Source: Mesostigma viride (lineage: Eukaryota; Streptophyta; Mesostigmatophyceae; Mesostigmatales; Mesostigmataceae). Taken from it: a stretch of 64,000 nt of DNA. Position 1 is the stretch's first letter. Every line of letters starts with the position of its first letter. This document shows positions 1 to 64,000 of the stretch, in pieces. Where the stretch lies: positions 936,234 to 1,000,233 of the forward strand of contig RPFO01000310.1 of the NCBI GenBank assembly GCA_009746045.1, in the 5' to 3' direction. The position numbers and the translations under genes are program-made. The notes below the pieces were generated by a model. It did not search any database, was not told the origin of the DNA, and saw nothing but the letters and a program-made list of their open reading frames with translations.

Positions 1-1929
1 AGACGTGTGTCAATTCCTTGATGGGGTTGCGCTTTACTAACCAGGTATGGTGAAGCGGTGGGACTTGGCACGTGGCGTCCTTGCTGGGTGGAAGACGGTC
101 ATGCCCCTCGTGCCCCACCCCCCATTCCATGGGAAGCGGCATTTGCGATTGCCAGTATGGTGGTGATGCAAGACCAGCGACTGGCGGTCCTGCTGGTGGT
201 CATGGTGTTCCGCCATTATCTGCGAATCTCTGACGTGTGGAACCTCCGAGCCTGTCATGTGCACCGCCAGCTTGATGTCCGGCGTGGGCTGGCCGGTGGT
301 GCGCCCTACTGCTGAAGTCTTCCAACGCGTTTAACCCACAGTCCGCTGACCCATTTTTGGCACTTTCATACCCCTGAAAATGAAAAAAATCATAACTCAC
401 AGGCCACAACTCCAAATACCCCCAACCAAGATGCTAGGAGTATCTACACTTCAAGGTCTTTCAGAATATGCAATAATACCTTGGCTTTATCAAAGCATTT
501 GGATGATAGCTTCAGTCAAAGTTGGCCAAAAGACGATCTTTTTTCCCCGAGGAAAAGTCTACCCCACCCTAACTTCCCAGGGAGGGCAGGGAATCTCAAT
601 AACAACATTGGACAACTTAGTTGGATAGTCCAATGGTGGTTTCCTTGGGTCAGACCACCCGGATAACCCATTACCCCTATATAACGTGCTCATACATGTG
701 TGTGGGTTACGCGCGTGTAAACAGCTATCTATGACAGGCAACACAATAATGCATTATAACAAGCTATCAAAGGCTGCCAAAAGTGCTGGAATACAAACAC
801 GTTGCCTACCTGCACTGACGGAGTGGTATACTCCAAAGAAATGCCAAAAACTGGGCACTTTCAGGGCTAATACCACTCTTTACAACAGGCATGGAAGCTT
901 GATGAAATATGCATAAAATCGTCATTTATAATGCATGGGATACGTATTCCGCAGCAAACAACTCGCAAATACGTTGTCTTACCTGGCTCGTTCATGCCCT
1001 ACCCGGATTCCGCTGGCCGGGACCCTCATATCTCACACATACTGATGCTCTACATTCAAAGGCCGCCATAGCCGCATACTTCATGATCCGCCATGACTAC
1101 CAGGTTGATGTTCCGTGCAAAGATGGCTACTAAACTAGTCCGCATTCTCAGCAAACGCTGCAGCTGACGTCCCATACCCAAACTGGATGCCCGGGCTGGC
1201 GCAGATTGCCCGGCCATAGGGAGAAAATCGACCTATGATAAGCTATGACTCATCTGGAACTGACGACCAGGAAAGTTATATTTTCCTACCTGTATTTTCC
1301 CAACCCTATAAATCTGGCCGTGCCTGACCTACGAAAATCATGCATCGTCATTCTGAGCAACATTCTGAACCGTTTCAAGCCGTGAGACGCAAAATTTTCG
1401 TGACAGCGGCACGTTGGCAGCCATATCTCATTACGCGCGCGCGCGAGCGAAAATTTCCCGCCAAAGTCACGTGATACATTCTCAATGCACGTTGTAATTA
1501 CCAGGCTATGGCGAATATTACCCCCAAACCTATGCATCACCTTCGTCCCTAAGTGTTCCCGGACCCACCGGACCACTGACATCCGTCACTAGTGGCGCGG
1601 CGCTTTCGGCGCGGCGCGAAATTCGACCGTTAGTCAAACCCCCCGACAGGTCGGGGGGTTAACGGACTAAGGGTTAAGGGCAAGAGTCAGTCATTGGTGG
1701 TAAAACTTGATGTCTGAAATCATCCTCCGCCACTGCGTCGCGGGTCAGCCAACTTGGCAGCATGTTTTCCCTTCATCTTACCGCAATTCAGCCACATTTG
1801 GCACGTTGCGACACAGGCTTTGGGAGTAGACATCATTTGATCATTCGCGGGCTGCGGCATGGGAGTGCCACCCATGATTTCCTAGAGGGTCGCAGCATGG
1901 GGTCTATCTAGTGCCGGGGGCACCGGCTC
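1..1929. other. Left-edge sequence, no gene recognised
   Basis: No reading frame here has recognisable protein similarity. Open frames are short (up to about 98 codons) and of low complexity or on conflicting strands. It may be upstream intergenic DNA of locus A or a further intron of it. No ankyrin exon was seen. The only clear structures are the inverted repeats near 1590-1670, listed separately. The first exon of locus A could lie here or beyond the window edge, and I could not identify it. Confidence 0.5.
1593..1670. repeat. Nested inverted repeats (hairpin-forming)
   Basis: At 1637-1660 two 10-base arms (AACCCCCCGA and TCGGGGGGTT) pair perfectly around a 4-base loop. The outer arms TTAGTC at 1630-1635 and GACTAA at 1665-1670 extend the palindrome. 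Just upstream (1593-1618) is a GC-rich near-palindrome built from GCGCGGCGC. There is no U-tract or adjacent gene end, so this is not called a terminator. The end of an old DNA transposon is possible. Confidence 0.6.
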
Positions 1930-2277
1930 GGCAGCACCACGGTTGCCCATTATTTGGGCTTGCACCGCAGCTTGGAGGTGCAGCTTCCTGAGGTTCTTAT
2001 TCAGGAATATATTAGGCCAGGGTTGTATGGCCCTACCTACCTACAGTGCCTGGCTGCATGTCATGTCCAGTAGACCGTATATCTCTATTTGTGGAACATT
2101 AATCCTGTCAGTAGAGCGCACTTACAGTATGCATCAAGCAAGTGCATTCTAATGTTCTCATTCGTCAGGAATTTATGACGTGGGGACCCGCTAGCACTAC
2201 GGATCTTGTCCTTGCTTGTTGGCTCTTTTTCCTCATTCTTTGGGTCGATTTTGAAACTGTGGTTGCCGCACTCTCAG
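1930..2277 (+). other. Intron part of ANK unit A1
   Basis: The sequence matches the intron segment that precedes ANK exons A2-A6, including the GCATGTCATGTCCAG block, a GTGGGGACCCGCTAGCACTACGG block and the TTGGCTCTTTTTCCTCATTCTTTGG run just before the acceptor. It shows that the repeat unit extends at least 340 bp upstream of exon A1. Confidence 0.65.
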
Positions 2278-2376
2278 GATGAGGGGGGCCCACTGCATCA
2301 TGCATCAAGGAGAGGCCGTCTGGATGTTGTCCAGCATCTCTTCGCAAGTGGTGTGGATGTGAACGCCGTGGACAAG
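2278..2376 (+). pseudogene. ANK exon A1, donor site mutated
   Basis: The exon is 99 bp, phase 0, in the family frame and fully open. It codes one ANK repeat (core GPLHHASRRGRLDVVQHL). The acceptor CTCTCAG at 2271-2277 is intact. The 5' splice donor reads AAG|ATCAGT where every sister unit has AAG|GTCAGT, so the obligatory G of GT has become A at 2377. Unless a cryptic donor is used the exon should be skipped. Because it is phase 0, skipping would not break the downstream frame. Confidence 0.75.
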
Positions 2377-2515
2377 ATCAGTTTTGTCGTGGTGCCAGTG
2401 TGCAACGCCAGAGCGGTTGTCTGACCAAAAGGAACACTTCCTGCGTTGAGCTATGGCTTCGCAAGGCCACCATTCCTCAGGTTGTTCGGTACCAAGTTTT
2501 AGTATCCTCGTTCGG

Positions 2516-3002
2516 AATATAGTTTAATTAATGCATGCGGGAAAGATAGGGCCGCAATGCCTTGGCCTGCATGTGGAAGGCTGTCTGCGACATGGGCTAA
2601 CTAATCCGTTCTGTACAAAGGGTTCATTCGCGCCGCAATTCTCCTTGAAAGACCCCGTTGTTTACAAGGATCGGTGGCTATTTAATTGTGGTCTGAAAAA
2701 ATTAATAGTAGGCTTTATGCGACTTGATTGCAAACATTCGTAATTGTTTGCACCATCTGTGAAGCTAGGGACCTGTAGGCTCGGCTTGTTGCTTAACGAA
2801 TCTTTGGCTGATTGTTTTAGTGAGTCGTGATGAATCATTATGTAGTGGACTCAGACCGGCCCAAGGGGTCGATGGGCGAGATTCATGCTTTTCAGTTTTA
2901 AGAACCTTGTACGACTACCTGTACGGTTAACGTACTAGCGTGGGCGTGCGTGGCCACGTTAGTTTGTAGTGGCATTTTCAGCACCGTTCAGGCCGGCGCG
3001 TG
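2516..3002 (+). repeat. LTR-like direct repeat, left copy
   Basis: About 485 bp that recur at 4013-4484 with roughly 85-90% identity by eye. Both copies start near GAATATAGTTTAATTAA and end in GCACCGTTCAGGCCGGCGCGTG. The two copies enclose about 1 kb with no recognised gene. The whole block interrupts an ANK-unit intron: GGTTCGGTACCAA at 2490 and CCAGTGTAGAAACTGTGCAT at 4509 are contiguous in sister units. Clear TG/CA ends, a primer-binding site or a target-site duplication were not resolved, so an LTR/TRIM identity is only a suggestion. Confidence 0.6.
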
Positions 3003-4012
3003 GCGCATGAGGGTGTTACTAGGAGTTAATGAGAATCAGAGTTGTTTCTTTCACAATGGCAGCAATGGCCGCCGGTGCAAAATTGCACATTCTAGCGCGG
3101 GTTGCATCTGCCTTGTAGCCGAGGCCTATGGTGGGACAGCCGAGAAGTTGCTCAACCTAGCATAGCAGAGTTGGTCGTGCAACGGAAAGAATATTTATAT
3201 TTACCCCCATTCCGTTTTCCCCAGCTGCGGGACTTTTTGACGTGGGCGAAGGATGGGGCGCTACTTCGACGGAGCTGTTCATAAGTTTCTTAAAACAGCT
3301 CTAGTGTCACATCGCAGGCTTGCCACCTTGCGATGGTGCGTGTGTCGTGGCCTGGACTCTAATGGTACGACCCAGGTTCCAGTCAGGAACGGCCTATTTT
3401 CATAAATTATTTTTTTGTGGCAGCAGGTCGGTTGTCCAGTTGCCCCTGCCGAGGAGGGGTGGTTGGGAACTATACCAGCCGCACGAGGGCTGCGCTTCGA
3501 AGCTGAAAATTATTCCCTATCGAGAGACTCGAGTCGGGGAGGGAGTCTTAGGGAGGCGAGGCAACTCCAGAAATTTGTCGTTCCTTTTTCCGTCTCAGCA
3601 CATGCTGCGCCGCTCAGTCTGTTATGGTGTTGTAAAACCTCTTCCCGTTTTGGATTATTCCGGAATTACGGAATGCTGGCTCCGTTTGGGGGGCTTTGGT
3701 TTTGGGGCAGTCACCGGCTTGTGCCGCATTGTAACCAGCAGGCCCCTGCGGGGGTTATTAAAGCCTAGCGCGGTCTGAGTCGCCATTTAAGATGTTGCGA
3801 CACGTTCTTTAGCGCATGGTGGTCATGAGATTAATCGGCGCGATGGGGCCGGTGCCAGTGGGGGGTAATTGGGTGGAGGCTTCTTGCTTCCGTGTGCGGA
3901 CTGAGAAACCTTCAGGCCACTGTAACTGCTGCATTTGTGGCAGGGCTCCATTCATTGTATCAATCAAATGATGGTCTTCTTGGAAGCTTAGTGATCTTGA
4001 TCGGCTTTCTCT
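3003..4012 (+). other. Sequence between the LTR-like repeats
   Basis: One kilobase enclosed by the two direct repeats. It has an open frame at 3320-3778 (152 codons) with no recognised domain and no retroelement motif (no protease, integrase or reverse transcriptase signature seen). It is most simply the interior of a small non-autonomous element inserted into the ANK-unit intron. Confidence 0.4.
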
Positions 4013-4484
4013 GAATATAGTTTAATTAACGTATGCGGGACCGATAGGGCCGCTATGCCTTGGCGTGCATGTGGAAGTCTGTCCGCGACATGGGCTGACT
4101 CATTCGATCTGTACAAAGGGTTCATTCGCGCCACAATTTTCCTTTTAAGACCCGGTTGTTAATAAGGATCGGTGGCTACTGATTAGTGTCCGAAAAAATT
4201 AATAGGCGTTATGGGACTTGCTTGCAAAGATTCGTAATTGTTTGCACCAGCTGTGAAGCTAGGGACCTGTTGAATCGGCTGGTTGCTTAGCGAATCTTTG
4301 GCTGATTGCTTTAGTGAGCCGTGATGAATTATTGTATAGTGAACTCGGACCGGCCCAAGGGGTCGATGGGCGAGATTCATGCTTGTCAGATTTAAGAACC
4401 CTGTACGGTTAACGTACTAGCGTGGGCGTGCGTGGCCACGTTAGTTTGTAGCGGCATTTTCAGCACCGTTCAGGCCGGCGCGTG
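4013..4484 (+). repeat. LTR-like direct repeat, right copy
   Basis: Second copy of the 2516-3002 repeat, slightly shorter because of small deletions (for example CGACTACCTGTAC in the left copy is shortened here). After it the ANK-unit intron resumes at about 4495 with TAATAGTAGCTCCAGTGTAG, which places the right boundary of the insertion. Confidence 0.6.
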
Positions 4485-4529
4485 ACGCATGCTGGTCTTA
4501 ATAGTAGCTCCAGTGTAGAAACTGTGCAT

Positions 4530-5639
4530 AGGTGGCTGAAGCTAAGGTCCATTGGAGTGCCTTCCTACCATGAGAAACAATTTTATTGCAATGAATGTTC
4601 AGGCTTGGTAGTGGAGCCTAGCCACACGATCAAAATCATTGTATTGCAGCTTGCAACTCTCCAACGCGAGGGAAGTTGGGCTGGCCGAAGCTATTGCGGC
4701 TGCGCCCAAAGTAAGCTGAAGCTGCCGGCCTCCCCAGACATGGGGGGCCCTGGACCTATTCGGTTTGGACCGCAGATCAAAGTTCGGCAGTTGTCCTGCT
4801 GTTTTCAAAGCATTGGAGATGGTTTCCAACTCTGGTTCTTGAGGGTGTTCCCCCAGAGCCACTGGGCGACGGGGTGAGCCATGCCAGCCATTTGGAAGCC
4901 CGATGATCATTTAAAAGACTTCGAGTTCGGAAGTCCAATGATGCGGAAAGGGGTAAATATGAGGAAGTTGTCAAATATGAGGAAGGTGGGCTGAGAGCCC
5001 TGAAAGAAGTGCCAGTGTAGCACTTACGACAGCGCGGGGTGGAAAAGGACCAAAAAGGGGAGTAGGTGCACCAATCGGCAGCGGCTGCTGTGGGGTCGGG
5101 GGTTGCTGGCGGAAGAAGGTGCAATGTCACACCACGGGCGCCCCTGTGCCTCAGGGAGCTGTGAGCAGCCCCCTTCTGCCCTTCACGATGAAGGGAGGAG
5201 TGGGGATGCTCTGGTTGGGCTGGGAACTTGGGGGGGGCAGGCCCCGGCAGTGTTGTCCGTGTTGCTCTATGTATAGGATCGTCTTATTATACCGCAAAGG
5301 CAGGAGGTCCAGAGCCATCATTATCGTCATCACGATGGGGGTTCGACCTAGTGGCAGTGGCTCTGCTCCCGGGGAATCCGAGCGGCTGGTGCCGGTGGGG
5401 CTGGTGATGGCGGTTGGGTGAGCTGGAGACGTTCCCAGAATTTGTGTAAGTCCTTAAGGGGCAGCCTGGGATACGCCCCCTTGACTAGGGGGAACATGTG
5501 GCTCTGCCTGCGTCCGCCGGGAAACGTAGCGACCAGTTGGGGGCGGGAGTGGGGGCATCATCACGCCAACGAAGGCTCGGCATTCCAAGTTGTTGCGTTC
5601 TTACCACCAGGGGTGGTAATGGCCTGGGTGGCCAGAAAT
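4530..5639. other. Intron filler, no gene recognised
   Basis: Lies between the LTR-like block and the dispersed repeat at 5640. Several overlapping open frames of 60-130 codons occur on both strands, but none shows a recognisable domain or consistent coding signal. Treated as intron or inserted non-coding sequence of locus A. Confidence 0.45.
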
Positions 5640-5975
5640 GGAGATGTGGGATAAGCTTGGATCAAGGGGGATGTGCTGTGCCCCAGCGTGGTGATATGGA
5701 CGAACTTGACCATCACGTTGGTTTTGAGGGTGTCGCTAGGCTCCAATTTAAAGCCTGCACAACCTGTGGTACTGGCACGCATACCAGTACCACAAAAGGG
5801 GGCGGGAATGTGTGACAGTAGGTACTAGTACTGGCGCAACATCAGTCCCCTTATGATCTAGTCCTATGTAGCACAAGCACCTCACAGGGTGTAGGTGATG
5901 TACGGTAGAGCTGCGCTACAGGTGACAGATCTCCCCCCTTTGAGCCCGCTGCAACGTAACTATAAAATGAGCAAA
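5640..5975. repeat. Dispersed repeat family copy (tail inverted)
   Basis: The stretch at about 5845-5970 is the reverse complement of sequence found at 20948-21100 and 22105-22280 (shared words include GGTGTAGGTGATG, AGCACAAGCACCTCAC and TATAAAATGAGCAAA). The preceding part at 5640-5760 resembles 22520-22630 in direct orientation. A perfect 10-bp hairpin, GTGGTACTGG/CCAGTACCAC, occurs at 5766-5793. This fits an old mobile element family scattered through the introns. Confidence 0.5.
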
Positions 5976-6547
5976 AAGCCCATGAAAGCGTGCTCATTTC
6001 CGAGCTCATTTCCAGGCTACTGTTTGCTGTGGTACTTCTATGCAATATAGTAGCCCATACACTGATCTTAGTGCGGTTGGCAGCGCATGGCAAATGTGGG
6101 TTGCCTGTATCCACAGATGTGCAGTGGCGTCCTGGGTTCAGGGTTTCCATTGATGGTCAGGGGGCTTTTATCTCCTGTGGCGTTTGTCTGCAACAAATGT
6201 ACTCATAGTAGTATGAGATTGGTGCGGCTGGCAGCGCATGCCAAGTGTGGGTTGCATGTATCCACATATGTGCAGTGGCATCCTGGGTTCCGGAACCACA
6301 TGGATCTAGGAACATATCTGGCCAGGCTTGCATGGCCCTACCTCTTAAAGTGCCTGGTTGCATGTAATGTCCAATCAAGGTTTGTGCAGGCAATATATCT
6401 ATCATTGGGGAACACTAGACCCGTCAGTAGACATGAAGCAAATGCCAGGCCTCTGTTGACGTGGGGATCCGAATCCTGTCTTTCCTTGTTGGCTCTTTTT
6501 CCTCATTCTTTAGGTAGATTTTGAAACTGTGGTTGCTGCACTCTCAG

Positions 6548-6646
6548 GATGAGGCGTGCCCACTGCATTATGCATCAAGGAAGGGCCATCTGGATGTCAT
6601 CCAGCACCTCATAGCAAGTGGCGCAGACGTGAACGCCGTGGACAAG
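6548..6646 (+). CDS. ANK exon A2 (one ankyrin repeat)
   Basis: Ninety-nine bp, phase 0 at both ends, acceptor CTCTCAG before 6548 and donor GTCAGT at 6647. It codes a single 33-residue ANK repeat with the core CPLHYASRKGHLDVIQHL followed by IASGADVN. The usual TPLH signature is CPLH here, a tolerated change. It is the closest sister of A3; their upstream introns are essentially identical, but the exons differ by four amino acids. Confidence 0.85.
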
Positions 6647-7213
6647 GTCAGTTTTAGCTTTGTTCCATGCAGTGGGCAACGCCAGAGCGGTTTTCTAACC
6701 AACAGGAACACTTCCTGTGCTGAGCTATGGCTTGGCAAGGCCGCCGTTCATCAGGTGGTTCGGTACCAATTTTATAGCAGTTCCAGTGTGTAGAAACTGT
6801 GCATGTTGTGCTCAGTGGGCTCTTATCTCCTGTGGCGTTTGTCTGCAACAATTGTACTCATATTAGTATTAACTTGGTGCGGCTGGCAGCGCATGCCAAG
6901 TGTGGGTTGCATGTATCCACATATGTGCAGTGGCATCCTGGGTTCCGGAACCACATGGATCTAGGAACATATCTGGCCAGGCTTGCATGGCCCTACCTCT
7001 TAAAGTGCCTGGTTGCATGTAATGTCCAATCAAGGTTTGTGCAGGCAATATATCTATCATTGGGGAACACTAGACCCGTCAGTAGACATGAAGCAAATGC
7101 CAGGCCTCTGTTGACGTGGGGATCCGCTAGCACTACGAATCCTGTCTTTCCTTGTTGGCTCTTTTTCCTCATTCTTTAGGTAGATTTTGAAACTGTGGTT
7201 GCTGCACTCTCAG

Positions 7214-7312
7214 GATGAGGCGTGCCCACTACATTACGCATCAAAGGAGGGCCGTCTGCATGTCATCCAGCACCTCATAGCAAGTGGCGCAGACGTGAAC
7301 GCCGTGGACAAG
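7214..7312 (+). CDS. ANK exon A3
   Basis: Ninety-nine bp, phase 0, acceptor CTCTCAG and donor GTCAGT at 7313. One ANK repeat, core CPLHYASKEGRLHVIQHL. Compared with A2 there are six substitutions, all between codons 6 and 16. Four are amino-acid changes (R to K, K to E, H to R, D to H) clustered around the turn between the two helices. Confidence 0.85.
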
Positions 7313-7914
7313 GTCAGTTTTAGATTTGTTCCATGCAGTGGGCAACGCCAGAGCAGTTTTCTGACCAACAGGAACACATTCAGGGCTGAGCTATGGCTTG
7401 GCAAGGCCGCCGTTCATCAGGTGGTTCGGTACCAATTTTATAGCAGTTCCAGTGTGTAGCAACTGTGCATGTTGTGGTCAGGGGGCTTTTATCTCCTGTG
7501 GCGTTTGTCTGCAACAAATGTACTCATAGTAGTATGAGATTGGTGCGGCTGGCAGCGCATGCCAAGTGTGGGTTGCATGTATCCACATATGTGCAGTGGC
7601 ATCCTGGGTTCCGGAACCACATGGATCTAGGAACATATCTGGCCAGGCTTGCATGGCCCTACCTCTTATAGTGCCTGGCTGCATGTCATGTCCAGGAGGT
7701 TTGTGAAGTCCATATATATCTATTTGTGGGACATTAGACCTGTCAGGAGCGGGCACTGACAGAAGACATGAATCAAGAGCTTCCTAATATTCTCATTTGC
7801 CCAGCCTTTTCTGATGTGGGGATCCGCTAGCACTACGGATCCTGTCCTGCCTTGTTGGCTCTTTTTCCTCATACTTTTGGGTCGTTTTTAAAACTATGGT
7901 TGCTACACTCTCAG

Positions 7915-8013
7915 TCTGGGGGGTGCCCACTGCATCATGCATCAAGGAACGGCCGTCTGGATGTCGTCCGGCACCTCATCGCAAGTGGCGCGGATGTCGA
8001 CGAAGTGGATGAG
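7915..8013 (+). CDS. ANK exon A4
   Basis: Ninety-nine bp, phase 0, acceptor CTCTCAG and donor GTCAGT at 8014. ANK core CPLHHASRNGRLDVVRHL, ending GADVDEVDE. The acceptor-proximal intron (TTGGCTCTTTTTCCTCAT onward) is shared with A1-A3 and A6. Confidence 0.85.
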
Positions 8014-8670
8014 GTCAGTGTTGTTTCCGTGCCAGTGGGCAACGCCAGAGCGTTTTTCTGACCAACAGGAACACATTCAGGGCTGAGCTATGGCTTGGCA
8101 AGGCCACCGTTCGTCTGGTGGTTTGGTACCAATTTTATAGCAGTTCCAGTGCGTAGCCACTGTGCATATTGTGCTCAGTGGGCTCTTATCTCCTGTGGCG
8201 TTTGTCTGCAACAAATGTACTCATAGTAGTATGAGATTGGTGCGGCTGGCAGCGCATGCCAAATGCGGGTTGCCTGTATCCACATATGTGCAGTAGCACC
8301 CTGGGTTCCGGAACCACATGGATCTAGAAACATATCTGGCCAGGCTTGCATGGCCCTACCCACCTCGAATGCCTGGCTGCATGTCATGTCCAGGAGGTTT
8401 GTCAAGGCAGGATCGCCATGACCTGGTGCTGTACGCTACTAAGGGAAAGAGATCGGGTAGGCGTGGCTTTTGCGACAGCCACGATGTCAGTGCATAATTT
8501 CAATGCCCATGCCTGCAGCCAGGGACCATGACACATCCATCGGTGTGCGGTCATCTCCAGCCGCCAGCTCATGCATTATTGATTCCTGCCGATGCTGACA
8601 TGTCTTCGCATGCGCATGGTGGGGCGTGTATGGTGGGATGGCATGGGAATTTTGTGGCTGCTGCATCCAG

Positions 8671-8769
8671 TACGGGCGTACCCCACTGCATGAGGCATCA
8701 AGAAACGGCCATCTGCCTGTCGTCCAGCACCTCGTCGCAAGTGGCGCAGATGTCAACCACGCGGATGAG
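8671..8769 (+). CDS. ANK exon A5
   Basis: Ninety-nine bp, phase 0, acceptor GCATCCAG and donor GTCAGT at 8770. ANK core YGRTPLHEASRNGHLPVV, a canonical TPLH repeat. Its upstream block (GATGCTGACATGTC through GGCTGCTGCATCCAG) belongs to the other unit type, used by A8, A9 and locus B. Here it is embedded between two units of the CTCTCAG type, so unit types are intermixed. Confidence 0.85.
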
Positions 8770-9502
8770 GTCAGTTTGTGTTCGTGCCATGCAGTGGGCC
8801 ACGCCAGAGCGTTTTTCTGACCGACAGGAGCACTTCAGTGCTGACCTATGGCTTCGCAAGGCAACCAGTCCTCATGCAGGTGGTTCGATACCAAGTAGTT
8901 TCGATGTGCTGACTGTGCATATCCTCTGTGCCAGCTACTATCTGCTGTGGCACTTCTCTGCAATACATAGTAGCCCACGCATTGATCTTAGTGCGACTGG
9001 CAGCGGCTGGCAGTGCATGGCAAATGTGGGTTGCCTGTATCCACAGATGTGCAGTGGCGTCCTGGGTTCAGGGTTTCCATTGATGGTCAGGGGGCTTTTA
9101 TCTCCTGTGGCGTTTGTCTGCAACAAATGTACTCATAGTAGTATGAGATTGGTGCGGCTGGCAGCGCATGCCAAGTGTGGGTCGCATGTAGCCACATATG
9201 TGCAGTGGCGTCCTGGGTTCCGGAACCACATGGATCTCGAAACATATGTGAGTTAACTGGCCCTCCCCACCTTAAGTGCCTGGCCGCATGTCGTGTCCAG
9301 TAGGTTTGTGACGACCATAGCAATCTCTTTGTGGACCATTATACCTGTCAGGAGACATGAAGCAAGTGCATGTTCATTTTCAACTGCCGTGCCTTTATAA
9401 TAATGTGGGCATTCACTAGCACTACGAATACTGTCCTTCCTTGTCGGCTGTTTTTCCTCGTTCTTTGGGTCGTTTTTTAAAATTTGGTTGCTGCACTCTC
9501 AG

Positions 9503-9601
9503 GATAGTGGGTGCCCACTGCATCATGCATCAGAGGAAGGCCATCTGGGCGTCGTCCAGCACCTCATCGCAAGTGGCGCGGATGTCGACAAAGTGGATGA
9601 G
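9503..9601 (+). CDS. ANK exon A6
   Basis: Ninety-nine bp, phase 0, acceptor CTCTCAG and donor GTCAGT at 9602. ANK core GCPLHHASEEGHLGVVQHL, ending VDKVDE. No in-frame stop. Flanked by CTCTCAG-type intron. Confidence 0.85.
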
Positions 9602-10025
9602 GTCAGTTTCGCCTTCGTGCCTTGCAGTGGGCAACGCCAGAGCGTTTTCATGATCAACAGCAACAGTTTGCGCTGAGGTATGGCTTTGCAAGGCTACCAT
9701 TCATCAGGTGGTTCGGTACCAATTTTATAGCAGTTCCAGTGTGTAGCAACTGTGCATGTTGTGCTCAGTGGGCTCTTATCTCCTGTGGCGTTTGTCTGCA
9801 ACAAATGTACTGATATTAGTATGAGATTGGTGCGGCTGGCAGCGCATGCCAAGTGTGGGCTGCCTGTAGCCACATATGTGCAGTGGCATCCTGGGTTCAG
9901 GAACCACATGGATCTAGAAACATATCTGGCCAGGCTTGCATGGCCCTACCCACCTCAAATGCCTGGCTGCATGTCATGTCCAAACAGCAATGCCTGATGT
10001 CCCACAGCATGGAGTCCTCACTGCC

Positions 10026-10128
10026 ATTGTAGTTGGCGTTCACGTCTGCGCCACTTGCGATGAGATGCTGGACGATATCCAGACGGCCGTCCCTTGATGC
10101 ATACATAATGCAGTGGGCCCCCCTCATC
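10026..10128 (-). pseudogene. Inverted, frameshifted ANK exon (A7)
   Basis: Read on the minus strand, this is an ANK exon with the CTCTCAG acceptor (10129-10135). A 4-base duplication within CATTATG(TATG)CATCAAGG makes it 103 bp and shifts the frame, and the donor position reads AATGGCAGT instead of AAGGTCAGT. The inverted tract extends from about 9985 to 10310 and includes the upstream unit intron in reverse. As the rest of the locus is plus-strand, this exon cannot contribute to locus A. Confidence 0.75.
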
Positions 10129-10366
10129 CTGAGAGTGCAGCGACCACAGTTAAACAAACCGCCAAAAGTATGAGGAAAAAGAGCCGACAAGGCAGGACAG
10201 GATCCGTAGTGCTAGCGTATCCCCACGCCAGCAAATGCTGAGCAAATGAGAATGTTTAATTCACTTGCTTCATGTCTACTGTCAGTGGGTGCTACTGACA
10301 GGTCTGACGTTCCACCATGAGATGTATACGGTCTTCAGAAAACTACGAATGGTCGCATAGCCCTTG

Positions 10367-10612
10367 AGCACGGCAATGACCACGTGTGGTGAAGAAGATC
10401 GGAAGGTGGCCAGGATGTCTGATTTGTTTCCAGCACGTATGCCCCTTAGCAACGCAGTGACCGCGTGTGGTGAAGAAGATCGGGACGTGGCCAGGATGTC
10501 TGATTTGTTTCCAGCACGTATGCCCCTTAGCAACGCAATGACCGCGTGTGGTGAAGAAGATTGGGACGTGGCCAGGATGTCTGGTTTGTTTCAAGCAGGT
10601 ATGCCCTTGTAG
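10367..10612 (+). repeat. 81-bp tandem repeat (3 copies) in ANK intron
   Basis: The unit containing AACGCAATGACCGCGTGTGG, GAAGAAGATCGGGACGTGG and CCAGGATGTCTG is repeated three times with an 81-bp period (for example starts at 10450 and 10531). Because 81 is a multiple of 3, it creates long apparent reading frames on both strands, which are not genes. Single copies of the same segment lie downstream of many ANK donors (43010, 44040, 44660, 45260). Confidence 0.8.
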
Positions 10613-10941
10613 TGGGAGTTTTAAATGACTTTGTCAAGGCTAACATGCATCATGCCTCCACCCATCTCTCCGCTGTCCCGGGACAGGCTATCACAGCCAG
10701 ATCTTGGAATGTTTTGGGTGGCGGGTGTGAACATGCGGTGATCGGCAGGCGTGGCTTTACCACCAGCTCGGAGGCAAAAATGTGGCAGTGTCAGTGATCA
10801 CGTACAACGGTGGTGTTGGTTGGCGCGGGATCCTTTTCGCTGCAGAACACGGCTGATTCCTGATGCTGACACGTTCTTGTGTTGTGTGGCTGTTGTCATG
10901 CGCCTGGGTTGTCACGGGACTTGTGTGCTTGCTGCCTCCAG

Positions 10942-11040
10942 TTTGGTCAGACCCCACTGCATGAGGCATCGAGGAACGGCCATCTGGATGTCGTCCAGCA
11001 TCTCATCGCCAGCGGCGCGTATGTGGACGCCATGAACAAT
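10942..11040 (+). CDS. ANK exon A8
   Basis: Ninety-nine bp, phase 0, acceptor GCCTCCAG and donor GTCAGT at 11041. ANK core TPLHEASRNGHLDVVQHL, followed by IASGAYVDAMNN. The upstream block and the downstream GTCAGTGATGACTCCATGCAGTGGGCA are closely matched in locus B exons B2 and B5. Confidence 0.85.
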
Positions 11041-11099
11041 GTCAGTGATGACTCCATGCAGTGGGCATGGGTGATGTGCTGTGTCATGATGGTCGCACA

Positions 11100-11275
11100 C
11101 CCCTTGAACAACACAACGACCGCGTGTGGTGAAGAAGATCGGGACGTGGCCAGGATGTCTGGTTTGTTTCCAGCATGCATGCCCCTAAGCAACACAACGA
11201 CCGCGTGTGGTGAAGAAGATCGGGACATGGCCAGGATGTTTTGTTTGTTTCCAGCATGAATGGCCTCATCATTGG
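11100..11275 (+). repeat. 81-bp tandem repeat (2 copies)
   Basis: Two copies of the same 81-bp intron segment seen at 10367-10612, starting near 11107 and 11188. It lies 60 bp after the A8 donor. Confidence 0.75.
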
Positions 11276-11862
11276 AGTTTTAAATGACTTTGTCGAGTCT
11301 CCAACATGCGTGCCCTTATAATCCAAGTTATAGACGCTCATTTGTCTCTGCTAGTATAAGTTAAACGGTTGCTTGCCTGTGCCAACGCTTGTGGCCAGAG
11401 GAACTTGTTGGGACCGAGAGGATGACAGGATCAGGAAACTGCGCGGTGATGATCGCAGCAATGGGAGCAGCGATTTTCGTATGTATTTTGCCCTCAGAGA
11501 GGCACTCTCCGTGTAGCATGTCATTCTGTGGAATATTCCCTCCCAGCCATGTGGGATGGCTCCATCCATGTCTCCACCGTCCCGGCCAGGCACCACAGCC
11601 AGATGTGGGATTGTAACTATGTGGTCATTGTCAACTCAAAGGGGGGACAGACAGGCATGAGTTTCTGCACCAGCTGGGATGCCCATTTAGCCAAGGCTGT
11701 GGCAGTGGCAGTTATCATGGACCATGGTGGTGTTCTTGGGCATGAGATCCTGATATTCTCCAAGCATGCTTGGGTTAACATGCTTGGGTTTCGGCATACC
11801 CCTTGCTTTGTGACTGTGGTATGATTGGGTTGTCACGGGATTTGTGTTGCTGCTGCATCCAG
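11276..11862 (+). other. ANK-unit intron between A8 and A9
   Basis: Carries the recurrent intron blocks GCCAACGCTTGTGGCCAGAGGAAC (11383), GCGGTGATGATCGCAGCAA (11441) and the CACAGCCAGATGTGGGA block (11594), each found in nearly every later unit in the same order. No exon seen. Confidence 0.6.
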
Positions 11863-11961
11863 AATGGGAGTACCCCGCTGCATTTGGCGTCAGCTGGTGG
11901 CCATGGGGATGTTGTTGAGCATCTCATCGCAAACGGCGCGGATGCTGACGCCAAGGACAAG
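11863..11961 (+). CDS. ANK exon A9
   Basis: Ninety-nine bp, phase 0, acceptor GCATCCAG and donor GTCAGA at 11962. ANK core NGSTPLHLASAGGHGDVV, then EHLIANGADADAKDK. The upstream 80 bp (ATTGGGTTGTCACGGGATTTGTGTTGCTGCTGC) is the common pre-acceptor block. Confidence 0.85.
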
Positions 11962-13235
11962 GTCAGAGTTGGCATCATTCCGTTGGGCAACGCAAATATT
12001 TCTTGGGTCATATAACCCCAGAGAAACGCAATCCCTGCGTGTGATAAAGAAGGATTTGTGACAGATTTGGCCCAGCTGTCTCGTTCATACCCGAATTGTA
12101 GGCCCCTGTAATCCAAATTGTTGGTTATTTTCTTGTGCCGAGGTAACCCGTCAAACAACCCCCCGCATCCCATTGCTTATGGCCAGAGGAGCACATTGGA
12201 CCCAAGGAAAACGCTAAATCAGCGAGCTGCGCGGTGATGGTCGTGGCAACAGGGATGATGGTTTCTCTCAGCTGCAGTTTTGTGGCTAGAAATCAGGGAG
12301 TAACTGATGACATAACGCAGATACCCCCTATTCCTGGTGCCCCCCCCCCCCCCCCCCCTTCCCGCCATGATTTGCACCTACCTTACCTCCTGCAAAGATT
12401 CTTTTTATTTTGGTAGAAATTATGCTGCTAAGTTTTGTAAAAGATTCAGCATGGGGAAGTTTGGCAAGCATGTTTGTTAAATTGTCCCTTGTACAACCCA
12501 TCTCTCTTCCCCCTTTCAACTAGAATTGTTGACAAACATCGTTACATACAGACTTCCAAAACAAGAAGGGCCTTACATATCTGGGCGAGCCTGGGTTCCA
12601 GGCGCATGCCTGTTTTCCAAGCTAATTACGTCACATGATGTCATACGGGAAAGCCCAATGCGTAGCTACCTTGTATCAGTGAGCATTGAATCAACCATTA
12701 CGATGGAATGCTGTTTTCTGGCGACAGGGTCCAGGGAAGATGTGCAAAATTCTAGTTGCGCTTCTAGCGGTGTAGGAATTGTGGCCGCGAGACGTTTTCC
12801 TTCCACCAACTCAAATCCTTTTGAACAATGATGGCCAGCGGGCTCTTCTTCCGTGGTCTATCACCGCGTGCATCGCCCATCTTTCCTGTGATCTGGCATG
12901 GCAGGTGGTAAGTAATAGTTGGGATGGCTCCATCCCTGTCTTCATGCATGCACTGTCCCGCGGCTAAATGTCACACCGACCTCGGTAGGCTTCGGGTGAA
13001 AGATCTGAACATGAATGGGAGGAGCAGTAAGGCATGGCTTCTTGCGCCGGTTTGGAAGTAAGTTTGCCAAGGCTGTGGCACTGTCTTGCTGTGGTCAGGA
13101 ACCGTGGTGGTGTATATGGGTACAGAATGCTCATTGCTGGACAAAGGCGATTGGCTTCTGTGAATGCTGACATGTCTGCGCGCTTTTGGCTTTTGTATTA
13201 CTGCAATGACATGGGACCTGTATGGCCGCACACAG
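11962..13235 (+). other. Intron with C-tract and dispersed repeat
   Basis: The unit intron blocks at 12000-12260 are followed by a 19-base poly-C run (12340-12358) and by a segment, 12525-12800, that is a diverged copy of 20620-20890 (shared words GTCAGTGAGCA, GATGGAATGCTG and GTGCAAAATTCTAG as variants). From 12840 the ANK-unit intron resumes. No exon seen. Confidence 0.55.
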
Positions 13236-13334
13236 TATGGGGGTACCTCGCTGCACGTGGCGTCAGCTGGTGGCCATGCGGATGTCGTCCAGCATCTCCT
13301 CACAATCGGCGCGGATGTGAACGCCGCAGACAAG
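13236..13334 (+). CDS. ANK exon A10
   Basis: Ninety-nine bp, phase 0, acceptor CACACAG and donor GTCAGT at 13335. ANK core YGGTSLHVASAGGHADVV, then QHLLTIGADVNAADK (TPLH reads TSLH). The acceptor context GTATGGCCGCACACAG is shared with A17, marking these two as a sub-family. Confidence 0.85.
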
Positions 13335-14311
13335 GTCAGTGATGCAATGCAGTGAGCCAGGGGGATGTGCTGTTTCTTTTCATTGCATTACTGGATGCAA
13401 TGCCCGTTGATGACGAAAAGGGTGGGCCACAAACTTGGTCAGGCCGTCTAGTTCATCCCCAACCTGTGTGCCCCCGAATCGATTTGTTGGAGCACGCTTC
13501 TTGTCGAGGTGCTGCATGGTGCCCGCATGTGCCAACGCTTGTGGCCAGAGGAACACGTTGCACCCGAGAAGAAGGCCGGAATGGTGAATTGAATAGCCGT
13601 GATCGCGGCAACCGGGACCGTGATTTCCGCATGATGATAACGTGATGAGAAGTTATAGAACTACAGAGTTTGTTCTTTTATTCTTGTCAGCGGCATGGCT
13701 ATGGCTTGTAGTGTTTGCAGATAGTTCCATATCCCTGAAACCCTTTCATCTCGCCTGTTTCTCAGTGGTGGATGGAAAGCAAGAGCAAGTCGATATGTTG
13801 TCGTTGGCCCCAATGTGCATGTCAGTCTCCGTGTCGCGTGTCATGGTGTGAAAGGTTTCCTCCCAGCCATGCGAAAGCATAATCCTCCTGCAAAGCTTCT
13901 GTCCAGGCTTGTGAAAAAGTGCCGATCAGCGGGCGATTCTCCTGCGGTCTCTGTCTGTATTACCGAGCTTCGCTCTGGTTTGGCATGGCAGGTAGTAATA
14001 TCCATCCCTGTGTCCTGGGGTCTGGTTTCACAGCCAAACCTCGGCAGGTTGTGGGTGGATTTCTCAGCACAAAACGGAGACAGGGAGGCACCACTAGTTG
14101 CAGCAGCTGAGCGGTCGTTTCGTCAAGGCTACGGCGGTGGCAGGAATCTGAAACAGTGGTGGTGTCCATCGGTGGTAGGATCCTTATAACTGCACCAGCG
14201 CAATTGTTTTTTGCATGCTGACATGTCTACCCGCCTTGTGATTGTCTACCCGGCCTTGTGGCTGTTGTCCAACTGGGCTGTCCCTGGGATTTGTGTGGCT
14301 GCTAAAATCAG
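13335..14311 (+). other. ANK-unit intron between A10 and A11
   Basis: Contains the GCCAACGCTTGTGGCCAGAGGAACACG block (13531), the GTGATCGCGGCAACCGGGACCGTGA block (13599) and a TTTGGCATGGCAGGTAGTAAT block (13979). The order matches other long units, notably 23395-23900 (unit after A17). No further exon recognised. Confidence 0.6.
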
Positions 14312-14410
14312 GATAAGGAAACCCCGCTACTTGGTGCGTCGAAGGGTGGCCACCTGGATATCGTCCGGCACCTCATCGCCAGCGGCGCAGATGTGAACTC
14401 CGAGGCCCAG
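14312..14410 (+). CDS. ANK exon A11
   Basis: Ninety-nine bp, phase 0, acceptor AAAATCAG and donor GTCAGA at 14411. ANK core TPLLGASKGGHLDIVRHL, then IASGADVNSEAQ. The TPLH histidine is leucine, as also in A19 (TLLL), so the H-bonding capping histidine is lost in this repeat. Confidence 0.8.
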
Positions 14411-15085
14411 GTCAGAGTAGGCTTCATGCCCCGTGACCAACACGCTGACCATGTCGCGTTGAACAAGTTGCCCGCATGTTCAACGCTTGTGGCCAGAGGA
14501 ACCATGATGGACCCCAAAAGATGACAGGATTAATTAAGCGCATGGTGGTGATCGTGGCAACAAGAGCAGAAGCTGGTGGATGATTTGTGTTTGGCCCTAC
14601 GTGTGCATGGTTTCCTGTGATATGAGCCTGTCTGTGGAACTCTCCATCCCACCCATGTGCATTCACTCATTTCACTGTCTTGACCTGGCCTCTAGGTTTG
14701 TAGAAAACATACTGCTCAGTGGGCTACACTCCTGTGGTCGAATGCTGCGCTACTGACCCCTCCCCACAGCTCGGTGAGGCAGTTAGCAGTAAACGGAATG
14801 TCTCCCCTGTCCCAGGGCCAGATCTTGGAAGGTTTCGTGTGGTAGGTGTGAACATGAGGGGGGCCAGGGAGGCATTGTGGTTTTTGCACTAGCTAGGAGG
14901 TGGTTTCGTTGAGGCTGTGGAACTAGCAGTGACCAAAGGTCACGGGGGTGGTCTTGGGTGCAGGATGCTAGCTGCACAAGAATTGTATGTTTCTGTACAT
15001 GCTGATGTCATACTAGTATGTCCACATGCTTTGTGGTTTTCAAATATCTGGGCTGTTACGGGACTCTTGCGGCTGCTGCATTCAG
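14411..15085 (+). other. ANK-unit intron between A11 and A12
   Basis: Carries a CCCGCATGTTCAACGCTTGTGGCCAGAGGAACC block (14470), the CAGGGCCAGATCTTGGAAGG block (14811) and the GATGCTGATGTC pre-acceptor block (15000). No other exon seen. Confidence 0.6.
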
Positions 15086-15184
15086 GATGGGAGTACTGCA
15101 CTGCATCTTGCCTCATCGACCGGCCATCTGGATGTCATTGAGGAACTGGTTGCAAGTGGCGCACACGTGAATGCCAAGGGCAAG
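15086..15184 (+). CDS. ANK exon A12
   Basis: Ninety-nine bp, phase 0, acceptor CATTCAG and donor GTCAGT at 15185. ANK core DGSTALHLASSTGHLDVI, then EELVASGAHVNAKGK. No in-frame stop. Confidence 0.85.
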
Positions 15185-15541
15185 GTCAGTTTCGAGTCAT
15201 GTCATTGCCTTTTCCCCGTTCTTAGGTGCCTTCGTTACAGCATATTAATTGCTGTACGAAAGTTGCAGGACGGGTAATACATTTCAGCATGCGGGGAGGG
15301 GGAAATCGCAGGCGAGAATTTTCGCAACAGTTTGGATAATTAATTCTGCTGTCCCAATGAAGCATTTTCATTGGCACTGATAAGAAAGAATGTGTCGATG
15401 GATGCAAGGCTATCCGATGCTGCGCAAGCGTGCTTACAAGAGGCATAAGCTTAAAACCCAACCACCCGTTATTGTGGGTTCTGACACGCCCACGAATCCT
15501 ACACGCTATTCGCGAATAGCATCCACCGAACTTTGTGTGAC

Positions 15542-15645
15542 TGATGGCTTAACATCGCTGCATCCTGCATCAAGGAATGACTATGAGTCTGTCAATGTGG
15601 TGCAGCATCTTATAACGAGTGGTTCAGGCCAGAATGCCGAGAATC
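15542..15645 (+). pseudogene. Degenerate ANK exon A13
   Basis: Recognisable ANK coding (TSLHPASRN, then NVVQHLITSGS), but a 6-base insertion lengthens the loop, the acceptor AG is absent (GTGTGACTGATGG), and no GT donor follows GCCGAGAAT. The same combination of ANK exon without an acceptor, followed about 90-200 bp later by an intact exon, is found at 27910, so the decay predates that duplication. Confidence 0.65.
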
Positions 15646-15738
15646 TCTGCCAGTTTTGTCTTTCTGCCAGGGGCCAACATGGATTATTGTGCTGACTCTT
15701 GATCATCACAGCATTTGTTTGGTGGCTGCTGAGCTCAG

Positions 15739-15837
15739 GCTGGAGAAACCCCGCTGCATCTCGCGTCCAGCAGCGGCCATCTGGATGTCGTGCAACATCT
15801 CATCGCAATCGGCGCAGATGTGAATGCCGAGAATGGC
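15739..15837 (+). CDS. ANK exon A14
   Basis: Ninety-nine bp, phase 0, acceptor AGCTCAG and a consensus GTAAGT donor at 15838. ANK core AGETPLHLASSSGHLDVV, then QHLIAIGADVNAENG. Closest sister is A22 at 28098, including several hundred bases of flank on each side. Confidence 0.85.
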
Positions 15838-17693
15838 GTAAGTTCTGGCTGGATAATTACAGGTGCCCGTGAGCTGCTTTCAATATAGCCTTCTGCGCAA
15901 ACAGACCCGTGTGTTATACGCCGCATACTCGGGTGCGAACGTGGCCGTAGAGTCCCAACTTGCACGCCATCATTAGCACTTTGCTTTCTCCAGATGCAGC
16001 TCTAGAGCAGATTTGCATGCATCGGCGGCCCGTCCTGACCAGACAAAGATGCTGGACCCGAAAACAAGACTGGGGCAATGATTTCAAGGTGATCAATGTA
16101 GCAGCAGTGAAAATTACTTCGCCTATTACTTTTGAAATGGCAAACATGTAGGGCACAGTATGTTTGAAGTATCTGTGGAACGCTTAACTGCTTCAACCAA
16201 GTCTTCTGTTATTGAGACTTTCCCACTTGTCATTTGGCCTGCTTCGTCAAACGGAAGTATTCACATTGGATTATGATCGTGGTAATGTTATGCAAGTTTG
16301 AAGCCTCCCACATCCGCATGTGTTCCGCACAAATCAAAGCACAGCATTGTGCAGGTTTCCCCCACTTGCATGCCCTCGTTAATTAAGGAGTACATTTGCC
16401 CTTGTTAAGGAGTACATGAGTACATTTAGCTCCAGGGTCTGCTTGGAAAGACTATCCTAAGGCTGCTGGCCAGATGAATATTATGCGCCCACGAAGATGC
16501 ACGACCTGCAAAGAGCAGTATGTCAGCTGTGGCAACACAGATGACCTTCCCTATGCTACTTGGGATGTCGCTCTGAATCGTGGTGATCTAATACCTGCCT
16601 GCGTCATCTGTATATGTCCAATCATCCACAGTTTGTCACAGACCTTTATTTCTGTTCTCATGGCGAAACATGGTGTAGCACTTGTCTGCGTCATCTGGCC
16701 AATGTGTCCAAGAGTCCACTTATAGGCTCCTACCCAGCGTGAACCTCCCTCCTTTGAAGGAGAAAAAAACTGGGATGAAGAGTTAAAATAAACACCTGGT
16801 ATATTTACTACTATGTAGAATGACTACTATGCAGAGTGACTACTATGTACCTTTGTATCACTTGCAGCATGTCATGTAAAAATGTTTACAATGCAGGTCC
16901 AAGATTGTAAGCTGATGCAAGTACGCTTTTAAGTGTGTGAAGAAGGCCATCTGCCGAGTGGCATCTTGCTTGTTTGGTGCATCTTTCCACTACCTGACCT
17001 TGTCTGTGGTTTGGCAATGATTTTTGCATACTATAAGCAACGTCCGTGTGTGCCACATCTTCCATGGCAAGCCAGGGTCCCGTCAGCCTTAGCGTATGCT
17101 CAATTGCATGACATCCCTCTGCCACATCGTCAAAGATTATGAGCAGTACAGGCCTTGCTGCAGGTATTCGCTACGGCAGACACCCTGTCAATCTTCTAGT
17201 GCACATTTGCGCAGCCTGGGACTTTCCTAATGTCTTTGCTACTGACACTCAGGACATCCTAGTGCATCCCCATCCCTCTTCCTCTGCGCACAACTTTGCT
17301 TACCCATGTTTTTCTGTTTTATTGTTTTCAGTGCAGGGCTTATGGTATAAGCTTATTAGAGTCTTGTCTTAAGGAGAACTTTTGCTGTATTCCACGTGCT
17401 GTGCATTCCAGCATCAACGTGTGTGCTAATTCTGACTACAAGGGGAAACTAGGCAGTCATTGCATGTTTGTTACAGCTACATGGTTCTAGAAGGTCATGG
17501 TTTCAAGAGTGCAGTGAGCAGTCCTGAGAGCTATCAGGAATCGATCAGTCGCCTAATTTTATTTGGAATGGGCTTATCCATCATTCTGCAAGCAGTCTCG
17601 GTTGCTGTGGATGGTGACATGCGAGTTTGCGCTTTCTGGGCGTCTGTGCACGTTTGGGATGTCACGAATGCTAATTGTGGCTCCTGCACACAG
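15838..17693 (+). other. Long intron between A14 and A15
   Basis: The first part (15900-16150) is duplicated at 28290-28510. The second part (about 16440-17640) is matched in pieces by 41885-42790, the intron before locus B exon B2 (for example GCTGCTGGCCAGATGAAT, GTGCTGTGCATTCCAGCATC, AGGGGAAACTAGGCAGTCAT). No exon was found in either copy of this stretch, so the shared part is probably intron inherited by both loci. Confidence 0.6.
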
Positions 17694-17795
17694 GATGGTG
17701 AAACTGAACTGCATTATGCATCATCAAAAGGCCATCTGGATGTCCTCCAGCACCTAATCGCGAGCGGCGCAAATGTGAACATCAGGAGCATGGAG
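17694..17795 (+). CDS. ANK exon A15 (34-residue variant)
   Basis: One hundred and two bp, phase 0, acceptor CACACAG and donor GTCAGT at 17796. ANK core DGETELHYASSKGHLDVL, then QHLIASGANVNIRSME. It is one codon longer than its sisters at the 3' end but still a multiple of three. TPLH reads TELH. Its upstream intron is the counterpart of the intron before B2. Confidence 0.8.
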
Positions 17796-18784
17796 GTCAG
17801 TTTTGGCTGCATGCCTGAGCTCGATAGGGGGCGTGCTGTTTCATAATTGTTTGTGGGCCTCGTGCATGGCCCCTGTGTGATGAAGAAAGATTGGGTGTCG
17901 AACTACGCCAGGCTGTCTTTTCCTGCCCGACTTGTGGGCGCTTCGCAGCGAAACGTTGAATTCAAGGATCCGCCTTAAACAAGTTGCCCACATGTGCCAG
18001 TGATTGTGTCCAGAGGGAAACGTTGGACCCAAGTCAAGAAGACAGGGTCAGAAAAGTGTGCTTTGGTGATCTCTGCAGCAGGGATAGTCGTTTCTTTCCA
18101 AACAGAGATCAAGTAATTAGTAACTAAAGAGCGTGTGTTCCGTTCCCTTGGCAAATCAAAATTTGCAGATACTCCCCTAATAATCCCCAATTCTGCCCGT
18201 TCTTTCATATCCTTGGTAATCAATGGGAAGCAGAAGCTGGGCCATATGGCTTTGTTTGCATTTGGCCTTCTGTGGGTATCTCTTTCTGCTCAGCATGTCA
18301 TTTTGTTGAACATTCCCTCCCAGCCATGTGCATGAACCTCACGACTGATCTTTTGCAAAGCTTCAGGCTTCTGAGCAAGTTGTAAAAAACATGCAGCTCG
18401 CTGTAACCTGCTCCTGCGGTCCATCCCTGCATTAGGGCCTTTGCTGTGGTTTGGCGTGACAGTTTAGGGATTGTCTATAGGTTTGGATGGCTCTGTCATG
18501 CCTGCACTGTTCCGGGGCCACGTGTTGCAGCCAGATCTCGGAAGGTTGTGGGCAGCGGCTGTGAACACGAGGGGGGACAGGCATGCATGGCTTTTCGCAC
18601 CAGCTAGGGGTTTAGTTATTTAAGGCTGGGTAACACTATTGATCAGGGTCTGTTGTAGCGTTCATCAGTACACGACCCTCATGCTTTCACGAGAACGCTT
18701 GGATTTCTGGATGCTGACACGTCCATGTGCTTTCTGGCTGCGGTACAACTGGGTTGCCATGTGCTTTGTGGCTGCTTCGTCCAG
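17796..18784 (+). other. ANK-unit intron between A15 and A16
   Basis: Unit blocks are seen at 17985 (GTTGCCCACATGTGCCAGTGATTGTGTCCAGAGG) and 18520 (CACGTGTTGCAGCCAGATCTCGGAAGGTTGTGGGC), with the GGATGCTGACACGTCCATGTGC pre-acceptor block at 18708. No other exon seen. Confidence 0.6.
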
Positions 18785-18883
18785 ACTGGGATCACCCCAC
18801 TGGACAAGGCGTCACGGGATGGCCACCTGCATGTCGTCCAGCATCTCATTGCCTGCGGCGCGGATGTGAATGCCAAGGGCCCG
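18785..18883 (+). CDS. ANK exon A16
   Basis: Ninety-nine bp, phase 0, acceptor CGTCCAG and donor GTCAGT at 18884. ANK core TGITPLDKASRDGHLHVV, then QHLIACGADVNAKGP. The TPLH histidine is Asp. No in-frame stop. Confidence 0.85.
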
Positions 18884-20560
18884 GTCAGTTATTGCTCCGT
18901 GCCAGTGGCAAAGCATAAGTTCATTTCGTACAGGTCGCGGTGCTGTACCTTATAGAAACGCGATGCTTGCATGTGTAAAACAAGGATTGGGTGACGGACC
19001 TGGCCAGGCTGTGTATAGTTTGCCCCCAATTTGCATGGGACTCCCCATTATCTGTGTGTCCAGTACTTTGTTTGTCTAGGATCTGCGTCGACCAAGTTGC
19101 CCGCGTGTGCCGAATGCTTGTGGCAAGAGGAACAGGTCGAACCCAAGAAGAAGAAGAAGGCGGGATTCATAAACAGGGCGGTGATGATCACAGCAACAGG
19201 GGTGGTAGCTTTTCAGTAGTGACCGAGTAACACGGGGATAAGGAGCGGTTGTCCATGTTATCGGGCCATGCCTGATAAAATTCTGCAGATACTCCGTTCT
19301 TTCTGATGTCCCCCTCCCAGCCACGCAAATGCACTGTCCATCTGTGTGCAAATGCGCTCTCCTACTTTGTTTCTGGAAACCATGCTGGTCAGTCGAGCAG
19401 TTCCAAGAGGCAACGCGCGGTTGGCAAACTTGTTGGTTACAAGCCTGGTTGTCGGCCCTAAAGGCGCAGCACGTACAGCCTAAAGCCTGGAAAGGCTTTA
19501 TAGCTGTTTATGGCCTACTTCAGCTGGGTGTTGGGGTGAAAATAGCCTCAGCCTCAGCTGGCATTAACACAGCTCCTGCATATAGCCGGGAAAGTGTTAC
19601 CACATATCCAACCTGGCGGGGTGGCCCCTCCATTCCCCCCAGTCGATGATCCCGCGTGAGCTCTTGCCTTGACCCCCCCTACTTTGCCTCACCAGCAGTC
19701 ACCAGATCTGGTGGCTTAGAGAGAAGGTAGCAATGTCGTCCCCATACACGTCCTCATGAGGCCAGTCATAATTAGAATTACACCCTAAGAAGGTCTCATT
19801 AAGATAAAGGCCGTTCAAAATAAGCCAAGAATCATGAACCTAGTGTAACAATACAAGGGGTGATGCTATAACCTTCAGCATCGCACAAAATTTTTTCCCC
19901 GGCTGCAGCCCCTGGGCACCACCTCCACTCGTCATTTTCCTCCTGGGCAGCTGGCTCTCGTCATCCATACTGCATAGGTCATGGGTCCACAGTGACCTTC
20001 TTCCCTGGCCTCTCCACACCTCCCAACTGTATGGCTGATTACACCGTAACTGTGAGCAGAGGACAACAGCCTTGCGCCGCTACTAGTATACAAATCTTGG
20101 TGACTGCTATTCTGACCCATGCAGCCACTGCTGCTTGGTAGTTACCCGCTTTGCGTTTGATTTTGACCGCCGTAGCGATGTTCCTCAGGCCCCAAAAATT
20201 GGAACGCAACTGGTTAGGCCTACCAGACTCCATGAAAGGGGCTGGCAATGGCCAGCTTTTCCAGGAAGCTTATAATGTTCAATGTTGTACTTTGAGGATC
20301 TAAATTTTTGGAATCAGAGAAATTGAAATCTCAATTTCTCGCAGGCAGAGCAGATTAGCCGTCCAACCCCATTGCGCAACATAGAGCATCTGAGGGGCCC
20401 CCATGCGGGAAGGCCGTCAGGCTCATATTGCACCTGGCCATGCCGCCATATGTATATGGCGGCCATACGACTTTCGAACAAATGTTAGAGAGCTGCGAAG
20501 CTGCATTTAAAGCCTCTCGGATGAAAAAAACCTATCTATTGTCGGCTGGGCCGGCCCCGC
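18884..20560. other. Intron between A16 and A17, left part
   Basis: Unit intron blocks continue to about 19330 (GCCGAATGCTTGTGGCAAGAGGAAC at 19108, GTGATGATCACAGCAACAGG at 19181). After about 19380 the sequence is unrelated to other units and no gene is recognised. Small open frames occur on both strands without domain similarity. Probably old insertions inside the intron. Confidence 0.45.
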
Positions 20561-20619
20561 TTGAGCCTTTTCTGCGTGTTGATTATAGAACAAGCAGGAA
20601 CTCATAAAAATATCTCTAT

Positions 20620-20890
20620 GTAAACAACCAAATCACACTGAGGCCCAACAACTCTGGTCGAGCTGGGGTACCAGACACGCCTGCTTTCCTAGCAAATACA
20701 CGCGCATCATACGATGTTGTACGACAGGAAAGCCAGCTCAAAGGCCTGCCGCGTAACTATGTCGTGTCAGCGAGCACCAAATCAAGAACCAAGATGGAAT
20801 CCTGCTTTCTGTGATGCGGGAAATGCGCAAAATGGTAGTGGCGCTTCCAGTAATGTGCGCTGCGCTGGCCGAAAATCGTAACTTTATTTC
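20620..20890. repeat. Dispersed repeat, second copy
   Basis: Diverged relative of 12525-12800. Both contain a GCCTGCTTTCC/GCCTGTTTTCC word, a GTCA(G)CGAGCA word, AAGATGGAATCCTGCTTTCTG and GTGCGCAAAATG variants in the same order. No coding content recognised. Confidence 0.5.
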
Positions 20891-20947
20891 AAATTCATTT
20901 TTACTCCCCCTTCCGCCGACACGTGAACTGGTTTGACTTGTTGACCT

Positions 20948-21260
20948 ATTTGCTCACTTTATAGTTGCATTGCGGCGGGGTACTCAAAGGGGGTCGATCT
21001 GCCACCTAGACAGCTGTACCGTACGTCACCTACACATGTATGGTGCCTCTGCTACTGCAGTAGAGTAGAGGCCTGTGCTGGTCGTGCCTACTGTTCTATG
21101 CGGCCCCCCCTTTCATGGTCATTGTATATGTGCAAAAAGGGGCGCCGCGCCTTCAATGCACAGTCACAAATCTAGAGATACTATTTGTGCACATGTACGT
21201 ACTAGTATGAGTGTTGCCGTGGACGTAGCGAAGCACTTTTGCATCTTACAACATTTGTAG
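20948..21260. repeat. Dispersed repeat family, direct copy 1
   Basis: Recurs at 22105-22440 in the same orientation and, in part, inverted at 5845-5970. Shared words include TTGCTCAC(T/C)T, GATCTGCC, CTGTACCG.ACGTCACCTACAC, AGTAGAG and GGGGCGC.GCGCCTT.AATGCAC. The two direct copies are 1.15 kb apart and enclose 21261-22104, which has no recognised gene. An LTR or terminal-repeat origin is possible but unproven. Confidence 0.5.
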
Positions 21261-22104
21261 GTAAAGCCCAGCAATCGCGGCTGCTGCCAAAGCGGTTAGC
21301 CCGCAAATAGGTCAAGGTTCCTGGCCTTTGGGACAGCAAGGGAGGCGCCTTGAAATAATTGTTTTATACGCCGTTGGTGAGTTTCCAGCTGGTGGCAGGG
21401 TCACAACCTCGAGGCGATGGCTTTGATTCCAAGTGTTTAGTCCACAAAATCATTCCTTGTGCCCAGAGGTGGTGCGAGCCGCTTCTATCAGGGAACCTGC
21501 GCCTAGCATAGAGATCGCGATGAAAGCAAAAGGGTGATTCGGACAAATTGCTGACAGTGGGAAAACCACAAACGGAGCGAGATAATCCATCGAGGCACTG
21601 CTAGGGCCAGGACAGGTTGACGATCTGAAACAGAACTGATGGCACCACATGGCCGCCAATGACTTCCGAGACAGGAGCCTCCGACTGAAAATGTCCTCAC
21701 GGGCCACCTGCAGCCAGGCCATGGAGATGCAGGATTGTGGGATTGAGCATAATTTTGGGGGGGGCGCGCCTGTGAATTATTATGCGCGATCATACATTAG
21801 AAAGCCCACATTAGGTCGGATCCGCTGTTACCGCCGTCTCTTTATCGCTGAGGTCAGCTCTGCTGTGGCAGTGTGTGTGCCTGCATGACCAATGTGAGGG
21901 CAGGCTCTGCACGCCAAGGAGCTCCGGAGCCAGCACTTTGTCGTGACGGGGCTGGAGCTAGTGGCAGTAGCTCTTCTTAGCCTAGTGGGTGGCTAGGCCC
22001 AATTTTGATGGTGTGCTAGCCTCCACTATAAAGCTGCACGCACTCATTGTAATAATTTTTCTTAGGGATAGGAAGGCACTACCTTAGCTTCAGCCACCCA
22101 ATTG
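21261..22104. other. Sequence between dispersed-repeat copies
   Basis: About 840 bp with short open frames on both strands (the longest about 96 codons, minus strand, 21503-21793), none with a recognised domain. Nothing else seen. Confidence 0.4.
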
Positions 22105-22440
22105 TTGAGCTTTTTGCTCACCTAATAATTGCGTTACTGCGGTCTGAAAGAGGGCTGATCTGCCGCCTTTATAGTAGCAGCGGGCTCGATTGGGGCTGAT
22201 GTGCCGCCTATATCGTAGGTCTACTGTACCGCTTACGTCACCTACACCATGTGAGGTGCTTGTGCTACATTGGACTAGAGTAGAGGGGGCCGGCTGTTTG
22301 TCGGTCGTGCCCAGACTGTGGTACGTGCCTTCCGCTTTTGTAGTAATTGTATAAGTACCAAATGGGGCGCGGCGCCTTGAATGCACTGCATTCAGAGATC
22401 TAGATGTTTGTGTAAATATTTATGTACACATACCTACTGG
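22105..22440. repeat. Dispersed repeat family, direct copy 2
   Basis: Second copy of the 20948-21260 repeat, with a partial internal duplication of the GGGCTGATCTGCCGCC-like motif. It is followed at 22500-22640 by sequence resembling 5640-5760. The ANK-unit intron resumes near 22690. Confidence 0.5.
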
Positions 22441-23104
22441 GAGTGGTGCGTTTGAAATAGGGAGGCCTTTTCTGCAGCTCCTACCCACCCATGCATGCTG
22501 CTGTTTGTGGGACCAGCTTGGACCAGGAGGCATGTGCAGGATCCCAGCGTGATGGAATGGCCAGCTTGACCATGATTTGTACCATGATTTTGATGGTGTG
22601 GCTACGCTTTACTATAAAGCCTGCACACTTTTATTATAATATATTTGCTTCTCATCGCAAAAGTCAGTACAGTGGCCCTTCGCTTCAGCCACCATTAACT
22701 AGTGCCGTGCAAACTCTCTCTAGTGGGCCATTCTCCTGTGGTTATCTCTGCCTCACGGACCTTTCCTATGGTAATGGGCATGACAGTTAGTGATTGCTGG
22801 GATGGTTCCATGACCATATGTTCTCTTTCCCGAGGAGAATTGTATCACAGCCGAAACTGGGAAACTTTTTGGGTGGTAGTAGTTGTGAACATGTGGGTGA
22901 ACGGGCAGGCATGGCACCAGCTAGGTCTATTTGTCAAGGCCGTGGCCGTGGCAGTTGATGGGCCCATGGTGGTGTTGATGGGTGCGGTATGCTGATAACT
23001 GCACAAGAATGTGTGGTATCTGTGGATGCTGACATGTCCACACGCTTTGCGAGTGCTATATGACTGCGGTGCCATGGAACTTGTGTGGCTGTGGCCGCAC
23101 ACAG

Positions 23105-23203
23105 TATGGGGATACCTCGCTGCATTTGGCGTCCTTGAATGGGCGTCTGCACGTTGTCCAGCATCTCATTGCAAGCGGCGCGGATGTGAACGCCGAGCAC
23201 ACA
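23105..23203 (+). CDS. ANK exon A17
   Basis: Ninety-nine bp, phase 0, acceptor CACACAG and donor GTGAGT at 23204. ANK core YGDTSLHLASLNGRLHVV, then QHLIASGADVNAEHT. The acceptor context GTGTGGCTGTGGCCGCACACAG is shared with A10. Confidence 0.85.
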
Positions 23204-24160
23204 GTGAGTTTGGCTCCATGCCAGTGGGCAAACCAGATGCTCTTTTTCTGGATGGTCATGTAGCAATGCCCCTTTCTGATGAACAAAACTTGGAAGAGGG
23301 ACTTGTTGGCAAGTCCGTCTAATTTGTTTCCAGCTTGAATGCCCGCGTAATCAAATTCTTGAATTCTTTCTGTTGCCGAGGATCCGCAATGGCTGCCCAT
23401 GTGTACCAACACTTGTGGCCAGAGGAACACGTTGCAGGAATGGTGAAGTGTATAGCGGTGATCGCGGCAACCGGGACCGTGAATTCCCCATGATGATCAA
23501 GCGATATGAAATTATCAAGTGTTTTGTTATTGTCAGCTGTGTGGCCATGGGTTATAATCTTTGCAGATACTCCCCTCTCCCTGGCGTCACCTAACCCTCT
23601 CTTTTCCTCAGTGGTGTAAGGGAAGGAAAAGCTGGCCGATGCTTTATTCTGGGCCCTATCAATGAGACAACTAGCGCCTGTGTTTGTATTACCCCATGTT
23701 GTGCTTCGGAACACTCCATCCACCCACATGCACGCACCAATCTGACCTCCTGCAAACCGGACCTACCAAGCTGGTTTGTGGGGTAGATATGTGCTGTTCA
23801 GTGGGCCATCCTCCCTTGACCTACCTCTGCATTACCAACCTTCATGGTTTGGCATGGAAGGCACTAGTAAGCGGGATGGCTCCATCCTAGTGCCCACGGT
23901 CCCAGGGCATACAGTCTCCAACCGGGAAGAATACCGATGGTGGTTTTGATACAAGGGGTCATAGGCAGGCAGGGTTTTCCGCAGGAGCTCGGAGGTCAGT
24001 CTGTGAATCTGCGGCAGTGGCAGTCATCAGGGGCAGTGGTCAGGGGACGTGGTGATGCGCGGGATAAATAGCTGCACAAATACGAGTGATTTCAGTGGAT
24101 GCTGAGATGTCCATCTGCATTATGGCTGCTGTCGTGGAACTGTGTGGCTGCTGCATCAAG
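23204..24160 (+). other. ANK-unit intron between A17 and A18
   Basis: Unit blocks are at 23400 (GTGTACCAACACTTGTGGCCAGAGGAACACG), 23457 (GTGATCGCGGCAACCGGGACCGTGA) and 24090 (GGATGCTGAGATGTCC). The 23395-23520 segment is very close to 13520-13645, linking the A10 and A17 units as sisters across 10 kb. Confidence 0.6.
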
Positions 24161-24259
24161 GGTCGAGGTACTCCACTGCATTATGCATCATCCTGTGGTC
24201 ATCGGGATGTCTTGTGGCATCTACTCCACATGGGCTCAGATGTGAACGCCAATAATGAG
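24161..24259 (+). CDS. ANK exon A18
   Basis: Ninety-nine bp, phase 0, donor GTAAGT at 24260. The acceptor is GCATCAAG, an AG with A instead of C at -3, so slightly weaker. ANK core RGTPLHYASSCGHRDVLWHL, then LHMGSDVNANNE. It is the most divergent of the intact exons in its second helix. Confidence 0.8.
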
Positions 24260-25770
24260 GTAAGTTTCCGGGTGGGCCAACAGATGTGCGCTTTCCCTGA
24301 TGGTTGCCTACCTATGAGCCATGCCACGCATGTGATGATGAAGAAAGGTCGACCGACAGACTTGGACAGACTGTCACGTTCATTCTCTGTAATCATGCAA
24401 TCATTTATCTTTGAAACGACTTCTTCTAATGGGCGAGAAGGAGGGTGAGAGCGAGCGCCGCAATGGATTTGTTGCTGGAAGCTATGTGGCGCGTAACTCA
24501 GTCAATACATTTTGCTGAATTGGCCGGGTCACAAGAGACATACATTAGCAGATGTACCGTGTTAAGAACTTCTGAAGTAGCTATACGGACATTGATGCTA
24601 AGGCTTGTGCTAAAATGGACTGGTTATAACGGGGCCAGATTTCTTAAAGGCTTTTCATCTTGGTGGCTGGTCTGACACACTGTCCCTGGTTGGTGATTAA
24701 TAAGAAAATCTGGCTCAATTTTTTTGTTGACACCTTGTAGTTGTCGTTATGACACTGGCATTGTGTCAGTGAGGCTACAATTTGTGTGACATGGTTACCT
24801 ACCGTGGTGTGTCGGTGATGCAGGGCACTTGCAACGAAGGGGAAGTTTTATTTTTTCGCCTGCCCATCCTCCCTGTGTTGTTTCATTCTCGGGGGCATTC
24901 ACAAACTCTGCTGCGGGAATCGCGATTGGAAGCTGTGCAGACTGCCATTTTGCTCGCCCATTTATGTGACCACTTAATAACTTAGTAAGATGGTGATGGA
25001 GTGTTAGCTTTTTGGGCACGCATATTGGTACAGTTGTGGAAAACGTTTCTTGTCGAGGCTTTACATTGGGTAAGTTGCCTGCTTGTGCCAACGTCTGTGG
25101 CCAGAGGAGCGCATTGGACTCGAAAGAAGACGAGACCAGTGCACTAGTGACGATGATCACAACAACCAGTCTCAAGGGGGGGGGTTGAAACTGTGATCCC
25201 ATGACAACAGATAATGAAGCGCTTGTCCGATGACGTCATCTGGCCATCCTTGGTTGCTGGCATCTTGCGGATACTTGCTGGCTTCTTAGATCCTAACTAA
25301 ATTCCTCTTCCTAACCACTATTTTCTCAGTGGTGAATGGGAAACAAGACCTTAGCGGTGCTATGTACGTTATTTGACCCAATGTGTGTGCACAATCCCGA
25401 CATCCTGGCCTCCTGCAAAGCTTCTGTCTCGAACTGTGGAAGCCATGCCTCTCAGTGTGGTCAATCATGGCATTACCAATTGTTCCAATGGCATGTCTCC
25501 ACAGTGTTTGGGCCACATATCACAGCCAGATCTTGGATGGCTTTGGGTGGTAATAAGGAACACAGAAAGGGACAGGCAGGCGTGGATTTTTGCACCAGCT
25601 AGAAGTTCAGTTTGTCAAGGTCGTGACAGTCGTAGTGATGAATGGGTTATTGTAATGTTGAAGGGTACAAACTTTTGCTACACAAGGGTGATTGGTTTGG
25701 CGGGTGCTGCCATTTCTGCGCTGTTGTTACGAATGAAATTTCATGAGACTCTTGTGGCTTGTGCATGCAG
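24260..25770 (+). other. Intron between A18 and A19
   Basis: A unit block, GCCTGCTTGTGCCAACGTCTGTGGCCAGAGG, is at 25077, and the CACAGCCAGATCTTGGATGG block is at 25519. The stretch 24420-25000 is unmatched elsewhere in the window and holds no recognised gene. Confidence 0.5.
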
Positions 25771-25869
25771 GGTGAGGAGACCCTGCTGCTTGGTGTGTCT
25801 AGCAGTGACCATCTGGATGTCATCCAGCATCTCATCGCAAGCGGCGCGGATGTGAACGCCAAGAATGAT
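25771..25869 (+). CDS. ANK exon A19
   Basis: Ninety-nine bp, phase 0, acceptor GCATGCAG and donor GTCAGT at 25870. ANK core GEETLLLGVSSSDHLDVI, then QHLIASGADVNAKND. The first helix signature is degenerate (TLLLGVS for TPLHxAS), while the second half matches consensus. It may be a weakly folded repeat. Confidence 0.75.
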
Positions 25870-26933
25870 GTCAGTTTGGGGGGTTGTGCCCGTGGAAACA
25901 CATTGTTTTGTTAATGTTGCTTAGCCCCTGATCAACGCAACACCCATGTGGAAAGAAGAAAGGTTTGGGCTACGGACCTGGCCAGGCGGTCTAGTCCACG
26001 TCTGGTCCATCCCCACTCGCGCGCACTCTGGTAGCTGGTGACCAACATGGTGAACAAGTTGCTCGCATGTGCCAACGCTTCTGGCGAGTTTGTGAAGTGC
26101 CTGGTCATGATCAATTAAGCGGCGACAGGAGGGGTGTTTCTGTACAAAATGTGCTCAATGGCGTGCTGAGGCGATTTGTGAAGGTAGTTCCTATGACTCC
26201 AAAGAGGACCTTGCGGAGCGGCTGTAAGCTATTCATCGGAGGGTAGTTATGGGAGAGCCAAAAGTGACTGAGGTACGTTCTCGCGCGAGCGGTGCCTGTT
26301 ACCCGAGCACCAAGTTTTAGTCAAGCATCACTATATCGCGCAAGTGGCAGAAGTAACGACATTTATTGTGTTCCTTAACTACTACATTAGGTGGAAAAGC
26401 CTGTTGGTAGTTTATATTTGGCCCTATGTGTGCATCGTTCTCTGTGCTGGGCATCGTACTGTGGAACTCTCCATCCCAGCCATGCCCATTCAACACCCTG
26501 ACCTAAACTCCTGGAGAGCTTCTGTTGAGGTCTGCGGGGAAAATGATTATGCCCCTGTGATCTATCTCCGCATCAGCACCTTGTCTCATGGCTCGCAGCA
26601 TGTCAGGTAGCAGTCTGTAAGCGGGATGGCTCCGTCCACGTCCCCACGGTCCCGGGGCCAGTCATGTAGGCCTCAGAAGGTTTTGCGGTGGTTCTGACCA
26701 TGAGGGGGTCAGGCTGCCATGGTTTTCTGCACCAGCTACAACGATTTTATCAAGACTGTGGCATCATCGCAGCAATCATGGTCTGTTTGGTAATGTTAAT
26801 GGGTGCTGGATGCTCGTAACAGCACATCGCTAGCACGGTTGGTTTTTCGTGGATGCTGACAAGTCCCCATGCTTTGTGGCTGTGCTATGACTGGGTTGTC
26901 ATGGGCTTTTTTGTGGCTGCTCCATCCTGGCAG
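25870..26933 (+). other. ANK-unit intron between A19 and A20
   Basis: A unit block, GCTCGCATGTGCCAACGCTTCTGG, is at 26061. Other blocks are at 26620 (GGGATGGCTCCGTCCACGTCCCCACGGTCCC) and 26850 (GTGGATGCTGACAAGTCCCCATGC). No additional exon recognised. Confidence 0.55.
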
Positions 26934-27032
26934 TATGGGAATACCCCATTGCACTTTGCGTCGTTGAGCGGCCACTTTGATGTCGTCCAGGACCTGGTTG
27001 CAAGCGGCGCAGAAGTAAACGCCAAGGGCAAG
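26934..27032 (+). CDS. ANK exon A20
   Basis: Ninety-nine bp, phase 0, acceptor CTGGCAG and donor GTTAGT at 27033. ANK core YGNTPLHFASLSGHFDVV, then QDLVASGAEVNAKGK. Open throughout. Confidence 0.85.
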
Positions 27033-27297
27033 GTTAGTTTTTACTCCATGCCAGTGGGCAAAGGGGTTTATTTTATTATCAATGCCAACCAGCATTTGAG
27101 CATCTGTGAGACACATTTGTGATGCACAGCACCTGTGACAGCAAGCTTCCATGCCGGGCGTGGCCCCACCTTGCATGCCCTTTGGGATCTTGTTTCTTCT
27201 ACTAGTACTGTCAGGATACTGTTTCTTCTACTATACTAATACTATGCTCGACTCACGCCTCTGCATGCGCAACCCCTTTCCATGGCCAAATGACCCC
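27033..27297 (+). other. Start of intron after A20
   Basis: Unit-type sequence just after the donor, then unmatched sequence. No gene seen. Confidence 0.4.
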
Positions 27298-27473
27298 CTT
27301 TGGCCAGGAGCCCTCCCTTTCACTCAGCCCTTGGCCAGGAACCTTCCCTTTCACTCAGCCCTCGGCCAGGAACCTTCCCTTTCACTCAGCCCTTGGCCAG
27401 AAACCTCCCCTTTCACCCACCCCTTGGCCATGAACCTTCCCTTTCAATCACCCCTTGGCCATGAACCTTCCCT
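27298..27473 (+). repeat. 30-bp minisatellite (about 6 copies)
   Basis: Tandem copies of a 30-bp motif (TTGGCCAGGAACCTTCCC followed by TTTCACTCAGCC) with point variants toward the 3' side. The period is a multiple of three and lies inside a 221-codon open frame at 27151-27816, which is therefore not good evidence of a gene. Confidence 0.8.
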
Positions 27474-27909
27474 AAGTTCACTCCTCTACCACGATGTACC
27501 TGAGAAGATGTCAGGATCCATTATTTTGATAGCGAACACCGTAACAAGGGGAAGATTCAACGATTTTACCCTGAAGTTTGCTAAGTATGAAGAAATTATC
27601 GGCGTGGTGTGGTGCACATCTTGGTGGAAAACCCGTCAGCGACTAGTGGCATTATCATTTGTTTATGTCTGCAATGCGAGCATTCGCAGTGACTTCACTG
27701 ATGTTTCGGTGGCTCACTATTCCGCTATCCCGATCGTGTCGTGTGCAGGTATCAGTCAGGTATTGGTGTCTATGGATGCAAGTTCATGCGATAGTTTTCC
27801 GCCAGCGTGCCTGTAACAACTATATGCTTAGAACCCAACCACCTGTTCTTGTGGATGCTGACATGCCCTTGGCTATATCACAGATTTGATGCCACGGGAC
27901 TTGAGTGAC

Positions 27910-28009
27910 TGATGATTTGACACCGCTGCATCTTGAATCAAATATTGACCATGTTAGAATGCATCCTGCCACGTCTTACTACAAGTGGCGCAGACAAAGG
28001 CGCCAAGAA
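27910..28009 (+). pseudogene. Degenerate ANK exon A21
   Basis: ANK-like coding remains (TPLHLESN, TTSGADKGAKK), but frame and splice sites are broken: no acceptor AG (GAGTGACTGATGATTT) and the end reads AAGAAG|TCGTGCC with no GT. It corresponds in position and decay pattern to A13, and the following intact exon A22 corresponds to A14. Confidence 0.6.
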
Positions 28010-28097
28010 GTCGTGCCAATTTCATCTTTCTGCCAGGAACCAAGATGGACGTGCTGACTCGTGAACATCAGAGCATTTTGTTTGCTGCTGAACTCAG

Positions 28098-28196
28098 GAT
28101 GGAGAAACCCCGCTGCATCTTGCATCAATGCGCGGCCATCTGGATGTCGTCCGGCATCTCCTCACAAACGGTGCGGACCTGAAGACCGAGAATGAC
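28098..28196 (+). CDS. ANK exon A22
   Basis: Ninety-nine bp, phase 0, acceptor AACTCAG and consensus donor GTAAGT at 28197. ANK core DGETPLHLASMRGHLDVV, then RHLLTNGADLKTEND. It is the last intact ANK exon before the effector exon and the sister of A14. Confidence 0.85.
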
Positions 28197-30314
28197 GTAA
28201 GTTTCTGGCTGGATAGTTGCTGTTTCTAAAGCCCGGGAGCTGTATTCAGTGGTCATGTAGCCATTTGCACAAACAGACCTTCGTCATGAGGGAATCGACA
28301 GCAGACATATCCAGGCAGGGTCTCAACTTGGATGCGCATGTGACTACTTTGCCTTCCTCAGATTCAGCACTTGAACAGATGTGCATGGGGGACTTCTCCG
28401 GGCCAAATGAAGACACTAAGCCCGGAAAGAACACGGGTTGAATGATAGCGGGGTGATCATTGTAGCAGCGATGAAGATGACCTTTTTCATCAACTACTTG
28501 GTAGTGCTGGAGTGGCATGTGTTTAGAGGAGCAGTATGTTGACTATATCATCTGTCCATGGAAAAGGTTACCACTGCCGCCTAAGTCTGTCGATGTTGTG
28601 ACCTACTTCCTTGTGATTCGGCTATTCTGTCAAAATGAAGTACCTCCTTATAAACACCGCATTATCATCGTGGGCGGGCCTTACAAATGTGGAAGGCGAA
28701 ATAGCAGGCATAGGCAGAGCACGGATGACGGGTGTTGCTGTCTCAAGCAAGTAATTCTAAGCCATATGATCAGGGCCATGTAGTTAGGGGCACGTGATCA
28801 GGGGGCATGTGACCAGGGGCCATGGCAACGTGGCCACGTGATCAGGGGCCATGCATCAGGGGCCACGTGGTCAGGTGTCATGGAGTTCATGAGTGCTGCA
28901 TCATTCTCAGTCAGTTCATCATTGCAGCGCTTGTGCTCTTGGCCTCTGTCAAATCATGCCATGATGTTTACGTGTTTTGTGGTTGTGCCACTGTGTTGTC
29001 ACGAAATTTTAGTGGCTTTTGCATCCAGTTAAGTTGCATCCAGTTAAGTTTACCTTTAAACACCCCCATTTTGCACTCCCACTTGGGACTTCCAAGCCAA
29101 CCCACAGTGCGTCGGCCGAGATCGGCCGTATATCCCGCGTGTATGGCCACTTCCACCACAAAGTAGGCTGAAATGGCCTAATTCCGCGGAAGTTGGCAGA
29201 AGTGGCCTCAGATCCCTCCTGCCAACTTCCACTGAAATCGCCGTACATTTTGCACCCTCGCCCGGCGCCGCCCACAAGGCATTAAGCTCAGTTCAGTTCA
29301 TCTTCCCGTGTTGATACTAAGGACTTGAGAAGTTACCGCATGTTTTTGGCCTGCTCAGTATGGACCAGCTGGTGGCGCGCCTGTACACTCACGTGCCACG
29401 CCAGACCAACCCCCCTCGGCGTCGTTGGAAATTGGCATTTATCCCACCTACAGCCAGGCTCCCACATCGTGATTCGACCAATTTGCCGAGGTGCCGTACG
29501 ATTTCCACCTACTTATGGAACTTGCAGGGCATAAACGCACCAACTGTGAACAAATTCCAGCTGCCGTGCAAGGATTCCCTGGAATGTCCGCAGTGACCAA
29601 ATCTGCGTGGTGGATTGCACTGACTGCCATTGACACTAGAAAGTCGGGGGGAATCACTTAAAATTAGCACAACAACACCCCGGAATACACAGCTAGAGCG
29701 AAAACTCTGTTAATGAAGTTTGCGGTTGTTTGGATCCATGTTTTCCAGAGGTTGGTATGCTGACTGGCTAGGTTTTCCAAAGCTCTGGGTAGATTGAATT
29801 CCGTGTTTCGCACATGAAATACCTCTGACGGACTTTGCACGTTTGTGGTGCTTAATTTGTACCATGATTTGGTGTTGTTTTCAAATTGCGATCCAAACAT
29901 GACTCTTGCACACTTATTAACTAACTGTATACTACTCTACAGCCAAACATGCATCAGTAGCAAATTTGCTGTGCAGAATTGTGTTACGATATCGCAGTAC
30001 CTTGGCTTAGCCAAACAATGTTGCCTTACACCAGTGGGCACTCTTTCGTGCCAGTTACCGCTACTACGCTTTTCAGAATATGTGAAGTGCGCATCAGATG
30101 TCTTATATATAGCCCACCCATTGATCGTTGAGGTGCACCCAGATTTGGCTGGGAAAGCTGAAAGGCCAAGCATTGCTGCTTTATGACTGGACTATTTCTG
30201 CCCTATTGTGTCCATAACTAGCGGTAATTGGAAAGATCCCGACCACCCACCTGCAGTGCCTGACCCGCACGTGAACCTGTTACTCTGGTTTGCTTTGATC
30301 ATGATTCACCACAG
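28197..30314 (+). other. Last intron of locus A
   Basis: The part at 28290-28510 is duplicated from 15930-16150. At 28980-29033 the common pre-acceptor block appears again, ending TTTGCATCCAG, but no ANK exon follows; instead a 15-base motif GCATCCAGTTAAGTT is doubled and then unrelated sequence begins. A perfect 12-bp inverted repeat (29188-29199 with 29219-29230, 19-base loop) lies in that sequence. The rest up to 30314 has no recognised gene. The intron ends in ATTCACCACAG. Confidence 0.55.
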
Positions 30315-33300
30315 GAAGGGAAAACACCACTGGATCTCGCTGAGGAAAACGACAAAGTCGAGGTTGCACAGTCCTTGCGTGAGGCCGAGGGGGACGTTTT
30401 CACAGAGATTGACTGGCCCACCCACCAGCTGACTCCTCAACCTGGCTTCCTCGCCAGCCTGGAGGGTATGGTGCCAGGCATACAGGAAACCTGGACACTT
30501 GCGCAGACCGCCCACCGCATGGGGGTGATGGTGGAGGGCAGCGCCCTGGATGTGGCGAGACTGGGTGAAGAGCTCAGGCAAGAGGATCAGCGCAACAAGG
30601 AGCAGCTGACCCAGGCGCAGGCTCAAGAAGAGGCCATGCACCGCAAGCTGGCCCACCTTCGCCGGAACATCACGGACGTGGCTGCGGCAAGGGAGCGGGA
30701 TGAGGCGGTGCAGGCATATGCAAGTAGGCTCCAGACCCTGCATGAGACTTTGGAGAAGAAGGCAGGCCTGTCGGAGCAGCGACACAAGCAGCAGCTGAAG
30801 CTAAGGGAAGTCGTGGGTTTGTTTGACATCAGCCAAGAGACGTTGCCTGCTAACCATGCGGGGAAAGGGCCTGAGCCAGACATGCAGGCCAGCGGCCGGC
30901 TGGCACTGGCGCAGCTGAGGGGGGTGGTAAAGGACTGCAATGATGAGCTGATGCCTGCAGCGGTGGCTACACAGAAAGCCATGGAGCATTTGCAGGCGTG
31001 CTTGGAGAAACAGCAAAGCATCGCAGCGAAATTGCGGGGTCGGCTGAATGCTGCCGTCCAATCAGGGCAGCGGTTTGCAGCCTCGGTGCTTTCCCAGCTG
31101 AAGGGTGAGACTCCCGAGGAGGATGGCAGACATGCGCGCAAGATGTCAGAGATAACGTCCTTGCGAGAGAAGGAAATGCACAGGATGATGGCCCTGCGAG
31201 AGAGCATCCCAGGGACCCTGTCTCGCCTGGCCGCTGCTCAGCAGGAGAGTAAGCTGATCCAGCGACAGCTCAGAAACACGCGCCTGGACATCTTGGACGC
31301 GGTGGATGATGGGCACACGGGGCAGCTGCAGCAACTCAAGGAGAAGGAGAGGGTGCTGCTGGAGCAAATTTCCAAGTTGGCTGCGGAACAAGCCACGCTG
31401 TCCGAGTCGTTGGCGGATGCCAAGCCGCAGCAGTGGTACCCGGACTTGCTGGCGCAGGAGGAGCGCATCAAGGAGTTGCACAAGTTCTTACCTGCAGGCG
31501 CCAGCAGGGACCTTATGGACAACGAGTGGAACCTCTCCAAGTTCCGCGATAGCCCTGGGACCCCCTTGGTGTCGGCAAGGGGGGCGTGGCGGGTGAGGTT
31601 GGTGGAGGACTGGAACGGGAAGAAGTGGGTGGTCAAGGAGATGGGGCCGGGGCCAGAGTTGCGGCGGGAGGTCAACCGGCTGAAGGCGTTGCAGCACCCC
31701 CTGGTGATCCCCCTGGAGCGGGTGTTCATCGATAACAACGTGGCCTACCTGCAGATGCCCTACTACAAGAATGGGAACCTTCGTGGCTGGGTTGACAGCA
31801 TCGTGGGCGCCCAGAAGGGGGCAGCGTGCCTGACCACCCAGCAGGGTGCGCAGGTCTGGAGCACGATGAAGCAGGTCTTCCAGGCGGTGGCCTTCCTCCA
31901 CCGCAAGGGCATCGTGCACCGCGACCTCAAGCCGGAGAATGTGCTGCTGCAGGATGACGGCCAGATCGCGCTGTGTGACTTTGGGGTCAGCCACGATGTG
32001 CTGGCCCACCTGCAGACGACCAAGGCAACGCTGCCCATGGGGGGACATACCGCGTGCTATGCCGCCCCGGAGGTGCTTGCGGGGAAGGGCGTGTCCGCAA
32101 GCAACCCGTACACCGAGGACCTGTGGTCCCTGGGGGTGATGCTGCTGGAGCTGGCAGGGACCCGGCTGTCTTGGAACCCGACCACCTCCCGCCTGGAGGG
32201 TGAGCAGGGTCGCCCCATCAACACAGCCGACTTGCTGGTGGGCAAGTCCAAGTGGCACCGCGATCTGATCACCCTGGCTGACTCCCTGCTTCAGAAGGAC
32301 CCTGACGCCCGGCCCAGCGCTGACGCGGTCCTTGCAAGCGAGTTCTTCCAGCAAGACCCGTCCGCCTCCCAGGTGCAGCAGAATCGCCACCTGCTGCTGC
32401 TGACCAGCCACCTGGCAAAGCTGCGGCAGAGCCCTCAGGGTGGTGGGCGGCCCAAGACCCATGTGATGAGGTTGGACGTGCGCGAGGGGCCCGGCATGGT
32501 TGCCCCGGTGCTGGCGCTGTTTGCTCGGGAGGCCGGCGTCAAGCCCGAGGAGACCGTGGTCGGCGAACATGCGGGCGTGCGCATCCCTCTCTCCGAGGTG
32601 CTCCACAACTTCTTTGAGGCGGTGGTGCTGCCCGCTGCCGGCCTGTTTGAGCAGGGCAAGGGGGATGGCGAGGATGCAAGTGGGTCTGGAGCGGCCTCCC
32701 AGGTGCGCGAGGGGGTGGCCTTCCTTCCCAGCGTTTGCCAGGCGAGGGGTGCCAAGGCCACGAAGAGCCACCGGCAGCGGCTGCGCACGGTGGGCAAGAT
32801 CTTGGCCAAGGCGGTGCTGCAGTGCATCCATGTGCCGGTGCAGTTTTGCAGCGCGCTCTTCTGTGCTCTGGTGGCCAAGGACGACCTCACGCAGTACAGC
32901 ACGGCCGACTGCCTGGAGATGCTGGCGGAGTTTGACCCCACCGATGCGCGCCGCATGCGCATCACGCTGGCCATGAAGCACGGGGACGGCGAATCGGGGA
33001 TCACCCTGGGGGCCCTCATGGGCGATGCCAGCGCGGACGAGACCCTCATGACGGATGCCAACAAGGACCTGCTCGTGCGCAAGGCGATCCACCACCGCCT
33101 GGTCTTGACACGGGCGGCCGAGCTCGCACAGGTTCGTGCCGGCTTCCTGTGCCTCGACTGGGAGCCCCTGCTGGGTGTGCTGTCGCCGTTCGACCTGATG
33201 ACCCTCTTCTTTGGGACGGACTACCTGGATGTCAGCCGCGTCAGCCAGGCATTCCAGCTGGATGTGGCCAGCTGGGAAGGCAGGGAGGCGCAGGGGCAGC

Positions 33301-33839
33301 AGGCATGGGAGTGGCTGCAGCGCTTCGTGCACGAGGCCTCGGAGACGTCCCTGCGCCTGTTTAGTATCTGCGCGCTGGGCGGCGCCAAGTCCTGGTGGTC
33401 AGGCATGTGTGCCGTGAAGAGGCTGACCTCTGGCAGCAACAGGGGCCTGCCGGAGTTCTCCCGTGAGTCGGGCTCCCTGTACCTCCCTCTCCCCGGAAAC
33501 GACGCCTGCCCCTCGTACGAGGCGTTCAGCGCGCGCATGTTTGCAGCGCTCAAGGTGCACGGGGAGTACGGCCAGCGCACCGAGGCGCAGCGTGCCCAGA
33601 AGATGGGCATGGAGGAGATGCAGGGTGTGGTGCGGGCGATGGCGGGGCAGGTGAGGGCGGGGGGCTGGTACCGCTGCCCCAACAGCCACCTGTACTGCAT
33701 CACCGAGTGTGGCGGTGCCATGCAGGAGAGCACGTGTCCCACCTGCGGGAAAGGCATTGGCGGGAGCCAGCACCGGTTGAGGGGTGACAATGCGAATGCT
33801 CTGGACGTGGATGGGGCGCAGAGACCTGCGTGGAACTGA
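30315..33839 (+). CDS. Effector exon A: ANK cap, coiled coil, kinase, HECT-like, RZ zinc finger
   Basis: Terminal exon of 1174 codons plus TGA, entered in phase 0 after the acceptor CACCACAG; there is no ATG at its start because it is internal coding. Residues (exon numbering) 1-25 are an ANK C-cap (EGKTPLDLAEEND). About 80-390 are charged, Glu/Gln/Arg-rich coiled coil. About 418-678 are a protein kinase with VVK Lys441, Glu452, HRDLKPEN Asp537, DFG Asp555, APE Glu586, DLW Asp602 and Arg666, so catalysis is expected; the glycine loop is atypical (RGAWRV). About 717-1082 fit a HECT E3 fold (LDVREGPGMVAPVLALF; LRTVGKILAKAVLQ; LMTDANKDLL; a C-lobe with PSYEAF), but the usual TCFN cysteine motif is not present. 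About 1116-1154 are an RZ finger (GGWYRCPNSH, ECGG, CPTCGKGIGG; ligands Cys1121, His1125, Cys1132, Cys1141, Cys1144). Probably a cytosolic phosphorylation-ubiquitin signalling protein. The function is inferred. Confidence 0.9.
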   Translation, partial: EGKTPLDLAEENDKVEVAQSLREAEGDVFTEIDWPTHQLTPQPGFLASLEGMVPGIQETWTLAQTAHRMGVMVEGSALDVARLGEELRQEDQRNKEQLTQAQAQEEAMHRKLAHLRRNITDVAAARERDEAVQAYASRLQTLHETLEKKAGLSEQRHKQQLKLREVVGLFDISQETLPANHAGKGPEPDMQASGRLALAQLRGVVKDCNDELMPAAVATQKAMEHLQACLEKQQSIAAKLRGRLNAAVQSGQRFAASVLSQLKGETPEEDGRHARKMSEITSLREKEMHRMMALRESIPGTLSRLAAAQQESKLIQRQLRNTRLDILDAVDDGHTGQLQQLKEKERVLLEQISKLAAEQATLSESLADAKPQQWYPDLLAQEERIKELHKFLPAGASRDLMDNEWNLSKFRDSPGTPLVSARGAWRVRLVEDWNGKKWVVKEMGPGPELRREVNRLKALQHPLVIPLERVFIDNNVAYLQMPYYKNGNLRGWVDSIVGAQKGAACLTTQQGAQVWSTMKQVFQAVAFLHRKGIVHRDLKPENVLLQDDGQIALCDFGVSHDVLAHLQTTKATLPMGGHTACYAAPEVLAGKGVSASNPYTEDLWSLGVMLLELAGTRLSWNPTTSRLEGEQGRPINTADLLVGKSKWHRDLITLADSLLQKDPDARPSADAVLASEFFQQDPSASQVQQNRHLLLLTSHLAKLRQSPQGGGRPKTHVMRLDVREGPGMVAPVLALFAREAGVKPEETVVGEHAGVRIPLSEVLHNFFEAVVLPAAGLFEQGKGDGEDASGSGAASQVREGVAFLPSVCQARGAKATKSHRQRLRTVGKILAKAVLQCIHVPVQFCSALFCALVAKDDLTQYSTADCLEMLAEFDPTDARRMRITLAMKHGDGESGITLGALMGDASADETLMTDANKDLLVRKAIHHRLVLTRAAELAQVRAGFLCLDWEPLLGVLSPFDLMTLFFGTDYLDVSRVSQAFQLDVASWEGREAQGQQAWEWLQRFVHEASETSLRLFSICALGGAKSWWSGMCAVKRLTSGSNRGLPEFSRESGSLYLPLPGNDACPSYEAFSARMFAALKVHGEYGQRTEAQRAQKMGMEEMQGVVRAMAGQVRAGGWYRCPNSHLYCITECGGAMQESTCPTCGKGIGGSQHRLRGDNANALDVDGAQRPAWN

Positions 33840-34760
33840 GTGGGCGCTGCTAGTGCACGGCCTGCAGCCATTCCACTACTTGGGCTTTTGTGATAATGTC
33901 GTCGCCTCGTTCTACTTGGATTCGAATGGGCCTGGCATGCTTAGCTTGAGCTGCAAACAGCAGTGCACATGGGTTACAATGCAACGCGGACCATCCGCAG
34001 AGACGGCCAGGTGCATCCTGCGCAAATTCAATGCGATGCTAAGCACACTGTTTGGTGTTGGCAGCTGATCTTCGGCAGTGCTGACAATGTTGGGGTGAAA
34101 TTTTCATGGTGACACACTCTCCTCTTCCATGCATTCTTTGGTACAAAGCCAAGGGCTTGATCTGTCACACCTTATTTAGCCCTTCAAGTCTGCCTTGTAC
34201 AGCAGTGAACATTATTTGCCTAGTCTGTCCTAGTTCGCCTGCACAACCGGGATGTGGGGAGATCTGCTACTCTTTAACTCAGTTACGTGCATGGGCGTTT
34301 GGAATGATACTGGCAACAGTTAGCTGCACGCTAGCCACTTGCAGACGGGCATGTAGAGGTTTTGACGGGTTGTAGCTAGCTAGTTATTATCATACTGGTT
34401 GCCTCTTTGATACTGTTGCATGGTACTGAATGGCATGCGTGCCATTGAGGGGTGTTTCATCGATAAGGGTGGGAAAGGATGGCAATGAAAGAAGATTTTC
34501 AATACAAAGTTTTAACAAATGGTCAATGGCAACATGGGAGAAAAATCTTCTGATATAAGATGGAAAATACAAAAACAAAGCATGCATGCATGCATGCATG
34601 CATAATTTTAGTGACGAAAAGTGTGCAAATAGGCCATGGCTACATGATTCATGAAAAAACCAATGCCATGCCTGCCTCTTCTATTGTTTACTATCTAAAG
34701 TTCCACCATGTGCAAGAATGAACAGGTTCATGGTGACAGGGCACAAACTTGCCAATTAAC
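33840..34760 (+). repeat. 3' flank of locus A, duplicated at locus B
   Basis: Probably 3' UTR and downstream DNA. It matches 57531-58475 almost base for base at first (for example GGGCGCTGCTAGTGCACGGCC, GGATTCGAATGGGCCTGGCATGC) with increasing small indels further on. It carries a CATG microsatellite at 34581-34603 that is shorter in the other copy. A 94-codon frame (33784-34068) is open in both copies but overlaps the effector stop in another frame and looks incidental. No AATAAA or TGTAA-type signal could be assigned. Confidence 0.7.
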
Positions 34761-35404
34761 GGCCTGCATGCCTGGCAGTAGGCATGGTGGGGTGCTGCCG
34801 TGTGGACTTGTTGAGTTGAGTTGAGTTTGTTTCCGCGCCGGTGGTCCGACAGGGCTACTAATAGTGGATCCATAGGCTGGTCCGGCCTTATGGGGGTGGC
34901 AAACAAGCCGGTGTGGAGTGTGCACCGACGTGGTCGACCCCTCGTACAGCGTGCAGATGACAGCAATTAGGGGGGTGGGCATGCCAGCGCTGGCACTGAA
35001 GGACAAGCCACAGAGTGTCCCAGCGGTGGTTTGGCAACGTTGAGGGCATGCGCACAGCCAAGTATTATTGTTGCAGCCCGACATATGGCTCGCATAATAA
35101 CGATAGGGATTTGTGCGCGGACTTGCCTCTGTTTACCTACTCGAGAGATTCCGGGGAACCGGATTTGTTTGCAATGGCATTTCATTTTGGGTTCCCGGCC
35201 TCGAGCTTGGCGCTTTGAACCTGGACTGGTCCGGATCTGACTGGGAAACGCCAAAAACAAAAGCACACCAGCAGGTCGACCCCTTGTACTGTGTGCATGC
35301 CGATGATAGCACTCAGGGAGTGGGTACGCCAGCACCAGGGAGTACAGGTCACGGATATCAGGGAGTGTCCCAGCAGTGCCGGTGGGCACAGCCAAGGATA
35401 ATTG
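34761..35404. other. Intergenic sequence, no gene recognised
   Basis: Present in the locus A flank but not matched in the locus B flank, where retrotransposon remnants occupy the corresponding place. It contains two similar segments, near 34925-35060 and 35275-35400 (shared GTCGACCCCT.GTAC, GTGTGCATGCCGATGA/GTGCAGATGACAG and AGTGTCCCAGC words), that is, a local direct duplication of about 350 bp offset. Confidence 0.5.
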
Positions 35405-36036
35405 TTTCAGCCCACATAACCTGCGAAAATTATAAAGAGGGAACGCATGTTGGCCTGTGGTTACTAACACTACCTCAAGCACCGGCACCTGGCCTGCACA
35501 GACAACACGGGCGCGTCAGATCGGTGAGCTGGCACCAAGCCCACCCAGCCCGGGCGCCGGCTATCCCTACCTGGTCCCCCCCTAGCTGCGCCACCCAGGT
35601 CGTCACCATTGGATCGACCTTCCAGGACAGGCTCCGTCGGGGCATGTGCTATCCCTGAGAAGACAGGCGCGTGCCCGGGGGCATCCAGATTCATCACGCA
35701 TCTGGGGGCAGATGATCCGCAAAGAGCTCTGGCACAAGGTTGTGCTAGCCACAGTCCCCAAGTCCGAGGGGAAGCTGCGTGTGACACGGATTGGCAAACA
35801 ATGTGGGCCGTGGCGCCTGCCCTTGTACCACTACATAGACCGTTCTACGCATGCGCTTTACCATCCATCCCACCCCACTCATGGAGGATTTATGCCCACG
35901 TGGCGCAGTCATGTGTTTTCATTAAATATTATATCATCAGCCAACATGTTCTACAAAGGTCTAAAACCCAGCTGGGCCCAGCCCCCCAGCATGTCGGATA
36001 ACTTATGATTAGAAAGCGAAATAGAGGCATGTACAC
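35405..36036. repeat. Intergenic duplicate, copy 1
   Basis: Matches 63355-64000 over its whole length (for example GCGTCAGATCGGTGAGCTGGCACCAAGCCCACCCAGCCCGGGCGC; TATGCCCACGTGGCGCAGTCATGTGTTTT). Open frames of up to 181 codons show no recognised domain and are not preserved between the two copies, which argues against coding. It continues past the window edge in the second copy. Confidence 0.75.
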
Positions 36037-37010
36037 TTCCGTATCATGACACCACCAACGTCAACCATGCACTAGAGGCCAGCTAGTTTGGGCGGTGCAT
36101 GTGATGGAGACAAGAAAAGGTTACCTGCGACTGTCAGGCTTACAACGCCGCTGTATCTGCTGAAGGCTTCCCCATGCACTCATGCATTATGACGCAATAT
36201 GACCACACCATCCATGCAATCATAGCATGCAGCCGCCCCAGACACCGCATGACCAAAGGGACATGGGCTGGACACTCCCCACCCCCATGCCACCTGGCCA
36301 CCCCACCCACCCAGGCAGCGTGGCCGAAGCTGCATGAAGCCCACATGTACTGGTTAAAGAACTGGGCACTGGGGAATGCCTTGCACGCAAATGCCCACAC
36401 GCATACGATCTGGGTATGCTTACACATAGGACTGCCTGCCGTACCGGGAAGGTAAGGCAGCGGAACACTCACACACCGGGTCACCGGCCATGACTTCACC
36501 ATTACTTCCTCGAGCTTGCTCGTGCTTCCCTGGTACGTGGGGCACCGCCCACCTCGTGCCGGACCAGCACCGCCTTCATCCACAGTTCGGCCACTTTGAT
36601 AGAGGCACAGAAGCGGCTTGTGTTCAACCCACTGGCCGGTATTCCGTATCTACCAGTCAAGTGAGCCCTGACACTAACCTGCGTGGCTCCAGGGGGCCAA
36701 GCCTTTCTCAGTTACCGGCAGGCACTTACTTGGCTGGTCAGACGTCTTCCGTTTGGTTGAAGACCACAACAACCCTAGTCCTCCCTCCTTTCTCTGAGGG
36801 TTATCCGTGCTGATTTATCCCAGTCCATGTGGTGCAACCCAGGCCAGGATGAAGATCAAAAGTGTCCCTCTCCGCACTGTATGACAGGAATCCATTATGC
36901 GAAGCTGAGGTTGCTGTCCCAGCTCCCAAACCGCTGGCCTCCTCTTTCCTGCGCAGCCCTGCTGAAGCAAGTGCATGGAATATGTGGGGTACCGTGTGAC
37001 CAGCTGCGAT
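36037..37010. other. Intergenic sequence, no gene recognised
   Basis: Short conflicting open frames on both strands (up to 147 codons on the minus strand at 36140-36583) without recognised domains or splice-linked coding. Nothing else seen. The last 20 bases lead into the 88-bp satellite. Confidence 0.45.
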
Positions 37011-38197
37011 GTTGGGTGGAGCTGTAGTTGCGTGACAAACAGGCGGAGAATGCTCTATCATACGCCAATGTGAGGTCGGGTGTTATACCAGTCAGCATGT
37101 TGGGTGGAGCTGTAGTTGCGTGACAAACAGGCGGAGAATGCTCTATCATACGCCAATGTGAGGTCGGGTGTTATACCAGTTGTGATGTTGGGTGGAGCTG
37201 TAGTTGCGTGACGAACAGGCGGAGAATGCTCTATCATACACCAATGTGAGGTCGGGTGTTATACCAGTCAGCATGTTGGGTGGAGCTGTAGTTGCGTGAC
37301 GAACAGGCGGAGGATGCTCTATCATACGCCAATGTGAGGTCGGGTGTTATACCAGTTGCGATGTTGGGTGGAGCTGTAGTTGCGTGACGAACAGGCGGAG
37401 AATGCTCTATCATACACCAATCTGAGGTCGGGTGTTATACCAGTTGCGATGTTGAGTGGAGCTGTAGTTGCGTGACGAACAGGCGGAGAATGCTCGATCA
37501 TACGCCAATGTGAGGTCGGGTGTTATACCAGTTGCGATGTTGGGTGGAGCTGTAGTTGCGTGACGAACAGGCGGAGAATGCTCTATCATACACCAATGTG
37601 AGGTCGGGTGTTATACCAGTTGCGATGTTGGGTGGAGCTGTAGTTGCGTGACGAACAGGCGGAGAATGCTCTATCATACGCCAATGTGAGGTCGGGTGTT
37701 ATACCAGTTGCGATGTTGGGTGGAGCTGTAGTTGCGTGACGAACAGGCGGAGAATGCTCTATCATACACCAATGTGAGGTCGGGTGTTATACCAGTCAGC
37801 ATGTTGGGTGGAGCTGTAGTTGCGTGACAAACAGGCGGAGAATGCTCTATCATACGCCAATGTGAGGTCGGGTGTTATACCAGTTGCGATGTTGGGTGGA
37901 GCTGTAGTTGCGTGACGAACAGGCGGAGAATGCTCTATCATACACCAATGTGAGGTCGGGTGTTATACCAGTCAGCATGTTGGGTGGAGCTGTAGTTGCG
38001 TGACGAACAGGCGGAGAATGCTCTATCATACGCCAATGTGAGGTCGGGTGTTATACCAGTCAGCATGTTGGGTGGAGCTGTGGTTGCGTGACGAACAGGC
38101 GGAGAATGCTCTATCATACGCCAATGTGAGGTCGGGTGTTATACCAGTTGCGATGTTGAGTGGAGCTGTGGTTGCGTGACGAACAGGCGGAGAATGC
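37011..38197 (+). repeat. 88-bp satellite array (13.5 copies)
   Basis: Starts of GTTGGGTGGAGCTG occur at 37011, 37099, 37187 and onward every 88 bp to 38155, giving thirteen full copies plus about 43 bp. Each copy carries GAACAGGCGGAGAATGCTC and GGTCGGGTGTTATACCAG. Variants alternate (GTTGCGATG versus GTCAGCATG before the start; CATACGCC versus CATACACC), suggesting partial dimer (176-bp) higher-order structure. The period is not a multiple of three and there are no unique spacers, so it is neither coding nor CRISPR. Confidence 0.95.
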
Positions 38198-40818
38198 AAC
38201 TATCTGTGGCACCGATTTAGGAGTGCCAGAAGGGCATGCGAGGACATGGGGGCGAACCAGTAGCGTTGAGGGGGGCGGCATTGGGGTTTTCATGTCCTGC
38301 TCAGGTGCAGAGGAAACAATCTCAAGGAAGAAGCAGTCAAACGAGGTCTCAGCACCAAAGCAGTAGTGTTGGGGGGGGGCGACAAGGGGGTGTGCATGTC
38401 CAGATCAGGTACAGAGGAAAATCATCGCAAGGAAGTAGCTCTCAGTCGACAAAGCAAAGGTCTTTCACCGGAGATGGAGTCTTTTGTCTCAGCACTACCA
38501 AGGGATCATGCAGGGAAGGTTGGACCAGGTTTACGTCATCAACATTCCTTCCTCTGTACCCCTGCTAGGGGAATAGGGAAAATCTCGAGGTACAGGCAAA
38601 GAGAAGGGATGCTGGCAAGCAGATGAATGCCACTGCAAGGGGCCCAAACTACCCAATGAAGGAAACATGCAGGGTCGCTCATCTAAGCAGCCTAGCCCTC
38701 AGAGGTACCTGATCCTGTCGCTGGCTAACGAAGGCATGCTGCAATAATATTTGGAGGTCGGGCCCTGCCTTGAAAGGGGAGGTGTTAAGGAGGAAGGGAG
38801 GGGGGATGAAAGAGAGCGGAAAGCAAGGCTGGTTAATCAACGTGTCATAATGCCGGTGTAATACCCAGCATCGCAATGTAATCTCTCCTGCATGGCGAGG
38901 CAGAGTTCTTTCACGCCTGTCCTCAGACTTACACGACTGGAGAACAGGATACTGAGATTGCTCGGATCAGCAGAGCCAATACCGAAATAAGGCACTTTTT
39001 CGGAATGGCCTACCAGTCTACCGCACCTTGAAAGATCGGCGCCCCATGTCAGTATACCAACGTGCAATTCATGGCGTCATCCGGAGCGTTATCTTAACTT
39101 TTCCGTGCAAAGCTGCGGACAGGACAGCATTCCTGCAGGTGCCATCCGGATAGCATGCAACCTTGCCGGGATGATAAACCTCCAATAACGACGAGACCGT
39201 GTCCTGCCATGAAAGTATTGCCTCACAGAATTCAACAGTGAAACAAACATACTGCCAACACCAACGCGCAGCTCAGAATTTGAAGTCATGGGCTTTCTGT
39301 GACGCACAACGATCGTAATGCCGCGGCAAACTGGGCAAACCGCAAAACCCAGGTTGTGCTTGGGCGGCGATCTCGAGGACAGGACCCGTGATTACTAGAA
39401 ATACGTTTCTCATAAGGCGAGCAGCGAACAGCGAAGAGCAACGTACGTTTTTACTTGCAAAGAGTAGCCCACCCATTCCCGTCCGCAAAGCATATGGATT
39501 GATTCATGGATCATTGCTTTTCGTCGGCTGGCTTCAAGCATATACACTGCAGTACCAAACTATTTCACTTCAACATGGGACTTGCGGGGCCATCACGCCG
39601 GCCGGTGCGGTGGGGCGGATCCTTTACGCTTCCATAGCAACCTCTTTTGTATTGAAAGGCTTTTTATAACCGCCAATGTACATAGTGTTACCTGCAAGGC
39701 GGCAACCTTAGCCTGCCATTTCTGCCCTGTCGGGTTGTGTATCTGTGGTGCACGGATGCATCGACTGCATGCCACATGGCATCGGGAGCAAAACCTTCTG
39801 ATTTTGCGCAAGTCACGTGCCTTGGTGCCACGCGCCACACGGTCCAGGCGCTGCCAGCGCATCGCCACCGGATGTACGTGCAACTTTATCCGAAGACAGG
39901 CAGAATTATACGCGCGCTAAGCTTACGGTCAGTACGCCACAGACGGGGCTGGGGACTGAAATCTAAAGCAATTTCCATGGCGCTGGGAACGCCAAGGAAA
40001 CGGAAAGACTAATGTTCTTTGCAAGTGTAATATACATCGTTTCCCCCGTTCCTTTCTCGGACTTCTTTTTGTCTACAAATTAGTAGGACTTTCAATTCGC
40101 ACGAAGCACGGGGACTGACTAGCCTGAAAGTCAGTGAAAAACGTCGACCCAAATTAAATTCGGCAGGAAGCCGAAAGGTGATTTGGCTCGCCGTACCGTG
40201 TCGAGCCCGTAGATTATTTACATTCTGGTGACCTCCCATTTATGGTCTATATCCGTCGTCAACTCACAGGCAGAGCTCCGACAAGGGCCGGGGGACAACG
40301 CACGATAATGGTCAAGAGGTGATGTGGATGCTTAGTGCCAGCCAGACCGTTCCCTGCCCTCTAAACACAAGATGAAACAGCTGTGAATAGGCAAAGGGGC
40401 TGCAAAGTTTTGCAATGCCATGCCGCGCATCGGCGAATAGCGGGGCGCGAGTAAGGCGGAACGATAAGGCTACCAAGCCTAGAATTCCTGGACTGCCGTC
40501 GGCTTGCCACCGCGTTCTCGTCTCTGAATAATGGTAAGAGACGGAGATATTGGCTGGTGCGTGCGTAGCCCCCCGCACCCCCCTGAACCTTGCATGTTTG
40601 GCCCGCTGTACTGGAACATGCTTACCCCTGTCGGTAGCGCATGCAAGCATGCTGCATGGGGTGCCTTGAGTTAGTTCTTGTTTTCTTAACTGCCTCAAAC
40701 TCCCATCCCAGCCATTCCTCCTTGACTATCGTTTCTTCTTGGTTGTATTCCTGAATTTGGCATATGTCAGGGATGGCTTTGGGCTAACGCAGGGAGCTAA
40801 ACGTCTCAGGGGTGCAAG
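38198..40818. other. Sequence between satellites, no gene recognised
   Basis: About 38262-38500 holds roughly two imperfect copies of an about 120-bp motif (CAGAGGAAA..ATC.CAAGGAAG). The remainder has open frames up to 128 codons on both strands, without recognised domains. It precedes the first locus B ANK exon, so the unknown first exon of locus B could lie here. Confidence 0.4.
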
Positions 40819-41550
40819 CTGAGGGCAATCATGGACCCGCAAATGGGGTGCACGTGTGTCTCATCGCTCGCTTGGCCAGCATGCCCAGCTCCTGCGGATG
40901 CTGAGGGCAAGCATGGACCAGCGCATGGGGTGCACGTGTGTCTCATCGCTTGCTGTTCCTGTGGATGCTGAGGGCAAGCATGGACCAGCGCATGCATGGG
41001 GTGCACGTGTGTCGCATCGCTTGCTTGGCCAACATGCCCAGCTCCTGCGGATGCTGAGGGCAAGCATGGACCAGCAAATGGGGTGCACGTGTGTCTCATC
41101 GCTTGCTTGGCCAGCATGCTGGGTCCTGTGGATGCTGAGGGCAAGCATGGACCAGCGCATGCATGGGGTGCACGTGTGTCGCATCGCTTGCTTGGCCCGC
41201 ATGCCTGGTTCCTGTGGATGCTGAGGGCAAGCATGGACCAGCGCATGGGGTGCACGTGTGTCTCATCGCTTGCTTGGCCAGCATGCCTGGTTCCTGTGGA
41301 TGCTGAGGGCAATCATGGACCAGCGCATGGGGTGCACGTGTGTCTCATCGCTTGCTTGGCCAGCATGCGTGGTTCCTGTGGATGCTGAGGGCAATCATGG
41401 ACCAGCGCATGGGGTGCACGTGTGTCTCATCGCTTGCTTGGCCAGCATGCCTGGTTCCTGTGGATGCTGAGGGCAAGCATGGACCAGCGCATGGGGTGCA
41501 CATGTGTCTCATCGCTTGCTTTGCCAGCATGCCTGGTTCCTGTGGATGCT
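40819..41550 (+). repeat. 82-bp minisatellite grown from ANK-unit intron
   Basis: About nine copies of GCTGAGGGCAAGCATGGACC, then AGCGCATGGGGTGCACGTGTG and TCTCATCGCTTGCTTGGCC, ending TTCCTGTGGAT. The last copies are exactly 82 bp apart (41219, 41301, 41383); earlier ones vary by small indels. The final copy runs straight into GGATGCTGACATACGTGC, the normal pre-acceptor block of exon B1, so the array appears to be an amplification of that intron segment. Open frames in it are repeat artefacts. Confidence 0.85.
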
Positions 41551-41621
41551 GACATACGTGCACGCATGCTTTGGGCTGTGTGATTGGAACGTGTTGGGAT
41601 TCCTGTGGCTGCTGCGTTCAG

Positions 41622-41717
41622 GCCGACACCCCACTGCACGAAGCATCAGAGGAAGGCCGTCTGGATGTCGTCCGGCAACTCCTCACAAGTGGTGCAGACA
41701 TAGAGGCCAAGGATGAG
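41622..41717 (+). CDS. ANK exon B1 (32-residue variant)
   Basis: Ninety-six bp, phase 0, acceptor CGTTCAG and donor GTCAGT at 41718. ANK core ADTPLHEASEEGRLDVVRQL, then LTSGADIEAKDE. It is one codon shorter at the 5' end than the 99-bp norm. It lies directly after the 82-bp minisatellite. Confidence 0.8.
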
Positions 41718-42844
41718 GTCAGTTCAGGTTTTAGTGGTCTACTGGATGTGGGGTTCCCCAACCGTTACGCAAATTTGAAGGATTGCAATGCGCACAGTCG
41801 TTTAGCAGAAACTAGAGAGCAGGCCTGCCCACGCTTTCCCCCCACTTTCATGCCCCTGTAATCGAGGTTGCTCGCAAAGAATATTGGATCTGGCTGCTGG
41901 CCAGATGAATGCTACGGACCCAGACACTAAACATGGTTTTTCAACGAATGACCATTGCAAGAGCTTATGTAGCTGTTTGTCTGTGTCGTCTGACAGCGCC
42001 CAATCATCCACAGATGGCTCCCCACCCTTGAATTGTCCTCTTTCCAATTACAGATACCTGGGAAAGATGAGCAGCTCATTGTGAGCAGCTCAGATGTCGG
42101 CTCATTTTTTGAAGCTTACGATCTATGTCACCTGCCCAGTGGACTCTTGTTTGTTTGGTGCATCGTCGCATTTCCAAGGTTTGACCTTGGCTGTCATTGA
42201 GCCATGCTGTTGAGGTCATGCCATGTGGGACAGCACCACGCACCGTGTCGTCCAGTACAAACTGATTTTTTGCCAGCCTTGTATTCCTGTTTGCATTATG
42301 TCCCACTAATCCCAGTAACGCTTCGATTTGACTTCTGCCCAGAACAGCCGCTTGCTTGAGCCCATGTGCAGGCAAGACACCTGTATCGGTATCCTAGTGC
42401 AAACTTAAACGGGTCTTTCCCAATCCTTTTTGTTGGCGGCACTCCGATCACGTATTCCAACCGCATCCCATCCCCTTCCACTGCGCACAATTTTACTTGC
42501 CCTTTGCTCGTCTGCTCTGGTATCTGAGTCAAGTTTTGCTGCATTCATGTGCTGTGCGTTCCAGCATCGACGTCGGTGGTAATCCTGAGTGCAAGGGGAA
42601 GCTAGGCAGTCATCATTAAGCTAGTAGTGTGCTACAGCTACTTTGGCGAAGGAGGTCATTATCTCAAGATTGTATTGATTAGTCCCGGTAGCTACTATGT
42701 ATCATGCGGTCCACCTGGGTAAGGGCTCATCCATGGTCAAGCAAGTATGCTTGGTTGTTGCGGACGGCGACATCACAGTGTGCTCTGTCTGGGCTGTGTG
42801 CACGGTTGCGATGTCACGACCGCTATCTATGCTGCTGCCCTCAG
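41718..42844 (+). other. Intron between B1 and B2
   Basis: From about 41885 it parallels the locus A intron before A15 (16440-17640): GCTGCTGGCCAGATGAATG, CCCAGTGGACTCTTG.TTGTTTGGTGCATC, GTGCTGTGCGTTCCAGCATCGACG and AGGGGAAGCTAGGCAGTCAT. No exon found in either. Confidence 0.6.
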
Positions 42845-42943
42845 GATGGGTACACCCCGCTGCATTGCGCATCAACGAAAGGCCATCTGGAGGTTGTCCG
42901 GCATCTCATCACAAGCGGCGCGGATGTGGACGCCAAGGACAAT
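42845..42943 (+). CDS. ANK exon B2
   Basis: Ninety-nine bp, phase 0, acceptor CCCTCAG and donor GTCAGT at 42944. ANK core DGYTPLHCASTKGHLEVV, then RHLITSGADVDAKDN. The upstream intron is of the A15 type while the downstream intron (GTCAGTGATGACTGCATGCAGTGGGCA, then an 81-bp block) is of the A8 type, so the unit is a mosaic. Confidence 0.85.
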
Positions 42944-43427
42944 GTCAGTGATGACTGCATGCAGTGGGCAAGGGGGATGCGCTGTTTCATAATGGTCGTG
43001 CAGCCCTTGAGCAATGCAAGGACCGCGAGTCGTGAAGAAGATTGGGATGTGGCCAGGATGTACGCTGGTTTGTTTCCAGCATGTATTCTTCGTAATCGGA
43101 GTTTTGCATTATTTTGTAGAGGTTATTATGGGGTGTGCCTCTATGCATGTCTCCACTGTCCCAGGGCAGGATATTACAGCCAGATCTTGGAGGGTTTCAG
43201 GTGACGGTTGTGAGCATGCGGTGATCAGCAGGCTTGGCTTTACCACCAGCTTGGAGGCAAGAGTGTGGCAGTGGCAGTAATCAGGGGCCATGGCGGTGTC
43301 GATTGGTGCGGGATCCTTTTTGCTGCACAACACGGCGGGTTCCTGTGAATGCTGACATGTCCATGTGTTGCGTGGCTGTTGTCATGCGCCTGGGTTGTCA
43401 CGGGACTTGTGTGGCTGCTACCTCCAG
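42944..43427 (+). other. ANK-unit intron between B2 and B3
   Basis: Contains one 81-bp block (about 43010-43090), the CAGCCAGATCTTGGAGGGTTTCAGG block (43178) and the GAATGCTGACATGTCCATGTGTTG pre-acceptor block (43347). This order is also seen in the A7-A8 intron at 10600-10941. Confidence 0.65.
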
Positions 43428-43969
43428 TATGGGAGTACCCCGGTACATGAGGCGCCAAGTGAAAGGGTTGGCGATAGACCGGTCTACCCTAAAAAAAAGC
43501 ACATTTTGGCGAATTAATTAATTTTTGGCAAAGGGAGTAATGGATTTCGACCCCTGCCGCCCAAATATGGACCATTCCTGGCATGTAAAGGTCAGATTCT
43601 GAGTGCCCTCATCGAGATTTGTCAATTGCGCTACTTAAACTTTAGATTGGACCCCCCAATGTCCTACTTGGCCTGTCTTGACTTCAGCCAATTTGATGCT
43701 AAGGAGCCAGCATACAGCATACATTTTCACCTCCCTTGTAGCCGCACTGTCACCCAACCGGAAATGGACTTTCCGGTATCTAAGGTATGATGCAGGATCC
43801 TCTCACGGAGATCTGTCGATTGCGCTACTCAAAATAAAATTTGGGGTTGGTTTTGAGACCCTGTCTACGATAGTAGATCGGTCTACCGCCAACACTTTCA
43901 AGTGGTGGCCATCTGGATGTCGTCCAGCATCTCATCGCCAGCGGCGCAGACGTGAACGCCAAGGACGAT
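43428..43969 (+). pseudogene. ANK exon B3 split by transposon insertion
   Basis: Left part 43428-43461 (34 bp, YGSTPVHEAPS) and right part 43905-43969 (65 bp, GHLDVVQHLIASGADVN) add up to exactly 99 bp once the inserted element and one copy of its target duplication are set aside. The acceptor CCTCCAG is intact; the donor at 43970 reads GTCCGT instead of GTCAGT. With the insert the exon is broken, though its phase-0 neighbours could still be spliced across it. Confidence 0.85.
43462..43898. mobile_element. MITE-like element in ANK exon B3
   Basis: 437 bp with 26-bp terminal inverted repeats matching at 23 positions (left AAAGGGTTGGCGATAGACCG; the right end ends TAGATCGGTCTACCGCCAAC followed by ACTTT), flanked by a 6-bp direct repeat CAAGTG at 43456-43461 and 43899-43904. 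There is no transposase frame. Two internal segments resemble each other in direct orientation (around GATTTGTCAATTGCGCTAC and GATCTGTCGATTGCGCTAC). The size, TIRs and TSD fit a non-autonomous DNA transposon; the superfamily is not assigned. Confidence 0.85.
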
Positions 43970-44485
43970 GTCCGTTTCTGGGTTCATGCCAGTGAGCAAG
44001 GGGGATGTGCTGTTTCTTAATGGTCGCGTAGCCCTTGAGCAACGGAATGACCGTGTGTGGTGAAGAAGATAAGGACGTGTTCAGGATGTCTGGTTTGTTT
44101 CCAGCAAGTATGCCCTTGTAATTGGAGTTTTAAATTACCTTGTTGAGGTAAATATGTGTCATGCTTCCATCATACATCCACCCATGTCTGCTCTGTCCCA
44201 GATCAGGGTATCTCAGTCAGATCTCGGCAGGCTGTTAGTAGTAGTTGCGGGCACGGCATCGCCTGGGATGGCAGGCATGTCTTAGCTTCTTGCACCGACC
44301 AGGAGGTCAGCTTGTCAAGAGTGTGGCAGTGGCAATGATAAGGTATACTGGCGGTGTTGATTGCCGTGGGATCCCTTTGGTTGCAGAACATGACGGGGTC
44401 CTGCAGATGCTGACACGTCCATGTGTTGTGAGGCTGTTGTCATGCGACCTGGTTGTCACGGGACTTGTGTGGCTGCTGTCTCCAG
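43970..44485 (+). other. ANK-unit intron between B3 and B4
   Basis: Carries an 81-bp block (about 44030-44110), a GTATCTCAGTCAGATCTCGG block and the CTGCAGATGCTGACACGTCCATGTGTTGTG pre-acceptor block. No additional exon. Confidence 0.65.
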
Positions 44486-44584
44486 GTTGGGAGTACCCCT
44501 CTGCATTATGCAACAGAAGAAGAGCATCTGGATGTCGTCCAGCATCTCATCACCAGCGGCGCTGGCGTGAACGTCAAGGACGAT
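44486..44584 (+). CDS. ANK exon B4
   Basis: Ninety-nine bp, phase 0, acceptor TCTCCAG and donor GTCAGT at 44585. ANK core VGSTPLHYATEEEHLDVV, then QHLITSGAGVNVKDD. The conserved Gly before His-Leu is Glu here. Confidence 0.85.
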
Positions 44585-45093
44585 GTCAGTTTCTGGCTGC
44601 CCATATGCCAGTGGACAAAGCAGATGTGCTGTTACTTGATAGTCTCATAGCCCTGTAGCAACGCAATGACCGCGTGTGCATGGTGAAGAGTATTGGAACG
44701 AGGCCAGGATGTCTGGTTTGTTTCCAGCATGTACGCCCTCGTAATCGGAGTTGTAAACAATTTGTCGAGGTTAACCGGTGTCATGCCTCCATTCATGTGT
44801 CCACTGTCCGTGGGCAGGGTATCACATCCAGATCTCAGGTTGTGGGTGGTAGTGGCGGGCATGAGATGGCATGGAATGGCAGGCATGTCTTGGCTTCTTG
44901 CACCGACCAGGAGGTCAGCTTGTCAAGATGGTGGCAGTGGCAGTGTTCAGGTACAACGGTTGTGTTGATTGGTGCGGGATCCTTTTAGCTGCGCAACACG
45001 GCGGCTTCCTGCGGATGCTGACGTGTCCATGTGTTGTGTGGCTGTTGTCATGCGACTGGGTTGTCAAACGACCTGTGCTGCTGCTGCCTCCAG
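44585..45093 (+). other. ANK-unit intron between B4 and B5
   Basis: Closely similar to the preceding intron (43970-44485): an 81-bp block at about 44650, GGTATCACATCCAGATCTCAGG at 44818, TCTTGGCTTCTTGCACCGACCAGGAGGTCAGCTTGTCAAG at 44888, and the pre-acceptor block at 45005. Indicates recent tandem duplication of the B3-B5 units. Confidence 0.7.
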
Positions 45094-45192
45094 TATGGGA
45101 GTACCCCACTGCATGGTGCGTCCAGCAACGGCAAGCTGGATGTCGTCCAGCACCTCATCGCCAGTGGCGCAGACATGAACGCCAAGGGCGAT
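45094..45192 (+). CDS. ANK exon B5
   Basis: Ninety-nine bp, phase 0, acceptor GCCTCCAG and donor GTCAGT at 45193. ANK core YGSTPLHGASSNGKLDVV, then QHLIASGADMNAKGD. Open throughout. Confidence 0.85.
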
Positions 45193-45690
45193 GTCAGTGA
45201 TGACTTCATGCAGTGGGGAATGGCCGTGTGCGGTTCCATGATGGTCACGTAGCCCTTGAGCAACGCGATGACCGTGATTGGTGAGGATGATTGGGATGTG
45301 AACAAGGTGTCTGGTTTGTTTCCAGCATGTATGCCCTCGTACTCGGAGCTTCAGCTATATTTGACGTCAAGACTAGCGCAAGTTGTGTGTAAACCAGCTG
45401 TACGTTTGCGTCAACGCTTTTGGATTTGGCCAGGCTGTCTAGTGCATCCCCAGCTTGCGTGCCCCTGTAATCCAAGTGTTGAGAACTTTTCTTGTCAAGG
45501 TTCCCGTGTTGAACATGTGCCCGCATGCGCCAACGCCTGTGGCCAGAGAAAAAGCTATGGGACCCGATAAGAAGACGGGATCAAGAATGTGGTGGCGATC
45601 GTGGCAGCAGAGGCGGCATTCTTTTCTAGCAGGACTCATTATTCTTATCTGCATTGCCTGGCCCTATAGAACCTCTACGATATAACCTAA
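45193..45690 (+). other. Start of intron between B5 and B6
   Basis: Unit-type intron with an 81-bp block (45250-45330), GCCAACGCCTGTGGCCAGAG at 45530 and GTGGCGATCGTGGCAGCAGAGGCGG at 45590. After about 45690 the unit sequence stops and unrelated DNA begins. Confidence 0.6.
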
Positions 45691-48600
45691 TACGCCGTCA
45701 AAGTTACAAGATTTTTTGCCATTTTGCTGTGGCGAAAGATGTCTTATGGGGAAAGGCCGTGTGCCTTGAAATGTGACAAAAGCAAATACACCTAGCTAAG
45801 GTCGGCCTCTTTTCTTTTAGAGGGGGGCTGACAGCAAGCCAGGGGGTACATACCTCTGGTTTGATGAACCTTCATCAATAGGGGCACCTATGAACCTTCA
45901 TATGAGGATGACATACCGAGCGGCGATTGCACAAGGAAGGAGCAAGGCAGCAAAAAGACCAGCGCGCGAGAAGGGAGCACCTGCACCGCTGTCGCTCATT
46001 CTACGCCTGTGACCTGGCTTGCGAAAGAAAAGCAGCTCGCCAGCTTGCTCTCCAAATGCACAAATCCCATCAGTTAGAGGGTGCAGTCGAGCAGGTCTTT
46101 GGGACCGATGACTGGGTGACAGATGCCAGTTTCTGGAGCTCGTCCCAGCTGAAATCTGCAATACATTTGCTTGCCAATCTCGTCTAGGTTGGCGATGTGC
46201 TTGAGGCGCGTGACACAAACAAAGCGTCAGTGGCAAACCTTCAAGCCATATTGGAGGTTGCAGCGGTCGACGAGGAGTCGTCAATCGTGTCTGCGCAGCG
46301 GAATACGGCTGAGACAAAGGAGAAGGTCAAAGTCTCAGCAGGCCGAGGGGCTGTCTGACAGGAACCAAGAGAGAGGTTGGCCACGTTTGTTGGGGTACCT
46401 CTGGAAGTGGGGAATATAAGGGCGAGGAGTGCGAGGAGGAGGTGCTCATGCCCGACAGATTCTTGCAAGGTTTGAAGGAGGCATTTGGGGGGAGGGAGGA
46501 AGCCATAATCCAGCCAAAAGATTTGAAAGGTTTGGCGCTGCCGAGCCAAGCCAAGAGCGCGGGTTGGAGACAAGTGCAGGTGTTGCCAGAAGTACTGGAG
46601 AGTGCCAGTGGCAACGGAATGGCTATCCAGACGTGGGTCACGACAAGCCAGCCAGAAAACAGGCGGAACCTGCTGGATAGCAGGAAAACTGTCATGAACG
46701 TTGGATTTGCCAAGGATAGCTTTCTCAGAAAGCTGGCCCCTTCAGGCTGAAGCTGGGGACCTTCTGGGCTTGGAATACTTAGTGAGGGTGGTGGCGGCCT
46801 TGCTGCAGGTGGAGAGTCAGGGTGTGGGGGGGTGGAGGGTGGCAAGCCACCCAATCCTGCCACTCAAGGAGGAGGCTGCACGCTCCGCCTATCCGGCTGT
46901 CGAGGCCAGCAAAAAGGAAACATAGAATACCAGCATGGCGCCGCTCGCTTTTCCTCATGCCGTAGTTAATTTAGTCTAAGTGCACCACGTGCGGCAGGGT
47001 GAGATTGGCATGCTGGCGACAGCATGCTACGCGCCACCACCGCGAGTATGCACTGAATGCAAGGTAAAATGGCTTGACTGGCTGGGGTGTTTTGGGGCTG
47101 GCCCTCTTCTAGAGGAGTGTGCTCTAGGTGGAGGGAGTAGGCCCGTGCGAGGGTAAAAAAGCACTGCACCTGGCTCAGTTCTTGCCACAAGCCAGGTGCA
47201 AACAGGTGCTGATGCAATACATGGGAAGCAGAATGAATACGTACGGCAGACTCCGCGAGTGTGCCAAAGGCGGAGGTGGCAGGGAAGATGCGGCCACTCG
47301 ACCTGCTGGCAAGCAGGCGGGTCATTTGCGCCAGCGAGGAAAACTGCATCAAGCCAGCAGTCGCGGCGAGCGCAAGGTACTGGGAGGTGCCTAAGCTCTG
47401 CCGGGGATCAATGCCCCATGATGGAATGGGCAAGCTCATGGGCAGGGCGGTGGGTGTGGGCGTGGTCACGTTCGGGGAGGAGCAGCCCAAGTGGGTGGTT
47501 GGCTCCTTTGGGTGGCCAAGGGGGTGGGCGAGCAACAGTTCACAGTCAACAAGGAGCTGAGCAACCAGCTGTGGGTGGACCCTCCCAAGACCGTGCAAAT
47601 TTCACCACCTGGGCATACTCGCGGTTGTCTACATCAAGGGCCGGTGCTACAGCGCAGAAAGCGACCCCGCGTCGTACCGTTACTCCGTCGAGGTGCCTGA
47701 GTGATGGTGGGACTACCAAGGAACACCTGGTGTGTGGTCTGCTAGTGTGGGCCTGTCGCGGCCAAGGCGAGGGTTTGGCCTGTGCTAGAAGTGCTGGCTA
47801 CGGCGAATTCCCATGCGGCGGTGCTGGGAAGGTCATACATGAGATGGTGCTCTACGTGAGCAGTGCCTTGGATCCGTGGGGCCAGGTAAGCTTCAGATTT
47901 GAGTGCTGGTAAGCTCACTGTGTTGCTTGACGAATGGGGCCAGCCAACACGCCTGGATGTTGAGTACAAGGAGGAGCCACGGGGGAGCTGCAGATTGACC
48001 TGGAAAATCCCCCAGCCCCCATGTAGTCTCTAACCATCGATGATTTGGTGGCCAGCAACGGGCACACCTGTGAGGTGGTGAGCCAGCTCATCACGCGCAC
48101 TATCGAGGGAGGCTACCTTTCTTACAACCTTGTGCCCACCAATGAGAAGACAAAGATGTCCAGCCTGGGTGGGAACGAGCTGGAGACCCTGGGGGTGGTG
48201 CACTGGCGGGCTGGCATGCTGGAACCAACGGCGAAGCAGCTAATCGTGGAGGTTGCCCACACCCAAGCTACCCTCCAGGAGGGCCTATGGCTGTGAAGCT
48301 TGCTGCTGACTCGGGGTGGTCATGTTGGCTGCACATGCTAAGCCACTGCTGCTTGTCTATTGGGCAGCGATGCTTCAAGTTTACAGCCTGAAAGGGTGGG
48401 GCCAGCGGTCATGATCACTATGGGCTGGCGTGAGGGAGGAGCTAGAGTGTGCCCTGGCATTGGCTCGTACGCTCCGAGGTGACAGGGGAGCACCTTTGGC
48501 AAAGGAGGCCAGAGCTTCTGGTGCGTCCACCTATGGACAGGGTGTCATCTGCGGTGCGATGGAGCCAGGTGGTGTGATGGAGCTGGCACACGCACATGAG

Positions 48601-49330
48601 GCGCGGGGGGACTCAATCTCGCTTATACCAACCGAGGTGCCCTTCACTGGCCCTAGATTATCGATGACGTGGGCCCAACACGCTATTGCCAGCCAGATTA
48701 TCGATGACGTGGGCACAACACGCTATTGCCAGCCAGACATGGCGGGTTGGGGCCCTTAAGATTTGCTGGCAGGATCCATGTATGGACATCAATGAGAAAA
48801 GGACGTGGAGAGGAGTGCGTGCAGCCTGAAAAATAGAGGAAATGGATGGTGAGATTCAGTTGGATTTTTTACGTCTGCAATGGGGTGTTTGGCTGAGGGG
48901 TGATTATCATCCTTAAGCATCCTAAACAAGCAGAGCTTCAGGTTGTGTGTGCTTACCATGGCTTTCAGAAGCCGGTCCCAGTGGGTGTGAACGCAGAACG
49001 CTCTTCAGCCATGCAGCCGATGGCATTTTCTTTAGATAGTCCATGGATGCCTTCCTGGCAGGCTGGTTTTGTGACCTGACCGCTGGACTTCTATTTTTTG
49101 TGAGTGGGTTTGTGCTGCCTACCATCCCCGAGGTGGCTGCGGTCGCACCGTATGCCAGTATGCCAAGGTCTGGCTTCCCGGACGTTGTTTTACAACTGGG
49201 TACTGGCGGGCCGTATGCATGCGGTGTGGCAGCGCTTAACTCCAGCTATCAGCCCTCCGCCTATGCCCTGGCACCTTTGCTATTCCACTGCATGCCCGGT
49301 TGCTCATTTCGCGTCGACATGTACATTTGA
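45691..49330 (+). pseudogene. Island of decayed, unrecognised coding-like DNA
   Basis: The composition becomes GC-rich and open frames are longer, but each is broken. Examples on the plus strand are 45927-46187 (QLALQMHKSHQLEGAVEQ), 46442-46750 (FLQGLKEAFGG, TWVTTSQPENRRNLLDSRK) and 48045-48296 (VVSQLITRTIEGGYL, ETLGVVHWRAG), linked by frame changes and stops. I do not recognise the families. Sequence of this kind, inserted in an intron next to a recombinase fragment, looks like a dead mobile element, possibly of viral or transposon origin. No functional product is proposed. Confidence 0.4.
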
Positions 49331-49384
49331 GTGTGTTGATTATTGTTGCTTTCCAGTAGTATGTACGCGTTAGCAATGGGCTCG

Positions 49385-49870
49385 GGCTGCAGGTTCGGGA
49401 TGTGGCTCATCCTGGCCACCCCTTACCTGAGCCAGGGCATTGTCGGAGCAATTGTGCTTTGCAACCCCAAAATCTGTGCAGCGAGCGACCCATCATGTCG
49501 TTGGCTGAAACACCATTTCTGTGTGGCTCCTGCGACGTCTGACGGCCGGCCAGCCCCCTGATGCACTTCTTTTTCGGGGCCAGGCTAGGCAGCAGTGGGA
49601 GGCATTGCAGACCCGCTTGGGCATTCAGGGCATGTTTTGTTTTCACGGCCCCCGGCATCGGGGGGCCACGCACGACGCCATCGCAGGGCACTCGCCGGAG
49701 GCCGTGCAGCTGCACTGCCGGTGGGCTTAATCGGCCCTTTTGGTCAGGCGCGACATTGGCTTCCATTCTGGCCTGCTGGCCCGTGACATCGCCCTGGCCC
49801 TCTGGGCGCAGGCCCGGGATTTTCACCTTGTGTACTTCCGGCATCACCTCGATGGCATTGTGTTTTGATG
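49385..49870 (+). mobile_element. Tyrosine-recombinase fragment (DIRS/Crypton-like), broken
   Basis: The frame 49521-49730 ends with FCFHGPRHRGATHDAIAG, then QLHCRWA, matching the C-terminal signature of tyrosine recombinases (H-x-x-R followed by a G-x-W/RW motif). A preceding segment in another frame (LGLQVRDVAHPG, about 49380) fits the first-arginine region. A stop follows RWA and no active-site tyrosine is in frame, so this is a relic. Recombinases of this kind are used by DIRS-type and Crypton elements; which type is not decidable here. Confidence 0.55.
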
Positions 49871-50802
49871 CATCAGTTTAGTCAGTTTTGGCGTATTCAG
49901 TTTTCATCACTCGTTTCTCCGTTATGAACTGACCTCGCCCATGTGTTGTGGCTCAGGGGGGAAAGGGCTCAACTAACCCGAGGGTGACCCTGGGTTGGGA
50001 CAAAGTTCCCCCCTAGCTAGTGTGATAGTGTTTGTCCTATTTGCATGTCGTACATTATTTCAGCTATAAGCCATGTTTACAAGGAGATGTGGGTAATTCA
50101 GGGGCACAGCTGCTGTGGGCTGGTCCTGCGAATTCACATCGTGCGCTCAGCCCAGCACAGAGATGGCCGCGTGGTCATCTGGTAGACAAGTCTGTGGTAG
50201 TCCACCGTACAGAACCATCACACACATTGTAATTCACTTGACGTTTTGTGGTGATCCATGCAAAGCAAAGCAAGTCCGGAAATGGATTGGGAGATGCTGT
50301 GTATTTGGTGTTTTTATCATGCTTGGAGGTGCTAGTGATGCGGTGGAAATGATGTTCTCGACCAGACATGCAGATGCATCATCTTTATTTTTTCGATGTG
50401 GACAACCTGCTGCTTGCTTGGGCCACACTCTTGTGGTCTTTCTGTGCATTACAAACTTTCCCTATGGTTTGGCACAGCAAGTAGCAATTGTTGGGATCAC
50501 TTCATGCGTGTCTCCACTTTTCCGGGGGCCAGGTGTTGCAGCCAGGTCTCGGCAGGTTGTGGGTGGTCATTCTCAACAAGAGGGGGGACTGGCTGGCATG
50601 ACGTCTGCAGCCGTTAGTGAAGGGGTTCTGTTTGACCAAACTGTGGCAGTGGCAGTCATCATGGACCGTGGTGGTGCTGATGGGCGCAGGATTCTTACTG
50701 CTGCAAGAGCATAACTGGTTTTCTTGATGCTGACGTATCTGTGCGCTGATTGGCTGCTGTACACTGGGTTGTCATGTGACTTTTAATGGCTGGCGGATCC
50801 AG
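49871..50802 (+). other. Rest of intron between B5 and B6
   Basis: 49871-50280 has no recognised content. From about 50390 the ANK-unit intron resumes (TCTCCACTTTTCCGGGGGCCAGG, GCAGCCAGGTCTCGGCAGGTTGTGGGTGG, then TTGATGCTGACGTATC at 50724). This brackets the inserted island at about 45690-50280. Confidence 0.55.
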
Positions 50803-50901
50803 CAAGAGGATACTCCACTGCATTATGCATCAAGGTGGGGGCATCTGGATGTTGTCCAGCATCTTATCGCAATCGGCGCGGATGTGAATGCCAAGAACAA
50901 G
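50803..50901 (+). CDS. ANK exon B6
   Basis: Ninety-nine bp, phase 0, acceptor GGATCCAG and consensus donor GTAAGT at 50902. ANK core QEDTPLHYASRWGHLDVV, then QHLIAIGADVNAKNK. It is the last full ANK repeat before the cap exon of locus B. Confidence 0.85.
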
Positions 50902-51634
50902 GTAAGTTCATGTTGTCATGCCAGTGGCAAGCAAGTAGGTCATGTGTGGTTCAAAAGGTCGCATAGCTTTTGAGCAAGGCAGCGCATACGCATATGTGTG
51001 ATGCTCAAAGGATATCTAGACAGCACACTTGCCAGGCATTTTCTGCATTTGCATGCTCTTAAATGGTACCAATCTGCCTACCGTTGCTTAAATGATAGTC
51101 CCCAGTATAGCTTCAAATAACTAGGCCGACAAGTTATGGGAGAGTTGCAAGCCCCGACTGTATATTCCAGGTTTGCTGGTAGCAGATACTCAATATATGC
51201 TTCACCCCAAAATGCTTCTTCACGTGTGGCGTACATTTCTTAAGGTATGTATACTTTTTCCAGGACCCACAAGCCCTTCTAAGATTCCTTTGTAGCAATG
51301 GTGATGCAAGTGCCCGGGCATCGTGGCTGGGTTCTAGTTCAAATTCATTCTGGGAGAATGCCATCAGCTTGATTGCTCATAAAAGTCGCAAGGTTTCTTT
51401 TATCTAAAAACATGCCAATCACTCCCTTGACTTGCCCCCGTCCCTCCCCCTCCCCCCCCCTTCCCCCCCCTCCCCATTTATGACATGCTTTCTTTTGTGT
51501 ACTGTAGCGTAGGTGGCCCAAGGCCTTGGCATACTGTAGTGGGCACTTCAGTGCATCTGAAGAATTCAATCAAGATTGCAGGTTGTCAAGCAATAATTTG
51601 AAACCCGCCCTTAATTAAGCCTCTTGGTCGCTTT
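50902..51634. other. Intron between B6 and cap exon, left part
   Basis: No gene recognised. A C-rich tract with T/A interruptions lies at 51433-51475. Not matched to other units. Confidence 0.45.
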
Positions 51635-51982
<348 letters not shown>

Positions 51983-52105
51983 ATTTTTACGCCCCTCATC
52001 CTACTCCACTGCCGTGGCATACGTTGTCTATGGGCCCATCAGCCTGATGAGGGGTCTCAACCTGATGTCCTGATATGCCATCTGCTCACAAATTACCGAT
52101 TGCAG

Positions 52106-52279
52106 AGGGGGGAAACGCCCCTGGATTCGGCCGAGAAATATAAGGAAACGGACGTAGCACAGATCTTGCGTCATGCTGCGGCCAAGCCAACAGTGGCCCA
52201 ACCACGAGTGCAACAGCCACCTGCCGCACCAAACAAGCCGCAGGTGCAACACCGGACTGACCCAGCTGAGGGTAAAGCT
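52106..52279 (+). CDS. Cap exon B: last ANK repeat plus Pro-rich linker
   Basis: 174 bp, phase 0, after acceptor GATTGCAG and before a GTGAGT donor at 52280. Residues 1-22 form the ANK C-cap (RGETPLDSAEKYKETDVAQI), equivalent to EGKTPLDLAEEND at the start of effector exon A. Residues 25-58 are a Pro/Gln/Ala-rich linker (KPTVAQPRVQQPPAAP). In locus A the cap is fused directly to the effector exon and has no such linker, so the two loci differ by an intron and a linker at this joint. The next exon is expected to be 54075. Confidence 0.8.
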
Positions 52280-54074
52280 GTGAGTGCGGACAAACATTGT
52301 AATATTGCCCTCTGTAAAGCCACTTAGTAGCTTTCCAAGGACACTTGGAGCTAAGCACGCCCTTAGTGACCAAGTGCTTGCATCTGGCACGTGTAGGGAT
52401 TGCTTCTACTTCTCGTATCTCTGCAGAGCACAGCTACTTGTACATTAAGTAAGGTGGTACCCCCAAACTGAAAAACTGCAGACTGGCGATAGCCCTGGTG
52501 GAACGTCATGCGTTGCGATGACACTTAGAGCCCTAGTTGGCATGTTTGTCCATAATGGCGATGGCTTTCTTCTTTGTTTGCGTGCTCAAAATGTGACATA
52601 TATGCATGTTTAGCTTTGCTCAATATGCCAGTGTGGGCGGTACCTAGTGGTCGCGATGGCTCACCAGGGACATACTAGCGATGTCGTTCGAGCTCGTTTG
52701 GTATGCTCTTATTAGTGGACTAGTACTACTAGAACTGCTGCCCATGCCTGGCTAGGTACTTTCTACGCTGCCTGCAGCAGCTGCATGTTTCGCTTCTGCA
52801 TGTCACAATTACAAACAGCCATGTGTTGCAGTTCTGTTGCCTGCGTTAAAGCGTTGGTGCTTTTTTGTAGCACCAGCTGCTACGAAAAAGAAAAGGCGGT
52901 AAAGATGGAGAGAGTGCATGTTATGTGAGTATATCCGCATCAGCAGCGTCGTTTCGAGTAGAGTAAGTGGTGCCATTTCTATACGAAATTCCGCTTTGTT
53001 TTCAAACGGAGCTTAGGCTGTTAAATAAGATATGTATACGTTGATCGACTGTCTCTCGTACCCTAGCTAGGCAGCACTCCATGTCTTTCCAATTAATCAT
53101 GGATGGAAGCATGATAGGCTGAGGATGGCCTATTACAACCGTGAAGTGAGGGGATTGTCAAGTTGAGTGGCATCGAAAAATCATTTTTATAATTCCAAGG
53201 CTGCTGGGATAGATAGAAGTGTCTTAGTTCAAATGAGAAAAACAAAACTGTGAGTTTGAGGGTTATGAGTGAAAAATTCGATAATATACTATTACCACCA
53301 TCAAGCGCGGCTGTCATGAAGTCACTGTAAAGTTAAACCAAATGGGTGGAGTCAGATGGCCAGGGCTGGAGCTTTTTAGAATCAATTTTGCATCAAGCTG
53401 CCGGGCCAGCTGGTGACTTGCCATGCTGTATTTATTCAGCAGAACATTCTGCAGAGAGGCTGCTGCATAAATTCAGCTTGGTAGCCTACACCACTTACAT
53501 AATGACACGAAGGCCATTAGCAGGCTTGGTCCTTGTGAAATGCGGTTTTGCGGTGGTTGCCGAGTAGTTTATGCAGTGGTTGGTAATTGACTAGGCATAA
53601 TATCTCGGCAAATGCATGTCACCAATGGCTTAACCCTCCATTTTTAACATATACAACCCCTTCATTGTTTTTTTTGGTCCACGTATGTGCTAGTGCTTTG
53701 GTTCAGGGCAGGACTGCCTGACAGCCTGCTAAGGCCTTCCACCCTGACACAAGCATAGTCTTCCTCACCCCCTTTCCTACTGTCTCCTTTCCCCAAATCG
53801 GCCAACCCCCATCCCCAGCTGCAATGCATGGATGTGCGAACCTAGGGTGCGTGTCAACATGTTACCGAGTTAGAACCCAAAACTACTTACCAGGAGCCCG
53901 GCTGGAACATATGTGACGTAGGGTGCCCGAATGTCAACGACATGCTGCCCCGGGCACTTCTTTTGCCATTACATCGAATTCCTAAAAACATCCATTTCCT
54001 TTTCTCCATCCTACATCCTGTCGGTAGCCATTTTCTGACCTTGTCATTTGCTTGTGCTGGATTGGACCATGCAG
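52280..54074 (+). other. Intron between cap exon B and effector exon B
   Basis: About 1.8 kb bounded by GTGAGT and ACCATGCAG. No additional ANK exon or recognisable gene was seen. The ORFs are short and conflicting. An additional small linker exon cannot be excluded. Confidence 0.55.
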
Positions 54075-57000
54075 GCTATGAAGGATGCTTTTGCAGAGAT
54101 AGACTGGCCTGCCTGCCAGTTGAATCCTCAACCTGGCCTGCTCTCCAGCCTGGAGGGTAAAGTAATGATCATGCAAGGAACCTGGGCAGTTGCGCAGCTG
54201 GCCCATCGCATGGGGGTGGTGGTGAAGGGCAGCGCCTTGAATGCGGCGAGACTGGGCAAACAGCTCAAGCAAGAAGGTGAGCGCAGCAGGGAGCAGCTGG
54301 CCCAGGCCCAGGCACAAGAGGAAGTCATGCACCGCAAGCTGGCCCACCTTCGCCGGAACAGCACGGACGTGGCTGCGGCTAGGGACCGGGATGACGCGGT
54401 GCAGGCATATGCGAGCAGCCTTCAGGCTCTGCGTGAGACTTTGGAGAAGAAGGCAGGCCTGTCGGAGCAGCGACACAAGCAGCAGCTGACGCTTAAGGAA
54501 ACCATGGGTTTGTTTGACAACAGCCAAGAGACACTGCATGCTAGCGATGCGGGGAAAGGGCCTGAGCTAGACATGGAGGCAACCGGCCAGCTGGCGCTTG
54601 AGCAGCTGAGGGAGGTGGTGAAGGACTGCAATGATGAGCTGATGCCTGCAGCGGTGACTACACAGAAAGCAATGGAGCATTTGCAGGCCTGCTTGGAGAA
54701 ACAGGAAAGCATCGCCACGAAACTGCGGGGTCGGCTGGATGCTGCTGTCCAATCAGGGCAGCGGTTTGCAGCCTTGGTGCTTTCCCAGCTGAAGGCTGAG
54801 ACTCCCGAGGAGGATGGCAGACATGCGCGCAAGATGTCAGAGATAACGTCCTTGCGAGAGAAGGAAGTGCACAGGATGATGGCCCTGCGAGAGAGCATCC
54901 CAGGGACCCTGTCTCGCCTGGCGGCTGCCCAGCAGGAGAGTAGGCAGATCCAGCGACAGCTGAGGGATACTCGCAACCAAATAATAGACGCGGAGGAGGA
55001 TGGGCGCACAGGGCAGCTGCAGCAGATCAAGGAGAAGGAGAGGGCGCTGCTGGAGCAAGCCTCCCAGTTGGCCGCGGAGCAAGCCACACTGTCTGAGTCG
55101 TTGGCGGATGCCAAGCTGCAGCAGTGGTACCCGGACTTGCTGGCGCAGGAGGAGCGCATCCAGGAGCTGCACAAATTCTTACCTGCAGTGACCACCAGGG
55201 ACCTCATGGACAATGAGTGGAACCTGTCCAAGTTCCGCGATATTTCTGGAAAGCCGCTGATTTCAGGAAGTGTTGTATGGCGGGTGAGGCTGATGGAGGA
55301 CTGGCATGGGAGGCAGTGGGTGGTGAAAGCAATGGGGCCGGGGCCGGAGTTGCGGCGGGAGGTCAACCGGCTGAAGGCGTTGCAGCACCCCCTAGTGATC
55401 CCCCTGGAGCGGGTGTTCATTGACAACAACGTGGCCTACCTGCAGATGCCTTACTACAAGAACGGGAACCTGCGTGGCTGGGTTGACAGCATCGTGGGCG
55501 CCCAGAAGGGGGCAGCGAGCCTGACCACCCAGCAGGGTGCGCAGATCTGGGCCACGATGAAGCAGGTCTTCCAGGCGGTGGCCTTCCTCCACCGCAAGGG
55601 CATTGTGCACCGCGACCTCAAGCCGGAGAATGTGCTGCTGCAGGATGACGGCCAGATCGCGCTGTGTGACTTTGGGGTCAGCCACGATGTGCTGGCACAC
55701 CTGCAGACGACCAAGGCAACGCTGCCCGTGGGGGGATACACCGCGTGCTATGCCGCCCCGGAGGTGCTTGCGGGGAAGGGCGTGTCCGCAAGCAACCCGT
55801 ACGCCGAGGACCTGTGGTCCCTGGGGGTGATGCTGCTGGAGCTGGCAGGGACCCGGCTGTCTTGGAACCCGACGACCTCCCGCCTGGAGGATGAGCAGGG
55901 TCGCCCCATCAACACGGCCGACTTGCTGGTGGGCAAATCCAAGTGGCACCGCGATCTGATCACCCTGGCTGACTCCCTGCTTCAGAAGGACCCTGACGCG
56001 CGGCCCAGTGCTGACGTGGTCCTTGCCTGCGAGTTCTTCCAGCAAGACCCGTCCGCCAGCCAGGTGCAGCAGAACCGCCACCTACTGCTGCTGACCAGCC
56101 ACCTGGCGAAGCTGCGGCAGAGTCCTCAGGGTGGCGGGCGGCCCAAGACCCACGTGATGAGGTTGGACGTGCGCGAGGGGCCCGGCATGGTTGCTCCGGT
56201 GCTGGCGCTGTTTGCTCGGGAGGCCGGCGTCAAGCCCGAGGAGACCGTGGTCGGCGAACATGCGGGCGTGCGCATCCCTCTCTCCGAGGTGCTGCACAAC
56301 TTCTTTGAGGCGGTAGTGCTGCCCGCTGCCGGCCTGTTTGAGCAGGGCAAGGGGGATGGCGAGGATGCCAGTGGGTCTGGAGCGGCCTCCCAGGTGCGCG
56401 AAGGGGTGGCCTTCCTTCCCACCGTTTGCCAGGCGAGGGGCGCCAAGGCCACAAAGACCCACCGGCAGCGACTGCGCACTGTGGGCAAGATCTTGGCCAA
56501 GGCGGTGCTGCAGTGCATCCACGTGCCGGTGCAGTTTGGCAGCGCGCTCTTCTGTGCGCTGGTGGCCAAGGACGACCTCACGCAGTACAGCACGGCCGAC
56601 TGCCTGGAGATGCTGGCGGAGTTTGACCCCACCGACGCGCGCCGCATGCGCGTCACGCTGGCCATGAAGCACGGGGACGGCGAATCGGGGATCACCCTGG
56701 GGGCCCTCATGGGCGATGCCGGCGCGGACGAGACCCTCATGACGGATGCCAACAAGGACCTGCTCGTGTGCAAGGCGATCCACCACCGCCTGGTCCTGAC
56801 GCGGGCGGCCGAGCTCACAGAGGTGCGCACCGGCTTCCTGTGCCTCGACTGGGAGCCCCTGCTGGGTGTGCTGTCGCCGTTTGACCTGATGACCCTTTTC
56901 TTTGGGACGGACTACCTGGACGTCAGCCGCGTCAGCCAGGCGTTCCAGCTGGACACGGCCAGCTGGGAGGGCAGGGAGGTGCATGGGCAGCAGGCGTGGG

Positions 57001-57530
57001 AGTGGCTGCAACGCTTCCTGCACGAAGCCTCGGAGACGTCCCTGCGCCTGTTCAGCATATGCGCGCTGGGCGGCGCCAAGTCCTGGTGGTCGGGCATGTG
57101 TGCCGTGAAGAGGCTGACCTCTGCCAGCAACGGGGGCCTGCCGGAGTTCTCCCGTGAGTCGGGCTCCCTGTACCTCCCTCTCCCCGGTAACGAGGGCTGC
57201 CCCTCGTACGAGGCGTTCAGCGCGCGCATGTTTGCGGCGCTCAAGGTGCACGGGGACTACGGCCAGCGCACCGAGGCGCAGCGTGCCCAGAAGATGGGCA
57301 TGGAGGAGATGCAGGGTGTGGTGCGGGCGATGGCGGGGCAGGTGAGGGCGGGGGGCTGGTACCGCTGCCCCAACGGCCACCTGTACTGCATCACCGAGTG
57401 TGGCGGTGCCATGCAGGAGAGCACGTGTCCCACCTGCGGGAAAGGCATTGGCGGGAGCCACCACCGGTTGAGGGGTGACAATGCGAATGCTCTGGACGTG
57501 GATGGGGCGCAGAGACCTGCATGGAACTGA
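54075..57530 (+). CDS. Effector exon B: coiled coil, kinase, HECT-like, RZ zinc finger
   Basis: 1151 codons plus TGA, phase 0 from the acceptor ACCATGCAG. An upstream ATG at 54048 is in frame, but it lies before the acceptor and is not needed. It aligns end to end with effector exon A from its EIDW motif without net indels. Exon numbering: coiled coil about 57-367; kinase about 395-655 with Lys418, Glu429, HRD Asp514, DFG Asp532, APE Glu563; HECT-like about 694-1059; RZ finger with Cys1098, His1102, Cys1109, Cys1118, Cys1121 (CPNGH, ECGG, CPTC). The HECT catalytic TCFN motif is missing here as well, while Cys1042 in the GCPSYE motif is shared. Most amino-acid differences from A lie in the coiled coil and in a 31-residue segment over the kinase glycine loop. 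All kinase catalytic residues are present. Confidence 0.9.
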   Translation, partial: AMKDAFAEIDWPACQLNPQPGLLSSLEGKVMIMQGTWAVAQLAHRMGVVVKGSALNAARLGKQLKQEGERSREQLAQAQAQEEVMHRKLAHLRRNSTDVAAARDRDDAVQAYASSLQALRETLEKKAGLSEQRHKQQLTLKETMGLFDNSQETLHASDAGKGPELDMEATGQLALEQLREVVKDCNDELMPAAVTTQKAMEHLQACLEKQESIATKLRGRLDAAVQSGQRFAALVLSQLKAETPEEDGRHARKMSEITSLREKEVHRMMALRESIPGTLSRLAAAQQESRQIQRQLRDTRNQIIDAEEDGRTGQLQQIKEKERALLEQASQLAAEQATLSESLADAKLQQWYPDLLAQEERIQELHKFLPAVTTRDLMDNEWNLSKFRDISGKPLISGSVVWRVRLMEDWHGRQWVVKAMGPGPELRREVNRLKALQHPLVIPLERVFIDNNVAYLQMPYYKNGNLRGWVDSIVGAQKGAASLTTQQGAQIWATMKQVFQAVAFLHRKGIVHRDLKPENVLLQDDGQIALCDFGVSHDVLAHLQTTKATLPVGGYTACYAAPEVLAGKGVSASNPYAEDLWSLGVMLLELAGTRLSWNPTTSRLEDEQGRPINTADLLVGKSKWHRDLITLADSLLQKDPDARPSADVVLACEFFQQDPSASQVQQNRHLLLLTSHLAKLRQSPQGGGRPKTHVMRLDVREGPGMVAPVLALFAREAGVKPEETVVGEHAGVRIPLSEVLHNFFEAVVLPAAGLFEQGKGDGEDASGSGAASQVREGVAFLPTVCQARGAKATKTHRQRLRTVGKILAKAVLQCIHVPVQFGSALFCALVAKDDLTQYSTADCLEMLAEFDPTDARRMRVTLAMKHGDGESGITLGALMGDAGADETLMTDANKDLLVCKAIHHRLVLTRAAELTEVRTGFLCLDWEPLLGVLSPFDLMTLFFGTDYLDVSRVSQAFQLDTASWEGREVHGQQAWEWLQRFLHEASETSLRLFSICALGGAKSWWSGMCAVKRLTSASNGGLPEFSRESGSLYLPLPGNEGCPSYEAFSARMFAALKVHGDYGQRTEAQRAQKMGMEEMQGVVRAMAGQVRAGGWYRCPNGHLYCITECGGAMQESTCPTCGKGIGGSHHRLRGDNANALDVDGAQRPAWN

Positions 57531-58384
57531 GTGGGCGCTGCTAGTGCACGGCCTGCAGCCATTCCACTACTTGGGCTTTTGTGATGATGTCATCGCCTCG
57601 TTCTACTTGGATTCGAATGGGCCTGGCATGCTTAGCTTGAGCTGCAAACAGCAGTGCACATGGGTTACAATACAACGCGGACCATCCGCAGAGAAGGCCA
57701 GGTGCATCCTGCGCAAATTCAATGCGATGCTAAGCACACTGTTTGGTGTTGGCAGCTGATCTTCGGCAGTGCTGACAATGTTGGGGTGACATTTGCATGG
57801 TGACACGCTCTCCTCTTCCATGCATTCTTTGGTACAAAGCCAAGGGCTTGATCTGTCACACCTTATTTAGCCCTTGAAGTCTGCCTTGTACAACAGTGAA
57901 CATTATTTGCCTAGTTTGTCCTAGTTCGCCTGCACAACTGGCATGTGATTTTAGGTTTGGGGGGATCTGCTACTCTTGACTGTGATGCATTCAACTCGGT
58001 TAGGTGCATGGGCGTTTGGAATGATATCGCAACAGTTAGGTGCACGCTACCTGCTTGCAGACGGGCATGTAGAGTTTTTGACGGTTGTAGCTCGCTAGTT
58101 ATTTTCATACTGGTTGTCTCTTCGATACTGTTGAATGGAGCTACTGAATGGCATGCGTGCCAATCCTGAGGGCGTTTCATTGATAAGTTGGGGAAAGGAT
58201 GGCATTGAGAGCTAGAAGATTTTCAAGACAAAGTTTGGAGAAATGATCAATGGCAACATGGGAGAAAAATCTTCTTATATAAGAGGGAAGATACAAAAAC
58301 AATGCATGCATAATTGTAGTGACGAAAAGTGTGCAAATGGGACCTTGCCACATGATTCACGAAAAACCAACGCTGCCTGCCTAC
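57531..58384 (+). repeat. 3' flank of locus B, duplicate of locus A flank
   Basis: Aligns with 33840-34680. The nearly identical start suggests 3' UTR or recent duplication or conversion. Further along there are small insertions and deletions (for example the CATG run is only ATGCATGCATAA here). No separate gene is supported. Confidence 0.7.
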
Positions 58385-59080
58385 TCTTTTGTTTACTATG
58401 TAGTTCCACCACAAGAATGAACAGGTTCATGGTGAACAGGACACAACCTTGCCAACGGCCTGCCTGCTCTATTGTTTACTATGTATTTCCACCACAAGAA
58501 TAAACAGGTTCATGGTGACAGGACACAACCTTGCCAACGGCCTGCCTGCCTGCTCTATTGTTTACTATATAGTTCCACCAGAAGAATGAACAGGTTCATG
58601 GTGACAGGACACGACCTTGCCAACGGCCTGCCTGCCTGCCTGCTCTATTGTTTACTATGTAGTTCCACCACAAGAATAAACAGGTTCATGGTGACAGGAC
58701 ACAAACTTGCCAACGGCCTGCCTGCTTTATTGTTTACTATATAGTTCTATACCACAAGAATGAACAGGTTCATGGTGCAAGGACAGAACCTTGCCAACGG
58801 CCTGCCTGCCTGCTCTATTGTTTACTATATAGTTCCACCACAAGAATGAACAGGTTCATGGTGCCAGGACACAACCTTGCCAACGGCCTGCGCCTGCCTG
58901 CTCTATTGTTTACTATGTGTTTCCACCACAAGAATGAACAGGCTGATGGTGCCAGGACACAACCTTGCCAACGGCCTGCCTGCCTGCTCTATTGTTTACT
59001 ATATAGTTCCATCACAAGAATGAACAGGTTCATGGTGACAGCACACTACCTTGCCAATGGCCTGCCTGCTCTATTAAGGT
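58385..59080 (+). repeat. ~86-bp minisatellite (8 copies) in locus B 3' flank
   Basis: GTTTACTAT occurs at 58391, 58474, 58560, 58650, 58732, 58820, 58909 and 58994. Units contain TTCCACCACAAGAATGAACA, GGTTCATGGTGACAGGACAC and CCTTGCCAACGGCCTGCC, and vary in length through internal CCTG copies. Locus A has only one unit (34686-34760), so the array expanded after the duplication. Confidence 0.9.
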
Positions 59081-59127
59081 ACAACCAGGGCATGGCGTCT
59101 CATTTTTGTTCGATTCTGGGGCTAACT

Positions 59128-61295
59128 ATCACGAAAATGGCTGACGGCGGTATGGCTGACGGCGAAGCTCAGATCTTTTGCGTCTGAGCCCCAAATTCGG
59201 TCAGACCACTTGAATTCGATGCGCTTTTCTCAGACGCACACGCCAGTATAATCGGTTACGGCTGAAACGCAGTATTGCCAAAGTTACTCACGTGACAAGC
59301 AGCTATGACGACCAAAGCAAAACGGAGCTTGGACAAGGAGCTCGGCTCCCAGCCCAACCCACTCGCCATCGTCGTGGCCCAGCCGACTGGGCCCACAAAC
59401 CTACCGCCAGCAAACCCATCGCCAAGCGCCTCACCAGAGCCCAAGAAACCCTGCCATGCACGAAAACAAATGGAGCCACTACCTCCCAAGCCACGATTCC
59501 TTCTCTTTCAGCGCCTGGCTGGCCCTGACGCCGGACGAATGCGCTGCCATCGTCAAGTTCTTAGCAGCGGAAGGCAAGCTCATGGGGCACGGCGGGCCCA
59601 TCCACCTTGACGTGCTCACCCTGCGCCTCGCCATCCTGTGCAGCCACTTCCAGCTCACTGAAGCCGCCATCATCGCTCAGCTCCGCACCCCAGCCCAGCC
59701 TGCGCGGCCGACAGACACATCGGCTTCCTCCCTCTGCAAGGATGACATCCGAGCAGTGCTGGCCGAGAAGCACGAGGACCTGGCCGTTGGCCGAGAAGCT
59801 GACCTCGCTGAACACGACGCTCAACACGGTGGAGGCCCGGGTCTCCAATGTGGAAACCAAGGTCGTCCATTAGCTTCAACCCCAGTTCACGGCGCTGCAC
59901 ACCGCGGCGCAGGCATCTTATGCGCACGCGGCACTTGTCTCTTGCGTTAACCAGGTGGAGGGCAAGTGGCCAAGTGCGGCGTGCTCATGAAGAAGCTTGA
60001 AGCAATCACCGCCCACACCGAGGCCCTGGCCTCACAGGTCCCAAAGATAGCGGAGCAGATGGCCACCATCGCATCCCAGCCACCCCGGCTGGATGCTGCT
60101 GGTGCATGACCTCCCGCCCCTCTCTTATGCGGACCTGCTGCGGACAGCGACCGCCTCCACCACCGACGCCATCGCTATGAAACTCCAGGAGCTTGAAGAC
60201 CTCCGCCATGCAGGCCCAGCAACGGGAGGCCACCGACCGCGCCCGCCGCGACTGCCGGGTGGTGCTGCGTCGTTTCCCCCAGAAGCCAGGTGAGACGTCA
60301 ACCTCCCTTGCCGACAAGCTTATTAAGGACCAGCTCCTTACCCTCATCAGTGGGCCTGGTAGGTGAGGTAGAACTGCGTGGGTGCCACCGCCTTCCCCAC
60401 TCACGGGATAATAAGGCGGCTCCCCCACCAGTCCTGCTCACCTTCCCCTCCCGTGAGGACAAGCAGCGGTTCCTCTCTCGTCGCAAGCGGTTACACGACC
60501 TCACCTGGCCGCTGGACGACGACCTGACCCCCGCTCAGCAGCAGCAGCGACGCGACCTGTGGCCGGACTACCTCCGCCACAAGCAGGACCCCCAGAAGCC
60601 AAAGGTGTACTGGAGGGGCGGGGACCTGATGATCAACCACAAGATGTGGACGCCCCCAGCGGGCTAGAATAGCTTGCTTAAAAGCCCTAGCTTGTATCCA
60701 TTGGTAGTCACTGCCGCTATGGCAGCCATGCTTATAGATAGAATGTTTTTTTGCCATCTTGCCCGCACAGACCAGGTGAATACCGATGTGGGCCCTGCCG
60801 GGGGGCTTAATTAAGATAGGCCAACCAGGCAGACACCTCCTCCTATGGCACTGAGGGTCCCCTTGTCCCATCGCAACCCACTGGCAAACTTGCGCGCGCC
60901 GGGCACCGGCGCGGCGCGACCCGGACCTATGTGACACAACTGCTTGAAGATGCAGGGCTTCTGAGACTATCCGTACTCCGCGCCCGCATGATTGACAAGG
61001 AGAAATGGGCTGCCATCTGCGATAAGCACCTTCCTGAGGGGTATGCTCCTGTTTTCTCCCCACGGGCCCCGCGGCCCGTCGCTAGCCAGGGTAGAAGTCC
61101 GCCGGTGGAGGTTATTGGTCCTGTCAGAGGATAGCCGCTACAGTACCGCCTCGTTTGCCATTACAGTAGAGGACAGCTCGGATGAGGATTACATCCCCAT
61201 CTAGTGCTTAACGGTTGGGGGATGATGCAGATGATATTTGTTTAAACTTTTGTGTACTTATTTTTCTTATGAGATTAGCATAGTACTCCGTGAAA
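59128..61295 (+). mobile_element. Non-LTR retrotransposon remnant 1 (ORF1 plus ORF2 tail)
   Basis: Begins with ACGAAAATGGCTGACGGCGG and runs through a decayed ORF1 (59305-60667 in several frames) to a short ORF2-like C-terminal tail (60890-61130: TYVTQLLEDAGLL, DKEKWAAICDKHLP). ORF1 shows a coiled coil (TTLNTVEARVSNVETK region), an RRM-like strand (APPPVLLTFPSREDKQRF) and the L1-type C-terminal motif (DDDLTPAQQQQRRDLWP; YWRGGDLMINHKMW). Frameshifts near 59450, 59790 and 60340 disable it. There is no endonuclease or reverse transcriptase between ORF1 and the tail, so the copy is internally deleted. The 3' end is a short A-run at about 61291. Confidence 0.75.
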
Positions 61296-61299
61296 AAAA

Positions 61300-62990
61300 G
61301 TGACGAAAATGGTTGATGGCGGTATGGCTGACGGCGGAGCTCAGATCTTTTGCGTCTGAGCCCCAAATTCGGTCAGACCACTTGCATTCGATGCGCCTTT
61401 TTAAGACGCACACGCCAGTATAATCGGTTACGGCTGAAACGCAGTATTGCCAAGGTTACGCACGTGACCAGCTATGACGACTACCAAAGCAAAAAGAGGG
61501 CTGGAAAAGGAGCTGGCACAGCTTCCCAGCGCCCAGCCCAACCCTCTCGCCCTCGCCATTGTTCAGCCGACAGGCTTACCCGCCAAACCCTCGCCAAGCG
61601 CCTCGCCTGAACCCGAGAAACCATTCCACGATCGCCACAAATGGAGCCAATACTTGCCCGGCGACGGAAATATGTTCTCCCTCGTCGAGTGGCAGAGACT
61701 GTCGCCGCAGGAATGCGTCGAGGTTCTCGAGTTCCTCGTACAGGGACGGAAGCTCTTCGTGACCCTGAAGGGGGGGGCGGCTATCGACTACCGCGACACG
61801 TCCTGGCTCTACACCTTTGACGAACCAAGCCAACGCCTGTTTATCTTGACCAGCCACTACCAGCGCTGCGTCGGCGACATCACCCGAGCGATCAACGCCA
61901 GCCTCGCACAGCCGGCTGCCCCAATGATCGGCTCCCTCCCTCTGCAAGGATGACATCCGCGCAGTGCTGGAGGAGCACGTGACCTGGCCGCTGGCCAAGA
62001 AGCTGACATCGCTGAACACCACGCTCAACACGGTGGAAGCCCGGGTCTCCAACGTGGAAACCAAGGTCGTCCACAAGCTACAACCCCAGTTCACGGCGCT
62101 ACACACCGCGGCGCAGGCTTCGGAAACGCATGCTGCACTTGTCTCTCGCCTTCTTAACCAGGTGGAGGGCAAGTGTGGCGTGCTCCTGAAGAAGCTTGAG
62201 GCCATCACCGCCCACACCGAGGCCCTGGCCACACAGGTCCCCAAGATAGCGGAGCAGACGGCCACCATTGCATCCCAGCCACCCCGGCAGGATGCTGGCG
62301 ACCTCCCGCCGCTCTCCTACGCGGACCTGCTGCGGTCAGCGACCGCCTCCACCACCGACGCCATCGCCACAAAGCTCCAGGAGCTGGAGGACCACCGCCA
62401 GGCCCAGCAACGGGAGGTCACCGACCGCGCTCGCCGCGAGTGCCGAGTGGTGCTACGTCGCTTCCCCCAGAAGCCAGGTGAGACGTCAACCTCTCTTGCT
62501 GACGAGCTCAAGAACCAGCTTCTTACCCTCATGGGCCTGGTAGGTGAGGTAGAACTGCGTGGGCCGGTGCCACCGCCTTCCCCACTCACGGGACAAGGCG
62601 GCTCCCCCACCAGTCCTACTCACCTTCCCCTCCCCTGAGGATAAGCAGCGGTTCCTCTCTCGTCGCAAGCGGTTGCACGACCTCACCTGGACGCTGGATG
62701 ACGACCTCACCCCCGCTCAGCAACAGCAGCGACGCGACCTGTGGCCGGAATACCTCCGCCATAAGCAGGACCCCCAGAAGCCCAAGGTGTACTGGAGGGG
62801 CGGGGACCTGATGATCAACCACAAGATGTGGACGCCCCCAGCGGGCTAGAATTATCAATAGCCCTAGCTTGTAACCATTGGCGTCACTGCCGCTAAGGCA
62901 GCCCTGCCTAGAATGTTGCCTAGCTGTGCCAACACACCTAGTCACGTGCCGCCAACGCACGGTACACAACCAGCCATAGCCTTAGCCTAG
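61300..62990 (+). mobile_element. Non-LTR retrotransposon remnant 2 (ORF1 only)
   Basis: Head-to-tail second copy starting GACGAAAATGGTTGATGGCGG. ORF1 is better preserved: frame 1 at 61474-61953, frame 2 at about 61950-62570 (coiled coil, TTLNTVEARVSNVETKVV) and frame 3 at about 62560-62849 (VLLTFPSPEDKQRF; DDDLTPAQQQQRRDLWP). Two frameshifts separate them: one near 61935 and a 4-base CCGG insertion near 62563 relative to copy 1. No ORF2 follows. The 3' boundary is uncertain; similarity to copy 1 fades soon after CACTGCCGCTAAGGCAGCC at 62887. Confidence 0.75.
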
Positions 62991-63322
62991 TCCTAGTACA
63001 GCCATGCTACGCCCTGGCTATGTTCAGATTACTTGCCAACGCTCCTTGCTATGATATGCTCACATGGGTCTTATTGCACCCACAGACTGCCGGATCGTTA
63101 GCGTGTCCGTTTAGCTAGCGCGCCCGAATGCAGCTGGGGCATGCCTTTGGCATGAAGGAGACTGGGGGTCTCTGCCCTTTCTCCTGTAGTGCACACACAG
63201 GAATTAAATTAAAGCACTTCGGTGCTCCGTGACTCCCCAACGGGAGCACGAGTTTAATTAATTAATTAATTAGTAGTACTCCGTGGCATGCCCATGTGCA
63301 TGACGCTCAAGTACTTACTTAC

Positions 63323-63354
<32 letters not shown>
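62991..63354. other. Intergenic with AATT and ACTT microsatellites
   Basis: Contains AATTAATT repeats at about 63253-63272 and an ACTT run at about 63311-63356. A small hairpin-like segment, AGCACTTCGGTGCTCCGTGACTCCCCAACGGGAGCACG, lies at 63211-63248. No gene seen. Confidence 0.55.
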
Positions 63355-63356
<2 letters not shown>

Positions 63357-64000
63357 TAACCTGCGAATTGAAAAGACCTGGAACTGTACGCATGTTCGCC
63401 TCTGGTTACTGACACTATCTCAAGCACAGGCACGCGCAGACGAGGCGGACGCGTCAGATCGGTGAGCTGGCACCAAGCCCACCCAGCCCGGGCGCGTTAT
63501 CCCTGCATGGTCTCCCCCTGGCTTCGCCCGCCCAGGTCGTCACCATTGGACATTCCAGGACAGGCTCCGTACGTCGGGGCATGTGCTATCCCTGAGAAGA
63601 CAGGCGCGTGCCCGGGGGCATGGATGGATCTATTATTTATCTCTGGGGCCGGGCAGATGCATGATCCGCAAAGAGCGCTGGCAGAAGGTTGTGTTAGCCA
63701 CAGTCCCTAATTAAGTCCGTGGGGAAGCTGCGTGTGACGCGGATCGGCAAACAATGTGGGCCGTGGCACCTGCCCTTCAGCATGTACCAATGATGCACAA
63801 CATGTACATAGACAGTTTGACGCACGCTTTACCATCCATCCCACCCCACTCATGGAGGATTTATGCCCACGTGGCGCAGTCATGTGTTTTGATTAAATAT
63901 TATATCATCAGCCAACATGTTCTACAAAGGTCTAAAACCCAGCTGGGCCCAGCACCCCAGCATGTAGGATAACTTATGATTAGAAAGCGAAATAGAGGCA
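63355..64000. repeat. Intergenic duplicate, copy 2
   Basis: Second copy of 35405-36036, running off the right edge. It shows that the duplicated block continues beyond the effector gene and that a further repeat of the same layout (satellite, ANK array, effector) may follow outside the window. Confidence 0.75.

Follow-up and report, generated by a model that had tools for sequence, protein, structure and literature searches.

Diversifying ankyrin surfaces and a constrained kinase, HECT-like and RZ half in a tandem gene array of Mesostigma viride, a candidate receptor repertoire

In Mesostigma viride, an early-branching streptophyte alga, a tandem array of near-identical genes is under split selection: the ankyrin surface is diversifying, and the effector half, which carries a protein kinase, a HECT-like fold and an RZ zinc finger, is under purifying selection. 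The array resembles an undescribed repertoire of germline-encoded immune receptors, and we infer an immune role. On balance, sequence analysis mildly favors a design in which ankyrin recognition would be coupled to RZ-type ubiquitylation, with the HECT fold reduced to a scaffold. The window, i.e., the whole stretch of 64,000 nucleotides that was analyzed, includes the array genes referred to here as gene 1 and gene 2.

The ORF spanning the terminal exon of gene 1 extends from 30264 to 33839 (+), and the splice acceptor cacag places the start of the exon exactly at 30315. Protein positions refer to the 1,191-aa translation P0002, in which residue n begins at 30264+3(n-1). The features of the exon are as follows.

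30315 to 33839, +: terminal exon of gene 1 with ankyrin cap, helical region, kinase, HECT-like region and RZ finger; stop codon at 33837-33839
30315 to 30386, +: half ankyrin repeat (C-cap) EGKTPLDLAEENDKVEVAQSLREA, residues 18-41; tblastn E 1e-3
30396 to 31538, +: helical-looking region, residues 45-425 (judged by eye); dN/dS 0.32
31656 to 32348, +: protein kinase, Pfam residues 465-695; E 4.7e-39
32748 to 33362, +: HECT match, Pfam residues 829-1033; E 9e-8
33447 to 33509, +: HECT C-lobe stretch LPEFSRESGSLYLPLPGNDAC at the canonical catalytic-loop position; its last residue is C1082
33636 to 33794, +: RZ zinc finger, Pfam residues 1125-1177; E 1.2e-19, dN/dS 0.04
33675 to 33773, +: RZ active-site set, from an ungapped alignment with RNF213

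The original prediction held that one open exon joins an ankyrin cap, a kinase, a HECT fold and an RZ finger, and this was borne out by Pfam and by structure comparison of the P0002 translation. Pfam detected the kinase, HECT and RZ families; only ankyrin was without a Pfam match in P0002 (none at E up to 1). The ankyrin part of the claim stands for the half-repeat cap, which is similar to cap exons that stand on their own in other array copies, but not for full repeats, which are separate upstream exons beyond 30315-33839. As to the coiled coil of that prediction, residues 45-425 look no more than helical by eye. Furthermore, Pfam detected no AAA family in P0002, P0001 or the five relatives scanned, no RING above the cut-off in P0002 or P0001 (a sub-threshold Sina_RING match in P0001 had E 0.3) and no helicase family above the cut-off in P0002. 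NACHT and NB-ARC were absent from the seven proteins and 10 other window ORFs scanned, a set that leaves out unrecognized upstream exons of the array genes.

In the genome, 24 of the 41 matches were located on this contig, between 650 and 1312 kb and all on the + strand. Eighteen of these 24 were full length, and 17 of the 18 had no stop. Among 12 array copies examined for stops, 11 were open and one contained a stop; since dN/dS in those 11 copies was 0.04 to 0.32 depending on the domain, the exon is not a chance ORF. No kinase-HECT-RZ unit outside Mesostigma was present among the protein matches listed (the best 120 of 854 in one listing), and among these matches the receptor family is so far known from Mesostigma only. 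In line with the earlier claim that this combination of domains belongs to no described family, none that has it was found in the open-access literature among the matches listed. The front end of sister forms is USP7-like; it has lost the catalytic Cys in all three forms inspected and could act as an integrated decoy.

The ankyrin exons of the array genes encode a single repeat each and are mostly 99 nt long, in phase 0 and variable in number. Exact AG and GT at the edges were found in 50 of 66 full-length repeat matches. The other exons of the two window genes are as follows.

6548 to 6646, +: gene 1 ankyrin exon, 99 nt, between AG and GT
7214 to 7312, +: gene 1 ankyrin exon
7915 to 8013, +: gene 1 ankyrin exon
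8671 to 8769, +: gene 1 ankyrin exon
9503 to 9601, +: gene 1 ankyrin exon
10942 to 11040, +: gene 1 ankyrin exon
11863 to 11961, +: gene 1 ankyrin exon
13236 to 13334, +: gene 1 ankyrin exon
14312 to 14410, +: gene 1 ankyrin exon
15086 to 15184, +: gene 1 ankyrin exon
15739 to 15837, +: gene 1 ankyrin exon
18785 to 18883, +: gene 1 ankyrin exon
23105 to 23203, +: gene 1 ankyrin exon
24161 to 24259, +: gene 1 ankyrin exon
25771 to 25869, +: gene 1 ankyrin exon
26934 to 27032, +: gene 1 ankyrin exon
28098 to 28196, +: gene 1 ankyrin exon, final full repeat before the cap
41622 to 41717, +: gene 2 first ankyrin exon (beginning ADTPLHEASEEG), 96 nt, between CAG and GTCAGT
42845 to 42943, +: gene 2 ankyrin exon
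44486 to 44584, +: gene 2 ankyrin exon
45094 to 45192, +: gene 2 ankyrin exon
50803 to 50901, +: gene 2 penultimate ankyrin exon
52106 to 52279, +: gene 2 cap and Pro-rich linker exon, phase 0; acceptor CAG and donor GTGAGT read by eye
54075 to 57530, +: gene 2 kinase-HECT-RZ exon; acceptor CAG read by eye

The kinase-HECT-RZ exons of genes 2 and 1 share 90% identity across 1152 residues. This exon structure suggests that the terminal exon of gene 1 closes a longer gene with ankyrin exons upstream, and we infer a joined transcript. Alternatively, the ankyrin and kinase-HECT-RZ exons could be separate interleaved genes, with a constitutive signaling E3 of 1150 aa and neighboring ankyrin genes whose diversification has some other cause. 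Two database models fit such a separation: P0003, which is identical to window gene 2, and P0004, the Mesvir1 model of the neighboring array copy 838635 (100% over 459 residues), start with a Met where the terminal exon begins and carry no ankyrin. Moreover, the cap exon is apart from the terminal exon in six other copies read. However, the terminal exon of gene 1 itself encodes the ankyrin cap, in the same frame and uninterrupted by an intron, and elsewhere a phase-0 reading through cap, linker and terminal exon is possible, with CAG as the acceptor; the cap-linker donors in the six copies are GTGAGT (four of six), GTTAGT and GTGGGT. Copy 668129 has no ATG before the CAG and retains the acceptor. 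The ANK-kinase-HECT-RZ order, for which a search had been proposed, was found by Pfam within the single annotated proteins P0010 and P0011, two other Mesostigma proteins. Finally, each of 10 terminal exons examined is preceded by 3 to 20 ankyrin matches on the same strand. Separate genes are therefore improbable, and a single gene that ends in the kinase-HECT-RZ exon is the preferred reading.

The two halves of this gene differ in how they evolve. Over 11 array copies, dN/dS was 0.20 for HECT-N, 0.17 for HECT-C and 0.04 for RZ. In contrast, all 48 middle ankyrin exons were mutually distinct at positions 1, 3, 8, 11 and 12. In a set of positions chosen by DARPin numbering, 64 of 170 amino acid differences fell on 5 of 33 positions (expected, 25.8), and 3 of 20,000 random sets were as high; for the nine closest pairs, the set held 27 of 67 differences (33 of 20,000 random sets as high). 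In 19 non-overlapping pairs of middle exons (38 of the 48), the nonsynonymous rate at contact positions was 0.492, compared to a flanking-intron divergence of 0.121 (p 1.6e-44 in a binomial test that assumes independent sites), and the framework rate was 0.105. Thus, surface positions of middle repeats changed approximately 4 times faster than adjacent introns. Penultimate exons behaved similarly (three pairs; contact 0.269 versus intron 0.038, p 1.3e-6), but the excess was not significant in first-repeat exons (four pairs, p 0.056). Synonymous change was also higher at the contact codons of middle exons (pS 0.445 versus 0.225 in the framework), and therefore pN/pS there was only 1.1. Ankyrin recognition, as originally proposed, thus gains indirect support from diversifying change at surface positions.

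In the kinase, all of the 12 array copies have K458 (just 5' of the Pfam match), D554 and D572, the VAIK Lys, HRD Asp and DFG Asp were present in 13 of 13 family members, and dN/dS was 0.21 (residues 430-700, 11 copies). A glycine-rich loop (GxGxxG) was not seen by eye, and the Pfam kinase match starts at profile position 44.

The RZ finger has the zinc ligands C1138, H1142, C1158 and C1161 (C-x3-H ... C-x2-C). By ungapped alignment with RNF213, C1149 was assigned as the nucleophile and H1170 as the base, corresponding to C4462 and H4483 in the published descriptions of mouse RNF213 (PMC11549300, PMC12075652). All six RNF213 RZ residues were retained with identical spacing, and the active-site set was complete in all 12 array copies and in all 13 family members. 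Furthermore, the columns of the nucleophile Cys and the base His were invariant across 23 aligned sequences, including helicase-domain RZ proteins. The RZ finger is a predicted ubiquitylating module with a full RNF213-type active site.

The HECT match scored 32.5 bits (cut-off, 23.9) and covers only profile positions 35-234 of 306; in seven of seven members scanned, HECT was above the cut-off and ended at position 205-234. A profile from eight family HECT regions had NEDD4 as its top PDB chain (E 2.2e-4). In the proposed structure comparison, with a predicted model of low confidence (pLDDT 48, pTM 0.33), the best 50 of 92 Foldseek matches were all HECT E3 structures (best E 1.4e-4). The catalytic Cys of HECT domains is located in a C-lobe loop, before L-x-L-P. 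By motif spacing, the Cys of the canonical catalytic loop LPEFSRESGSLYLP is absent: this place is occupied by E in 10, G in two and R in one of 13 members, and by E1068 in 12 of 12 array copies. Since the C-lobe profile alone matched neither PDB nor Pfam, this placement rests on HECT motif spacing and on the low-confidence model. An active HECT ligase, as originally suggested, is thus not supported: the Cys is missing from the canonical site of the C-lobe, and it is in the RZ finger that the full RNF213 active site is retained. The best reading is that the HECT fold would serve as a scaffold only.

The nucleophile could have shifted, either to a Cys three residues 3' of the canonical place, which 8 of the 13 members have and the window copies lack, or to C1082, a Cys in all 13. 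An unusual HECT E3, active via C1082 and with RZ as an accessory, is nevertheless unlikely, given that the canonical place is never Cys, that the Pfam match ends early in every member scanned, and that RZ is more constrained than HECT-C, with the RNF213 nucleophile and base kept.

In the scaffold reading, the ankyrin repeats would jointly build a binding surface, as in designed ankyrin proteins, and the cap and linker would tie it to the helical-looking region, the kinase, the HECT-derived fold and the C-terminal RZ. When a non-self or pathogen protein binds to this surface, the C-terminal module would be released or clustered, and the kinase would set the active state. The HECT lobes would then dock E2~ubiquitin and hand ubiquitin to C1149, which, with H1170 as the base, may pass it on to the bound target or the target's surface. 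Tandem duplication, together with the shuffling of exons and diversifying selection, would renew recognition, while the effector half stays constant. Only tentatively do we extend this to a Mesostigma germline immune repertoire without an NLR core, in which ankyrin paratopes arise with exon shuffling and a pseudo-HECT gives E2~ubiquitin to RZ, so that an invader or its effector is ubiquitylated. It is rather doubtful that the same machine works in mating or self/non-self recognition, or in the handling of endosymbionts or food particles, instead of defense: non-self recognition is a topic of the cited text on hypervariable ankyrin repeats in Podospora NLRs (PMC4986451), but the RZ-finger E3 RNF213 is described as working in pathogen defense (PMC11549300, PMC12075652), which by analogy leans toward defense.

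Among known systems, RNF213 and ZNFX1 share the RZ ligands, nucleophile Cys and base His, with spacing identical to RNF213. However, RNF213 has a dynein-like AAA core, which Pfam did not detect in the Mesostigma proteins scanned, and the Mesostigma RZ is preceded by a kinase and a HECT fold, with no AAA, RING or helicase above the cut-off in P0002. HACE1 and HECTD1 are ankyrin and HECT E3s with an active HECT Cys, and we know of no kinase or RZ in them. The Mesostigma proteins likewise combine ankyrin repeats and a HECT fold (HACE1 was among the best 50 of 92 Foldseek matches) but lack the canonical Cys and add the kinase and RZ. Their variable positions fall largely on the sites that, by DARPin numbering, are randomized in DARPins. 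DARPins have a constant framework and randomized surface positions (PMC8683736), whereas the Mesostigma ankyrins are natural, germline encoded and apparently fused to signaling enzymes. Similarly, Podospora NLRs are described with near-identical ANK, TPR or WD repeats, variable in number and diversifying at few surface positions (PMC4986451). The Mesostigma ankyrin repeats share these properties, but the proteins scanned have no NACHT/NB-ARC match, a C-terminal effector, one repeat per exon and a kinase and RZ output. Arabidopsis KEEP ON GOING (KEG) also combines kinase, ankyrin repeats and an E3-type domain in a single protein, with RING in place of HECT/RZ and additional HERC2-like repeats, according to the cited text (PMC5385374), whose description of KEG includes no hypervariable array.

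If true, the proposed working would reveal a receptor repertoire in a streptophyte alga outside the NLR and receptor-kinase classes, in which hypervariable ankyrin surfaces are wired to an RNF213-class ubiquitin writer. It would place RZ catalysis in a second evolutionary setting and show a HECT fold surviving as a scaffold after loss of its nucleophile. The array would also provide natural ankyrin binders in the form of a compact library.

The kinase, HECT and RZ parts of gene 1 lie in one open exon. In Pfam, its translation P0002 (1191 aa, counting 17 residues 5' of the acceptor) matched protein kinase at E 4.7e-39, RZ zinc finger at E 1.2e-19 and, over profile positions 35-234 of 306, HECT at E 9e-8 (32.5 bits vs. 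a cut-off of 23.9). The original prediction had placed all these domains in a single exon that opens with an ankyrin cap. This holds for kinase and RZ, and for HECT above the cut-off over that part of the profile; the ankyrin portion amounts to a half repeat at the head of the exon, directly 3' of a cacag acceptor. The features of the window are as follows.

10035-10109 (-): lone ankyrin-like stretch within gene 1
30264-33839 (+): gene 1 ORF
30315-33839 (+): gene 1 terminal exon (kinase-HECT-RZ)
33684-33686: codon of a Ser (S1141, CPNSH) adjoining the zinc-ligand His, in gene 1 alone; Gly in 11 of 12 array copies
40955-41552: minisatellite (82-base unit, 7.2 copies), directly 5' of gene 2's first ankyrin exon
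43428-43995: gene 2's third ankyrin exon, split into a 5' piece at 43428 and a 3' piece at 43898; the ends of the ~440 bases in between look like inverted repeats with mismatches, resembling the insertion of a small transposon
54075-57530: gene 2 terminal exon, 90% identical to gene 1 over 1152 residues

Searching the 440-Mb assembly with P0002, with 39 of 466 candidates scored and match counts therefore lower bounds, yielded at least 41 matches. At least 24 of them are on the window's contig, C1107, at 650-1312 kb, every one on the + strand; 18 copies there span residue 43 or earlier to residue 1191, and 17 of these are stop-free. Outside this array, at least 4 matches showed 72-82% identity and at least 13 showed 42-48%. 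The window corresponds to C1107:936234-1000233. The Mesvir1 EukProt model P0004 is 100% identical over 459 residues to C1107 copy 838635, and we accordingly assign the DNA to Mesostigma viride (Mesostigmatophyceae, Streptophyta). Among the inspected DNA blocks of >700 bases, gene 2 matched other array units, introns included, at 86.6-93.8% identity in blocks of >2 kb and down to 72.5% in shorter ones.

In three protein searches (~8000 candidates scored in each out of 5.8 billion sequences; one list comprised the best 120 of 854), the kinase-HECT-RZ unit occurred solely in Mesostigma among the matches listed. The other matches listed had a kinase or RZ Pfam domain without HECT, and less than half of the query was covered.

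Proteins with the kinase-HECT-RZ unit and their front ends
P0003: from the window itself
P0004-P0011, P0123-P0125: Mesvir1 members
P0125: part of the kinase-HECT junction absent
P0012, P0127: models break off within the HECT region
P0010, P0011: ankyrin front end
P0006, P0008, P0009: USP7-like UCH and/or USP7 C-terminal domains in front (Pfam scan)
P0007, P0123, P0124, P0125, P0127: USP7-like UCH and/or USP7 C-terminal domains (precomputed Pfam annotation)

At the positions which we take to be the catalytic Cys and His of USP7, the aligned P0127 has Gln for Cys and a gap opposite His; by eye, the Cys was not found at that place in P0123 and P0125. Its loss in these three inspected proteins suggests a pseudo-protease front end. 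Residues 174-232 at the N-terminus of P0010 matched clathrin heavy-chain propeller and linker above the cut-off, reflecting either a fusion or a mis-annotation.

Ankyrin exons were surveyed in 264 kb (200 kb of array plus the window; E < 0.05), giving 67 matches on the + strand and 1 on the - strand. AG and GT stand exactly at both edges in 50 of the 66 full 33-residue + matches, each a 99-nt exon with a single repeat. The ten terminal exons examined are preceded by 3, 5, 6, 6, 6, 5, 5, 5, 20 and 6 matches, the set of 20 being that of gene 1; 5 more stand within 10 kb 5' of the window, and all of these may form one gene. Six other copies read have a cap-and-linker exon after the ankyrin exons, with the donor GTGAGT (4), GTTAGT (1) or GTGGGT (1), and the 7 terminal exons read start after CAG with GCTATGAAG or a near variant; phase 0 is a possible reading for both exons. 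In gene 1, the cap is joined to the terminal exon without an intron.

Nei-Gojobori dN/dS in 11 of 12 array copies examined (one stop-bearing copy excluded) was 0.32 for the helical-looking region, 0.21 for the kinase, 0.20 and 0.17 for the HECT N- and C-lobes, and 0.04 for RZ. Selection is split between this conserved effector half and the varying ankyrin exons. All 48 middle ankyrin exons (19 from gene 1, 29 from other genes) are mutually distinct at the five contact sites. In the 29, entropy was 2.5-3.0 bits at these sites (positions 1, 3, 8, 11 and 12), 2.25 at position 32, 2.6 at position 33 and <0.6 at 19 of the 26 other positions.

In 19 non-overlapping middle-exon pairs (38 of 48 exons, paired by intron similarity), contact pN was 0.492 (117/237.8 sites) vs. 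a flanking-intron divergence of 0.121 (binomial p = 1.6e-44, with sites treated as independent and the five sites chosen from the same data). Framework pN was 0.105. Within contact codons pN/pS is only ~1.1, because pS is also raised there (0.445 vs. 0.225 in the framework); apart from selection, these hypervariable codons may also be shaped by local mutability or by exon-segment exchange. Penultimate exons showed the same excess (3 pairs; 0.269 vs. 0.038, p = 1.3e-6), and in first exons it was not significant (4 pairs; 0.162 vs. 0.081, p = 0.056). For a site set taken from DARPin numbering (1, 3, 11, 12 and 31), 64 of 170 differences were found vs. 25.8 expected (3 of 20,000 random sets equally high), and 27 of 67 in the 9 closest pairs (33 of 20,000).

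In the open-access literature, no paper on the family was found among the matches listed (titles and abstract openings), in agreement with the earlier claim that no described family joins all these domains; ankyrin, HECT, ubiquitin and immun do not occur in the main text of the Mesostigma genome paper (PMC6947507).

A diverse ankyrin surface on a constant enzymatic tail is the layout of a recognition receptor, and the mode of evolution is shared with ankyrin-bearing fungal NLRs (PMC4986451). Ankyrin binding would lead to kinase-dependent activation and to RZ-catalyzed ubiquitylation, with the HECT lobes as a putative E2 dock. Two observations make us very slightly less confident in the receptor reading: 8 of 13 members have a Cys three residues past the canonical HECT Cys site, and the cap-exon donor varies. 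We still lean modestly toward ankyrin recognition being coupled to kinase/RZ output, through a predicted joined transcript, binding and a switch, in what may be an immune role.
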